This document shows positions 1 to 46,969 of a DNA stretch of 46,969 nucleotides, in pieces (position 1 is the stretch's first letter; each line of letters starts with the position of its first letter). The notes beneath the pieces are model-generated. The model did no database searches. It saw nothing but the letters and a program-made list of their open reading frames with translations, and was not told where the DNA came from. The DNA lies in the NCBI GenBank assembly GCA_943329845.2, contig CALQFM020000028.1:1-46969 (forward strand), written 5' to 3'. Source of the stretch: Candidatus Kuenenia stuttgartensis (GTDB lineage Bacteria; Pseudomonadota; Alphaproteobacteria; SMXS01). The translations under genes were made by a program, and so were the position numbers.

Positions 1-78
1 CGGCTCGCCAGCCTCCAGGCGCAGCACCGCGAGTTCCTTGAAATCTGTCGTAAATACCCGGTTCACTCGATCCGACAT
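1..78 (-). CDS. Transposase N-terminus (partial, runs off the left edge)
   Basis: The first 26 codons of a minus-strand gene start at the ATG complementary to 76-78. The peptide begins MSDRVNRVFTTDFKE and continues with a VLRLEAGEP stretch. This resembles the N-terminal helix-turn-helix segment of small transposase DNA-binding subunits (OrfA-type proteins of IS3-like or IS66-like elements). A perfect AGGAGG ribosome-binding site lies 7-8 bases upstream of the ATG. The rest of the gene lies outside the window, so the family cannot be fixed. That it is an insertion sequence is inferred from this short peptide and from the AT-richer flank at 79-480. Confidence 0.6.
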   Translation of the reverse strand, partial: MSDRVNRVFTTDFKELAVLRLEAGEP

Positions 79-497
79 GGACCCTCCTAAGAGCCATGTC
101 ACTCAATTAATCTGTCTCACTCAAGGGGTGCACTCCAGTGCATATAATTTGGCATCGACTTCGGCCCACACTTGCCGGGTGTGAGGGCGCTGCGGACTGC
201 CAATTAAGTGCACTGTCACCGTAACCTGTCACCGTAACCTATCCATCATTTTTTAGTTTGATTCGCACAGGCGGTCACCCGTTCGAGACTTCTTACGGTC
301 TTTCTCTCCGCCGGTATCATCCCCAAGCAGAAAGATACGCCCAAGCGTTCACCATACCGAATTTCGCACTCTTTGGTCGCCCCCTCGAAAACTTGTTGGT
401 GCGCGTGGAATGCATTAACCGACTGGTTCTCACTCAAGTCGGTTACTTGGGAGATTTCGGTCCTGTCACGTGTTGAAGAGGCCCAACGGCGGTTGAT
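79..497. other. Gene-poor, AT-richer flank of the insertion sequence
   Basis: These 419 bases hold no gene I can support. Base composition is visibly less GC-rich than the rest of the window. Small open frames exist at 246-437 (minus) and 258-476 (plus), but neither looks like a known protein. The stretch contains short palindromes at 129-142 (TGCACT-CC-AGTGCA) and 417-444 (AACCGACT, 12-base gap, AGTCGGTT), and a 13-base tandem duplication at 214-239. The minus-strand sequence TGGAGTGCACCCC (124-136) could be the outer terminus of the element whose transposase starts at 78, but no partner terminus is visible. Confidence 0.5.
214..239. repeat. Perfect 13-bp tandem duplication
   Basis: The unit TGTCACCGTAACC occurs twice back to back (214-226 and 227-239) beside the insertion-sequence flank. 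It may be a slippage product or the scar of a transposition event. Confidence 0.8.
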
Positions 498-2480
498 CTA
501 TGCTCTTGCTGCGAACGTAACCAGAACGGTGCCTTCGGCCACCTGATCTCCTGCCGCCACGCGCACCTCGTCGACCGTCCCGGCAGCGGGCGCGATCAGA
601 ACGTGCTCCATCTTCATGGCCTCCAGGATCACCAGCGGCGCGTGTTTCGCCACCGCCTTGCCCGGCTCGGCCAGCACCTGCGCCACGCGGCCCGGCAGCG
701 GCGCGCGGATGTCGGATGCGCTGGCCACCGCGTCGTCGCCTGCCGCGTCGGCCTGTACCAGATCCAACTTGTGGGCGTGGCCCCTGCGCAGGACGGTGAT
801 CGCATCGCCCTCGGTGAACACGTGGACCGATGAGCGCACGCCGCCGAGGCTGACGGTGAGGTCGCCATTGACCTCCTGTGCGAAGGCGGCGGGCAGGCTT
901 TCGCCGTCGATCCCGAGGGTCAGCGACGGCGCATGGGTCACGGTCACGCGGCGCTCGGTATCGCCGTCCTTCAGCAAGAAGATTTCGCGGGACGGCAGGT
1001 TCATGCGCCAGGCGGTGCGTTCGTCCCACGGATCGGCGGCGGGCTGCGTGCGTGCTGACAGGATCGACAGCACCGCCGCGCCCAACACCTCGCGATCCGC
1101 AGGCGTGGCGGCAGGGATCAGCGCGGCGGCATGCTCGTCGATGAAGCCGGTATGCAGGTCGCCCTTCAGGAACGCCGCGTTGCCGGTGATGGCGGCGAGG
1201 AATCCGAGGTTCGAGGCGATGCCCGCCAGCCTGGTCTGCTCCAGCGCCGCCTCCAGGCGCCGCGCCGCGCCGGTGCGCGTGGTGTCCCAGGCGACTACCT
1301 TGGCGATCATCGGGTCGTAGAAGATGGAGATGTCCTGGCCTTCCTCGACGCCCGAATCGATCCGGACATGCGGACTTTCCGGTGGGAATCGCAGGCGCTT
1401 CAGCGGACCGGCCTGCGGAAAGAACTTCTTCGCCGGGTTCTCGGCGTAGAGCCGCGCCTCGATGGCGTGGCCGTTGATGGCCAGCTGGTCCTGCGTCAGC
1501 GGCAGCGTCTCGCCCGAGGCGACGCGAAACTGCCATTCGACCAGGTCGGTGCCGGTGATCATCTCGGTCACCGGATGCTCGACCTGCAGCCGGGTGTTCA
1601 TCTCCATGAAGAAGAAGTCGGCGTTGGCCAGACCCTCGCTGCCGTCGACGATGAACTCGACCGTGCCCGCGCCCCGGTAGCCGATGGCCTTGGCGGCGGC
1701 AACCGCCGCGCCGCCCATGCGGGAGCGCAGCTCGCCGGTCATGCCCGGCGCGGGCGCTTCCTCGATCACCTTCTGGTGGCGACGCTGGATCGAACATTCG
1801 CGCTCGAAAAGGTGCACTGCGCCGCCATGGCCGTCGGCGAACACCTGGATCTCGATGTGGCGAGGACGGGAGACGAATTTCTCGACCAGCATGGTGTCGT
1901 CGCCGAACGCGCTCATGGCCTCGCGCCGCGCGGCCTTCAGTTCCTTGTCGAACGCGGCCGGATCGTTTACCCGGCGCATGCCCTTGCCGCCGCCGCCCGC
2001 TGCCGCCTTGATCAGCACCGGATAGCCGGCATGCTCGGCGGCGAGCGCCAGCACCTCGTCGGACTGGTCGGCGCCGTGATAGCCGGGGACGACCGGCACG
2101 CCGGCCCTGTCCATCAGCGCCTTGGCCGCGCTCTTGTTGCCCATCTGGCGGATCGCCTCGACCGGCGGACCGACGAAGACGATCCCCGCCGCCGCACAGG
2201 CCTCGGCGAAAGCGGCGTTCTCCGACAGGAAGCCGTAGCCCGGATGGATCGCCTCGGCGCCCGACCTGACGGCCGCCTCGATGATCCGGTCGATCTTCAG
2301 GTAGCTTTCCAGCGCCGGCGGCGGGCCGATCAGATGCGCCTCGTCGGCGAAGCGGACATGCGGCGCGCCCGCATCCGCCTCGGAATAGACCGCGATGGTC
2401 CGCATGCCCATGCGCCGCGCGGTGCGCATGACGCGCAGCGCGATCTCACCCCGGTTGGCGACGAGGACCGAACGAAACAT
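498..2480 (-). CDS. mccA: 3-methylcrotonyl-CoA carboxylase alpha (biotin) subunit
   Basis: The 660-residue protein carries the biotin carboxylase and biotin carrier functions of an acyl-CoA carboxylase. It uses ATP and bicarbonate to charge biotin for the partner carboxyltransferase (MccB) in leucine breakdown. The N-terminal carboxylase domain opens FRSVLVANRGEIA and has the ATP-grasp glycine loop GGGGKGM at residues 162-168. The biotinyl domain ends the protein, with the biotinylated lysine at K623 in EAMKMEH. The start at 2480 is chosen because the domain begins there and because it lies 2 bases after the mccB stop, implying translational coupling. Family alone would allow propionyl- or geranyl-CoA carboxylase. 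The MCC assignment rests on the typical MccB next door. Confidence 0.92.
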   Translation of the reverse strand: MFRSVLVANRGEIALRVMRTARRMGMRTIAVYSEADAGAPHVRFADEAHLIGPPPALESYLKIDRIIEAAVRSGAEAIHPGYGFLSENAAFAEACAAAGIVFVGPPVEAIRQMGNKSAAKALMDRAGVPVVPGYHGADQSDEVLALAAEHAGYPVLIKAAAGGGGKGMRRVNDPAAFDKELKAARREAMSAFGDDTMLVEKFVSRPRHIEIQVFADGHGGAVHLFERECSIQRRHQKVIEEAPAPGMTGELRSRMGGAAVAAAKAIGYRGAGTVEFIVDGSEGLANADFFFMEMNTRLQVEHPVTEMITGTDLVEWQFRVASGETLPLTQDQLAINGHAIEARLYAENPAKKFFPQAGPLKRLRFPPESPHVRIDSGVEEGQDISIFYDPMIAKVVAWDTTRTGAARRLEAALEQTRLAGIASNLGFLAAITGNAAFLKGDLHTGFIDEHAAALIPAATPADREVLGAAVLSILSARTQPAADPWDERTAWRMNLPSREIFLLKDGDTERRVTVTHAPSLTLGIDGESLPAAFAQEVNGDLTVSLGGVRSSVHVFTEGDAITVLRRGHAHKLDLVQADAAGDDAVASASDIRAPLPGRVAQVLAEPGKAVAKHAPLVILEAMKMEHVLIAPAAGTVDEVRVAAGDQVAEGTVLVTFAARA

Positions 2481-2482
2481 GG

Positions 2483-4090
<1,608 letters not shown>

Positions 4091-4119
4091 GAGTGCTCCC
4101 CTGCAGCAGTTGTAGCGAA

Positions 4120-4259
4120 TTCCCTCTCCCTCTGGGAGAGGGTTAGGGTGAGGGGCGATGTCGATGCCGTCCGCGAACCTGATTTCTTCCCGCACAACGA
4201 CCCTCACCTTCCCACGCGCTTCGCGCGCGGGCCCCTTCCTCTCCCAGAGGGAGAGGGAA
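4120..4259. repeat. 140-bp intergenic palindromic element with 22-bp perfect arms
   Basis: A 22-base sequence at 4120-4141 (core CCCTCTCCCTCTGGGAGAGG) reappears as its exact reverse complement at 4238-4259. Each arm is itself a short hairpin. The centre holds further complementary pieces (GGGTGAGGGG against CCCTCACC). It sits between hbd and mccB within one transcription direction, so it would form a large RNA hairpin in the operon message. Elements of this composition are common dispersed intergenic repeats in proteobacterial genomes. A role in mRNA stability or partial termination is inference. Confidence 0.85.
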
Positions 4260-4281
4260 ATGGTGGCTGCTCTGCTGGAAT

Positions 4282-5154
<873 letters not shown>

Positions 5155-5194
5155 GGCATACGCCTCGACCCGTTGGAGCATGGGGATAGTCGCG

Positions 5195-6124
5195 TCAGAG
5201 AGCCTTTTCGAGCTCCGGCACGGCCTGGAACAGGTCGGCGACCAGGCCGTAGTCGGCGATCTGGAAGATCGGCGCCTCTTCGTCCTTGTTGATCGCCACG
5301 ATGACCTTGGAGTCCTTCATGCCGGCCAGATGCTGGATGGCGCCCGAGATGCCGACCGCGATGTAGAGCTGCGGCGCCACGATCTTGCCGGTCTGGCCGA
5401 CCTGGTGGTCGTTGGAGATGAAGCCGGCGTCGACGGCGGCGCGCGAGGCGCCGACGGCGGCGCCCAGCTTGTCGGCCAGGCTCTCGATGATCGAGAACGC
5501 ACCGCTCGAGCCCATGCCGCGGCCGCCCGACACGATGATCTTGGCGGCGGTCAGCTCGGGACGGTCCGACTTGGCCAGCTCGGCGCCGACGAAGCGGGAA
5601 TTGCCCGGGTTGGCGGCGGCGGCGATGGTGCGGATCTCGGCCGAGCCGCCGGTGGCGGCGGCGGCCGGGAAGCCGGTGCCGCGCACGGTCATGACCTTCT
5701 TGGAATCGGTTGACTGCACGGTGGCCAGCGCGTTGCCGGCATAGATCGGCCGGACGAACGTGTCGGCCGACTCGACCTTCATGACGTCGGAGATCTGGGC
5801 GACGTCGAGCTGCGCGGCGACGCGCGGCAGGATGTTCTTGCCCGAGGTCGTGGTCGGCGCGACGATGGCGTCGTAGTCGCCAGCCAGCGAGACGATCAGC
5901 GGCGCGATGTTCTCGGCCAGACGGTTGCCATAGGAGGCGTCGTCGGCCAGCAGCACCACCGAGACGCCCGCGATCCTGGCGGCCGCGTCGGCCACAGCCT
6001 GGGCGCCGGAACCGGCGACCAGCACGTGAACGTCGCCGCCCAGCTGGGAGGCCGCGGTGACCGCGTTCAGCGTCGCCGGCTTGAGTTCAGAATTATCGTG
6101 TTCCGCAAGGACGAGCGCCGTCAT
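5195..6124 (-). CDS. etfA: Electron transfer flavoprotein alpha subunit
   Basis: The 309-residue FAD-binding subunit of the soluble ETF dimer passes electrons from acyl-CoA dehydrogenases to ETF:ubiquinone oxidoreductase. The C-terminal FAD domain is intact: [10 protein letters not shown], then [36 protein letters not shown] and [10 protein letters not shown]. Its ATG overlaps the etfB stop by one base (TGATG), so the two subunits are translationally coupled. The hbd gene follows after 40 bases. The closest visible client dehydrogenase is Mcd at 7798-9489. Confidence 0.95.
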
Positions 6125-6873
6125 CAGATCACTCCCGCTTCGTTCTTCAGTTTGTCGACCAGCTCTTCGATGGTCTTGACCTTGATGCCGCCGGCGCGCT
6201 TGGCGGGCTCTTCCACCTTCAGCGTCTTCAGGCGCGGCGAGATGTCGACGCCGTAATCGGCGGCGGTCTTGACGTCGAGCTGCTTCTTCTTGGCCTTCAT
6301 GATGTTCGGCAGCGACGCGTAGCGCGGCTCGTTGAGGCGCAGGTCGGTGGTGACGATGGCCGGCAGGGTCAGCGCCACGGTCTCGAGGCCGCCGTCCACT
6401 TCGCGGGTCACCTCGATGCCGTCGCCCACAACCTTGACGATCGAGGCGAAGGTGCCCTGGGGCCAGCCCAGCAGGGCGGCGAGCATCTGGCCGGTCTGGT
6501 TGCTGTCGTCGTCGATGGCCTGCTTGCCCAGGATCACCAGCCCGGGCTGTTCGGCGTCGACGACGGCCTTCAGCAGCTTGGCGACGGCGAGCGGCTCGAC
6601 GATGTCGTCGGTCTGGATCAAGATCGCGCGGTCGGCGCCCATGGCGAGGGCGGTGCGCAGCGTTTCCTGGGCCTGTGCCGGGCCGATGGACACGGCGATG
6701 ATCTCTTCCGCCTGTCCCGCTTCCTTCTTGCGAATCGCCTCTTCGACGGCGATTTCATCGAACGGATTCATGGACATCTTGACGTTGGCCAAGTCCACGC
6801 CCGTCTTGTCGGCCTTCACGCGCGCCTTGACGTTGTAGTCGATGACACGCTTCACAGGGACCAGAATCTTCAT
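6124..6873 (-). CDS. etfB: Electron transfer flavoprotein beta subunit
   Basis: This 249-residue AMP-binding partner of EtfA starts [14 protein letters not shown] and has the conserved VEEAIR and [16 protein letters not shown] segments. The last is the ETF-beta signature near residue 120. It is the first gene of the etfB-etfA-hbd-mccB-mccA operon. A GGGAGAG ribosome-binding site precedes the ATG, and a possible promoter lies at 6918-6946. Confidence 0.95.
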
Positions 6874-6917
6874 GCCTGAGGTCTCTCCCGGTTTTTATAG
6901 CTTTTTTCGCAGCGCAC

Positions 6918-6946
6918 CAATTAACCCAAGGTCATATTAGTGTCAA
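6918..6946 (-). promoter_or_regulatory. Possible promoter of the etfB operon
   Basis: On the minus strand a perfect -35 hexamer TTGACA (complement of 6941-6946) is followed, after 17 bases, by a poor -10 TAATTG (6918-6923). This lies in an AT-rich 104-base gap directly upstream of etfB. The -35 is convincing and the -10 is weak. Confidence 0.4.
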
Positions 6947-6977
6947 CGACTCCACCCCCGCTGAAATTAGAGGGCTT

Positions 6978-7541
6978 CTACCGGTTCGCGCCGGGTACCC
7001 AGAGCACGTCCTGCGAGCCGTAGTCATTCACGTGACGAGCGAGCACGAACAGGTAGTCGGACAATCTGTTGATGTAGCGGATCGCCGCCGGGTTCACCGG
7101 CTCGACCTCGGCGAGGGCGACGATGTCCCGTTCGGCGCGGCGCGAGACGGTACGCGACAGGTGGAGCGCCGCCGCCGCCGGCGAGCCGCCGGGCAGGATG
7201 AACGAGGTCAGCGGTTTGAGCTCCTCGTTGAGCGCGTCGATCTCCTGTTCCAGCCGGACCACCTGGGCCTCGACGATGCGCAGGTTGGACGTGGTCTCGA
7301 AATCTTCGCCGGGCGTGGCCAGGTCCGCGCCCAGGTCGAACAGGTCGTTCTGAATGCGCGACAGGGCCTCGTCGACGGCGCCGTTGGTATGCAGCCGGAC
7401 AAGGCCGATGGTGGCATTGGTTTCGTCGACCGAGCCGTAGGCCGCGACCCTGGGCGCCGATTTCAGCACCCGGTCGCCGCTGACCAGCGAGGTCTTGCCG
7501 GTGTCGCCGCCGCGCGTATAGATCCTGGTGAGCTTGACCAT
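6978..7541 (-). CDS. pduO: Cob(I)alamin adenosyltransferase, PduO type
   Basis: The 187-residue enzyme transfers the adenosyl group of ATP to cob(I)alamin, making adenosylcobalamin. The ATP-binding motif GGDTGKTSL lies at residues 11-19. The later segments GSVDETNA and RYINRLSDYLFVLAR complete the five-helix PduO/MMAB fold. The start codon directly abuts the stop codon of the upstream 65-residue gene (TAGATG). The obvious user of the product in this window is ethylmalonyl-CoA mutase at 11063-13078, which needs adenosylcobalamin. Confidence 0.93.
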   Translation of the reverse strand: MVKLTRIYTRGGDTGKTSLVSGDRVLKSAPRVAAYGSVDETNATIGLVRLHTNGAVDEALSRIQNDLFDLGADLATPGEDFETTSNLRIVEAQVVRLEQEIDALNEELKPLTSFILPGGSPAAAALHLSRTVSRRAERDIVALAEVEPVNPAAIRYINRLSDYLFVLARHVNDYGSQDVLWVPGANR

Positions 7542-7739
7542 CTACTTGCCCATGCTCATCGCGGCGAGCAGCAGCATCAGGATGATGGCGAACTGGATCG
7601 CCACCCGCAGCTGCATCAGCTTGTTGGAGCGGCGCGGGTTGGTGCCGCCGTTCTTGGCCAGGCCGATGATGCCCATGCCGAGCACGACGACCAGCGCGAT
7701 GGCCAGCAGTCCGATGATGATGAGGAACGGCGTCGACAT
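7542..7739 (-). CDS. Small two-helix membrane protein (HIG1-like / twin transmembrane)
   Basis: The 65-residue protein has two hydrophobic segments, about residues 5-27 and 46-62. They flank a basic turn GGTNPRRSNKLMQLRVAIQ. That NPRRSN-LM-LRV-Q turn is characteristic of small HIG1-domain (hypoxia-induced gene 1) or twin-transmembrane proteins often found beside PduO-type adenosyltransferases in alphaproteobacteria. Family placement is from memory of that motif. It is the first gene of a two-gene unit, with no spacer before pduO. In mitochondria HIG1 proteins associate with respiratory complexes. Any similar role here is inference. Confidence 0.75.
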   Translation of the reverse strand: MSTPFLIIIGLLAIALVVVLGMGIIGLAKNGGTNPRRSNKLMQLRVAIQFAIILMLLLAAMSMGK

Positions 7740-7764
7740 GCGCCTAACCTAGATCATTGATCCA

Positions 7765-7790
7765 AAAACTCCAGAACGCAGGGCGTTCTG
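7765..7790 (-). terminator. Rho-independent terminator of the ccr-mcd operon
   Basis: Just after the mcd stop, the minus strand has CAGAACGC-CCT-GCGTTCTG (8-bp perfect stem, 3-base loop, positions 7772-7790), then GAG and a run of five T (complement of 7764-7768). The position isolates the ccr-mcd unit from the small membrane protein gene downstream. Confidence 0.8.
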
Positions 7791-7797
7791 ATGGTGA

Positions 7798-9489
7798 TCA
7801 GTTGCTTTCCAGCAGGCGGCGCGTGATGACCTCGGCCTGAATCTCGCCGGCGCCCTCGAACACGTTCAGGATGCGGGCGTCGCACAGCACGCGGCTGATC
7901 GGATATTCCAGCGCGTAGCCGTTGCCGCCATGGATCTGCATGGCGTTGTCGGCGGCGGCCCAGGCGACGCGGGCCCCCAGCAGCTTGGCCATGCCGGCCT
8001 CGAGGTCGCAACGCAGCCCCTCGTCCTTCTCGCGGGCGGCGAAGTAGGACAGCTGGCGGGCCATCATGATCTCGACGACCATCCAGGCGATCTTGCCGAA
8101 CACGCGGGGGAAATTGTAGATCGGCTTGCCGAACTGGACGCGGTCCAGGGCGTATTTCAGCCCCAGCTCCATGGCGCACTGGGCCACGCCGATGGCGCGG
8201 GCGGCGGTCTGGATGCGGGCCGACTCGAAGGTGGTCATCAGCTGCTTGAAACCGTTGCCCTCCTGCTGGCCCAGCAGGTTCTCGGCCTTCACCTCGAAGC
8301 CGTCGAAGCCCAGCTCGTATTCCTTCATGCCGCGGTAGCCCAGCACGTGGATCTCGCCGCCGGTCATGCCCTTGGCGGGGAAATCGCCGGTCTCGTTCAT
8401 GCGCGGCTTCTCGGCCAGGAACATGGACAGGCCGCGATAATCCTTGGTCTCCGGGTTGGTGCGCACCAGCATGGTCATCACGTCGGCGCGCGCCGCGTGG
8501 GTGATCCAGGTCTTGTTGCCGGTGATCCGGTAGACGTCGCCGTCCTTCACCGCGCGGGTGCGCAGGCTGCCCAGGTCCGAGCCGGTGTTGGGCTCGGTGA
8601 ATACGGCGGTCGGCAGGATCTCGCCGGAGGCGATCTTCGGCAGCCACTGGTGCTTCTGGTCCTCGGTGCCGCCGTTCAGGATCAGCTCGGCGGCGATCTC
8701 CGAGCGGGTGCCCAGCGAGCCGACGCCGATATAGCCGCGGCTCAACTCCTCGGACACCACGCACATGGACATCTTGCCCAGGCCCAGCCCGCCATATTCC
8801 TCGGGAATGGTCAGGCCGAACACGCCCAGCTCGCTCATATGGGCGACCACGCCGGCGGGGATCAACTCGTCCTTCAGGTGCCAGTCATGGGCATAGGGCG
8901 CGACCTCTTCCTGAGCGAACCGGCGGAACTGGTCGCGGATCATGCCCAGGGTTTCGTCCAGGCCGGTGTCGCCGAACGCGCCGGTGGCCAGGCCGTCCTG
9001 CACCAGTTCGGCAATGCGGGCGCGCACCGCCTCGGTGTTGCCGCCGCGCACCAGCGCGCGCACTGCCGGGTTGTTGGCGAAGGCGGCGATCTGCTCGTCC
9101 GTGGCGCCCATCTCGGACGGGCGAGCCCATTCCACCTGGCTCATCTGAAGCCCGCCGATCAGCTGGGCGCAGTATTCGCCGAAGCCGGCCTGCAGGATCA
9201 GCGTCTCCAGTTCGCCGCCGCGGCCTTCGGAATCGAGCGCCTGCTTCCATGCCAGCGTCTGGCGTAGCGCCTCGACATAGGTGGCGTACCAGCCATAGCC
9301 GTGGGCGACGGTCTGGTGCGCTTCCAGCAGCCGGCGGTCCACCTTGCCGTCGCGGACGATCAGCGCGGACACGGCGGCGCGCACTGCAAGAGCCAGCTTG
9401 TCGGCCGCGTCCAGCGCCTGGCCGCACAGCGGCACCAGGTTGTCCAGATGCACGCTCTGGGTTTCATCCTTCGCCAGGGTGGAGGCCAT
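7798..9489 (-). CDS. mcd: (2S)-methylsuccinyl-CoA dehydrogenase
   Basis: The 563-residue FAD enzyme oxidises (2S)-methylsuccinyl-CoA to mesaconyl-C1-CoA in the ethylmalonyl-CoA pathway. The acyl-CoA dehydrogenase core spans about residues 165-560, with TAVFTEPNTGSDLGSLRTRA, NKTWITHAARADVM, the FAD/dimer segment VQFGKPIYNFP and QIHGGNGYALEYPI. An N-terminal extension of about 160 residues is the hallmark of Mcd compared with ordinary acyl-CoA dehydrogenases of about 380-400 residues. Together with the adjacent ccr gene this makes the assignment firm. It lies 83 bases after ccr, probably co-transcribed with it, and is followed by a terminator. Confidence 0.92.
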   Translation of the reverse strand: MASTLAKDETQSVHLDNLVPLCGQALDAADKLALAVRAAVSALIVRDGKVDRRLLEAHQTVAHGYGWYATYVEALRQTLAWKQALDSEGRGGELETLILQAGFGEYCAQLIGGLQMSQVEWARPSEMGATDEQIAAFANNPAVRALVRGGNTEAVRARIAELVQDGLATGAFGDTGLDETLGMIRDQFRRFAQEEVAPYAHDWHLKDELIPAGVVAHMSELGVFGLTIPEEYGGLGLGKMSMCVVSEELSRGYIGVGSLGTRSEIAAELILNGGTEDQKHQWLPKIASGEILPTAVFTEPNTGSDLGSLRTRAVKDGDVYRITGNKTWITHAARADVMTMLVRTNPETKDYRGLSMFLAEKPRMNETGDFPAKGMTGGEIHVLGYRGMKEYELGFDGFEVKAENLLGQQEGNGFKQLMTTFESARIQTAARAIGVAQCAMELGLKYALDRVQFGKPIYNFPRVFGKIAWMVVEIMMARQLSYFAAREKDEGLRCDLEAGMAKLLGARVAWAAADNAMQIHGGNGYALEYPISRVLCDARILNVFEGAGEIQAEVITRRLLESN

Positions 9490-9572
9490 GTCGCTGTCCT
9501 TCTTGCTTCTTGGGCGTCTCTTTACGGAGGCGTCTGTTTAATGGATGACGGTCCCCGAATCCAGGCGCTGGC

Positions 9573-10886
9573 CTAGGCGACGAGGCCCGGTTCGTTGCCC
9601 GCCTCGATGGCGTCCTCGACGGTCCGCAGGCCCGGATAGCGGGCCGACACCAGCACCGCCATGTTGCCGGGCTTGTGCTCGTTGTTCCACATCTTGGTAT
9701 GGGCGCGCGGGATGTCCTCCCAGGCGAATACCTCGGACATGCAGGGGTCGATGCGGCGCTCGATCACCAGCTTGTTGGCCTCGCTCGCCTGCATCAGATT
9801 GGCGAAGTGGCTGCCCTGGATGCGCTTCTGGCGCATCCATACGAAGCGGGCGTCCATGGTCAGATTGTAGCCTGTGGTGCCGGCGCAGAACACCACCATG
9901 CCGCCGCGCTTGACCACGAAACAGCTCACCGGGAAGGTCGATTCGCCGGGGTGCTCGAACACCATGTCGACGTCGACGCCCTTGCCGGTGATGTTCCAGA
10001 TCGCCTTGCCGAACTCGCGGCAGCGCTTCATGTAGTCGGCGTAGACCGCCTGGTCACCGACCGGCGGCAGCTGGCCCCAGCAGTCGAAATCCTTGCGGTT
10101 GATGACGCCCTTGGCGCCCAGCGACAGAACGAAGTCGCGCTTGGTCTCGTCGGAGATGACGCCGATGGCGTTGGCGCCGGCCGTGGCGCAGAGCTGGATG
10201 GCCATGGAGCCCAGGCCGCCCGAGGCGCCCCACACCAGCACGTTGTCTCCCGGGCGGATGATGTGCGGCTTGTGGCCGAACAGCATGCGGTAGGCGGTGG
10301 CGAGGGTGAGCGTGTAGCAGGCGCTCTCTTCCCAGGTCAGGTGACGCGGCCGGTGCATTAGCTGGCGTGCCTGGATCTTGCAGAACTGGGCGAACGAGCC
10401 GTCCGGCGTCTCGTAGCCCCAGATGCGCTGGGACGGCGAGAACATGGGGTCGCCGCCGTTGCATTCCTCGTCGTCGCCGTCGTCCTGGTTGCAATGCACC
10501 ACGACCTCGTCGCCGACCTTGAAGCGCTTCACGCGGCTGCCGATCTTGTAGACGATGCCCGACGCATCCGACCCGGCGATGTGATAGGGCGCCTTGTGGA
10601 CGTCGAACGGCGAGATCGGGATGCCCAGTCCGGCCCAGACGCCGTTGTAGTTGACACCCGCGGCCATCACCAGCACGACCACCTCGTCGGGGTCGATCTC
10701 GGGGGTATCGACCACCTCGATCTGCATGGATTGTTCAGGCGGGCCGTGGCGCTCGCGGCGAATCGCCCAGGCGTACATCTTCGGCGGTACATGGCCCAGC
10801 GGCGGGATTTCACCCACCTCGTAGAGGTCCTTAAAGACCTGGCCGGTGGTCGGAATGCTTTCTGCGGTGGCGGGCTGCGGGCTCAT
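9573..10886 (-). CDS. ccr: Crotonyl-CoA carboxylase/reductase
   Basis: The 437-residue enzyme reductively carboxylates crotonyl-CoA with NADPH and CO2 to ethylmalonyl-CoA, the committing step of the ethylmalonyl-CoA pathway. It is a zinc-less medium-chain dehydrogenase. The substrate half contains GSDASGIVYKIG and the long loop CNQDDGDDEECNGGDPM typical of Ccr. The nucleotide fold has LVWGASGGLGSMAIQL, and FEHPGESTFPVSCFVVKRGG follows. The start at 10886 is chosen for its AGGAG site. An upstream ATG at 10955 lacks one and would add 23 atypical residues. It is divergent from ecm across a 176-base gap. Confidence 0.96.
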   Translation of the reverse strand: MSPQPATAESIPTTGQVFKDLYEVGEIPPLGHVPPKMYAWAIRRERHGPPEQSMQIEVVDTPEIDPDEVVVLVMAAGVNYNGVWAGLGIPISPFDVHKAPYHIAGSDASGIVYKIGSRVKRFKVGDEVVVHCNQDDGDDEECNGGDPMFSPSQRIWGYETPDGSFAQFCKIQARQLMHRPRHLTWEESACYTLTLATAYRMLFGHKPHIIRPGDNVLVWGASGGLGSMAIQLCATAGANAIGVISDETKRDFVLSLGAKGVINRKDFDCWGQLPPVGDQAVYADYMKRCREFGKAIWNITGKGVDVDMVFEHPGESTFPVSCFVVKRGGMVVFCAGTTGYNLTMDARFVWMRQKRIQGSHFANLMQASEANKLVIERRIDPCMSEVFAWEDIPRAHTKMWNNEHKPGNMAVLVSARYPGLRTVEDAIEAGNEPGLVA

Positions 10887-10985
10887 GGTCGTTTGCTCCT
10901 GTCGCCGGTCTGCTGTCCCGGAAGGCAGACCTTCCAAAGTAGCATTGTCGTTCAAGTCATTTTGCGGCGCAGCATCTATTATGAT

Positions 10986-11013
10986 ATTTCCGTTATGCGG
11001 TCCATCCGGAAAT
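10986..11013. promoter_or_regulatory. Inverted repeat in the ccr/ecm divergent promoter region
   Basis: ATTTCCG (10986-10992) and CGGAAAT (11007-11013) form perfect 7-base arms around a 14-base spacer, 50 bases before the ecm start. A TATTAT box (10977-10982) lies just upstream on the plus strand. The geometry suits a dimeric regulator acting on both ccr and ecm. The regulator is not encoded next to the site. Confidence 0.45.
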
Positions 11014-11062
11014 AAACGACTCCGTTACCACGCGGTAGCGCTAACAAACGGCAGGAGAACCA

Positions 11063-13078
11063 ATGAGCGAGACGTCAGGCAAGGGGGCCGACTCAGGCAA
11101 GCCGAAGACGGCCAGGGACAAGCCGTGGCTGATCCGCACCTATTCCGGCCACTCCTCCGCCAGGGCGTCGAACGAGCTCTACCGGACCAATCTGGCGCGC
11201 GGCCAGACCGGCCTTTCCGTGGCATTCGACCTGCCAACCCAGACCGGCTACGACAGCGACCATCCGCTGGCGCGGGGCGAGGTGGGCAAGGTGGGCGTAC
11301 CGGTCGGGCACCTGGGCGACATGCGCGCCCTGTTCGACGGCATCCCGCTCGAGAAGATGAACACCTCCATGACGATCAACGCCACGGCGCCGTGGCTGCT
11401 GTCGCTCTACATCGCCGCCGCCGAGGAGCAGGGCGCCGACCGGGCCAAGCTCAACGGCACCGTGCAGAACGACATCATCAAGGAGTATCTCAGCCGCGGC
11501 ACCTACATCTTCCCCCCGGCGCCTTCCATGCGGCTGACCACCGATATCATCAGCTACACCTACCGCGAGCTGCCGAAGTGGAACCCGACCAACGTCTGCT
11601 CCTACCATCTGCAGGAAGCGGGCGCGACGCCGGTGCAGGAGGTGGCGTTCGCGCTGGCCACAGCCATCGCGGTGCTGGATTCCGTGCGCGATTCGGGCCA
11701 GGTGCCGAAGGACGAGTTCCCAACCGTCGTCGGCCGCATCAGCTTCTTCGTCAATGCCGGGGTGCGCTTCATCACCGAGATGTCGAAGATGCGCGCCTTC
11801 ACCGAGCTGTGGGACGAGTTGACGGCCCAGCGCTACGGCATCGAGGACGAGAGCCTGCGCCGCTTCCGCTATGGCGTGCAGGTGAATTCCCTCGGTCTCA
11901 CCGAGCAGCAGCCCGAGAACAACGTCTACCGCATCCTGCTGTCCATGCTGGCGGTCACCCTGTCGAAGAACGCCCGCGCCCGCGCGGTGCAGCTGCCGGC
12001 GTGGAACGAGGCGCTGGGCCTGCCGCGCCCGTGGGACCAGCAGTGGAGCCTGCGGCTGCAGCAGATCGTCGCCTATGAGACCGACCTGCTGGAATACGCC
12101 GACATCTTCGACGGGTCGGTGGCCATCGAGAAGAAGGTTAAGGCGCTGAAGGAGGAGATCCGCGAGGAGTTCGACCGGATCGAGGCCATGGGCGGCGCGG
12201 TCGCGGCCATCGAGTCGTCCTACATGAAGCAGGCGCTGGTGCAGTCGAACAGCCTGCGTATGAACGCCATCGAGGCGGGCGAGCTGCCGCTGATCGGCGT
12301 CAACATGTTCGCCGAAACGGCACCCTCGCCGCTGACCGGTGGCGACGGGTCGATCCTGACGGTCGACGATTCGGCAGAGCGCGACCAGATCGAGCAGCTG
12401 AAGGCGTGGCGCGCCCAGCGCGACGATAAGGCGGTCAACGCCGCCATCGCCAATTTGGCCGCCGCGGCGAAGGAAGGCCGCAACATGATGCCGCCGTCGA
12501 TCGAGGCGGCGAAGGCCGGCGTCACCACTGGCGAATGGGGCCAGGCGCTCAGGGAAATTTTCGGCGAGTACCGCGCGCCCACCGGCGTCGGCCGCGCTGC
12601 CAACGATCGCGGCACAGACCTCTCGGCGGTGCAGTCGAAGGTGAACGCAGTCTCACACAAGCTGGGCCGCCGGCTGAAGATACTGGTCGGCAAGCCCGGC
12701 CTCGACGGCCACTCCAACGGCGCCGAGCAGATCGCCGTGAAGGCCCGCGATTCCGGCATGGAGGTTGTCTACGAAGGCATCCGCCTGACACCCGCCCAGA
12801 TCGTCAACGCGGCGCTGGAGGAGGGCGTCCACGTGGTCGGCCTGTCGATCCTGTCCGGCAGCCACGTGGCGCTGGTCACCGACGTCATGGACCGCATGCG
12901 CGCCGCCGGCATGGGCGACGTGCCCGTGGTGGTCGGCGGCATCATCCCGCCGGAGGACGAACGCACCCTGAAAGCGGCCGGTGCCGCGGCGGTCTACACG
13001 CCGAAGGACTACCAGATCAGCGAGATCATGAGCGACATCGTGGACCTGGTGGACCGGGCGCAGGACAAGGCGGCCTAG
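11063..13078 (+). CDS. ecm: Ethylmalonyl-CoA mutase (adenosylcobalamin dependent)
   Basis: The 671-residue protein rearranges (2R)-ethylmalonyl-CoA to (2S)-methylsuccinyl-CoA. The N-terminal substrate domain shows the Ecm-type run GLSVAFDLPTQTGYDSDH near residues 50-70, plus NTSMTINATAPWLL and NVCSYHLQEAGATP. The C-terminal cobalamin domain has the ligand motif D548-G-H550-S-N-G553, then GLSILSGSH and VVVGGIIP. The length is close to Ecm and shorter than classic methylmalonyl-CoA mutase large subunits of about 715-730 residues. Only one subunit is encoded, as expected for Ecm. A GGCAGGAG site precedes the ATG. Its stop overlaps the convergent PhyH-family gene by a few bases. Confidence 0.94.
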   Translation: MSETSGKGADSGKPKTARDKPWLIRTYSGHSSARASNELYRTNLARGQTGLSVAFDLPTQTGYDSDHPLARGEVGKVGVPVGHLGDMRALFDGIPLEKMNTSMTINATAPWLLSLYIAAAEEQGADRAKLNGTVQNDIIKEYLSRGTYIFPPAPSMRLTTDIISYTYRELPKWNPTNVCSYHLQEAGATPVQEVAFALATAIAVLDSVRDSGQVPKDEFPTVVGRISFFVNAGVRFITEMSKMRAFTELWDELTAQRYGIEDESLRRFRYGVQVNSLGLTEQQPENNVYRILLSMLAVTLSKNARARAVQLPAWNEALGLPRPWDQQWSLRLQQIVAYETDLLEYADIFDGSVAIEKKVKALKEEIREEFDRIEAMGGAVAAIESSYMKQALVQSNSLRMNAIEAGELPLIGVNMFAETAPSPLTGGDGSILTVDDSAERDQIEQLKAWRAQRDDKAVNAAIANLAAAAKEGRNMMPPSIEAAKAGVTTGEWGQALREIFGEYRAPTGVGRAANDRGTDLSAVQSKVNAVSHKLGRRLKILVGKPGLDGHSNGAEQIAVKARDSGMEVVYEGIRLTPAQIVNAALEEGVHVVGLSILSGSHVALVTDVMDRMRAAGMGDVPVVVGGIIPPEDERTLKAAGAAAVYTPKDYQISEIMSDIVDLVDRAQDKAA

Positions 13079-13764
13079 ATTCCCAGCCACTCCAGTCCGC
13101 CGGGCAAATCGGCGGCGGCGTAATCCACCTGCAGCACGCGGCGGCGGCGCGGCTCCCGTGCCGTTTCCGATGCATGCAGAATCGGCGTGGCGTAGAGCCA
13201 CACGTCGCCCCGTTTAGCGAGGCAGGTCGCGATCCCGCATTGCTCTACCACCTCGTCGATGTCCGGGCCTGCGATTCGGCCGAGCCTGTGCGACCCCGGC
13301 GCGATCAACAGCGGCGCATTGGTTTCCGGCACGGGATCGAGGTGGACGCGAAGGGTCACCATGCCAGCCAGCAGGTCGAACGGCGGTGCGACGTGTGGCA
13401 TGCCCCCTTTCACGGTCCACGGGCCGTAACCGTCAACTTCGATGCTCCGTTTAACGACGATCGTCCGGTCCTGGTGCCAGGCCAGCGACCAGTTCGTTGC
13501 GGGTGTCTTGTCGAACAGGATGGCGCGGACGGGTTGGCATGTGTCGCCCAGAACCCTGGCCGCGACCCGGCCGACCGGGCCCTCGGCCGTCAACAGGGGG
13601 TGGAGCGCGGTAACTCCGTGCAGCCTCACGCCCGCCTGGTCCGGCGGTAACCCGGCGACCGCCTCTTCGATGTCACCGATCGCCGGCGACAGTGCCCCAC
13701 GAAAACGCTCGGCGCCGTGAACGGCGAAGGTGAGCGATGTGTCGATGGGCTGAGTATGGTTCAT
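13075..13764 (-). CDS. Phytanoyl-CoA dioxygenase (PhyH) family protein
   Basis: This 229-residue protein belongs to the Fe(II)/2-oxoglutarate oxygenase superfamily. The iron facial triad is visible as H97 and D99 in WHQD and H197 in PILHAS. Further PhyH hallmarks are APLLIAPGSHRLG and arginines near 206-209 that could bind 2-oxoglutarate. The substrate is unknown. The family hydroxylates acyl-CoAs and many small metabolites. It is convergent with ecm, overlapping its stop by 4 bases, and no partner gene suggests a pathway. Confidence 0.8.
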   Translation of the reverse strand: MNHTQPIDTSLTFAVHGAERFRGALSPAIGDIEEAVAGLPPDQAGVRLHGVTALHPLLTAEGPVGRVAARVLGDTCQPVRAILFDKTPATNWSLAWHQDRTIVVKRSIEVDGYGPWTVKGGMPHVAPPFDLLAGMVTLRVHLDPVPETNAPLLIAPGSHRLGRIAGPDIDEVVEQCGIATCLAKRGDVWLYATPILHASETAREPRRRRVLQVDYAAADLPGGLEWLGI

Positions 13765-13798
13765 GGCATTCGCCCTTATCCTATCACCACCGTCTCAC

Positions 13799-13892
13799 GT
13801 CATTGCGAGCGAAGCGAAGCAACCCTGGCGTTGGCGCCGTTTGCTCCGACAGCTTCTGGGTCGCCGCGTCGCCTGCGGCTCCTCGCGATGAC
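13799..13892. repeat. Dispersed intergenic repeat (GTCATTGCGAGC family)
   Basis: The element begins GTCATTGCGAGCGAAGCGAA and ends CTCGCGATGAC, so its termini are inverted repeats with one mismatch. It fills most of the 210-base gap between the divergent PhyH-family and HAD genes. The same terminal sequence is familiar from dispersed repeats in many alphaproteobacterial genomes. No coding function. Confidence 0.75.
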
Positions 13893-13974
13893 CGATGGGT
13901 GTTGTGGTGGCGGACGCGCCAGTGACATGAGCTGATCGCTGCGGCATCATGCCATCCCATTTCAGGAGCGGTGC

Positions 13975-14571
13975 ATGAAGCAGCCGGATTTGTGGCTCGT
14001 GTTCGATCTCGGCGGCGTGCTGTTCGATTTCCATGGGGTGCACGGGCTGGCCGACGTCACCGGACGGACCTACGACACCATCCATGCCTCGCTGAAGCAC
14101 TCGCCCGCGTGCCGGTTGTTCGAGAGCGGCCGGATCGGCGGCGATGAATTCGCGGCGCTGTTGCGCGCCGAGCTGGCGCTGGAGATGCCGCCCGCCGAGC
14201 TGCTGGAGCGCTGGGTCGGCTGGCTGGGCGGGCTGAAGCCGGGCGCGGCCGAATTGCTCGCCGAAGTCCGCGGGCGGCACCACACCGCGTGCCTCAGCAA
14301 CACCAACGAGCTGCACTGGGCCGGGCTGATGGACATCCATGGTCTGGGCGGCCTGTTCGAGCGGACCTTCGCCTCGCACGAGATCGGCCACTGGAAGCCC
14401 GACCCGGAAATCTTCGCCCATGTGGCCGACGCGCTGGGGCCGGCGCGCATCGTCTATTTCGACGACAACGCCCACATCGTCGACGGCGCGCGGGCGTTCG
14501 GGTGGGACGCGCACCATGTGCAGGGGCCGGACGATATCACGGCGGTGATGGGGACGCTGGGGTTGCTCTAA
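13975..14571 (+). CDS. HAD-superfamily hydrolase
   Basis: The 198-residue haloacid-dehalogenase-type phosphatase/hydrolase has the nucleophile motif at residues 9-18 (VFDLGGVLFDF, D11 as nucleophile), motif II in CLSNTNELHW, motif III lysine in GHWKPDPEIF and motif IV in YFDDNAHIVDGA. This fits subfamily IA variants such as YihX-like glucose-1-phosphate phosphatases. The substrate is not predictable. It stands alone between two repeat elements. The start follows CAGGAGCGGTGC. Confidence 0.88.
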   Translation: MKQPDLWLVFDLGGVLFDFHGVHGLADVTGRTYDTIHASLKHSPACRLFESGRIGGDEFAALLRAELALEMPPAELLERWVGWLGGLKPGAAELLAEVRGRHHTACLSNTNELHWAGLMDIHGLGGLFERTFASHEIGHWKPDPEIFAHVADALGPARIVYFDDNAHIVDGARAFGWDAHHVQGPDDITAVMGTLGLL

Positions 14572-14585
14572 CCTCGCCCTATCAT

Positions 14586-14672
14586 TGTCATCCCGGCGGA
14601 GGCCGGGACCCAGTTTCGTAGGGCGAGGACGCTGCAGGCAAAGTCTGGGTCCCGGCTGTCGCCGGGATGACA
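14586..14672. repeat. 87-bp palindromic repeat (TGTCATCCCGGC family) between convergent genes
   Basis: The left arm 14586-14613 and right arm 14645-14672 are reverse complements at 25 of 28 positions. Each arm contains its own small hairpin (CCCGGC...GCCGGG). It separates the convergent HAD gene and peroxiredoxin gene, where it could act as a two-way terminator, although no T-run follows. Confidence 0.85.
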
Positions 14673-14694
14673 GTCATTTTTGGATATGACGCCG

Positions 14695-15354
14695 TCACTT
14701 CGGCTGCGGCACGACTCGCAGGTACGGCTTGATGGTCTTCCAGCCGCCGGGGAATTTTTCCTTTGCCTGCTCGTCGGACACCGACGGGACGATGATCACG
14801 TCCTCGCCGTTCTTCCAGTTCACCGGCGTCGCCACCGAGTGCTTGGCGGTGAGCTGCATGGAGTCGATCACCCGCAGGATCTCGTCGAAGTTGCGGCCCG
14901 TGCTCATGGGATAGATCAGCATCAGCTTGATCTTCTTGTCGGGGCCGATGACGAACACGGTGCGCACCGTGGCGTTGTTGGCGGCGGTGCGGCCTTCCGA
15001 GGTCGTGCCCGCGTCCTCGGGCAGCATGTCGTAGAGCTTGGCCACCTTGAGCTCGGGATCTCCGATCATCGGGAAGTTCACCGGCGAACCCTGGGTTTCC
15101 TCGATGTCCTTGGCCCATTCGCCGTGGTTCTTCACCGGGTCGACGCTGAGGCCGATGACCCTCACGTTGCGCTTGGCGAATTCGGGTGCGAGGCGGCCCA
15201 CATAGCCCAGTTCGGTGGTGCACACCGGCGTGAAGTCCTTCGGGTGCGAGAACAGCACGCCCCAACTGTCGCCCAGCCACTCGTGGAAGTCGATGGTGCC
15301 CTGGGTGGTCTCGGCGGTGAAATTCGGGGCGTCGGAATTGATGCGCAGCGACAT
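14695..15354 (-). CDS. 1-Cys peroxiredoxin (Prx6 / AhpC-TSA family)
   Basis: The 219-residue thiol peroxidase reduces H2O2 and organic or lipid hydroperoxides. The peroxidatic cysteine is C45 in DFTPVCTTELG. The long C-terminal domain with VATPVNWKNGEDVIIVPSVS is typical of the Prx6 group. No second resolving cysteine is visible in the sequence, so it is of 1-Cys type. It has a good sigma-70-like promoter of its own at 15383-15411. It stands alone, and its 3' end faces the palindromic repeat at 14586-14672. Confidence 0.94.
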   Translation of the reverse strand: MSLRINSDAPNFTAETTQGTIDFHEWLGDSWGVLFSHPKDFTPVCTTELGYVGRLAPEFAKRNVRVIGLSVDPVKNHGEWAKDIEETQGSPVNFPMIGDPELKVAKLYDMLPEDAGTTSEGRTAANNATVRTVFVIGPDKKIKLMLIYPMSTGRNFDEILRVIDSMQLTAKHSVATPVNWKNGEDVIIVPSVSDEQAKEKFPGGWKTIKPYLRVVPQPK

Positions 15355-15382
15355 GGGGGTCTCCTGTCAGAATGGTCGGCGG

Positions 15383-15411
15383 ATTAAACCCTACAAAATG
15401 AGTAGTGTAAA
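15383..15411 (-). promoter_or_regulatory. Promoter of the peroxiredoxin gene
   Basis: On the minus strand TTTACA (complement of 15406-15411) is followed after exactly 17 bases by TTTAAT (complement of 15383-15388). Each hexamer matches consensus at five of six positions. The pair lies 29 bases or more upstream of the start codon. Confidence 0.65.
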
Positions 15412-15415
15412 CGCC

Positions 15416-15451
15416 TGACGTGGGCGCGAGGATACATCCTCACCCACGTCA
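15416..15451. terminator. Nested hairpin downstream of the NmrA-family gene
   Basis: TGACGTGGG (15416-15424) pairs with CCCACGTCA (15443-15451), and inside it GAGGAT-AC-ATCCTC forms a second stem. It begins 35 bases past the stop of the minus-strand NmrA-family gene and ends just before the peroxiredoxin promoter. It could terminate the former or serve as an operator for the latter. No strong T-run follows. Confidence 0.5.
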
Positions 15452-15485
15452 AATCCATGACACCCTGATTGAGTTGCCGCGTCGG

Positions 15486-16427
15486 TCAGCCTGCCGGCGG
15501 GCGCGGCTTGTTGGTCAGCTTCCATTCCTGGCGGGCTGCCCATTCGCGCATGGTCTCGAGCTTGATCGGGATGCGGTCCAGCACCGGCTTCATGTCGACC
15601 ACGAATGGCTTGGTCGGCGCGAAATTGTTGTAGATGTAGAACTCGGCGATGCGGGCCGAGATCGCCGCGTGCTCTTCCGGCGTCACGCTGTCGCCGAACG
15701 CGTCGGCCAGCGCCTTGCCGAACTGGGCCGGCGTGCGCGGCACGAACTGGATCGGCCGGCCGGTCGCCTCGGTCAATACCTGCGCCACGTCGTCGGGCAC
15801 CATCCGCTCGGGGCCGCCGATGTTCATCCACGCGCCTTCCAGGTCGGGACGGTCGATGGCGGCGATCATGAACTTGGCGACGTCGTCCAGGCTGATCCAG
15901 TTGGCCTGCAGGAACGGGTTGTGCGGATAGGTGTAGATGCCGTCGCGCACGATGGATTCGAACGCCCAGCCGGTCAGCAGGTTGTCCATGAACAGCACCG
16001 AGCCGAACACGGTCGCCGGGCACCCGGTGCGCCACAGCTTGTTGATGGCGACGGTGTTGGCGCCGTATGCGCCCGGATCGCCGGGGCGGTCGGGAATCCA
16101 CATGGAGGTGTTCCAGACCATGCGCTTGACGTTCGCGCGGGCGCAGGCCTGGCCGACCCTCTCGACCCAGACGACGCGGTCGCCCGCGGCGCGGACCGGA
16201 TGGGTGTAGAACACGGCGTCGACGCCGGTCACCGCAGCCTGCAGCGAGGCGTCGTCGGCGGTGTCGGCGGCGACGACGCCGATCTTGCCGGCGCCTTCGA
16301 ACACCTCGCCGTAGAACGGGTCCGCGCTGCGCGACAGGGCGCGCACGTCGTGGCCCGCCTTCACCAGCTGGCGCACCTGCGCCAGGCCCTGGCGCCCGCT
16401 CGCGCCGAATACCGCCACCAATGCCAT
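15486..16427 (-). CDS. NmrA-like NAD(P)-binding protein
   Basis: The 313-residue Rossmann-fold protein is of the atypical short-chain dehydrogenase (NmrA/isoflavone-reductase-like) class. The dinucleotide motif is G8-A-S-G11-R-Q-G14 near the N-terminus. The usual SDR Tyr-x-x-x-Lys is not evident, so it may be a redox sensor or a reductase of unknown substrate. Residues around LQANWISLDDVAKF resemble the NmrA substrate-side region. The start at 16427 is preferred over 16463 because GGAGG lies 6-7 bases upstream. It is divergent from the TetR gene at 16537, which probably controls it. Confidence 0.8.
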   Translation of the reverse strand: MALVAVFGASGRQGLAQVRQLVKAGHDVRALSRSADPFYGEVFEGAGKIGVVAADTADDASLQAAVTGVDAVFYTHPVRAAGDRVVWVERVGQACARANVKRMVWNTSMWIPDRPGDPGAYGANTVAINKLWRTGCPATVFGSVLFMDNLLTGWAFESIVRDGIYTYPHNPFLQANWISLDDVAKFMIAAIDRPDLEGAWMNIGGPERMVPDDVAQVLTEATGRPIQFVPRTPAQFGKALADAFGDSVTPEEHAAISARIAEFYIYNNFAPTKPFVVDMKPVLDRIPIKLETMREWAARQEWKLTNKPRPPAG

Positions 16428-16441
16428 GTGATCCTCCGTTG

Positions 16442-16457
16442 ATATGCGATGGCATAT
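16442..16457. promoter_or_regulatory. Operator-like palindrome 1 of the NmrA/TetR gap
   Basis: ATATGC-GATG-GCATAT is a perfect 6-4-6 inverted repeat in the short gap between the divergent NmrA-family and TetR genes, next to the NmrA-family start. Confidence 0.5.
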
Positions 16458-16475
16458 AAGCACACGCCAAAATAA

Positions 16476-16491
16476 CGATCAAGAGTGATCG
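16476..16491. promoter_or_regulatory. Operator-like palindrome 2 of the NmrA/TetR gap
   Basis: CGATCA-AGAG-TGATCG is a second perfect 6-4-6 inverted repeat, centred 34 bases (about three helical turns) from the first. The equal geometry suggests a TetR-type dimer could bind at both. Confidence 0.5.
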
Positions 16492-16536
16492 ATATTTGCC
16501 GTGGACAGGACCGGCGATTTCGCCCACTCTGCCGTC

Positions 16537-17238
16537 ATGCCGACCGCTACCCGTACCCTCCGCCCCACCCGCCGCTGGCTCACCCGGCGCGGCGAGAGCG
16601 CGCGCGAGACCATCCTGCGCGCCGCCGTCGATTGCTTCGTCGAGGTCGGCTATGCCCGCACCACGATGAGCGAGGTGGCGAAGCAGGCGGGCGTCACCCG
16701 CGGACAGGTGCAGCATCACTTCGCCACCACGAGGGACCTGCTGCTGGCCGCCGTACGCTGGCTGCATGCAGAGATCGGCCGCGAGCTTGATGAAGGACTG
16801 GCCGCGCATCACAGCGCCGGTGGAAGCATCGCCGAGACGTCGGTGTCGGTGCTGTGGGCGAATGCCGCCGGCCCATTCCAGACGGCCTCGCGCGAGCTGA
16901 CCGCCGCCGCGCGTACCGATCCAGAGTTGCGCCGCGTCCTCGACGACAGCCGCGCCGAGATCGAGGCCGAGCGCAATGGACGCCTTGGTCACCTTTACCG
17001 CGAGATCGTAGAGTTGGACCCGGCCGGCTTCGCCATGCTGGCCGACTATATGCAGGTGTTCCTGCACGGCCTGGCTGAGACCAGCTTCGCCAGCGACGAT
17101 TCGTCCCGGAAGGCGGCGTTGTTGGCGTTCTTCGTCGGCAATATCCGGCGGTTCTGGACTGACCGGGGCAAGAGTCCCGACGCGGTGAGCGCCAGCGACG
17201 TGCGCGAGCGTGCGGCGACGCCGAGGGTCGAGAGCTAA
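16537..17238 (+). CDS. TetR-family transcriptional regulator
   Basis: The protein is 233 residues from the ATG at 16537. A GTG at 16501 would add 12 residues, and neither start has a strong ribosome-binding site. The N-terminal helix-turn-helix is typical: ARETILRAAVDCFVEVGY, TTMSEVAKQAGVTRGQVQHH, F-x-T-x-x-DLL. The C-terminal ligand domain is unassigned. It is divergent from the NmrA-family gene, and two palindromes in the 109-base gap are likely operators. Confidence 0.88.
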   Translation: MPTATRTLRPTRRWLTRRGESARETILRAAVDCFVEVGYARTTMSEVAKQAGVTRGQVQHHFATTRDLLLAAVRWLHAEIGRELDEGLAAHHSAGGSIAETSVSVLWANAAGPFQTASRELTAAARTDPELRRVLDDSRAEIEAERNGRLGHLYREIVELDPAGFAMLADYMQVFLHGLAETSFASDDSSRKAALLAFFVGNIRRFWTDRGKSPDAVSASDVRERAATPRVES

Positions 17239-17344
17239 AGGGCGCTTGTCTTCGCGAATGGAGCCACGCGATCCGACACCTCGGCCGCATAACCGTCGTC
17301 GGTATGGCTGGACCGCGTCGCTCCGCCCGCAGAAACGGTTGGGT

Positions 17345-18181
17345 TCAGGCCGGATCGGCCCGCGCCCGCACCTCCTCCGCTGTCATGCCCGCCGCGCGCA
17401 GGTCGCGGAGCGCGGGGGCGCCCTTCGACTTCGCCAGCCTGATGCCGGCCGCGTCGCGGATCAGGCCGTGGTGCCAGTAATCCGGCACCGGCAGGTCCAG
17501 CAACGCCTGCAGCAGCCGGTGGATGTGGGTGGCGTGGAACAGATCCTCGCCCCGCGTCACCAGGGTCACGCCCTGCAGGGCGTCGTCGACGGTGACGGCG
17601 AGGTGATAGGAGGTCGGGATGTCCTTGCGCGCGAGCACCACATCGCCCAGCGAGGCCGGGTCGGCGGCGATGTCGCCTTTCAGCCGGTCGTGCCAGCGCA
17701 GGGGACCCGTGATCGCCATGGCCTTCGCCACGTCGAGCCGGACGGCGAATTTCTCGCCGGCCGCGATCCGCTGCCGCCGTTCGCCGTCGGACAGGTGGCG
17801 GCAGATGCCCGGATAGAGCGCGCCTTCCGGGCCGTGCGGCGCGGCCGGGCTGCGGGCGATCTCGGCCTCGATGTCGCGGCGGGTGCAGAAGCACGGATAG
17901 GTCAGCCCGTCGAGCCGGGCGAGCGCGGCTTCGTAGTCGGCGAAATGGGCCGACTGTCGGCGCACCGGCGTCTCCCACCTCAGTCCCAGCCAGGCCAGGT
18001 CGTCGTAGATCGCCTGCTCGAATTCGGGCCGGGCGCGGGTCAGGTCGATGTCCTCGATGCGCAGCAGGAACCGCCCGCCCGCGTCCCGCGCCGCCCGGAA
18101 CCCGGTCAGCGCCGACAGGGCGTGGCCCAGGTGCAGGTAGCCGTTGGGGCTGGGGGCGAAGCGGGTTACGGTGTCGGCCAT
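17345..18181 (-). CDS. gluQ: Glutamyl-Q tRNA(Asp) synthetase
   Basis: The 278-residue truncated glutamyl-tRNA synthetase paralog attaches glutamate to queuosine in tRNA(Asp). Visible are the class I signature H17-L-G-H20 within RFAPSPNGYLHLGH, the zinc site C97, C99, Y123, C127, and a KMSKS-like RLAKSKGA near residue 250. The anticodon-binding domain of GluRS is absent, as expected for GluQRS. It is divergent from the esterase gene with only 44 bases between starts. Confidence 0.94.
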   Translation of the reverse strand: MADTVTRFAPSPNGYLHLGHALSALTGFRAARDAGGRFLLRIEDIDLTRARPEFEQAIYDDLAWLGLRWETPVRRQSAHFADYEAALARLDGLTYPCFCTRRDIEAEIARSPAAPHGPEGALYPGICRHLSDGERRQRIAAGEKFAVRLDVAKAMAITGPLRWHDRLKGDIAADPASLGDVVLARKDIPTSYHLAVTVDDALQGVTLVTRGEDLFHATHIHRLLQALLDLPVPDYWHHGLIRDAAGIRLAKSKGAPALRDLRAAGMTAEEVRARADPA

Positions 18182-18225
18182 CCGGGTATCAAAGCCTCAA
18201 GACGCAGCGACTTCAAGGAAGCACC

Positions 18226-18906
18226 ATGTCCGACCTGCCGAAACTGTCCGGTCCCGCCCTGCCGCCCTTCGCCGGCGGACGTCCGAGGAAGATCGTCGTG
18301 CTGTGCCACGGCTTCGGCGCCAGCGGCCAGGATCTCAACGGGCTGGCGCTGGGCTGGCGCATGGCGTTTCCGCACACCGCGTTCTATTCGCCCGACGGGC
18401 CGGACCGGGTGGCGGGCATGGAGGACGGCTATCAGATCGGCTACCAGTGGTGGCCGATCCGCAATTTCTCGGTCGCCGAGAGCGAGGCCGGGCTGGCCTA
18501 TGCCGCGCCGATCCTGAATCATTTCCTCGACCGCCTGCTGGAGAAGGCCGGCCTGACCGAGGCCGACCTGGCGCTGCTCGGCTTCTCCCAGGGCACCATG
18601 CTGGCGCTGCATGTGGGCCTGACCCGCGAGCGGCCGGTCGCCGGCATCATCGGCTATTCGGGCGCCATCGCCGCGCCCAAGCTGCTCGAGCCGCTGATCC
18701 GCTCGCGGCCGCCGGTGCAGCTGGTCCATGGCGACCTCGACACCATGATTCCGCCCATGGCGATGGATTCCGCTGCCAATTTCCTGCGCCGGAACCATGT
18801 TCCGGTGGAGACGCACCTGTCCGCCCATGTCGGCCACGGCATCGGCCCCGACGGCGTCGACCTCGGCGAACGCTTCCTGTCGCAAGTGCTTGGACCGGAA
18901 AAATAG
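18226..18906 (+). CDS. Carboxylesterase / phospholipase-type alpha/beta hydrolase
   Basis: The 226-residue protein belongs to the abhydrolase_2 (acyl-protein thioesterase-like) family. The catalytic triad is visible as S121 in LLGFSQGTML, D172 in HGDLDTMIPP and H204 in HVGHGIGPDG. The oxyanion-side HGFGASGQDL lies at 28-37. A short cytosolic carboxylesterase is expected. The substrate is unknown. The start has AAGGAAGCACC upstream. Confidence 0.9.
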   Translation: MSDLPKLSGPALPPFAGGRPRKIVVLCHGFGASGQDLNGLALGWRMAFPHTAFYSPDGPDRVAGMEDGYQIGYQWWPIRNFSVAESEAGLAYAAPILNHFLDRLLEKAGLTEADLALLGFSQGTMLALHVGLTRERPVAGIIGYSGAIAAPKLLEPLIRSRPPVQLVHGDLDTMIPPMAMDSAANFLRRNHVPVETHLSAHVGHGIGPDGVDLGERFLSQVLGPEK

Positions 18907-18953
18907 TTGGCGGGGGATTCGGTCCGTGCAAAACTTGGTGGTGTCATCACGCC

Positions 18954-18975
18954 GTCATACCCCATCTGGTATGAC
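18954..18975. repeat. Short palindrome of the GTCAT...ATGAC type
   Basis: GTCATACC-CCATCT-GGTATGAC is a perfect 8-6-8 inverted repeat between the esterase and HNH genes. The outer GTCAT/ATGAC matches the termini of the elements at 14586 and 20874. It may be a degenerate member of that repeat or a weak terminator. Confidence 0.6.
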
Positions 18976-19002
18976 AGGGATGACTAAGGAAGCGGAACGC
19001 CT

Positions 19003-19563
19003 GTGGAAACTGCCGTACCGACTTTGGAGAGTTGCCCGGCGCTGGTGCTGAACGCGGACTATCGTCCGCTCAGCTACTACCCGCTCTCGCTGTGGTGCTG
19101 GCAGGACGCCGTCAAGGCGGTGTTCATGGACCGGGTGGTCATCGTCGCCGAGTACGACCGGGTGATCCGCTCGCCCAGCTTCGAGTTCAAGCTGCCCAGC
19201 GTCATCTGCCTGAAGCGCTACGTGAAGCCGGCGCCGTTCCCGGCGTTTACCCGGTTCAACCTGTTCCTGCGCGACGAATTCGCCTGCCAGTATTGCGGCA
19301 ACCGCCACGACCTGACCTTCGACCACCTGGTGCCGCGCGCCTATGGCGGCATCACCACCTGGGAGAACGTCATTACCGCCTGCGCGCCCTGCAATTTGCG
19401 CAAGGGCGGCCGCACGCCGGGCGAGGCCGGCATGCACCCGCGCACCATGCCGTTCCGCCCCAGCCAGCACGATTTGCAGGACCGGGGACGGCGCTTCCCG
19501 CCCAATTACCTGCACAAAAGCTGGCGGGATTACCTCTACTGGGATGCGGTGCTGGAGCCGTAA
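19003..19563 (+). CDS. HNH endonuclease family protein
   Basis: The 186-residue protein is from a GTG start preceded by AAGGAAG. The C-terminal half holds a complete HNH/zinc module: C95-QY-C98, D107-H108, N122 in WENV, and C127-AP-C130, followed by NLRKGGRTP. The N-terminal half (NADYRPLSYYPLSLWCWQDAV) is typical of stand-alone HNH proteins widespread in alphaproteobacteria whose role is not established. No toxin, phage or restriction partner is adjacent. Its 3' end overlaps the convergent membrane protein gene by 28 bases. Confidence 0.9.
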   Translation: METAVPTLESCPALVLNADYRPLSYYPLSLWCWQDAVKAVFMDRVVIVAEYDRVIRSPSFEFKLPSVICLKRYVKPAPFPAFTRFNLFLRDEFACQYCGNRHDLTFDHLVPRAYGGITTWENVITACAPCNLRKGGRTPGEAGMHPRTMPFRPSQHDLQDRGRRFPPNYLHKSWRDYLYWDAVLEP

Positions 19564-20066
19564 GGGGCTCTGCTGGAGCGGCTGAACCAGCGGTTGGCGC
19601 TCGCGGAGACCAGCAGCAATGCGGCTACCACCAACAGCAACCCGAGTGATGCGGCGATGAAATCGTAAATCATGTTCCATCTCCACATGGACAGTCCCAG
19701 CCAACCACGCGTCATGTCTCCGCAACCAGGGCAGATTGGGGCGTACGGTAACACCGGAGCTGCCATGGCCGCCTCGATTTCGACTCGTGTAGAGAAGCCG
19801 CTGGACAACATGAAAATGGAATAGGCTATTCCGACAGCAACCACTGGAAAGTAAACTAGGCGCGCCCACCTTGCGCCTCTGCCAATGTTGCGGATCGCCA
19901 ACATCAGGAAACAGCCAATCACCATCAATCCTAGCAAGACTGCCATGGTCTGGTGCTGTCCCAGCATGATGTAGTTGCTGATGACGCCAAACAGATGCGC
20001 CCACAGCAAAACCATCGCTGTCAGGACCGCGCGAGGTGTACGCGACGTGATGGCTGCCCCGTCCAT
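19536..20066 (-). CDS. Predicted membrane protein with a CPGCG motif
   Basis: The 176-residue protein has about four hydrophobic segments: near residues 13-35, 40-60, 68-90 and 135-155. Between the last two lies ICPGCGDMTRGWLGLS, reminiscent of the CPxCGxTR signature of the DUF2752 family but with one extra residue. Base composition is lower in GC than in neighbours. The start ATG lies 3 bases past the SDR stop, so it could be translated as the second gene of that unit. The 28-base overlap with the HNH gene makes the exact end uncertain. Confidence 0.6.
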   Translation of the reverse strand: MDGAAITSRTPRAVLTAMVLLWAHLFGVISNYIMLGQHQTMAVLLGLMVIGCFLMLAIRNIGRGARWARLVYFPVVAVGIAYSIFMLSSGFSTRVEIEAAMAAPVLPYAPICPGCGDMTRGWLGLSMWRWNMIYDFIAASLGLLLVVAALLLVSASANRWFSRSSRAPYGSSTASQ

Positions 20067-20069
20067 CCG

Positions 20070-20822
20070 CTACCGCGCCATGTACCCGCCATCCACCACC
20101 AGCGACGAGCCGGTGATGTAGCTGGCCATGTCGGACATCAGGAAGATCACCGAGTTCGCCACGTCCTGGCCGGTGCCGAAGCGGCCGATCGGGTGCAGGT
20201 CGAGCAGCATCTGCTGGAATTCCTCGGGCAGCGGGCCAGAGCCCAGCCGTCCGTCGGAGATCACGGCGGGCGAGACCGCGTTGATGCGGATGCGGTCGCC
20301 GGCATATTCCAGCGCCGCCATCTTGGTGTAGCCCTCGACGGCGTGCTTGGTGGCCGGATAGTGGCCCGATCCGGCGATGGACACGTGGCCTTGCACCGAG
20401 CTGCAGTTGACGATGGCGCCGCCTGTCCCCTGCTTCAGGAACTGGCGGATCTCGTGCTTCATCGCCAGGAACACGCCCTTGACGTTGATGTTGAACATGT
20501 CGTCGAAGCTGTCGGCGTCCATGTCGGCGAGCCGGCCGCCCGCGGCACCGATGCCGGCATTGTTGAACGCGGCATCCAACCTGCCGAACTTCTTCACCGT
20601 CTCGGCGACGGCCTTCTCGATGTCGGCTTCGTGGGACACATCGCCCTGCACGAACAGCGCCTGACCGCCCGCCTGCTCGATCAGCGCCACGCATTCGGCG
20701 CCTTCCTCGGGCCGGCGGCCGGTGACCGCGACTTTGGCCCCGGCCTTCGCGATGGCCTGCGCGGTGATGCGGCCGATCCCGCTGGAGCCGCCGGTCACGA
20801 GCACGACTTTGCCTTCAAGCAT
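20070..20822 (-). CDS. Short-chain dehydrogenase/reductase
   Basis: The 250-residue classical SDR has the cofactor motif T10-GGSSGIG, NNAG at 87-90 and the active site S141/S142, Y155, K159 in SGHYPATKH. The C-terminal DVANSVIFLMSDMASYITGS is standard. An arginine pair (GRRPEEG) after beta-2 suggests NADP(H) preference, which is inference. The substrate is unknown. A GGGGAGG ribosome-binding site precedes the ATG. Confidence 0.92.
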   Translation of the reverse strand: MLEGKVVLVTGGSSGIGRITAQAIAKAGAKVAVTGRRPEEGAECVALIEQAGGQALFVQGDVSHEADIEKAVAETVKKFGRLDAAFNNAGIGAAGGRLADMDADSFDDMFNINVKGVFLAMKHEIRQFLKQGTGGAIVNCSSVQGHVSIAGSGHYPATKHAVEGYTKMAALEYAGDRIRINAVSPAVISDGRLGSGPLPEEFQQMLLDLHPIGRFGTGQDVANSVIFLMSDMASYITGSSLVVDGGYMAR

Positions 20823-20873
20823 CTGGTATCCTCCCCTTGGTTCGCGGGGAGTGTATTCGCAATCCCATCAGAC

Positions 20874-20892
20874 GTCATCCCGCCGGGATGAC
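20874..20892. repeat. Palindrome GTCATCCCG-C-CGGGATGAC
   Basis: This perfect 9-1-9 palindrome lies between coq7 and the SDR gene. It is the terminal core of the 14586-14672 element without the interior, so it looks like a minimal copy of the same repeat family. Confidence 0.75.
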
Positions 20893-20900
20893 AACGAGAA

Positions 20901-21449
20901 TCAAACCCTCGACGACAGCCAGATCGCCAGCCGCGCGCCGGTCTTGATGGCGCCGGTCAGGAGCGGGTAGCCCACCGCCTCGCGGGCGCCGTGTTCCTCG
21001 GCCTCGGCCTTGTGCTCGATCTCCTCGGCGCGACATTCCTCGATCAGCGCCTTCAGTTCGGGGTCGTTGCCCTCGAGCCGCTCGGCCTGCTGCGTATAAT
21101 GCTCGTCGATCACTTCCTCGACGGCGACGGTGCAGGCCATCGCGGCCTTCTCGCCGATCAGCGCCGTCGCCGCGCCCAGGGCGAAGCCGGCCATGTGCCA
21201 CACCGGCGACAGCAGCGTCGGCCTTACCCGACGCTCGGTCATCAGCCGGTCGAACTTCTCCAGGTGCCGGGCTTCCTGAGCGGCCATGCGGCGGATCACC
21301 GCGCCCGAGGCGCGCGGGCCCAGCACGGCAAGCTGGCCTTCGTAGATGCGTACGGCGCCATATTCGCCGGCTTGGTCGACGCGGATCATCCGCGCCTTAA
21401 CGTCGTCCTGGGTCAGCTCGCCGGGCAGGCGGTTCGGGGCATCGGTCAT
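20901..21449 (-). CDS. coq7: Demethoxyubiquinone hydroxylase Coq7
   Basis: The 182-residue di-iron monooxygenase hydroxylates demethoxyubiquinone late in ubiquinone synthesis, at the membrane surface. The six ferritin-like ligands are visible: E29 in VDQAGEYGA, E59 and H62 in QEARHLEKF, E111/E112 and H117 in EEVIDEHY, and E143/H146 in EEIEH. It lies 10 bases after dsbB, with AAAGGACGG as ribosome-binding site, and probably shares its transcript. Confidence 0.95.
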   Translation of the reverse strand: MTDAPNRLPGELTQDDVKARMIRVDQAGEYGAVRIYEGQLAVLGPRASGAVIRRMAAQEARHLEKFDRLMTERRVRPTLLSPVWHMAGFALGAATALIGEKAAMACTVAVEEVIDEHYTQQAERLEGNDPELKALIEECRAEEIEHKAEAEEHGAREAVGYPLLTGAIKTGARLAIWLSSRV

Positions 21450-21459
21450 GGCCGTCCTT

Positions 21460-21948
21460 TCAGAGCCGTCCTTTTTGGGCCAGCCGGAACGCGAACAGCG
21501 CCAGCAGGCCCGAGACGACGAAATTGTAGCCCGCCATGGACACGCCGAACAGGGACCACGGCGTCTGGTCGCAGCGGATCAGGCCCGGGCCGATCTCCTG
21601 GTGGAAGATGTCGCCGGTCACCGGCGGACCCGAGCAGGTTTCCGGACCCGGCCACCAGTGATATTCGACGCCGGCGTGAAAGCCCGCGAGGCCCATGCCC
21701 ACGAGCAGGGCGAGGCCGGTCAGAATGAGCGGCACCTTGGCCGACACCATGCCGCGCGTTGCCGCGAGGATCACGGCCAGCGCCGCCAGCGGGATCGCCG
21801 TGTAATAGGCATAGCGCTGCCAGTAGCACATCTGGCACGGCTCGAAGCCGCCGATATACTGGAACCCGTAGGCGCCGAGGATCATGGCGAGGCAGGCCGC
21901 GAGCAGCAGGACGGGTCCGGTGATGGGCGGTTGCGCCGATGGGGTCAT
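21460..21948 (-). CDS. dsbB: Disulfide bond formation protein DsbB
   Basis: The 162-residue inner-membrane protein has four helices and passes electrons from periplasmic DsbA to quinone. The first redox pair is C38-QM-C41 in FEPCQMCYWQR. The second periplasmic loop carries C105 (PETCSGP) and C126 (LIRCDQTP). It is first in a dsbB-coq7 pair, a functional echo since DsbB uses ubiquinone. Confidence 0.93.
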   Translation of the reverse strand: MTPSAQPPITGPVLLLAACLAMILGAYGFQYIGGFEPCQMCYWQRYAYYTAIPLAALAVILAATRGMVSAKVPLILTGLALLVGMGLAGFHAGVEYHWWPGPETCSGPPVTGDIFHQEIGPGLIRCDQTPWSLFGVSMAGYNFVVSGLLALFAFRLAQKGRL

Positions 21949-22055
21949 GCGGTCCTCGCTGCCGGGAAACAGGCGTGCAAGTCATGTAACAGCCCGCTTT
22001 TGCTGCTGCAATCCAAACAGCCGCGCCTATCTGAGCGGGACGAGAACGGGAGACC

Positions 22056-22871
22056 ATGATGGAGACGATGCACCGGCGCCCTATCCCCTCGACCGGCGAG
22101 CTGCTGCCGGTGATCGGCTGTGGCACCTGGCAAGCCTTCGACGTGCGCGACGCCGCGCCGCTGGTGCCGGTGGTCGGGGCGCTGTTCGGCGGCGGCGGCT
22201 CGCTGATCGACAGCTCGCCCATGTACGGCAAGGCGGAAGGCGTGGTCGGCGATGTACTGGGCCGCATGGGCGCGCTGGACCGCGCCTTCGTCGCCACCAA
22301 GGTGTGGACCTCGGGCCGCGACGCGGGCATCGCCCAGATGGAGCGTTCCATCGCCCTGCTCGGCCGGGTCGACCTGATGCAGGTGCACAATCTGCTCGAC
22401 TGGCGCACCCATTTCGTGACCCTGCGGCGCTGGAAGGACGAGGGCCGGGTGCGCTATCTGGGCGTCACCCACTACACGCCGACCGCCCACGACTCGCTGG
22501 AAGCGGCCATGCGCGCCGAGCCCATGGACTTCGTCCAGCTCGACTACGCGCTCGACGACCGGGCGGCGGAACGCCGGCTGCTGCCTCTGGCCGCCGACAG
22601 GGGCATCGCGGTGATTGTCAACCGGCCGTTCGGCGGCGGCGGGCTGGCGCGGCGGGTGCGCGGAAGGCGAGTGCCGGACTTCGCCGCCGAGCTGGGCTGC
22701 GACACCTGGCCGCAGCTGCTGCTGAAATTCATCCTCGGCCATCCCGCCGTCACTTGCGCCATTCCCGCCACCGCCAATCCGGCCCACATGGCGGACAATG
22801 CCCGCGCCGGCGCCGGGCCGTTGCCCGACGAAGCCATGCGCGCCCGCATCGCGGCGGCGTTCGGAAGCTGA
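22056..22871 (+). CDS. Aldo/keto reductase
   Basis: The 271-residue (beta/alpha)8 oxidoreductase has the catalytic tetrad D52, Y57 (IDSSPMYG), K82 (VATKVW) and H111 (MQVHNLLDW). The cofactor side shows IPATANPAHMADNARAG, the usual NADPH-binding region. Two ATGs (22056 and 22059) share the GGGAG site. The N-terminus is slightly long, and a twin-arginine signal is not evident, so it is probably cytosolic. The substrate is unknown. Confidence 0.88.
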   Translation: MMETMHRRPIPSTGELLPVIGCGTWQAFDVRDAAPLVPVVGALFGGGGSLIDSSPMYGKAEGVVGDVLGRMGALDRAFVATKVWTSGRDAGIAQMERSIALLGRVDLMQVHNLLDWRTHFVTLRRWKDEGRVRYLGVTHYTPTAHDSLEAAMRAEPMDFVQLDYALDDRAAERRLLPLAADRGIAVIVNRPFGGGGLARRVRGRRVPDFAAELGCDTWPQLLLKFILGHPAVTCAIPATANPAHMADNARAGAGPLPDEAMRARIAAAFGS

Positions 22872-22968
22872 ATTCGACCGCAAGACCCGGAGTGTCCTCT
22901 GCTGCGTCCTTCCATAGATATGGGTTGAAGCCGGCGCCGTTGCGCGGCTCAATCGGAAGGACAGGATC

Positions 22969-24003
22969 ATGGAAATGACCGCGATCATCGACACATCCCA
23001 CTGGCAGGCCGTGCTGGACCGCGATCCGGCGGCGAGCTTCGTCTATGCCGTCGTCACCACCGGCGTCTATTGCCGGCCCGACTGTCCGTCGCGCCGGGCC
23101 AAGCGCGAGAACGTCCGCTTCTTCGACAGCAACGGCGAGGCCGAGGCGGCGGGCTTTCGCGCCTGCCTGCGTTGCCGTCCGACCGAGGCCGACCGCACGG
23201 CGGAGCTGGTGGAGAAGGCCTGCCGCATCATCGAGGCCGCCGAGGAAACGCCGGACCTGGCGTCGCTGGCGGCGGGCGCCGGACTCAGCACCTACCATTT
23301 CCACCGGGTGTTCAAGGCGCGCACCGGCCTGACGCCGCGCGGCTACGCCCGGGCGTTGCGTGACCGCCGGGTCCGCGCGGCGCTGGGCGAGGCGGGCACG
23401 GTAACCGAGGCGCTCTACGACGCGGGCTTCGGCTCGTCGGGCCGGTTCTATGCGGGTTCCAACGCCAGCCTGGGCATGACGCCGACCCGCTTCCGCGCCG
23501 GCGGCGCCGGCGAGATCATCCGCTACGCCATCGGCCGGAGTTCGCTGGGCGGCGTGCTGGTTGCGGCCACGGACAAGGGCATCTGCGCCATCATGCTGGG
23601 CGACGATCCGGACATCTTGATCGGCGAGTTGCGGGGCCAGTTCAGCAAGGCGCGGCTGGTGGCCGGCGACCCGGAATTCGATAACTGGGTGTTGCAGGTG
23701 GTCGCCTTCGTCGACGATCCGCATCTGGGCCTCGACCTGCCGCTCGATATCAGGGGCACGGCGTTTCAGCGGCTTGTGTGGCAGGCGCTGCGCGCCATCC
23801 CCATGGGCGAGACGCGCACCTACACCGATATCGCCGAAGCGCTCGGCATGCCGAACGCGGTGCGCGCGGTGGCCGGCGCCTGTGCCTCCAACGCCGTCGC
23901 CGTCGCCATCCCGTGCCACCGCGTCCACCGGATCGGTGGTGCGCTCGCCGGCTATCGCTGGGGCATCGAACGCAAGCGCGCGCTGCTGGACAAGGAAAAA
24001 TGA
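22969..24003 (+). CDS. ada: Ada: methylation-responsive activator and O6-methylguanine-DNA methyltransferase
   Basis: The 344-residue protein contains all three Ada parts. The zinc/methyl-phosphotriester domain has C35, C39, C66, C69 (VYCRPDCP and CLRC). The AraC-type helix-turn-helix lies near residues 85-170 (STYHFHRVFKARTGLTPRGY). The C-terminal methyltransferase has the acceptor C316 in IPCHRV. After accepting a methyl group at the first zinc cysteine it should activate its own operon. The stop overlaps the alkB start (ATGA), forming an adaptive-response operon as in E. coli. Confidence 0.95.
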   Translation: MEMTAIIDTSHWQAVLDRDPAASFVYAVVTTGVYCRPDCPSRRAKRENVRFFDSNGEAEAAGFRACLRCRPTEADRTAELVEKACRIIEAAEETPDLASLAAGAGLSTYHFHRVFKARTGLTPRGYARALRDRRVRAALGEAGTVTEALYDAGFGSSGRFYAGSNASLGMTPTRFRAGGAGEIIRYAIGRSSLGGVLVAATDKGICAIMLGDDPDILIGELRGQFSKARLVAGDPEFDNWVLQVVAFVDDPHLGLDLPLDIRGTAFQRLVWQALRAIPMGETRTYTDIAEALGMPNAVRAVAGACASNAVAVAIPCHRVHRIGGALAGYRWGIERKRALLDKEK

Positions 24004-24647
24004 CCGGCGATCTGCTCGCGGGACTGAGCGCACCGTCGGCCGAGGCGCTGGCTGATGGCGCCGTGCTGCTGCGTGGCTTCGCCGCAGCGGACGCGCCCGC
24101 GCTGCTCGGCGAAATCCGGCAGATCACCGAGCAAGCGCCGTTCCGGCAACTGATCACGCCGGGCGGCTTCCGCATGTCGGTGGCCATGACCAATTGCGGC
24201 GCGGTTGGCTGGATCAGCGACCGGCGCGGCTACCACTACGGCGCCGACGACCCCGAGACCGGACGGCCCTGGCCCGCCATGCCGCCGCTGTTCCGCGAGT
24301 TGGCCGATCGCGCGGCGGCAGCCGCCGGCTTTCCCGGCTTCGAGCCCGAGGCCTGCCTGATCAACCGCTACGCGCCGGGCGCTCGGCTCACCCTGCACCA
24401 GGACCGCGACGAAGGGAACCTGTCGCATCCGATCGTTTCGGTGTCGCTTGGCGTGCCCGCCACCTTCCTGTTCGGTGGCCTCGACCGCAAGGACAAGCCG
24501 CGCCGGGTCCGCGTCGAGCATGGCGACGTCGCGGTGTGGGGCGGACCATCGCGCCTTGCTTTCCACGGCATCGACACGATGAAGCCGGGACACCACGACC
24601 AGACCGGCGAGTGGCGCTACAACCTGACATTTCGCAAGGCGCTATAA
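24000..24647 (+). CDS. alkB: AlkB: DNA/RNA 1-methyladenine/3-methylcytosine dioxygenase
   Basis: The 215-residue Fe(II)/2-oxoglutarate dioxygenase reverses N-alkyl base damage. Iron ligands are H133 and D135 (LHQDRDE) and H189 (LAFHGI). The 2-oxoglutarate arginine is R206 in RYNLTFRK. Length and spacing match E. coli AlkB closely. The start is fixed by the 4-base overlap with ada. A longer frame starting at 23778 runs inside ada and is discarded. Confidence 0.95.
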   Translation: MTGDLLAGLSAPSAEALADGAVLLRGFAAADAPALLGEIRQITEQAPFRQLITPGGFRMSVAMTNCGAVGWISDRRGYHYGADDPETGRPWPAMPPLFRELADRAAAAAGFPGFEPEACLINRYAPGARLTLHQDRDEGNLSHPIVSVSLGVPATFLFGGLDRKDKPRRVRVEHGDVAVWGGPSRLAFHGIDTMKPGHHDQTGEWRYNLTFRKAL

Positions 24648-24662
24648 CTTGTCTGCCAGCCG

Positions 24663-24690
24663 TTGACCGCGTGCGCGCCCTCGCTATGAT
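24663..24690 (+). promoter_or_regulatory. Promoter of tRNA-Leu
   Basis: TTGACC (24663-24668), a 16-base spacer and TATGAT (24685-24690) each match the sigma-70 hexamers at five of six positions. They place a start site about 7 bases before the mature tRNA. Confidence 0.75.
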
Positions 24691-24703
24691 GCGCTTCCTC
24701 CGC

Positions 24704-24789
24704 GCGGGCGTGGCGGAATGGTAGACGCGGCGGACTCAAAATCCGTTTCTAGCGATAGAGTGTCGGTTCGAGTCCGACCGCCCGCACCA
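24704..24789 (+). tRNA. tRNA-Leu (anticodon CAA)
   Basis: The 7-bp acceptor stem is GCGGGCG/CGCCCGC, followed by A and an encoded CCA (24787-24789). The anticodon loop CTCAAAA puts CAA at 24737-24739, reading UUG. The long variable arm (around TCTAGCGATAGAG) is the class II feature of tRNA-Leu. The T-arm contains GGTTCGAGTCC. Confidence 0.96.
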
Positions 24790-24836
24790 GCCTTCGCGCT
24801 GTGCGCTTCGGCCTGGCGAGCCGGGAACGAGAATGC

Positions 24837-25319
24837 TCACATCGGCAGATGATCGAGCGGCAGCGATGCCGGCGACTTCACCGTGCGGATGGCGAAGTTC
24901 GACCGCACGTCGATGACGCCGGGGAGCCGGAGCAGCCGGCCCATCAGGAACTGCTCGTAGCCTTCCAGGTCCGGCACCACCACCTCGATCAGGAAATCGT
25001 GTTCGCCGGACACCAGGTAGCAGGCGATCACCTCGGGCACGTCCGCCACGGCCCGCTGGAACGCGGTCGCCTCCTCGTCGTGATGGCGCTCCACCTTGAC
25101 GCCGACGAACACGGTCAGGCCCAGGCCCGCGTTCTTGCGCGACAGCGTGGCACGGTAGCCGGCGATGATGCCAGCCTCCTCCAGAATCCGCACCCGGCGC
25201 AGGCAGGGCGAGGGCGACAGGCCGATGCGGTCGGCAAGCTCCACATTGGTCAGGCGCGCGTCCTCCTGCAACTCGCGCAGGATGCGGCGGTCGATGGCGT
25301 CCAGGGTCAGTTTTGGCAT
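24837..25319 (-). CDS. Lrp/AsnC-family transcriptional regulator
   Basis: The 160-residue protein has an N-terminal helix-turn-helix (DAIDRRILRELQEDARLTNVE and GLSPSPCLRRVRILEEAG) and a C-terminal RAM ligand-binding domain (CYLVSGEHDFLIEVVVPDLE). The start at 25319 gives the usual Lrp length. The longer frame from 25406 is unlikely. It is divergent from the tautomerase gene across 170 AT-rich bases that should carry its operator. An amino acid is the expected effector, from family knowledge. Confidence 0.93.
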   Translation of the reverse strand: MPKLTLDAIDRRILRELQEDARLTNVELADRIGLSPSPCLRRVRILEEAGIIAGYRATLSRKNAGLGLTVFVGVKVERHHDEEATAFQRAVADVPEVIACYLVSGEHDFLIEVVVPDLEGYEQFLMGRLLRLPGVIDVRSNFAIRTVKSPASLPLDHLPM

Positions 25320-25489
25320 AAACCGCGTTTTATTGAAGATAAGTTGGTGGAATATGCCAGAACTGTACGGTTTTTCCTTATAGAACGCAAGGACATGCGC
25401 CGACATCCGGGACTAGATTTCCGTTCGTCGCCAGCATCGGCGGCGATGCGCGGGGCGGCGCTACCGCCCGACCAAGAGGAGTGAGACAG

Positions 25490-25723
25490 ATGCCACTGGT
25501 CACCATCAAGGGTATCGAAGGCGTGTTTTCCCCGGAACAGAAGCGCGACGTCATCGAGCGCGTCACCGAGGCCATGGTCGCGGTGGAAGGCGAGGCGCTG
25601 CGCCCCTATACCTTCGTGATCTTCGAGGAAGTGAAGAGCGGCGATTGGGGAATCGGCGGCAAGACGCTCGAGGCCAAGGACGTGAAGGCCATGCAGGCAG
25701 CCGGCGCCGCCAGGGCCGCCTGA
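25490..25723 (+). CDS. 4-oxalocrotonate tautomerase family protein
   Basis: The 77-residue protein begins MPLVTIKG. After Met removal the N-terminal proline would be the catalytic base of the tautomerase superfamily. It follows a strong AGAGGAGTG ribosome-binding site. The GTG at 25481 would bury the proline and is rejected. The middle (LRPYTFVIFEEVKSGDWGIGG) is typical. Activity on 2-hydroxymuconate-like enols is possible, but the substrate is unknown. Confidence 0.9.
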   Translation: MPLVTIKGIEGVFSPEQKRDVIERVTEAMVAVEGEALRPYTFVIFEEVKSGDWGIGGKTLEAKDVKAMQAAGAARAA

Positions 25724-25792
25724 TCGATCCGGACGCGGGTTTTGCAATCCGCCCTGACCGTGTAGCCTTCGCTTTCCCAGGCTGGAGGCACC

Positions 25793-26602
25793 ATGTCCAA
25801 GGATGCAAAACCCGCGATCCGCGTCGGCATCGGCGGCTGGACGTTCGAGCCATGGCGCGGCGACTTCTATCCCGAGGGCCTGACCCAGAAGCGCGAACTG
25901 GAATATGCCAGCCGCCAGCTCACCTCGATCGAGGTCAACGGCACGTTCTACGGCTCGCAGAAGCCCGAGACCTTCGCCAAATGGCACGATGAGACGCCCG
26001 CGGATTTCGTGTTCTCGCTGAAGGGGCCGCGCTTCACCACCAACCGGCGCGTGCTGGCCGAGGCGGGCGAATCCATCTCGCGATTCATCGGCAGCGGCGT
26101 GCTGGAGCTCAAGGACAAGCTGGGCCCCATCAACTGGCAGTTCGCCGGCACCAAGAAGTTCGATCCCGACGATTTCGAAGCGTTCCTGAAGCTGCTCCCG
26201 CACGAGGCCGGCGGCCGGGCGATCCTGCATGCCGTCGAGGTGCGCCACGACAGCTTTCGCACCCCGGAATTCGTCGACCTTGCCCGCAAGCACAGGGTCG
26301 CGGTCGTCAACGCCGGCGATTCCGAATACCCGCAGATCGCCGATTCCACGGCCTCCTTCGTCTATCTCCGGATCATGGGAACCGAGGAGGCGCACCCGCT
26401 CGGCTATTCGCCCAAGGCGCTCGACGCGTGGGCCGAGCGGGCCAAGACCTATGCGGCGGGCGGCGTGCCGCAGGATCTGCAGACGGTGGGGGACGCCACC
26501 AAGGCCGAACGGCGCGACGTCTTCCTTTACGTCATCAGCGGCCACAAGGCGCGCAATCCCGCCGCCGCCATGGCGCTGATCGAACGCCTCAGATCCGGTT
26601 GA
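25793..26602 (+). CDS. DUF72 (YecE-like) TIM-barrel protein
   Basis: The 269-residue protein has the DUF72 hallmarks: RVGIGGWTFEPWRGDFYPEG at the start, TSIEVNGTFYG, then FSLKGPRFTTNRR and YLRIMG. The family is widespread and of uncertain function. The last 14 bases overlap the convergent TPR gene. A GGAGGCACC site precedes the ATG. Confidence 0.9.
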   Translation: MSKDAKPAIRVGIGGWTFEPWRGDFYPEGLTQKRELEYASRQLTSIEVNGTFYGSQKPETFAKWHDETPADFVFSLKGPRFTTNRRVLAEAGESISRFIGSGVLELKDKLGPINWQFAGTKKFDPDDFEAFLKLLPHEAGGRAILHAVEVRHDSFRTPEFVDLARKHRVAVVNAGDSEYPQIADSTASFVYLRIMGTEEAHPLGYSPKALDAWAERAKTYAAGGVPQDLQTVGDATKAERRDVFLYVISGHKARNPAAAMALIERLRSG

Positions 26603-28382
26603 GCGCCGGGTCCGCGCCGCCCGCCCAGGCCTTGCGATAAAGCTCCCTCGTCGCCGAGGCGGCGAACGGGTCGCCGGCCTTGGCATAGGCTTCCTTCAGG
26701 CCGTAGAGCGCCCAGCCGTTGCCCGGGCTGCGGATCAGCGCCTCGCGGAACGCCTGCACCGCCTTGTCGGTGTCGCCCGCCTGCAGCAGCACGATGCCCA
26801 GGGTCTGGCGGATCGGATAGTACCAGTAGGGCGGCTCGGTATAGGGAATGGCGTCCTCGATCGCGATCGCCTGACGCAGCAATCCGGCGGCGTCGGCGTA
26901 TTTGCCCTCCGCCTGGGCGGCGCGCGCGCCGACCACCAGTTCGGCCACCTGCAGGATCTGCGGCGCCGGCACCGCGGCGTCAACCAGCACCTTCATGGCG
27001 GGGCCTTCGCGGATGGCGGCGATCGCCTTGATCTCCGCGCGCGCCGCCGCCGCGTCTCCCTCGAGCGCATGGGCGATGCCCCGCGCGTAGTGCCAGTGGG
27101 CGATCACGAAGGGGAACCGGTCGTCCGGCCGCTGCAGCGCCAGCACATCGCCCGGTGGCGCGAACAGCGCCCTGGCCAGGTAAGGCGCCGCCATCACCGG
27201 CTGCACCAGTCCGGGGACCGCCAGCGCCATCTCGGGATTGATGATCTTCGCCAGCTTGTCGGCCGCCGCGAGCGCGGTCCGGCCGTCGCCGGCCATCATC
27301 GCCGACGTCATGAGGAAGTGCACGTTGTGCGGGTAGTAGGCGTTGGCATAGAGCGCCTCGCCAGCGTTCGCCATATGGATGAACGCCTCGTCGGCTTCCG
27401 CGGCGACAATGTTGCTGGCCAGCGAGTCCTTGAACCGGCCGATGCGGTAGTAGATGTGGGACGGCATGTGCACCAGATGGCCCTGCCCCGGCATCAGCGC
27501 CGCCAAACGCCCGGCCGGCGCTTCCGCCCGCCACGGATCGGCCGACGCCTCGGTCAGGTGGATGTAGAGGTGGATCGCGCCCGGATGATTGGGGTTGGCG
27601 GCCAGCACCTGCTCGATGGCGGCGATGGCCGGGCCGATCCGGCCCTTGGGCGTTACCCGGTCGGCTTCCCAATAGTCCCAGGGCTGGGTGTCCATCGCCG
27701 CCTCCGCGTAGAACACGGCCACGTCCTGGTTGCCGGGGAAGCGCTTGTGCACCGCCAACATGGCGTCGGCGTAGGCCGCGTCGAACGGCGCGCGCTCGGA
27801 TTTGGGATCGATGGAATAGCGGGCCTTCAGCGCCCCGATCAGCGCCTTCTCGACGTCGGTTTCGGTATCGACGGCGGCAACCGTCTTCTGCAGCGCCTCC
27901 CAGGCCGGCGGCGAGGCTTCCGGGTCCATCGGCACGTTGATGTTGGCGCCCAGCGACAGCGACTCGCCCCAGAAGCACATGGCGCAGCGCGGATCGAGTT
28001 GTTGCGCCGCCTTGAAGGCGCGGATCGCCTCGGCATGGTTGAAGCCGAACATCAGCCGCACGCCCTGGTCGAAATAGGCCTGCGCCTGCGGCGAGCTGGT
28101 GGTCACCTTCATGGAGAAGCTACCCAGATTGTCGTAGAGCGGCGGGGCATCGCCGGGCTGGGTCGCCGCCTGTGCGGCCGGGATGGCGAACAGGGCGACG
28201 AGGCGGGACAGCCGGTCGCCGCCGCCGCGCGTACCGCCGCACAATCCGGCCCGAAGCCGTGACGGGTCGAACAGCCGCGCCGCGTCGGCGGCATGGGTCG
28301 TCGGTGGGCCTTCGGGCGCGAGCACGGAGGCGCCGACGACGAGGGCGACCGCTGCAAGGCTGGTGGCAAGAAGGCGGTTCAT
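26589..28382 (-). CDS. Exported tetratricopeptide-repeat protein
   Basis: The 597-residue protein has TPR-like helical repeats through most of its length, such as GFNHAEAIRAFKAAQQLDP, CAMCFWGESLSLGANIN and TDKAVQAFREALIRSPGN. A histidine-rich central part includes HLYIHLTEAS, HMPSHIYYRIG and YYPHNVHF. Residues 1-32 look like a signal peptide (AAVALVVGASVLAP). A second signal-like stretch ends at about residue 73 (LVALFAIPAAQAA), just before the conserved part begins. The true start may therefore be an internal TTG near residue 47. The function is unknown, and heme or metal binding by the CxxC and His motifs is speculation. Confidence 0.75.
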   Translation of the reverse strand: MNRLLATSLAAVALVVGASVLAPEGPPTTHAADAARLFDPSRLRAGLCGGTRGGGDRLSRLVALFAIPAAQAATQPGDAPPLYDNLGSFSMKVTTSSPQAQAYFDQGVRLMFGFNHAEAIRAFKAAQQLDPRCAMCFWGESLSLGANINVPMDPEASPPAWEALQKTVAAVDTETDVEKALIGALKARYSIDPKSERAPFDAAYADAMLAVHKRFPGNQDVAVFYAEAAMDTQPWDYWEADRVTPKGRIGPAIAAIEQVLAANPNHPGAIHLYIHLTEASADPWRAEAPAGRLAALMPGQGHLVHMPSHIYYRIGRFKDSLASNIVAAEADEAFIHMANAGEALYANAYYPHNVHFLMTSAMMAGDGRTALAAADKLAKIINPEMALAVPGLVQPVMAAPYLARALFAPPGDVLALQRPDDRFPFVIAHWHYARGIAHALEGDAAAARAEIKAIAAIREGPAMKVLVDAAVPAPQILQVAELVVGARAAQAEGKYADAAGLLRQAIAIEDAIPYTEPPYWYYPIRQTLGIVLLQAGDTDKAVQAFREALIRSPGNGWALYGLKEAYAKAGDPFAASATRELYRKAWAGGADPALNRI

Positions 28383-28514
28383 GGTCCCCTCCGCGATTGA
28401 CGATGCAGTCCACGCGTATGCCGCCTACTTTACTGCAAGACGGCGCTGGAACGAAGTTGCCTCCGGCTGGAGACGAGGGGAAACTGGGGCACCATCCACC
28501 GCAAAGGATCGCCG

Positions 28515-28988
28515 ATGCCGCCTGCAACCTCCCTGATCCAGCGGGCGCGGCTCGTCGGCGTGCTGATGCTGACGGCGTGGCTCGCGGCCTGCGGCGTGAT
28601 CGGGCCGTCGAAGGAGGCGGTGGAGACGTTCTCCACCGAGGTGGTGCCGGTGATCGCCGAATGGCGGGCGGACGCGCTGAAGCCCTACGGCACCGAGGAA
28701 TTCAACGCCAGGCTCGCCACCGCCGATCAGCAGCGGATGTTCGTGGTGTTCTCGAAGCTGGGCGACCTCGCCAGCTTCCAGCCGCCGTCCATGACCGGCT
28801 ACTCCACCGCGACCGGCAAAGGCACCTTCGTCACCGTCGACATCAACGCCAAGTTCGCCAAGGGGCCGGCCGTCATCCGCATGGTGCTGCGCAGCAGCGG
28901 CGGCGAGCTCAAGCTGAACGCCCTCAACATAAGGTCGCCGGCGTTCGGCGACCCGTCGGCCCAGCCTAACGCGGTGCAGCAGATCTGA
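28515..28988 (+). CDS. Putative lipoprotein
   Basis: The 157-residue protein has a signal peptide ending in a lipobox, LAAC with C26 as the lipidated cysteine. The mature part, about 130 residues, shows no domain I recognise. The tail VIRMVLRSSGGELKLNALNI suggests a beta-sheet fold of the NTF2 or cystatin kind, which is only an impression. It is divergent from the TPR gene and convergent with the MFS gene. Confidence 0.75.
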   Translation: MPPATSLIQRARLVGVLMLTAWLAACGVIGPSKEAVETFSTEVVPVIAEWRADALKPYGTEEFNARLATADQQRMFVVFSKLGDLASFQPPSMTGYSTATGKGTFVTVDINAKFAKGPAVIRMVLRSSGGELKLNALNIRSPAFGDPSAQPNAVQQI

Positions 28989-28992
28989 CGCT

Positions 28993-30384
28993 TCAGGCCG
29001 CTGCCGCGTGCGCCTCGGCCAGGTCGCGCGGCAGACGCCGTGCGGCCAGATAGTAGAACAGCATGCTGAGCACGATCGGAACGGTCAGCGCCATCATGGC
29101 GTAGCGCAGGGATTCGCGGCCCAGCGACGGCGCCATCAGGTCGCTCAGCAACCCGACGATGAATGGGCCGAGCCCGCCGCCAATCACGTTCAGGCAGAAC
29201 AGCAGGAAGGCCGCCGCCAGTGCGCGCAGCCGCAGCGGCACCAGCTCCTGCACCAGCGCGAAGCTGGGGCCGGCGTGGAAGATGGCGAGCGACGCGGGCA
29301 GGGTCAGCAGCGCCAGGGTCAGCCACTGGTTGTTGGCCAGGAACGCGGCGATCGACAACGGCGCGGCGATGCTGGCGGTGATGCAGATGATCCACAGCCG
29401 CCAGCGCACGTCGCGCTTGCCGGTGCGGTCGGCCAGCCAGCCGCCGGCCAGGGTGCCGACGGCGCCGCCAACGCCGACCAGGATGCCGATGATCGGTCCG
29501 ATCTCGCCCGGGCTCAGTCCGTAGCTGCGGTGGAAGAACGCCGTCGCCCAGGCGATGGCGCCATAGCCGAACATGCCGGCGCAGGAGAATCCGGCAATGA
29601 TCCACAGGAGCGACCGGCGTTTAATGATGGTGCGAACTAGGTCCCCAAAGCCGAAGTCCCAAATCGCCACGATTATTTTTCGTAACCGACTAAATAGTTG
29701 ACCGTCGAACAAAATGCTCATGGCTGTTCCGGTCAAAGCTTCGGCCATACGAGTTTTGAATTTGACCCATTCCTCATCGTCAGGCTCATCCTTAAAGCCA
29801 TCCACGTATCCGCGGCGCGGCTCGCGCATGGCGGCGAGGATGATCAGCGCCATCAGCAGCCCGGGCACGCCGACGACGAGGAAAGCCATGCGCCAGCCGA
29901 AGGCCTCGGCCAGCATGCTGCCGGCGATGAAGCCGAACATGATGCCGAGATTGGGTCCCACGGCCAGCATCGCCATCGGCATCGCCCGCTCCTTGGGCGC
30001 GAACAGGTCGGAGACGATGCTCTGCGACGCAGGTCCCGCGCCCGCCTCGCCCACCGCGACGCCGATGCGCGCCAGGATGAGCTGCAGGGCGGTCGTCGCC
30101 AGGCCGCAGAACACGGTCATGGCGCTCCACACCGCGATGGCGGCCGCGATCAGGTTGCGGCGGTTGGCCCGGTCGGCCAGCAGCGCGAGCGGCACGCCGA
30201 GGATGGCGTAGAACACCGAGAACGCCGCGCCGGTCAGCAGCCCCATCACCTTGTCGGACAGGCTAAACTCGGCCTTCACCGGCTCGACCACCACGTTCAG
30301 CACCTGGCGGTCCACATTGGCGAAGATCTGCACCGCCAGCAGGAGGACCACGATGGTCCAGCGCCCGGCGGTTTCGGGCGACAT
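28993..30384 (-). CDS. Major facilitator superfamily transporter
   Basis: The 463-residue protein has 12 predicted membrane segments. The first loop carries the VDRQVLNVVVEPVKAEFSLSDK pattern of the organic-anion/hexuronate-like (spinster-type) MFS group, followed by the motif-A-like LADRANRRNL. Residues about 191-256, the cytoplasmic loop between helices 6 and 7, are unusually long and polar (EPDDEEWVKFKTRM, FSRLRKII). They are encoded by a conspicuously AT-richer patch at 29615-29810. The substrate is unknown. The start at 30384 is the first ATG. A TTG at 30450 would add 22 residues. Confidence 0.85.
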   Translation of the reverse strand: MSPETAGRWTIVVLLLAVQIFANVDRQVLNVVVEPVKAEFSLSDKVMGLLTGAAFSVFYAILGVPLALLADRANRRNLIAAAIAVWSAMTVFCGLATTALQLILARIGVAVGEAGAGPASQSIVSDLFAPKERAMPMAMLAVGPNLGIMFGFIAGSMLAEAFGWRMAFLVVGVPGLLMALIILAAMREPRRGYVDGFKDEPDDEEWVKFKTRMAEALTGTAMSILFDGQLFSRLRKIIVAIWDFGFGDLVRTIIKRRSLLWIIAGFSCAGMFGYGAIAWATAFFHRSYGLSPGEIGPIIGILVGVGGAVGTLAGGWLADRTGKRDVRWRLWIICITASIAAPLSIAAFLANNQWLTLALLTLPASLAIFHAGPSFALVQELVPLRLRALAAAFLLFCLNVIGGGLGPFIVGLLSDLMAPSLGRESLRYAMMALTVPIVLSMLFYYLAARRLPRDLAEAHAAAA

Positions 30385-30552
30385 GGTCGTCCGGTCTGCG
30401 GTGTCCAAGCAGAAAGCTCCCGTGGTTGTGGCGGGGACCTTAACGGGCAAGGCCAGCGTGCGCTACCGCTCTGAGGCGCGCCCGATGGCAACCCTTGGCG
30501 CGCGCACCGTCCCTGCACTAGCATCGGACCGGGTCTTGCAAGGGGCGGGGCG

Positions 30553-32220
30553 ATGTCGTCGATCACATACGCTGTGGATGCCGTGCCGCCGCTCCGGACG
30601 ACGTGGCTCAACGCGCTGCAGCACATCTCGCTCAGCGCGGTCACGCTGATCTTCCCCCGTATCGTGGCGCAGGCGGCCGGCGCCGATCCCGAAACCGTCA
30701 CCCGTTACGTCAGCCTGGCGATGGTGGCGATGGGCATCGGCACGCTGATCCAGGCCTATGGAAGGCGCGGCATCGGCTCGGGCCACCTGCTGCTGGGGCA
30801 CTGCACGATCCTCTACGTTCCTTTCGCGGTCGAGGCGGCGAAGGCCGGCGGGCTGGGCGCGGTCGCCGGGCTGACGATCGTCGCGGGACTGACCGAGATG
30901 GCGCTGTCGCGCTGTATCCGCGCCCTGCGCGCCTATGTGCCGCCGGAGATCATCGGCGTGGTCATCTCGCTGCTCGGCATCGCCCTCGGCGTGTTCGGGC
31001 TGAAACTGATGATCGGCGCCGGGCCGAACGGGCCGGTCGGGCCTAACGAACTGGCCGCCGCCGCCATCACCTTGGCAACCATCATCGGCGTCGCCATCTG
31101 GGGAACGCCGGGCCTGCGGTCGCTGGCGGTGCTGGTCGGCGTGGTGACGGGGTGCGTCGCCTATGCCGGTCTCGAGATCGCCTCGGGCGACGCAAGGGCG
31201 GCCGCGGCGAACATCGCGTTCATCGCGCCGGCCTGGCCGCTGTTCGCGCCGTCGTTTCCGGTCGCGTTCCTGCCGGGTTTCCTGATCGGTGCGCTGGCCT
31301 GCTTCGTGCGCGCCATGGCCGACCTGACCGCGTGCCAGCAGCTGACCGATCCCAACTGGAAGTCGCCCGACTTCAAGGCGATCCGCGCCGGCACGCTGGC
31401 CGACGGCATGGGCTGCGTCGTCGCGGGCGTCCTGGGCGTGCTGGGCACCAACACCTATTCGGGCAGCGTCGGCCTGGCCGCCGCCAACGGCGTCCATGCG
31501 CGGCGGGTCGGCGTCGCCGCGGGCGTCGGCTGGATCGCCCTCGGGCTCATCCCCGGCGCGGCCGGTGTGCTCTATGCGATCCCGGCCGACATCCTCGGCG
31601 CAGCGTGCTTCTACTCGGCCACCTTCACCCTCAAGACCGGCATCGGGATGCTGTCGCAGCGGCTGATCGACGCGCGCCGTACCCTGGTCATCGGCTCGGG
31701 CATCGTCGTCAGCGTGCTCGCCACCGACATCAAGGGCATGCTGCACCTGCCGTCGCTCGGCCAGCAGCTGATGAACTCGCCGCTCGCCACCGCCATGCTG
31801 GCGGCGCTGGCGCTCAACGCCGTGCTGCGGCTCGGCATTTCGAAGGACGCCAGCCTGCGCTGGCGGCCGGGCAATGCCGGCGCGCTTAAGGATTTCTGCG
31901 AGGCGCAGGGCCGCGCCTGGGGCGCGCGCGTCGACCTCATCAGGCGCGCGGGAAACTTCCTCGAGGAGTTCGCCATCCTCGCCCCGCGCCTCGCGCGGCC
32001 CGACACCGATGCCGGGCTCGAGTTGCGCTACGACGAGGTCGGCCTGCAGATCGAACTGTCATGGCAGGGCGAGCCCGTGAACCTGGGTGGCTCTGTCAAC
32101 ATGGAGGCCGACGACGGCAGCTTGCAGGTCACACTTATGCGGCACTGGGCCGATGAGATGAACCTGGACAGCAACAGTGATGATCGCCAGATCCTGGTGG
32201 CCTACGTCGATGACCGATGA
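30553..32220 (+). CDS. NCS2-type (uracil/xanthine) permease with extra C-terminal domain
   Basis: The 555-residue protein has a membrane part of about 430 residues with the nucleobase-ascorbate transporter pattern. It opens TTWLNALQHISLSAVTLIFP, contains the NCS2-like GVLGTNTYSGSVGLAAANGV, and has many GxxxG helices. The last 120 residues (434-555) are soluble and not part of NCS2 permeases. They contain NFLEEFAIL and DEVGLQIELSWQG, which resemble a histidine-kinase-type or anti-sigma ATPase fold. The substrate is likely a purine or pyrimidine. Start ATG at 30553, divergent from the MFS gene. Confidence 0.82.
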   Translation: MSSITYAVDAVPPLRTTWLNALQHISLSAVTLIFPRIVAQAAGADPETVTRYVSLAMVAMGIGTLIQAYGRRGIGSGHLLLGHCTILYVPFAVEAAKAGGLGAVAGLTIVAGLTEMALSRCIRALRAYVPPEIIGVVISLLGIALGVFGLKLMIGAGPNGPVGPNELAAAAITLATIIGVAIWGTPGLRSLAVLVGVVTGCVAYAGLEIASGDARAAAANIAFIAPAWPLFAPSFPVAFLPGFLIGALACFVRAMADLTACQQLTDPNWKSPDFKAIRAGTLADGMGCVVAGVLGVLGTNTYSGSVGLAAANGVHARRVGVAAGVGWIALGLIPGAAGVLYAIPADILGAACFYSATFTLKTGIGMLSQRLIDARRTLVIGSGIVVSVLATDIKGMLHLPSLGQQLMNSPLATAMLAALALNAVLRLGISKDASLRWRPGNAGALKDFCEAQGRAWGARVDLIRRAGNFLEEFAILAPRLARPDTDAGLELRYDEVGLQIELSWQGEPVNLGGSVNMEADDGSLQVTLMRHWADEMNLDSNSDDRQILVAYVDDR

Positions 32221-32241
32221 TGTTTGTCTGGGCAGAGTGGC

Positions 32242-32439
32242 ATGAAATTTTACTGGAGAAGATTCTTGAAGGCTGTCCAGAGGTTTTGGCGTCCTATGCC
32301 AGAAGGCTGGAAGATTGAGCTCATAGTCAGATTTTTACTTATAGGCGGGATCGTTGCGGCATTAATTCGATGTGATGAAAAGCGGATGGAAGAGAGGAAG
32401 ATGCATCAAAAAAGTTACCACTTCGACCGGTCTCGGTAG
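32242..32439 (+). CDS. Small AT-rich membrane protein, hypothetical
   Basis: The 65-residue open frame has one hydrophobic helix (ELIVRFLLIGGIVAALI, about residues 26-42) flanked by basic and charged ends. It starts 22 bases after the permease stop and overlaps the 3' end of the convergent VOC gene by 25 bases. Base and codon use are strikingly AT-rich compared with neighbours, suggesting recent acquisition or a non-coding insert. I do not recognise it. Confidence 0.45.
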   Translation: MKFYWRRFLKAVQRFWRPMPEGWKIELIVRFLLIGGIVAALIRCDEKRMEERKMHQKSYHFDRSR

Positions 32440-32939
32440 GGATCGGTCCCGTCCCACCCGACTGACGCATCGGCAATCCTGCCGAACAGATCCTGCAAAT
32501 CCGGCGTGTCCTCCAGCAGCTCGGTCATGATGCCGAAGGCGGGGCGGGTGTCGATGAAGCAGAAGCGGCGGGTGCCGACCGAACCCGAATGGGCGATTTC
32601 GAAGCCCTGCTTCAGGTAGCTTTCCAGTTCGCGGTCATAGTCCTCGACGATGGTGCCCATATGGTGCGGGCCGCTCTGGCCCGGAGCGAACACGTCGCGG
32701 AACGCCGACGGCGCATTGTCGTACTGGGTCAGCAGCTCGATCTGGATCGGCCCGGCCTGGGCGATGGCGCCGCTGAAATCCAGCTTCTGCGGCGTGCCGC
32801 GGTGGACGATGTCGAGCGTGTTGCGGGTGCCGTAGTAGAACGGGCCCACGCCCGAATGCTCGTACCAGTGGCGCATGGCCGCCTGGATGTCGTCGACGAA
32901 CCAGGCCATCTGCATGAACGTGCCGTTCGGAACCCGCAT
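32415..32939 (-). CDS. VOC (glyoxalase/extradiol dioxygenase-like) family protein
   Basis: The 174-residue protein has vicinal-oxygen-chelate features: FMQMAWFVDDIQAAMRHWYE at the start, IQIELLTQYDNAPSAFRD and PHHMGTIVEDYDRELESYLK in the second module, ending GIMTELLED. Candidate metal residues are the histidine of HHMG and the glutamates of IELL and TELLE. It is the third gene of the Rieske oxygenase 1 operon, 11 bases after the isomerase gene. It may open, isomerise or epimerise the oxygenase product. The reaction is unknown. Confidence 0.85.
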   Translation of the reverse strand: MRVPNGTFMQMAWFVDDIQAAMRHWYEHSGVGPFYYGTRNTLDIVHRGTPQKLDFSGAIAQAGPIQIELLTQYDNAPSAFRDVFAPGQSGPHHMGTIVEDYDRELESYLKQGFEIAHSGSVGTRRFCFIDTRPAFGIMTELLEDTPDLQDLFGRIADASVGWDGTDPYRDRSKW

Positions 32940-32950
32940 CGTATTCTCCC

Positions 32951-33799
32951 CTATGCTTTAACCTTGAACATGGCGGCCGCCGTGTCGTGGGACCGGCGCG
33001 CGGCGTCATCGAGCGTCATGGCGCGCACTGCGTCCGAGATCACCTCGCAGCCGAACGGGCCGGTGAAGCCCAGTCCGTCGATGGCCGCCAGATAGCCGGC
33101 GATGTCGACATCGCCGTCGCCGCAAAACCGGCGGCGCTTCCAGGTGTCTTCCAGCATGGTCCCCTCGACCTCGCGCGGCGCGTCGCACAGTTCGACGCCA
33201 AACAGACGCTCCGGCGGCAAGGCGGCGATCTCTTCCGGCGTCACGCCTGCCCGATCCAGGTGCCAGAAATCCAGGATCAGCCCGCCATTCGCCCGGCCCG
33301 CGCCCTCGACGATGGCGAGCGCCGTTGCCAGATCCATCACCACCGAGAACGGCACCATTTCCAGGCTGACCCTGGTGCCGGCCTTCGCGGCGGCGTCGCA
33401 CAACGCGCCGAAGGGATCGGTCATGTCATGCGCGGTCCATCGGCCCGCAAGCCCGCCGCCGATCTTCATCTGGAATGCGCCCAGCTCGCCGGCCGCCTCC
33501 AGCAGCAGAAGGCGCTCGGCATCGGAGGCGGCGCGCAACTCGCCGTCGGCGAACCAGTTGCGCAGGCATTCCACCTCCACATGCCGTATGCCGTTGCCGG
33601 CCAGCAGCGCGCGGATATCCGCCCAGTTCAGACTTTCGAGGCTGGCCGACAGGTCGCTGGCATAGAAGCCGAAGCCCGTGTAGCCGGCACGCGCCGCCGC
33701 TTCGATGCGGTCGCGCAGCGAATGCGGGCTGGCGCCGGTCGCAAGCGACGGCGGATGGTCGCCGGCGATGGTGAAATAGCTGGCCAGCAGGTCCGGCAC
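32951..33799 (-). CDS. Sugar phosphate isomerase/epimerase-like TIM barrel
   Basis: The 282-residue AP-endonuclease-2-type barrel has the segments GYTGFGFYASDL, LEMVPFSVVMDL, GLILDFWHLDRAG and LFGVELCDAPREVEG. These carry the Glu, Asp, His and Glu expected to bind a divalent metal. The start is a GTG (complement of 33797-33799), only 4 bases after the stop of the Rieske oxygenase gene, so the two are coupled. Members of this fold include hydroxypyruvate isomerase, inosose dehydratase and 3-dehydroshikimate dehydratase. The present substrate is not predictable. Confidence 0.85.
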   Translation of the reverse strand: MPDLLASYFTIAGDHPPSLATGASPHSLRDRIEAAARAGYTGFGFYASDLSASLESLNWADIRALLAGNGIRHVEVECLRNWFADGELRAASDAERLLLLEAAGELGAFQMKIGGGLAGRWTAHDMTDPFGALCDAAAKAGTRVSLEMVPFSVVMDLATALAIVEGAGRANGGLILDFWHLDRAGVTPEEIAALPPERLFGVELCDAPREVEGTMLEDTWKRRRFCGDGDVDIAGYLAAIDGLGFTGPFGCEVISDAVRAMTLDDAARRSHDTAAAMFKVKA

Positions 33800-33803
33800 G
33801 GAG

Positions 33804-35186
33804 CTACTCGCCGATATATTTGGCCAGCGTCTCGTGCACCCGCCGGATGCGGGATTCCTGGTAGGTGGACAGGCTGGCCTTGCCTTTCCTGCTGCCGCGC
33901 ATGCCTTCCTGCTGCCAGCGCATGATGCTCGTGTCCTGGTTGTAGACGCTGGCGACGAACGGATCGAGGCCCGGCACCATGGCGAACGAATCCTCCTCGC
34001 GCAGCCGCACCGGCTCGGCCGGGTCGGGACGCCCGTCCTCGGGCCGGAACGGCCGCAGCCGCATGGTTTCCATCACGCAGCGGTTGGGATCGTTGCCGAT
34101 GGGCCGGAACACGGTCATCTGGGCGCTGGTCAGGCCCGCGTTCACCATCACGTTGGGGAATACGTTGTACTTCAGGGAATCGACGATCTCGGCGTCGGAC
34201 AGGTTCGACAGGTCCATGCCGAACTTTTCCGCGAAGTTCCGGCGCATGGCTTCGGCGATGACGATTCGCGCGGTCTTGCCTTCCGGCACCAGCATGCGGC
34301 CATTGCCCTTGGCGGTGCTGGGATCGCCCAGGAACATGCTGTCCAGCAGTTCCTGCTCGGTCTTGGGCTGGGCGGTCGGGCTGGTCACGCCCATGGCGCT
34401 CAGGTCGCGGCTGACATTGTCGCCGAAGATGTCGTGCTGCAGGTTCCAGTCGCTGACCACCGTGGTCAACTCGGGATGGACGACGGGCGTGTGATAGGCC
34501 TCCATGAACGCCTCCAGCGCCACCTTCCAGTTGCAGTACAATTCTTTCTGGAAATGGATGTAGGTGTACCAGTTGGTCAGGTCGCGCTTGGCGAAGTGCT
34601 CCGGCAGCACCTCGAGATAGTCCAGCAGCGGCCTGGCGTTCTCGTCCATGTTGATGAACACGAAGGTGTTCCATGCCTCGACCTTCACCTCCGGCAGGCG
34701 GTTCGCCTCGTAGTCCAGGTACTTGAACTCCCACGCGCACGGCACCTCGTTCAGCGTGCCGTCAAGGTTCCAGGTCCAGCCGTGGAACGGGCATTGCAAC
34801 TCGCCGCTCCGGCCACTGGTGCCGGACGGCTTCAGCTTGGTGCCGCGATGCAGGCAGGAATTGTAGTAGCCGCGCAGGCCGTCCCCGGTGCGGACGACGA
34901 TGATCGACCAGTCGCCGATGTCGTGCACCCAGTAGTCGCCGACCTCGGGAATGTGCTCCTCGCGGCAGACGAACTGCCAGACGCGCGGCCACATGCGCTC
35001 CATCTCCAGGTCGAAGAACGCCTGGGAGGTGTACTGCTCGAGCGGGATGTCGTCGGTGGGCTGGGGCGGGTTGGACTTCAGCGCCAGCAACGGCGCGACC
35101 GGCGTGCTGTCCGTGGCGATGATGTCCTGGTAGCTGCGGAAGGGCGGCGCGTCGGCCCGGGAGAACTTGGTGATGTGCTCGTTCAT
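33804..35186 (-). CDS. Rieske non-heme iron oxygenase alpha subunit 1
   Basis: The 460-residue protein has the Rieske cluster ligands C111-x-H113 (NSCLHRG) and C132-x2-H135 (CPFHGW). The mononuclear iron site is H232 and H237 in FMEAYHTPVVH, with the third carboxylate probably in YNQDTS near the C-terminus. The residue bridging electrons between subunits is E229, where naphthalene-dioxygenase types have Asp. Glu is known at this place in carnitine oxygenase CntA. A GGGGA site lies upstream of the ATG. It heads an operon with the TIM barrel and VOC genes and is divergent from a TetR gene. No reductase or beta subunit is nearby. Confidence 0.92.
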   Translation of the reverse strand: MNEHITKFSRADAPPFRSYQDIIATDSTPVAPLLALKSNPPQPTDDIPLEQYTSQAFFDLEMERMWPRVWQFVCREEHIPEVGDYWVHDIGDWSIIVVRTGDGLRGYYNSCLHRGTKLKPSGTSGRSGELQCPFHGWTWNLDGTLNEVPCAWEFKYLDYEANRLPEVKVEAWNTFVFINMDENARPLLDYLEVLPEHFAKRDLTNWYTYIHFQKELYCNWKVALEAFMEAYHTPVVHPELTTVVSDWNLQHDIFGDNVSRDLSAMGVTSPTAQPKTEQELLDSMFLGDPSTAKGNGRMLVPEGKTARIVIAEAMRRNFAEKFGMDLSNLSDAEIVDSLKYNVFPNVMVNAGLTSAQMTVFRPIGNDPNRCVMETMRLRPFRPEDGRPDPAEPVRLREEDSFAMVPGLDPFVASVYNQDTSIMRWQQEGMRGSRKGKASLSTYQESRIRRVHETLAKYIGE

Positions 35187-35206
35187 TGCATTCGTCCCCG
35201 TTAGCA

Positions 35207-35224
35207 ATTAGACATTTGTCTAAT
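35207..35224. promoter_or_regulatory. 18-bp operator palindrome between Rieske 1 and TetR
   Basis: ATTAGACA-TT-TGTCTAAT has perfect 8-base arms with a 2-base centre. It sits in the middle of the 65-base gap between the two divergent starts. This is a classical position and shape for TetR autoregulation plus control of the oxygenase operon. Confidence 0.8.
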
Positions 35225-35251
35225 ACTGATGGCCCGGCCAGGCAAGGATTG

Positions 35252-35908
35252 ATGTCCACGGTGCGCAAGCGGGATGCGGCGGCAACGCGCGAGAAGATCC
35301 TCGACGCGGCCGAGGAGTTGTTCGCCGAGCGGGGCTATCATGGCGTGTCCATTCGCGAAATCGTCGGCCGCGCCGGTGTCGATCTGGCGCTGGTGCATTA
35401 CTATTTCGGGCCGAAGGATGCGCTGTTCCGCGAGGTGCTCGAGCGCCGCGGCGTCGAGCACGCCGCCGATCACATGGCCGCGCTTGAAAAGCTGAACGCC
35501 GAGTCGAACGGTCCGCCGGGGGTGGCCGCGCTGATCCGCGCCTTCTGCGAGCCCATGTTCGAAAAGATGAGCCGTGGTCCGCAATGGCGGAACTACATGC
35601 ACCTACTGGCGCACCGGGCTCTCGCGCGCCAGAGCGAGGTCTTCCTGGCACCCTACGAGAAGACCTTCGAGCCGATGACCCGCGCCTTCATCGCCGCGTT
35701 CCGCGAGGCACTGCCGGACGCCGAAGAGAACAACCTGTTCCACGCCGTCTATTTCATGCACGGCGCCATCGTCTACGCGCTGGCCGAAACCGGCGCCATC
35801 GAGCGGCTGTCCGACGGCAAGATGGATGGCTCGGATTTCAATACCCTGCTGGACAGGTTCGTGCCGTTCTTCACGGCCGGGTTCATGGCGCTGGCGAAGC
35901 CGGCGTAG
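35252..35908 (+). CDS. TetR-family transcriptional regulator
   Basis: The 218-residue protein starts at 35252. An ATG at 35186 would overlap the oxygenase start and is rejected. The helix-turn-helix is EKILDAAEELFAERGYHGVS, REIVGRAGVDLALVHYYFGPK. The C-terminal domain (RRGVEHAADHMAALEKL, FMHGAIVYALAETG) resembles ligand domains of regulators for aromatic compounds, without a firm match. It almost certainly binds the palindrome at 35207-35224 and represses the Rieske 1 operon until an unknown substrate is present. Confidence 0.92.
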   Translation: MSTVRKRDAAATREKILDAAEELFAERGYHGVSIREIVGRAGVDLALVHYYFGPKDALFREVLERRGVEHAADHMAALEKLNAESNGPPGVAALIRAFCEPMFEKMSRGPQWRNYMHLLAHRALARQSEVFLAPYEKTFEPMTRAFIAAFREALPDAEENNLFHAVYFMHGAIVYALAETGAIERLSDGKMDGSDFNTLLDRFVPFFTAGFMALAKPA

Positions 35909-35943
35909 GACCGGTTACTGCTGAAGCATCCACCATCCCTATC

Positions 35944-36017
35944 CCGTGTCCCTGAGCTTGTCGAAGGGCCTTGCACCAGCGCTCGTGCAGGACCCTTCGA
36001 CAAGCTCAGGGACACGG
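35944..36017. repeat. 74-bp palindromic repeat with 25-bp perfect arms
   Basis: The left arm 35944-35968 (containing CTGAGCTTGTCGAAGGG) is the exact reverse complement of 35993-36017. The 24-base centre holds a further TGCAC...GTGCA stem. It lies between the convergent TetR gene and the 62-residue gene, where it could terminate both. Elements with this CTGAGCTTGTCGAAGGG core are common intergenic repeats in GC-rich proteobacteria. Confidence 0.9.
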
Positions 36018-36057
36018 TGGAGGATGTGAGTTGCAAAGGCAGTGGTGCGCGGCGCTC

Positions 36058-36246
36058 TCACCCCTTCAGCAGCGCGACGAAGTCGATCATGTGCGGGTCG
36101 GCGTCCCTGATCTCGCCGTCGATCCAGCGGCCGTTGCCCCTGAAGCGGCCGCTCTTGCCCGTGGCCGGGTCGTGGACGGCGACGGTGCCGTCCTCCTGCC
36201 TTGTGTAGACGCGCCCGTCGATGGCGCTGGTCCGCGAAACCGTCAT
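36058..36246 (-). CDS. Small hypothetical protein coupled to Rieske oxygenase 2
   Basis: The 62-residue protein has a beta-rich look: DGRVYTRQEDGTVAVHDP, then GKSGRFRGNGRWIDGEIRDA and DPHMIDFVAL. No domain is recognised. The start at 36246 has GAGGAT upstream. An upstream in-frame ATG at 36291 overlaps the oxygenase stop and is less likely. It follows Rieske oxygenase 2 by 51 bases on the same strand. Its position suggests an accessory or small subunit, but there is no sequence proof. Confidence 0.65.
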   Translation of the reverse strand: MTVSRTSAIDGRVYTRQEDGTVAVHDPATGKSGRFRGNGRWIDGEIRDADPHMIDFVALLKG

Positions 36247-36297
36247 GCTATCCTCTGAAACGAAGGACCCGGCCGAGGCCGGGTCCTGCAACGCGCG

Positions 36298-37692
36298 CTA
36301 TTCGGCGTTGATGTATTCGTCGATCTTCCAGTGCAGGTGGCGCACCCGGCTTTCCTGGTAGTTGGCCAGGGTCACGCCCTTTTTCAGCGACTTCATGCCC
36401 TTCTGCACCATCGGCATGTTGGTCATGTCCTGCTGGAACACGCCGGCCAGGCCGCCGATCTCGTCCTCGGCGACGATCCATTCCTGGTCCTCGCCCAGCA
36501 GGCGCATGGGCGCCGGATCGGGCCGCGGTCCGTTCAGGTCGTAGTCGCTGAGGATGAACACCTCCATCAGCGCCGAATCCGGGTTCAGCCCGTCGGGGCG
36601 GAAGCGGTAGGTGATGTTGGTGCCCATGCCGCCCCAGGGGAAGAAATTGGGGAACACGAAATACTGGATGGCGTCGAGCATCTCGCTGTCGGTGGCGTCC
36701 GAATAGTCGCGGTTCTTGGCCGCGCCCACCTGCTTGCGCCGCATCTCGGCCATGTACTGGCGGGCGGTCATGCCCTCGGGCACCTTGAACTCGTTCATGG
36801 CCATGCCCATGCGATAGGCGCGCGGCGTCATCGAGTCGACGATGGCCTGCTCCTCCATCGGCGGGATATGTGGGCTCTGCACGCCCATGGCGGTGATCAT
36901 GCGGTTGTAGTTCAGCTTGGGATCGACGTCGTACTGGGTGTTGGCGTCAGCCGTGGACGGCATGATCTGTGGATGGGTGGCGACCACGTGGAAGCTTTCG
37001 GCGAACGCCTCGATGCCGACCTTCCAGTTCATGTCCACGCGCTTGGCGATGTGGTTCATGACGTACTTGTTCTTGAAGTCCCAGCGCTCGAATTCCGGGA
37101 TCATGTCGCCCAGGAAACTTTCCAGGCTTTCGGCGTTGTCATCCATGTTGATGAACACGAAGCCGCCCCAGGTGCCAACCTTGACTTCCGGCAGGGCATA
37201 TTCGGCGTCGACGATGTGCGGGAAATCCCAGCGGCAGGGGAAATCGCTCAGCGTACCGTCGAGGGTCCAGGTGAAGCCGTGGAACGTGCAGCGCAGCTCG
37301 GTGGCGTTGCCATGGGTGCCTTCCGGCTTCAGCTGGTTGCCGCGGTGCAGGCAGGCGTTCCAGTAGGCCTTGATGGTCTCGGGTTCGGTGCGGATCACCA
37401 GAAACGACCATTCGCCGATCTCATAGGTGATGAAGTCGCCCACTTCCGGGATGTGTTCCTCGCGGCAGGCGAACTGCCAGACCTTGGTCCACATCTTGTC
37501 CATCTCGAGCCGGGCGAATTCCGGGTCGGTCCAGCGCGACGTCGGCAGCCGGTCCGAGCCCATGTGGACGTTGAAGTTCTTGCGCAGCACCGGCGGCACC
37601 GGAAGCTTCTCGCGATCGAGCAGCTCCTGCACGGAAATGGCTTCCGAGCGGGCCTCGCCGGGCTTCAGCGTCTTGGGGTTCTCGATGTTCAT
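36298..37692 (-). CDS. Rieske non-heme iron oxygenase alpha subunit 2
   Basis: In this 464-residue protein the cluster ligands are C114, H116 (NACLHRG), C135 and H138 (CTFHGF). The iron site is H235/H240 in FAESFHVVATH with bridging E232. The probable Asp ligand is in FQQDMTN. It shares its N-terminal LKPGEAR, the ligand numbering and PEVKVGTWGGFVFIN with Rieske oxygenase 3, so the two are close paralogs. The start at 37692 follows GAGGAG. A 26-bp palindrome at 37749-37774 lies in its promoter region. Confidence 0.92.
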   Translation of the reverse strand: MNIENPKTLKPGEARSEAISVQELLDREKLPVPPVLRKNFNVHMGSDRLPTSRWTDPEFARLEMDKMWTKVWQFACREEHIPEVGDFITYEIGEWSFLVIRTEPETIKAYWNACLHRGNQLKPEGTHGNATELRCTFHGFTWTLDGTLSDFPCRWDFPHIVDAEYALPEVKVGTWGGFVFINMDDNAESLESFLGDMIPEFERWDFKNKYVMNHIAKRVDMNWKVGIEAFAESFHVVATHPQIMPSTADANTQYDVDPKLNYNRMITAMGVQSPHIPPMEEQAIVDSMTPRAYRMGMAMNEFKVPEGMTARQYMAEMRRKQVGAAKNRDYSDATDSEMLDAIQYFVFPNFFPWGGMGTNITYRFRPDGLNPDSALMEVFILSDYDLNGPRPDPAPMRLLGEDQEWIVAEDEIGGLAGVFQQDMTNMPMVQKGMKSLKKGVTLANYQESRVRHLHWKIDEYINAE

Positions 37693-37748
37693 GGCTCTGC
37701 TCCTCGTTTCGCGGTGGCGTGCGGTAAAAGCCCGGTTGAACACGTTCC

Positions 37749-37774
37749 ATATTTGACCGGTTCTGGTCAAATAT
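37749..37774. promoter_or_regulatory. 26-bp operator palindrome upstream of Rieske oxygenase 2
   Basis: ATATTTGACC-GGTTCT-GGTCAAATAT has perfect 10-base arms. It lies 57-82 bases upstream of the Rieske 2 start in a 274-base gap otherwise without genes (37693-37966). No regulator gene is adjacent, and the sequence differs from the site at 35207, so the controlling protein is probably encoded elsewhere. Confidence 0.7.
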
Positions 37775-37966
37775 TATGGCGCGTTCGGCCCGTTTCCTGC
37801 GCCCTGAATATTTCTCACCTTTATTCAATCGGCGCAAGAACCCGAGGGCCAGGTCATGGCTGATGACGGAGACGCATTCGCGGACACTATTTTATGCACA
37901 TGTGATTGTTCCCATATACAGGAAGATCCGCGAAGAGGCGAACAAAACCACCAGCGCCGCCGACAA

Positions 37967-38446
37967 CTACAGGCCGATCGCGCTCAGTCCCGGATGGTCG
38001 TCGGGCCGCCGGCCGAGCGGCCAATGGAATTTCCGCTCACCGGCAGGGATGGGCAGGTCATTGATGCTGGCAATGCGCAGGCGCATCAGTCCACCCTCTT
38101 CGAATTCCCAGTTTTCGTTGCCATAGCTGCGGAACCAGAAACCACTGTCGTCATGCCATTCATAGGCAAAGCGGACGGCGATGCGGTTCTCGCGAAACGC
38201 CCAGAGTTCCTTGATCAGCCGGTAATCCAGCTCCCGCGCCCATTTGCGGGCGAGGAACGCCTCGATCGCCACGCGGCCCTCGACGAATTCGGCACGGTTG
38301 CGCCACCGGCAGTCGGCTGTATAGGCCAGCGCCACACGTGCCGGATCGCGGCTGTTCCATCCATCCTCGGCGAGGCGCACCTTCTCGAGCGCGCCTTCCA
38401 GCGTGAAGGGCGGCAGGGGCGGACGGGATTCGGTCTGCATGGTCAT
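37967..38446 (-). CDS. NTF2-like protein (DUF1348 type)
   Basis: The 159-residue SnoaL/NTF2-like protein has the DUF1348 pattern: [40 protein letters not shown] and [20 protein letters not shown], then [21 protein letters not shown]. Its ATG overlaps the stop of the PPOX gene (ATGA). NTF2-like folds often bind or isomerise hydrophobic substrates. The role here is unknown. Confidence 0.88.
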
Positions 38447-39072
38447 TCTCCTTTCGCCGCGGCCAACGCCTGTCGAAGCGCGGCGTTTTCATTCTCCAGC
38501 TGTTCCATTCGGGCGCGCAAAGGCGCCAGCGCCGTCTCGATCTCGGCTTGCGTGAAGCGGGGCGTGATGTGTTGCGGGCAATTCCAATCGAACGCTTCGA
38601 GGTGCAGCACGATCGCGCGTTCCGGCCTGGCCTTGTAGCCGGGCAGGGCAAGCTGCTCCGCCAAGACTGCGTCGCTGGCCAGTTCCCTCTCTTCGGCACG
38701 GGCGTAGATCTTCAGGCGGCGGCGGTTGGGATAGTCCATCAGGATCAGCGCGACCCGGTCGTTGGCAGCCAGATTGCCGACACTGATATACTGCCGGTTG
38801 CCGCGAAAATCCGCGAACGCCAGCGTCCTGTCGTCCAGCACGCGCAGAAACCCCGCGGGTCCGCCGCGATGCTGGACATAGGGCCAGCCGGTCTCGCCGA
38901 CGCTTGCCACGTAGAAGCTGTCACGGGCGGCGATGAACTGCATTTCCGTATCCGTGAATCGGTCGAACTGCCGGTCGGTCTTCGAGAGTGACCAATGTTC
39001 GCCGCTGCCATTGGCCGCCTGCGCCGACTTGACGCTCGGGGTCATGGCGATGTCGAGGAATCCATAGGCCAT
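38443..39072 (-). CDS. Pyridoxamine 5'-phosphate oxidase-like flavin protein
   Basis: The 209-residue split-barrel (PPOX) protein contains [39 protein letters not shown] and [19 protein letters not shown], typical of FMN- or F420-binding PPOX members. The tail from about residue 180 is a predicted coiled coil ([17 protein letters not shown]), unusual for the family. The ATG at 39072 has better spacing to GGGAG than the ATG at 39078. It is the middle gene of the 39674-37967 operon. Confidence 0.87.
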
Positions 39073-39128
39073 AGTCATTCTCCCTTCGCAACTGGGCCGG
39101 ACCGGGGGGTGCCGGTCCGGCCGATTGG

Positions 39129-39674
39129 TCATGCGGCCTGCGCGGCCTGCACCACCGGGAAATCGATGTCGGTCTGCGCGACATTGTTGACCAGGTTGGT
39201 GAACACGTTCTCCGCCACGACGGCGACGATCTCGATGATCTGGGCATCGCTGAACCCCGCCAGCTTGACGGCGTCCAGATCAGCGCCGCTGACGCGGCCG
39301 CGCGTCTCCGCAACCCTGGCGGCGAAGCGTACAGCGGCATCAGCCTTGGGATCGCCTGACGCGCCGCGCCTGTTCAGGGCAACCTCCTCGGCAGTGAGTT
39401 TGGCCAGGTTCAGGGCCAGGTAGGTATGGGCCGACAGGCAGTAGTCACAGCCATTGACCTGCGCGACTGCCAGCGCGATGCGCTCCCTGGTTCTCACGTC
39501 GAGGGCCTTGGTCAGTGCGCCGCCAAGCGAGGTCAGGCCGGTCAGCGCGGCGGTGCTCGACGACACGAGCAGGAAGAGGTTGGGGACAACACCCAACTGC
39601 TTCTGGACGGCATCAAGGATGGGCCGCGAGGCGGCGGGTGCGTCATCGCGGGTCGGAATGGCAAGGCGGGACAT
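39129..39674 (-). CDS. Carboxymuconolactone decarboxylase / AhpD-like peroxidase-related protein
   Basis: The 181-residue protein has the AhpD-type redox pair CDYC within AVAQVNGCDYCLSAHTYLA, followed by the histidine of the active site. The C-terminal GFSDAQIIEIVAVVAENVFTN is standard. The long upstream extension of this open frame lies within the LysR promoter and gene and is discarded. GGAGAG precedes the ATG. It is the first gene of a likely CMD-PPOX-NTF2 operon divergent from the LysR gene. Confidence 0.9.
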   Translation of the reverse strand: MSRLAIPTRDDAPAASRPILDAVQKQLGVVPNLFLLVSSSTAALTGLTSLGGALTKALDVRTRERIALAVAQVNGCDYCLSAHTYLALNLAKLTAEEVALNRRGASGDPKADAAVRFAARVAETRGRVSGADLDAVKLAGFSDAQIIEIVAVVAENVFTNLVNNVAQTDIDFPVVQAAQAA

Positions 39675-39734
39675 CGGGGCTCTCCATCTGGATGTGGCCG
39701 TGATTGGCCGGACAGGAGAGACCCTATTAAATTT

Positions 39735-39753
39735 CATATTTCGTAGTAATATG
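39735..39753. promoter_or_regulatory. Inverted repeat in the LysR/CMD gap
   Basis: CATATT-TCGTAGT-AATATG is a perfect 6-7-6 inverted repeat in an AT-rich island between the divergent LysR and CMD genes, adjoining the T-N11-A box at 39754-39772. Confidence 0.45.
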
Positions 39754-39772
39754 GTATTATTGATAGTGATAC
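39754..39772. promoter_or_regulatory. LysR-type T-N11-A binding box
   Basis: GTAT-N11-ATAC is the canonical LysR box, lying 23 bases before the LysR start in the AT-rich divergent promoter. Confidence 0.55.
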
Positions 39773-39794
39773 TCTCAATATTTGGAATAAGTAG

Positions 39795-40709
39795 ATGGAC
39801 CGCATCGAGGCCATGTCCATCCTGGTCGCCGCCGTCGAAACCGGCAGCTTCTCGGCGGCCGCCCGCAAACTTGGCACGTCCCTTCCGACCGTCAGCCGCA
39901 AGGTGGCGGAGTTGGAAGCGCATCTCAACGCCCGGTTGCTGATTCGATCGACGCGCAAGCTGACGCTGACCGATGCAGGGGACGCGTATGTAGCCGCGTG
40001 TCGGCGGATCCTGGAGCAGCTGGACGAAGCGGAACGGGCGGCTTCTGGCGAATACAGCACGCCCAAGGGCGATCTGGTCATTACCGCGCCGGTGGTGTTT
40101 GGCCGGCTGCATGTGCTGCCGGTGGTGACGGCGTTTCTTGCCGCCTACCCGCAGATCAACGTGCGGCTGGCGCTCTCCGACCGCAATGTGCATCTGATCG
40201 ACGATCACATGGATGTGGCGGTGCGGATTGGCGCATTGCCTGACAGTGGCCTTGTCGCCGCCCGCGTGGGCGCCGTGCGGCACATCGTGTGCGGCAGCCC
40301 GGCCTTTTTCGCCGCACACGGCGCGCCAACGCAACCGGTCGACCTGCGGGCGATGCCCTGTATCAGCTTCGACGGCATTGCGCCGGCGGCATCCTGGAGC
40401 TTCGCCGACCGTGGCTCCGGTGCACCGAAGCCGGTTGCCATTTCCCCCCGCCTTTCGGTCAACACGGCGGAAGCTGCCATCGACGCGGCGATAGCCGGGC
40501 TCGGCCTCACGCGCGTGCTGTCCTATCAGGCCGCTGCTGCCGTCGCGGCGGGGAAACTCAACATCGTCCTGGCCGACTTCGAGCCGGAGCCTTTGCCCAT
40601 CCATCTGGTTCATGCCAGGCAGGGCATGGCGCCGTTGAAGCTGCGGGCGTTCCTGGATTTCGCCGGGTCCCGTATCCGCGAACGGGTGGCTGCTTTCGCG
40701 CTCGTTTAG
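39795..40709 (+). CDS. LysR-family transcriptional regulator
   Basis: The 304-residue protein has an N-terminal winged helix-turn-helix, SILVAAVETGSFSAAARKLG, TSLPTVSRKVAELEAHLNAR, and a periplasmic-binding-like effector domain (VVFGRLHVLPVVTAFLAAYP, DHMDVAVRIGALPDSGLVAA). It belongs to the DhcR/YafC-like branch by its MDRIEAM start. It should regulate the divergent CMD-PPOX-NTF2 operon through the boxes at 39735-39772. Confidence 0.93.
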   Translation: MDRIEAMSILVAAVETGSFSAAARKLGTSLPTVSRKVAELEAHLNARLLIRSTRKLTLTDAGDAYVAACRRILEQLDEAERAASGEYSTPKGDLVITAPVVFGRLHVLPVVTAFLAAYPQINVRLALSDRNVHLIDDHMDVAVRIGALPDSGLVAARVGAVRHIVCGSPAFFAAHGAPTQPVDLRAMPCISFDGIAPAASWSFADRGSGAPKPVAISPRLSVNTAEAAIDAAIAGLGLTRVLSYQAAAAVAAGKLNIVLADFEPEPLPIHLVHARQGMAPLKLRAFLDFAGSRIRERVAAFALV

Positions 40710-40725
40710 GCAGCCGTATCGATTT

Positions 40726-42111
40726 TCAGCGCGTCAGATATTTGTCCAGGGTCTGGTGGATGTGCCGCACGCGCGCTTCCTGGTAGTTGCCCAGGGTGAT
40801 GCCTGGCTTTCTGGCCGCCTTGAGGCCAATCTGCAGCCGCTCCAGGTTGGAGGTGTCCTGGTCGAACACGGGGCCGAGGCCGCCCAGCTCCGGCGCGTCC
40901 GAGAACATCTCGTCGTCGCGCAGGATGTGCAGCGGCGCCGGCTCTGGACGCGGGCCGTCCTTCGGGCAGGGCCGCAGGATCAGGATGTCCATGATCGAGC
41001 TGTCCGGGTCGTTGCCGTTGGGCCGGAAGCGGTAGACCAGCGGCACGGTGATGTTCGCCCAGGGGTGGAAGTTGGGGAACAGGAAGTACTCGATGGTGTC
41101 GAGCGTCTCGCTGATGCTCAGGTGCGACAGGTCGGTGCCCAGCGCCGGTCCGATCGAGTCCTGCACGCCTTTCGCGATCACCTGCCGCGCGGTCATGCCA
41201 TCGGGCACCTTCAGCATGTTGCCCTCGCCGGCGTGCCCCAGATCCATCAGCATGGCGTCGGCGATCACCTGCTGGCTGACCTCGCCCAGATGCGGGCTGG
41301 CGACGGCCTGGGTGTTGAGCTGGCGGCTGACATGGTCGCCCCAGATGTCGTACTGCGAGTTGGCGTCGCCCAGATAGGCCAGCGCCTGCGGGTGCGTCGC
41401 CAGCACGTGATAGGATTCCATGAAGGCTTCCTGCGTCACCTTCCAGTTGCAGCGGATCACCTTGCGGACATTGGCGACGATCGCCCGGTCCTCCAGCGGC
41501 CACAGCTTCATCTGCTCGGGCAGCACGCCCAGATAGTCCTCGAAGGGCTGGCAGTCCTCGTCGGGATTGATGAACACGAACCCGCCCCACGTGCCCACCT
41601 TCACCTCCGGCAGGCGGAACGCCTCGTCGGTCACCTTGGGGAAATCCCAGCGGCAGGGGATTTCCTTCAGGCTGCCGTCCAGGTTCCAGGTCCAGCCGTG
41701 GAAGGGGCAGCGGAACTGCGCCGCCGATCCGGCCGAGTCGGAAGGGCGAAGCTGGGTGCCGCGGTGCAGGCAGGAATTGACGTACGCCTTGATCCGGCCG
41801 GTATCGGTGCGCACCATCAGGAATGAATAGTCGGCGATGCCGTATTCCATGTAATCGCCTGGCTCGGGGATCTCCTCCTCGCGGCAGGCGAACTGCCAGA
41901 CCTTCGACCACATCCTGGCCACTTCCAGGTCGTGGAAGGCGTGGCTGGTGTAGCGCTCGGTGGGAATGTCGCCGTCGCCGAGGAAGCGGTAGGACTGCTC
42001 CCGCAGCACCGCGGGCACGTTCTGGCCGTCCGCGGCGATGATGTCTTGGGCGCTCGGGCCGGGACAGCGCGCCTCTCCGGGCTGCAACGACTTCGTGGCC
42101 TGAACGTTCAT
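40726..42111 (-). CDS. Rieske non-heme iron oxygenase alpha subunit 3
   Basis: In this 461-residue protein the cluster ligands are C114, H116 (NSCLHRG), C135 and H138 (CPFHGW). The iron site is H235/H240 in FMESYHVLATH with bridging E232, and the likely Asp ligand is in FDQDTSN. Ligand positions are identical in number to Rieske oxygenase 2. The C-terminus QEARVRHIHQTLDKYL matches the other two paralogs. It is transcribed alone, convergent with the LysR gene and divergent from the enoyl-CoA hydratase gene. No electron-transfer partner is encoded nearby. Confidence 0.92.
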   Translation of the reverse strand: MNVQATKSLQPGEARCPGPSAQDIIAADGQNVPAVLREQSYRFLGDGDIPTERYTSHAFHDLEVARMWSKVWQFACREEEIPEPGDYMEYGIADYSFLMVRTDTGRIKAYVNSCLHRGTQLRPSDSAGSAAQFRCPFHGWTWNLDGSLKEIPCRWDFPKVTDEAFRLPEVKVGTWGGFVFINPDEDCQPFEDYLGVLPEQMKLWPLEDRAIVANVRKVIRCNWKVTQEAFMESYHVLATHPQALAYLGDANSQYDIWGDHVSRQLNTQAVASPHLGEVSQQVIADAMLMDLGHAGEGNMLKVPDGMTARQVIAKGVQDSIGPALGTDLSHLSISETLDTIEYFLFPNFHPWANITVPLVYRFRPNGNDPDSSIMDILILRPCPKDGPRPEPAPLHILRDDEMFSDAPELGGLGPVFDQDTSNLERLQIGLKAARKPGITLGNYQEARVRHIHQTLDKYLTR

Positions 42112-42207
42112 CGCGTCTCCCCTTGCCGATGACTTCCGCCGATTTTACGCCAACAATGCGTGGCGCGCGACTCATGTCGCGAAAGTCGGGGCGCGAAGGG
42201 GAGACAG

Positions 42208-43002
42208 ATGGATTATTCGTCCTATCAACACCTGCTGGTCGAGCGGCGGGACAAGGTGCTGCGGGTGACGTTGAACCGGCCCGAAGTGCTCAACGCGGTC
42301 AACGCGCGGCTGCATTACGAGCTGTCCCACATCTGGGACGACGTGATGTATGACGACGAGGTCGACGTGGTCGTGCTCACCGGCGCGGGCCGGGCCTTCT
42401 CGGCGGGCGGCGACTTTCCCTGGCTGCTCGAGGGGCTGAAGACCCGCACCGTCGGCAAGCTGTCTAGCTACGAGGCCAAGCGGGTCGTGTTCAACCTGCT
42501 GGAGTGCGAGAAGCCGGTGATCTGCCGCATGAATGGCGACGCCATCGGCCTCGGCGCCACGCTGGCGCTGTGCTGCGACATGGTGATCGCCGCCGACACC
42601 GCCCGCATCGGCGACCCGCATGTGCGCGCCGGCCTGGTGGCGGGCGACGGCGGTGCGGTGCTGTGGCCCCAGCTGATCGGCTATGTCCGCGCCAAGTATT
42701 ATCTGATGACCGGCGACCTCATCGACGCGAAGGACGCGGTGGACATGGGGCTGATCAACCGCGCGGTGCCGGAGGCCGAGCTGGATGCGTCGGTCGACAA
42801 GCTGGCCGGCAAGCTGGTCAGCGGCGCCACCAAGGCGATCCGCTGGACCAAGGTCTCCGCCAACATCGCGCTCAAGCAGCTCGTCCATGGCGTGTTCGAC
42901 GCCGGCATCGCCTATGAGCTGATGACCCAGATCGCCGACGACCATGCCGAGGCGGTGCATTCCTTCGTCGACAAGCGAAAGCCGAAGTTCACCGGCTCGT
43001 GA
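42208..43002 (+). CDS. Enoyl-CoA hydratase/isomerase family protein
   Basis: The 264-residue crotonase-fold protein has the CoA-binding and oxyanion-hole segments VTLNRPEVLNAVNARL, GAGRAFSAGGDFPWLL and MNGDAIGLGATLALCCDMV. The usual catalytic glutamate regions are altered: IGDPHVRAGLVAGDGGAVLW has Asp where many hydratases have Glu. Hydratase activity is therefore not certain. The start at 42208 follows AAGGGGAG. It is divergent from Rieske oxygenase 3 and upstream of the SCP2 gene in one unit. Confidence 0.87.
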   Translation: MDYSSYQHLLVERRDKVLRVTLNRPEVLNAVNARLHYELSHIWDDVMYDDEVDVVVLTGAGRAFSAGGDFPWLLEGLKTRTVGKLSSYEAKRVVFNLLECEKPVICRMNGDAIGLGATLALCCDMVIAADTARIGDPHVRAGLVAGDGGAVLWPQLIGYVRAKYYLMTGDLIDAKDAVDMGLINRAVPEAELDASVDKLAGKLVSGATKAIRWTKVSANIALKQLVHGVFDAGIAYELMTQIADDHAEAVHSFVDKRKPKFTGS

Positions 43003-43073
43003 GACCGGTATCGCTTGGCGACGGCCATTTTGCGGGACATATTGTGCCCGGACCAATAGAGCGGGAGGCGCGC

Positions 43074-43379
43074 GTGACACTGGATGACGCAACTCAGGCG
43101 ATGAAAAGCCTGTTCGACGGCAAGGACAGCGGCATCGGACGCACGCTGAAGATGGATTTCGGCGACGACGGCGTCGTGTTCATCGACGCCAAGAACGCGC
43201 CGAACTCGGTGAGCAACGAAAACCGTGACGCCGACACGACGATGATCATTTCGCTGGCGAACTTCGCCCGGCTGCGAAGCGGCGAACTGCAGGGCCAGCA
43301 GGCATTCATGACCGGCGCATTGCAGGTCCAGGGCGACCTGATGGGCGCCATGGCGTTCGGCACCTACTCGTCCAAATAG
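43074..43379 (+). CDS. SCP2 sterol-binding domain protein
   Basis: The 101-residue protein is from a GTG at 43074 preceded by GGGAGG. It matches the length of single SCP2 domains. It has the family course: DGVVFIDAKNAPNSVSNENR, DADTTMIISLANFARLRSGE, LQGQQAFMTGALQVQGDLMGAM. SCP2 domains bind fatty acyl-CoAs and sterols in a hydrophobic tunnel. An alternative GTG at 42999 overlaps the hydratase stop (GTGA) but adds 25 atypical residues. Pairing with an enoyl-CoA hydratase suggests a lipid or acyl-CoA ligand. Confidence 0.88.
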   Translation: MTLDDATQAMKSLFDGKDSGIGRTLKMDFGDDGVVFIDAKNAPNSVSNENRDADTTMIISLANFARLRSGELQGQQAFMTGALQVQGDLMGAMAFGTYSSK

Positions 43380-43400
43380 GCGCTGGAAGGGGCTGCGCGG

Positions 43401-43553
43401 CTAGGGTCGGGGCTCGTCGTCGTCCTCGAGGATTCGCGCCGCGGCGCCGTCCAGGTCGTCGTACTGGCCCGATTTCAGCGACCACAGGAACGCCGCGAGA
43501 CCCAGGCCGCCGAGAAACAGCGCACAGGGGATCAGGACCACAAGGTTGGTCAT
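43401..43553 (-). CDS. ccoS: cbb3-type cytochrome oxidase assembly protein CcoS
   Basis: The 50-residue single-span membrane protein (MTNLVVLIPCALFLGGLGLA, then SLKSGQYDDLDGAAARIL) shows the CcoS signature of GQYDDL-type residues after the helix. It is needed for cofactor insertion into cbb3 oxidase. Its ATG overlaps the ccoI stop by 4 bases, so it ends the ccoG-H-I-S operon. Confidence 0.93.
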   Translation of the reverse strand: MTNLVVLIPCALFLGGLGLAAFLWSLKSGQYDDLDGAAARILEDDDEPRP

Positions 43554-45814
43554 GCGGCGCTCCGCCTCGAGGCGCGGTGCGCGGGCGCCGTTTCCGCCGG
43601 CGCCTCGGCAGCCGCCGGACTGTGTGTGTCCAGCCGCAGGAGTCTGAGCCGTAGCGCGTTCCCCGTCACGATCAGCGACGACGACGACATGGCGATCGCG
43701 GCGATCAGCGGCGTGACCAAGCCCAGCATGGCGATCGGCACGGCGATGACGTTGTAGGCGATCGCTAGGATGAAGTTCTGCCGCACCATGCGCGTCGTGC
43801 GGCGGGCGACGTCGATGGCGTCCACCACCGGCCACAGGCTGTCGCCGGTATAGACGAAGTCGGCCGCGGTCCGCCCGATGTCCGAGGCGGACGACGGCGC
43901 CATCGAGGTGTGGCCGGCGGCGAGCGCCGGCGCGTCGTTGATGCCGTCCCCGACCATCAGCACGCAGCGACCGTTGGCCGTCAGCCGCTCGATATAGGCC
44001 AGCTTGTCCTGCGGCGTCTGATCGCCGAGATGATGGAAGATGCCCAGCGTTTCGGCGACGGCCTCAACCGACGTCTCGCGGTCGCCGGAGAGAATCTCGC
44101 AGCTGATCCCGCGCCGACGCAGCGCGTCGATCACCTCGCCCGCGTCGGGCCGCAGCCGATCGGCGAAGCGGAATGCGACCGGCTCGCTGAACCCGACCTT
44201 GAGGAACAGCTCCATGACCGCCGGATCGGCCGGCGCGTCGCCCGAGGCGCCGCACCAGTGGCGATTGCCCAGCCGCACGATCTCGCCGTCGGGACCGCGG
44301 CCCTCAAGGCCCTGGCCAGGGACCTCCCGCAGAGCCGTGACGGCGATCGGCGCGACGCCGCGCTCACGGGCCGCCATGGTGACGGCGCGTGACAGGGGAT
44401 GCCTGCTGTCGCGTGCGGCGCCCGCGGCCAGGCCCAGCATGCGGGTGCTGATCACGGCGGGTTCGACCATCACGGGCCGGCCCAGGGTCAACGTGCCGGT
44501 CTTGTCGAACACCACGGTATCGATGGCGGCCAGCTTCTCCAGGCCGGCGCCGTCCTTGACCATGACGCCGCGCCTGAACAGCAGGCCGCTGGCGACGATC
44601 TGCACCGCGGGAACCGCGAGCCCGAGCGCGCAGGGACAGGTGATGATCAGCACGGCGATCGCCGCCAGGATCGCGTCGTAGGCGCTGCCGGTTACCATCA
44701 GCCACCCGGCGAAGGTGGCCGCCGCCAGCGCGTGCACCGCAGGGGCGTAGAAGCGGGCCACACGGTCGGCCAGCCGCACATAGCTGGCCTTGCCCTGCTC
44801 GGCCGATTCCATCATGCGGACGACGTCGGCGAGCAGGGTGTCCTCGCCGGTCGCGGTCACGCGAATGGTCAGTGGACCCGCCAGGTTCATGGTGCCCGCA
44901 TGGACCATGTCGCCCGGTCTCACGGGCTCGGGAATGGTTTCGCCGGTCACCATGGAGCGGTCGAGCGTACTTTCGCCGCCGCAAACCACGCCGTCGACGG
45001 GGACACGCTCGCCGGCGGGAACGGCAACCAGCATGCCCGGAACGATCCGCGCGACCGCCACGTGATGGCGGGTGCCGTCGTCGGTGACGACCGACGCCGT
45101 CGCCGGCGACAGCGACAGCAACTGGGTCACGGCCGAGCGGGCGCGGTCGCGCATCATGTGATCCAGGTAGCGGCCGACGAGCAGGAAGAACAGCAGCATC
45201 ACGGCGGCGTCGAAGAACGCGTGTTCGGCGCCGCGCGCGGTCTGCACCACGCTCAGGCCGGTGGCGAGGATGACGCCCAGCGAAATCGGCACGTCCATGT
45301 TCACGGCGCGCGCCTTCAGCGCCGTCCACGCTGACCGGAAGAACGGCTGGCCGGCATAGGTCACTGCGGGGAGGGCGATCAGCGCGGACAGCCAGTGGAA
45401 CATGGTCCGTGTGGCATCCTCGGCGCCGGACCAGACGGATACCGAAAGCAGCATGATGTTGGCGGCGGCGAAGCCTGCTACCGCCATGGCGCGCAGCAGG
45501 CTGGTCCCTGCCCGATCCTTGCCGGCGCCTGCCTCGACCTCGGCGGTGGCGGGCTGCGTCTCGAAACCGAGGGCGGTGACGGCGCCGATCAGGTCGTCGG
45601 CGCTCGCCTGGGCATCGCGCCAGTCGATGGCGATCCGGCGGGTGCTGAGGTTGACGCGGGCATGGACCACCGCCGGGTGCTGGCCAAGCGTCCGTTCGAT
45701 GCGGCTGACGCAGCCGCCGCAATGAATCCCCGGCGCCAGCAGGTCCATGTGCACCAGGCCAGGGGCGATCTCGCGTACCCGCGCGTCTTGGTTGCCGACC
45801 GGGGCGTCGTTCAT
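43550..45814 (-). CDS. ccoI: Copper-transporting P1B ATPase CcoI (FixI)
   Basis: The 754-residue heavy-metal ATPase supplies copper for the cbb3 oxidase. The N-terminal metal-binding domain has C32-GG-C35 (GIHCGGCV). The membrane metal site is CPC in ITCPCALGLAVP. The phosphorylation loop is FDKTGTLTLG, the HP motif DSRHPLSRAV, and the hinge MVGDGINDAPAL. The start at 45814 is one base from the fixH stop. The upstream extension of the frame lies in fixH and is rejected. Confidence 0.95.
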   Translation of the reverse strand: MNDAPVGNQDARVREIAPGLVHMDLLAPGIHCGGCVSRIERTLGQHPAVVHARVNLSTRRIAIDWRDAQASADDLIGAVTALGFETQPATAEVEAGAGKDRAGTSLLRAMAVAGFAAANIMLLSVSVWSGAEDATRTMFHWLSALIALPAVTYAGQPFFRSAWTALKARAVNMDVPISLGVILATGLSVVQTARGAEHAFFDAAVMLLFFLLVGRYLDHMMRDRARSAVTQLLSLSPATASVVTDDGTRHHVAVARIVPGMLVAVPAGERVPVDGVVCGGESTLDRSMVTGETIPEPVRPGDMVHAGTMNLAGPLTIRVTATGEDTLLADVVRMMESAEQGKASYVRLADRVARFYAPAVHALAAATFAGWLMVTGSAYDAILAAIAVLIITCPCALGLAVPAVQIVASGLLFRRGVMVKDGAGLEKLAAIDTVVFDKTGTLTLGRPVMVEPAVISTRMLGLAAGAARDSRHPLSRAVTMAARERGVAPIAVTALREVPGQGLEGRGPDGEIVRLGNRHWCGASGDAPADPAVMELFLKVGFSEPVAFRFADRLRPDAGEVIDALRRRGISCEILSGDRETSVEAVAETLGIFHHLGDQTPQDKLAYIERLTANGRCVLMVGDGINDAPALAAGHTSMAPSSASDIGRTAADFVYTGDSLWPVVDAIDVARRTTRMVRQNFILAIAYNVIAVPIAMLGLVTPLIAAIAMSSSSLIVTGNALRLRLLRLDTHSPAAAEAPAETAPAHRASRRSAA

Positions 45815-45815
45815 G

Positions 45816-46304
45816 TCACTCTCCGGCCCACAGCCGGAACGCGCGCTGGTAATGGCGCCCCAGGGTGTCGGTGGCGGCCACATCCGCGTTCCAGGCGCCC
45901 TTCTGCAAATCCAGCGCGACGCCATAGCCTCCGCCGGTTGACGATGTCAGCACCACATGGCGATCTTCGCCTTCGTGGGTCGGGCGCCGCAGGGTTGCCT
46001 CGACGGTCATCCCGGGGAGCGGTACGCCGTCCCGGTCGGTCAGGTCGAAATGGAGGCCGCCGCCCGCATAGGACATCGTGCTCCGCCATCCCAGCGCCTG
46101 CTGCAGGTGCGCCTGCGCCAAATCCTCATTGAAGTGCTGGCTGGCCACGTAGCTGTTCTCGACGACGAGGCCGGTCCAGCTGGTGCTTGCCAAAACCGCC
46201 AGCGCTACATTGACGGCGATGACGACGCCGAAGAAGCCGATCATCACCGCCAGCATGCGGCGGCCTGTGAATTGCCTCGGGACGTTGGTGCCGTTGGTTG
46301 TCAT
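45816..46304 (-). CDS. ccoH: FixH / CcoH family protein
   Basis: The 162-residue protein has one N-terminal membrane helix (MLAVMIGFFGVVIAVNVALA) and a periplasmic beta-rich part. The FixH hallmark SYVASQHFNEDLAQAHLQQA follows the helix, and LGWRSTMSYAGGGLHFDLTD comes after. CcoH associates with cbb3 oxidase and CcoI during assembly. It sits in the expected place between ccoG and ccoI. Confidence 0.93.
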   Translation of the reverse strand: MTTNGTNVPRQFTGRRMLAVMIGFFGVVIAVNVALAVLASTSWTGLVVENSYVASQHFNEDLAQAHLQQALGWRSTMSYAGGGLHFDLTDRDGVPLPGMTVEATLRRPTHEGEDRHVVLTSSTGGGYGVALDLQKGAWNADVAATDTLGRHYQRAFRLWAGE

Positions 46305-46322
46305 TGTGCGCTTCCTGACATG

Positions 46323-46784
46323 TCACGGACGAGCGAAGGTGGCGTCGTAGGTGGCGGTCTCGTCGCCACCGCCGCGTTCCTCGACGACGAAACGCAGCGC
46401 GGTCTCGTCTCCGGTGAGCGCCTTCGGCGACGCGCTGACAAAGACTTTCAGAACCCGCAGGTCGTCACGGGGGACCGCCACCGCCAGGACTGGGGAGCGG
46501 CCGGCGCCCAAGCCCGGGGCGGTCATCAGTGCGCCGTCGATACCCTCGACACGGAGCGTGAAGTCGCGCGGGATCGTCTTCATGTTGAGAATCTTGATCG
46601 TATATCCGTTGCGGATCGTGCCGTCGGACAGCCGCACGGCGACCGGGTTTCGGTCATGCAACACGCTGACCTCGAGCCGGTCCCTGGTCAGCAGCGCAAA
46701 CAGCATCGCCAGCCCCACGATCGACCACAGGCCGATATAGACCATCGTCCGGGGCCGGATGAACGAGCGGAGCGAGGTGTGCAC
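46323..46784 (-). pseudogene. ccoG: ccoG (FixG/RdxA), C-terminal remnant
   Basis: The frame encodes the final 150 or so residues of CcoG: one membrane helix after IRPRTMVYIGLW, then the periplasmic domain VSVLHDRNPVAVRLSDG, IRNGYTIKI and RDFTLRVEGIDG. The N-terminal half with its membrane helices and [4Fe-4S] ferredoxin-like cysteines, expected in a protein of about 480 residues, is missing. Upstream the same frame stays open to a TAG at 46896-46898 but reads unrelated sequence, with no ATG. Past that stop is transposase-like sequence. I infer truncation by insertion or deletion. A GTG at 46784 could in principle start a fragment. Confidence 0.8.
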
Positions 46785-46895
46785 CGGCGCTTCACGCGTA
46801 CTGGCGTTGTAGTCCTTCAGGTGTCCGTCGTCAGAACATTTGGCGCAGATCTCGGCTTGGTATGGGGGAGGATCGGCCTCGTCTTGGGGTTGATG

Positions 46896-46967
46896 CTAAG
46901 CGGCGATCTTGCGGTGCTGCAAGCGCCGATGTTCGATGGTCTGTCGCTTGATCCTTTCGCGCTGTTT
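46896..46967 (-). CDS. Transposase-like C-terminus (partial, runs off the right edge)
   Basis: At the right edge the minus strand encodes 23 basic residues ending RIKRQTIEHRRLQHRKIAA and a TAG stop at 46896-46898. This strongly basic tail is reminiscent of insertion-sequence proteins, but I cannot assign the family from so little. Its stop codon is in the same frame as the truncated ccoG, consistent with a mobile element having replaced the ccoG N-terminus. The junction lies somewhere within 46785-46895. Confidence 0.45.
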   Translation of the reverse strand, partial: KQRERIKRQTIEHRRLQHRKIAA

Positions 46968-46969
46968 GA

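Follow-up and report, generated by a model that had tools for sequence, protein, structure and literature searches.

Organization of the locus

The window analysed here is a stretch of 46,969 nucleotides, and the genome bearing it is referred to as G000. On the minus strand of the window, the genes of a Rieske oxygenase (RO1), a TIM-barrel protein (TIM) and a VOC protein (VOC) follow one another, and a TetR gene starts divergently from them at 35252. The features considered are the following.

33804-35186, minus strand: RO1, Rieske non-haem iron oxygenase alpha subunit, 460 aa; core of the probable operon
32951-33799, minus strand: TIM, xylose-isomerase-like (AP_endonuc_2) TIM barrel, 282 aa, GTG start; accessory, probably dispensable
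32415-32939, minus strand: VOC, Glyoxalase_4-type protein, 174 aa; accessory, probably dispensable
35207-35224, strand not applicable: operator-like palindrome ATTAGACA-TT-TGTCTAAT between the divergent starts
35252-35908, plus strand: TetR-family regulator (TetR_N, TetR_C_30), ATG start; presumed repressor of RO1-TIM-VOC and of itself
36298-37686 (aligned region, start codon not fixed), minus strand: RO2, second Rieske oxygenase of the block, in 5/5 carriers
40726-42111, minus strand: RO3, third Rieske oxygenase of the block, in 5/5 carriers
28993-30450 (outer ORF limits), minus strand: MFS transporter, other end of the block, in 5/5 carriers

All four proteins of the RO1 and TetR units score above the gathering thresholds of their Pfam families, namely Rieske and Ring_hydroxyl_A for RO1, AP_endonuc_2 for TIM, Glyoxalase_4 for VOC, and TetR_N and TetR_C_30 for TetR. 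We took RO1 as 33804-35186, the longer ORF with a TTG start that extends to 35207 being mechanical. The tight spacing described in the first-pass annotation is borne out by the coordinates, with the GTG start of TIM 4 bases after the RO1 stop and a gap of 11 bases between TIM and VOC.

RO1 is one of three Rieske oxygenases standing in a row at this block. Read in the direction of RO1, the order is RO3-(LysR, CMD, PPOX, DUF1348)-RO2-TetR-RO1-(TIM, VOC)-(NCS2 permease)-MFS, where brackets enclose genes that vary between genomes. RO2, RO3, TetR, RO1 and MFS are common to all five RO1-carrying genomes, that is, G000 and the four other carriers of its order, G003, G005, G006 and G007.

The shared palindrome and the TetR regulator

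The spacer between the RO1 and TetR starts is 65 bp long and contains the palindrome, an 18-bp element made of two 8-bp arms around TT. Its location midway between the divergent starts, as first annotated, holds only roughly, with 20 bases to the RO1 ATG and 27 to the TetR ATG. The palindrome is the sole match in the window at up to three mismatches, and none of 100 shuffles gave one; a general repeat finder (minimum length 12) listed no inverted pair in 35150-35300. The form with 7-bp arms, ATTAGAC-N4-GTCTAAT, was found once per genome in five of the ten genomes of the order, always at this spacer and in the same five genomes that carry RO1, and the reversed control pattern was absent from all ten. 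Across the five carriers, 17 of the 18 palindrome bases are invariant versus 28 of the 44 other spacer bases (Fisher P = 0.011, on 62 of the 65 bases). No sigma-70-like promoter was reported in the spacer. Judging from the sequence, the palindrome, which is shared with the divergent TetR gene, is probably a conserved operator-like element and a candidate TetR site.

TetR itself has orthologues at 92-98% identity in the four other RO1 carriers, and its tree has the topology of the RO1 tree. The best of its 18 NCBIfam matches is the PsrA-type TetR repressor (NF053516), of which it is not a member (98.6 bits against a cut-off of 300). PheR (PMC13273656) belongs to the IclR family and is not comparable with this TetR.

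TIM and VOC decay behind a retained oxygenase

Ten genomes of the order were searched with RO1, TIM and VOC. RO1 orthologues at 83-100% identity are present in five, and the best RO1 matches of the other five are 45-65% identical. All five carriers retain RO1, TetR and the palindrome, and among them the TIM-VOC pair is intact in two (G000 and G006), decayed in two (G003 and G005) and absent in one (G007); no other genome among the ten has an intact TIM. Between G000 and G006, TIM and VOC share 94% and 97% amino-acid identity, with dN/dS of 0.105 and 0.223, respectively.

In G003, what remains of TIM behind RO1 is about 44 nt of its start, after which the sequence passes into the MFS region. 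About 69 nt of TIM, with a changed start codon, survive in G005, where about the last 56 VOC codons (about 119-174) come next and then MFS, NCS2 being missing too. No trace of TIM or VOC was found in G007, where NCS2 is reached about 250 bases after RO1. In window coordinates, the stretches missing behind RO1 amount to 3271 bases in G003, 1149 in G005 and 1602 in G007, and G005 lacks a further 2016 bases beyond its VOC scrap. Since the aligned scraps come close to RO1 in nucleotide identity (85-89%), the TIM-VOC pair is probably ancestral to these lineages, and the two genes were probably lost rather than gained. Between one and three losses would account for this: G003 and G007 may carry more eroded forms of a single G005-like deletion, and G003 has only 59% support for its position in the rooted RO1 tree. 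Elsewhere in the three loss genomes, we found neither a close TIM paralogue (best 31-33% over part of the length) nor a close VOC copy (best 44%, the G005 scrap apart).

Probable exchange of the TetR-RO1 segment

In the RO2 and RO3 trees G006 pairs with G007, whereas TetR and RO1 both give trees in which G006 groups with G000, and G007 with G005. We compared just these two topologies, flank and cassette, in AU tests: the flank topology was rejected by RO1 (P 4e-40) and TetR (P 2e-87), and the cassette topology by RO2 (P 7e-4), RO3 (P 0.014) and MFS (P 0.008). MFS favours the flank over the cassette topology, but its best tree is neither, so little can be drawn from the far flank. A concatenated five-gene tree was dropped because its genes conflict. 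Given the agreement of TetR and RO1 on a tree rejected by RO2, RO3 and MFS, we regard their segment as an allelic cassette that was probably exchanged between lineages by recombination.

The presence of TIM-VOC follows this cassette. The history is not a simple one, however: dS between G000 and G006 is 0.255 for TIM against 0.099 for RO1 and 0.079 for VOC, so the cassette is itself a mosaic; the TIM divergence sits in the 3' part of the gene (window 33456-32957, 89-90% identity).

RO1 remains under purifying selection without TIM-VOC (dN/dS 0.107 for G005-G007, both of which lack the pair); the values are 0.085 for G000-G006 and 0.16-0.27 for the other pairs. Between cassette types RO1 is more diverged, at 83-84% amino-acid identity and a dN/dS of about 0.25. 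The loss of TIM-VOC may thus have come with a change in the role of RO1, and such a change would weaken the view that the pair is not needed.

RO1 as a Rieske oxygenase

RO1 has both the CxH...CxxH motif and the 2-His-1-carboxylate iron site of a Rieske oxygenase alpha subunit. The Rieske ligands C112/H114/C133/H136 and the iron-site residues E230, H233, H238 and D419 (alignment numbering) are invariant in all six aligned oxygenases; we presume the roles of these residues, and the bridging position holds a Glu in RO1 as well as in CntA. The 13 genes that were scanned from 28993 to 43002 include no reductase or ferredoxin gene, and the one further short ORF that was checked, behind RO2 (36058-36291), encodes no cysteine. 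This does not exclude membership, since many Rieske oxygenases use unlinked reductases.

The best solved sequence match is CntA, a carnitine monooxygenase (PDB 6y9c, E 2e-27), which covers RO1 residues 47-244 only; the substrate pocket is not comparable. RO1 reaches no NCBIfam cut-off (best GbcA, 118 versus 670 bits), and its predicted structure, at a mean pLDDT of 36, was too poor for a fold search.

The TIM barrel and the VOC protein

TIM scores 80.3 bits against PF01261 (threshold 31.1) and carries acidic candidate metal-site residues, E147, D177, E203 and E252, plus H180. E147, D177, H180 and E252 are invariant in all nine aligned members, and position 203 is Glu in eight of them and Gln in the ninth (L093). 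The closest PDB entries are Lmo2234 and the TIM domain of 5hmq, both with Gln at this position. 5hmq is labelled 4-hydroxyphenylpyruvate dioxygenase in the PDB; we take it to be the 3-dehydroshikimate dehydratase QuiC1, with a Glu-Asp-Gln-Glu metal set, and the ligand roles are assumed likewise. The QuiC1 TIM domain aligns over query residues 18-262 and agrees at three of the four metal-ligand positions and at the His after Asp. Our protein differs in having Glu203 in place of Gln and in lacking a fused second domain.

A quinate/shikimate route, with a QuiC-like TIM and a VOC, was considered and rejected: TIM lies far below the curated QuiC cut-off (NF042435, 69.3 versus 1200 bits), one metal-ligand position differs, and VOC matches Glyoxalase_4 only. 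As for the isomerase named in the first-pass annotation, the fold family stands, but an isomerase activity is not required by it, one of the closest solved relatives being a dehydratase domain. The predicted structure of TIM (mean pLDDT 44) was too poor for a fold search.

TIM relatives at 34-42% identity are found in other oxidative catabolic clusters. At 39-42%, one adjoins an intradiol dioxygenase in G680, together with GFO/IDH/MocA dehydrogenases; one in Agrobacterium lies two SDR genes from an intradiol dioxygenase, with a maleylacetate reductase; and one in Sphingobium TomMM15 sits between two FAD_binding_2 proteins, with a VOC relative about 12 kb off. In S. herbicidovorans and Sphingobium TomTYG72 the relative adjoins an oxidoreductase, with CoA-pathway genes nearby. 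We infer that the TIM chemistry may be a proton abstraction next to a ring carbonyl, leading to isomerisation or dehydration, with perhaps steroid-like or other cyclic ketones as substrates.

VOC scores 47.1 bits against PF13669 (threshold 27) and keeps all four candidate metal ligands, Q10/E68/H93/E140. E68, H93 and E140 are invariant in the eight aligned VOCs, and Q10 is kept in seven, the remaining one having His. No NCBIfam model matches VOC, and PADLOC returned nothing for TIM or VOC.

The trio beyond the order

The first-pass annotation would have given up its module if no relative kept the gene order. One close relative, G006, does keep it, and the trio was not seen in any of the distant TIM relatives that we fetched, many of them with short flanks. 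Among 111 fetched loci, many of them distant ones with only about 1.5 kb of flank, those with TIM, a relative of RO1-3 (E 1e-6, a threshold that leaves out KshA-type Rieske genes) and a VOC relative within 5 kb belong to G000 or G006 only. A TIM search at E 1e-20 matched 4 of 385 genomes of the class and 8 of 398 of the phylum, and a TIM profile at E 1e-45 matched 1 and 3 genomes in samples of the same sizes, G000 included (at most six candidates per genome scored in both cases). The search of genome contigs for the trio gave one locus, in G006 (CAMBYA010000001.1). No trio was found among the 15 records listed for each of the plasmid searches with its proteins, viral contigs gave no match, and in the literature on this gene combination none of the titles and abstract openings listed describes the trio. 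A widespread module is thus unsupported by the ten genomes of the order and by the class, phylum, contig and plasmid searches.

Rieske oxygenase and VOC genes are neighbours in Novosphingobium PP1Y, N. aromaticivorans pNL2, strain ES2-1 and G001:C38, so the combination is a recurring theme. N. aromaticivorans pNL2 and Novosphingobium ES2-1 p1 have the order RO-NTF2-RO-VOC-NTF2-RO, with three annotated alpha subunits, the first oxygenase being 44% identical to RO1 and the VOC 43% to ours; however, these clusters have no TIM-barrel match, contain a P450 and an FAD oxidoreductase, and are ordered differently. On plasmid Mpl of Novosphingobium sp. PP1Y, a VOC gene with a 4-base overlap follows an oxygenase 52.5% identical to RO1, and a TetR gene lies upstream. 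There, the VOC is of another subgroup (21% to ours), the TetR gene is on the same strand, an SDR follows and no TIM match is present. On S. herbicidovorans pMSHV and Sphingobium sp. TomTYG72 pTomTYG72a, a Rieske oxygenase gene lies 2-3 kb from a TIM that is about 41-42% identical to ours. This oxygenase has a C-terminal domain of the KshA type (3-ketosteroid 9alpha-hydroxylase family) instead of Ring_hydroxyl_A, other genes intervene, and no VOC relative lies within 5 kb. As far as gene content tells, the placement of TIM between a Rieske oxygenase and a VOC is the local novelty.

Interpretation

The compact inducible module of the first-pass annotation survives in part. The genes are tightly packed and probably form an operon, the conserved palindrome is shared with the divergent TetR, and TetR and RO1 appear to be inherited together, their trees agreeing with each other and conflicting with those of the flanking genes. 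On the other hand, an obligate three-step pathway is not supported, with TIM-VOC intact in two of five RO1 carriers, all of which have RO1, TetR and the palindrome. Since relatives lost TIM-VOC and kept the oxygenase with its switch, we read the trio as one local form of a common type of catabolic operon, with loss and exchange in its past, and not as a fixed three-step pathway. We therefore consider it likely, though well short of certain, that RO1 is a TetR-controlled catabolic oxygenase gene, and that in one cassette allele it is followed by two appended genes that its own role does not need. The observed basis of this reading is the anatomy, the conservation, the loss, the tree conflict and the residue sets.

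Regulation, co-transcription, reaction order and chemistry are the parts of it that we infer. TetR would bind the 18-bp palindrome and thereby block both the RO1 promoter and its own, until it is released by an inducer, which may be either the substrate or a product formed early. The oxygenase would then hydroxylate an alicyclic or aromatic compound with a reductase encoded elsewhere. In the allele with TIM and VOC appended behind RO1, the TIM barrel, with a divalent metal, may pull a proton next to a carbonyl and thereby isomerise or dehydrate the hydroxylated ring, VOC may then epimerise or isomerise the TIM product, and the two would extend or divert the product of RO1.

RO1, TIM and VOC might instead act sequentially on one substrate, as the first-pass annotation proposes, with paralogues standing in where relatives lack TIM-VOC. 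The packing of the genes, the order kept in G006 and the purifying selection on TIM and VOC between G000 and G006 agree with such a pathway, the 20 VOC homologues of the genome could provide a substitute, and the KshA-type Rieske gene near TIM relatives on two Sphingobium plasmids hints that TIM and Rieske chemistries pair. However, the three loss genomes have no close TIM paralogue, and the trio was seen in two species only, so we hold this account to be unlikely, though not far-fetched. Far less credence is due to TIM-VOC as a pair that landed behind RO1 and serves an unrelated pathway, its proximity having no functional meaning. The varied partners of TIM relatives elsewhere and the three of five RO1 carriers without an intact pair would fit this, but the scraps in lineages now lacking the pair exclude a recent landing in G000 and G006. 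Moreover, the two genes lie directly after RO1, and a Rieske neighbour of TIM recurs in Sphingobium.

Returning to RO1 as a regulated oxygenase with two appended genes, a bolder extension, to which we give little chance, is that TIM belongs to a small subfamily with an all-acidic Glu-Asp-Glu-Glu site, which takes the cyclic hydroxy-ketones produced by Rieske partners (RO1 here, KshA-type enzymes in Sphingobium) and dehydrates or aromatises them; two interchangeable cassette alleles, one with this step and one without, would be swapped by recombination and so change the end product between strains. If true, this would be a new ring-processing route, and the subfamily is worth assaying. For the reading of tight clusters there is a lesson in this locus, where a conserved core of regulator and oxygenase is kept while two of the three packed genes appear as an appendix undergoing erosion; without the chemistry, its wider value is modest.

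A genome rich in Rieske oxygenases

The finding also points to a small bacterial order with Rieske oxygenase-rich genomes. In the 3.68 Mb of G000 there are 59 matches homologous to RO1, of which some are partial or lie at contig ends, and 20 matches to VOC. Nine of the 20 VOC homologues have one of the 59 oxygenase homologues within 5 kb (2.7 expected, P 0.0007, a statistic that treats neighbouring genes as independent and ignores contig ends), but at 500, 1000 and 2000 bp the proximity is near chance (1, 3 and 3; P 0.60, 0.10 and 0.21). A comparable expansion of ring-hydroxylating dioxygenases is reported for SAR202 group VII (PMC6946804). In a first look with PF00848 at a class sample of 289 genomes, the 59 candidates of G000 were second, among the genomes listed, to one genome with 62 (about 10 per genome scored at most; the listing omits 124 genomes without a match).

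Variable content around the Rieske oxygenase genes

We found that a second variable cassette occupies the interval between the Rieske oxygenase genes RO2 and RO3. This cassette and three further features of the block are located in the window as follows.

30553-32220: NCS2 permease, between the VOC and MFS transporter genes
35950-36011: 19-base inverted repeat pair, CCCTTCGACAAGCTCAGGG, directly past the TetR gene
36058-36291, minus strand (that of RO2): ORF of 77 aa (62 aa counted from its ATG), 6 bases 3' of RO2
37967-40706: the second cassette, with DUF1348, PPOX, CMD and a divergent LysR

All four cassette genes were found in the source genome (G000) and in G005, another RO1 carrier, and none of them was matched in the G006 and G007 stretches; in G003, CMD had no match. 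The NCS2 permease was found in G000, G006 and G007, with the G006 match broken across two frames; neither the G003 nor the G005 stretch matched it.

The inverted repeat pair was seen in 0 of 100 shuffles, and G006 and G007 carry the same pair at the equivalent site past the TetR gene, G007 having it at a different location as well (locus L076). None was present in the G003 and G005 stretches compared. This repeat may be a hairpin element, either REP-like or a terminator. The neighbouring ORF, which is cysteine-free, reads like a genuine short gene.

Neighbourhoods of relatives and gene numbers

According to Pfam, an acyl-CoA dehydrogenase gene directly adjoins an RO1 relative (~62% identity) in two fetched loci (L039, 6245-8932; L036, 6511-9225), hinting at CoA-thioester pathways. 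On two Sphingobium plasmids, a Rieske oxygenase with a KshA_C domain, that of 3-ketosteroid 9alpha-hydroxylase, lies 2-3 kb from a relative of the TIM-barrel gene (L108, 5992-9828; L105, 11992-16728), a hint of steroid-like substrates. Separately, locus L037 holds a third RO1 relative with a putative acyl-CoA dehydrogenase neighbour; the Pfam scan covered L039 and L036.

Whole-genome searches of G000 (3.68 Mb) returned 59 homologous matches for Rieske oxygenases and 20 for VOC proteins, with 28-59 Rieske oxygenase matches per genome in the order's 9 other genomes.
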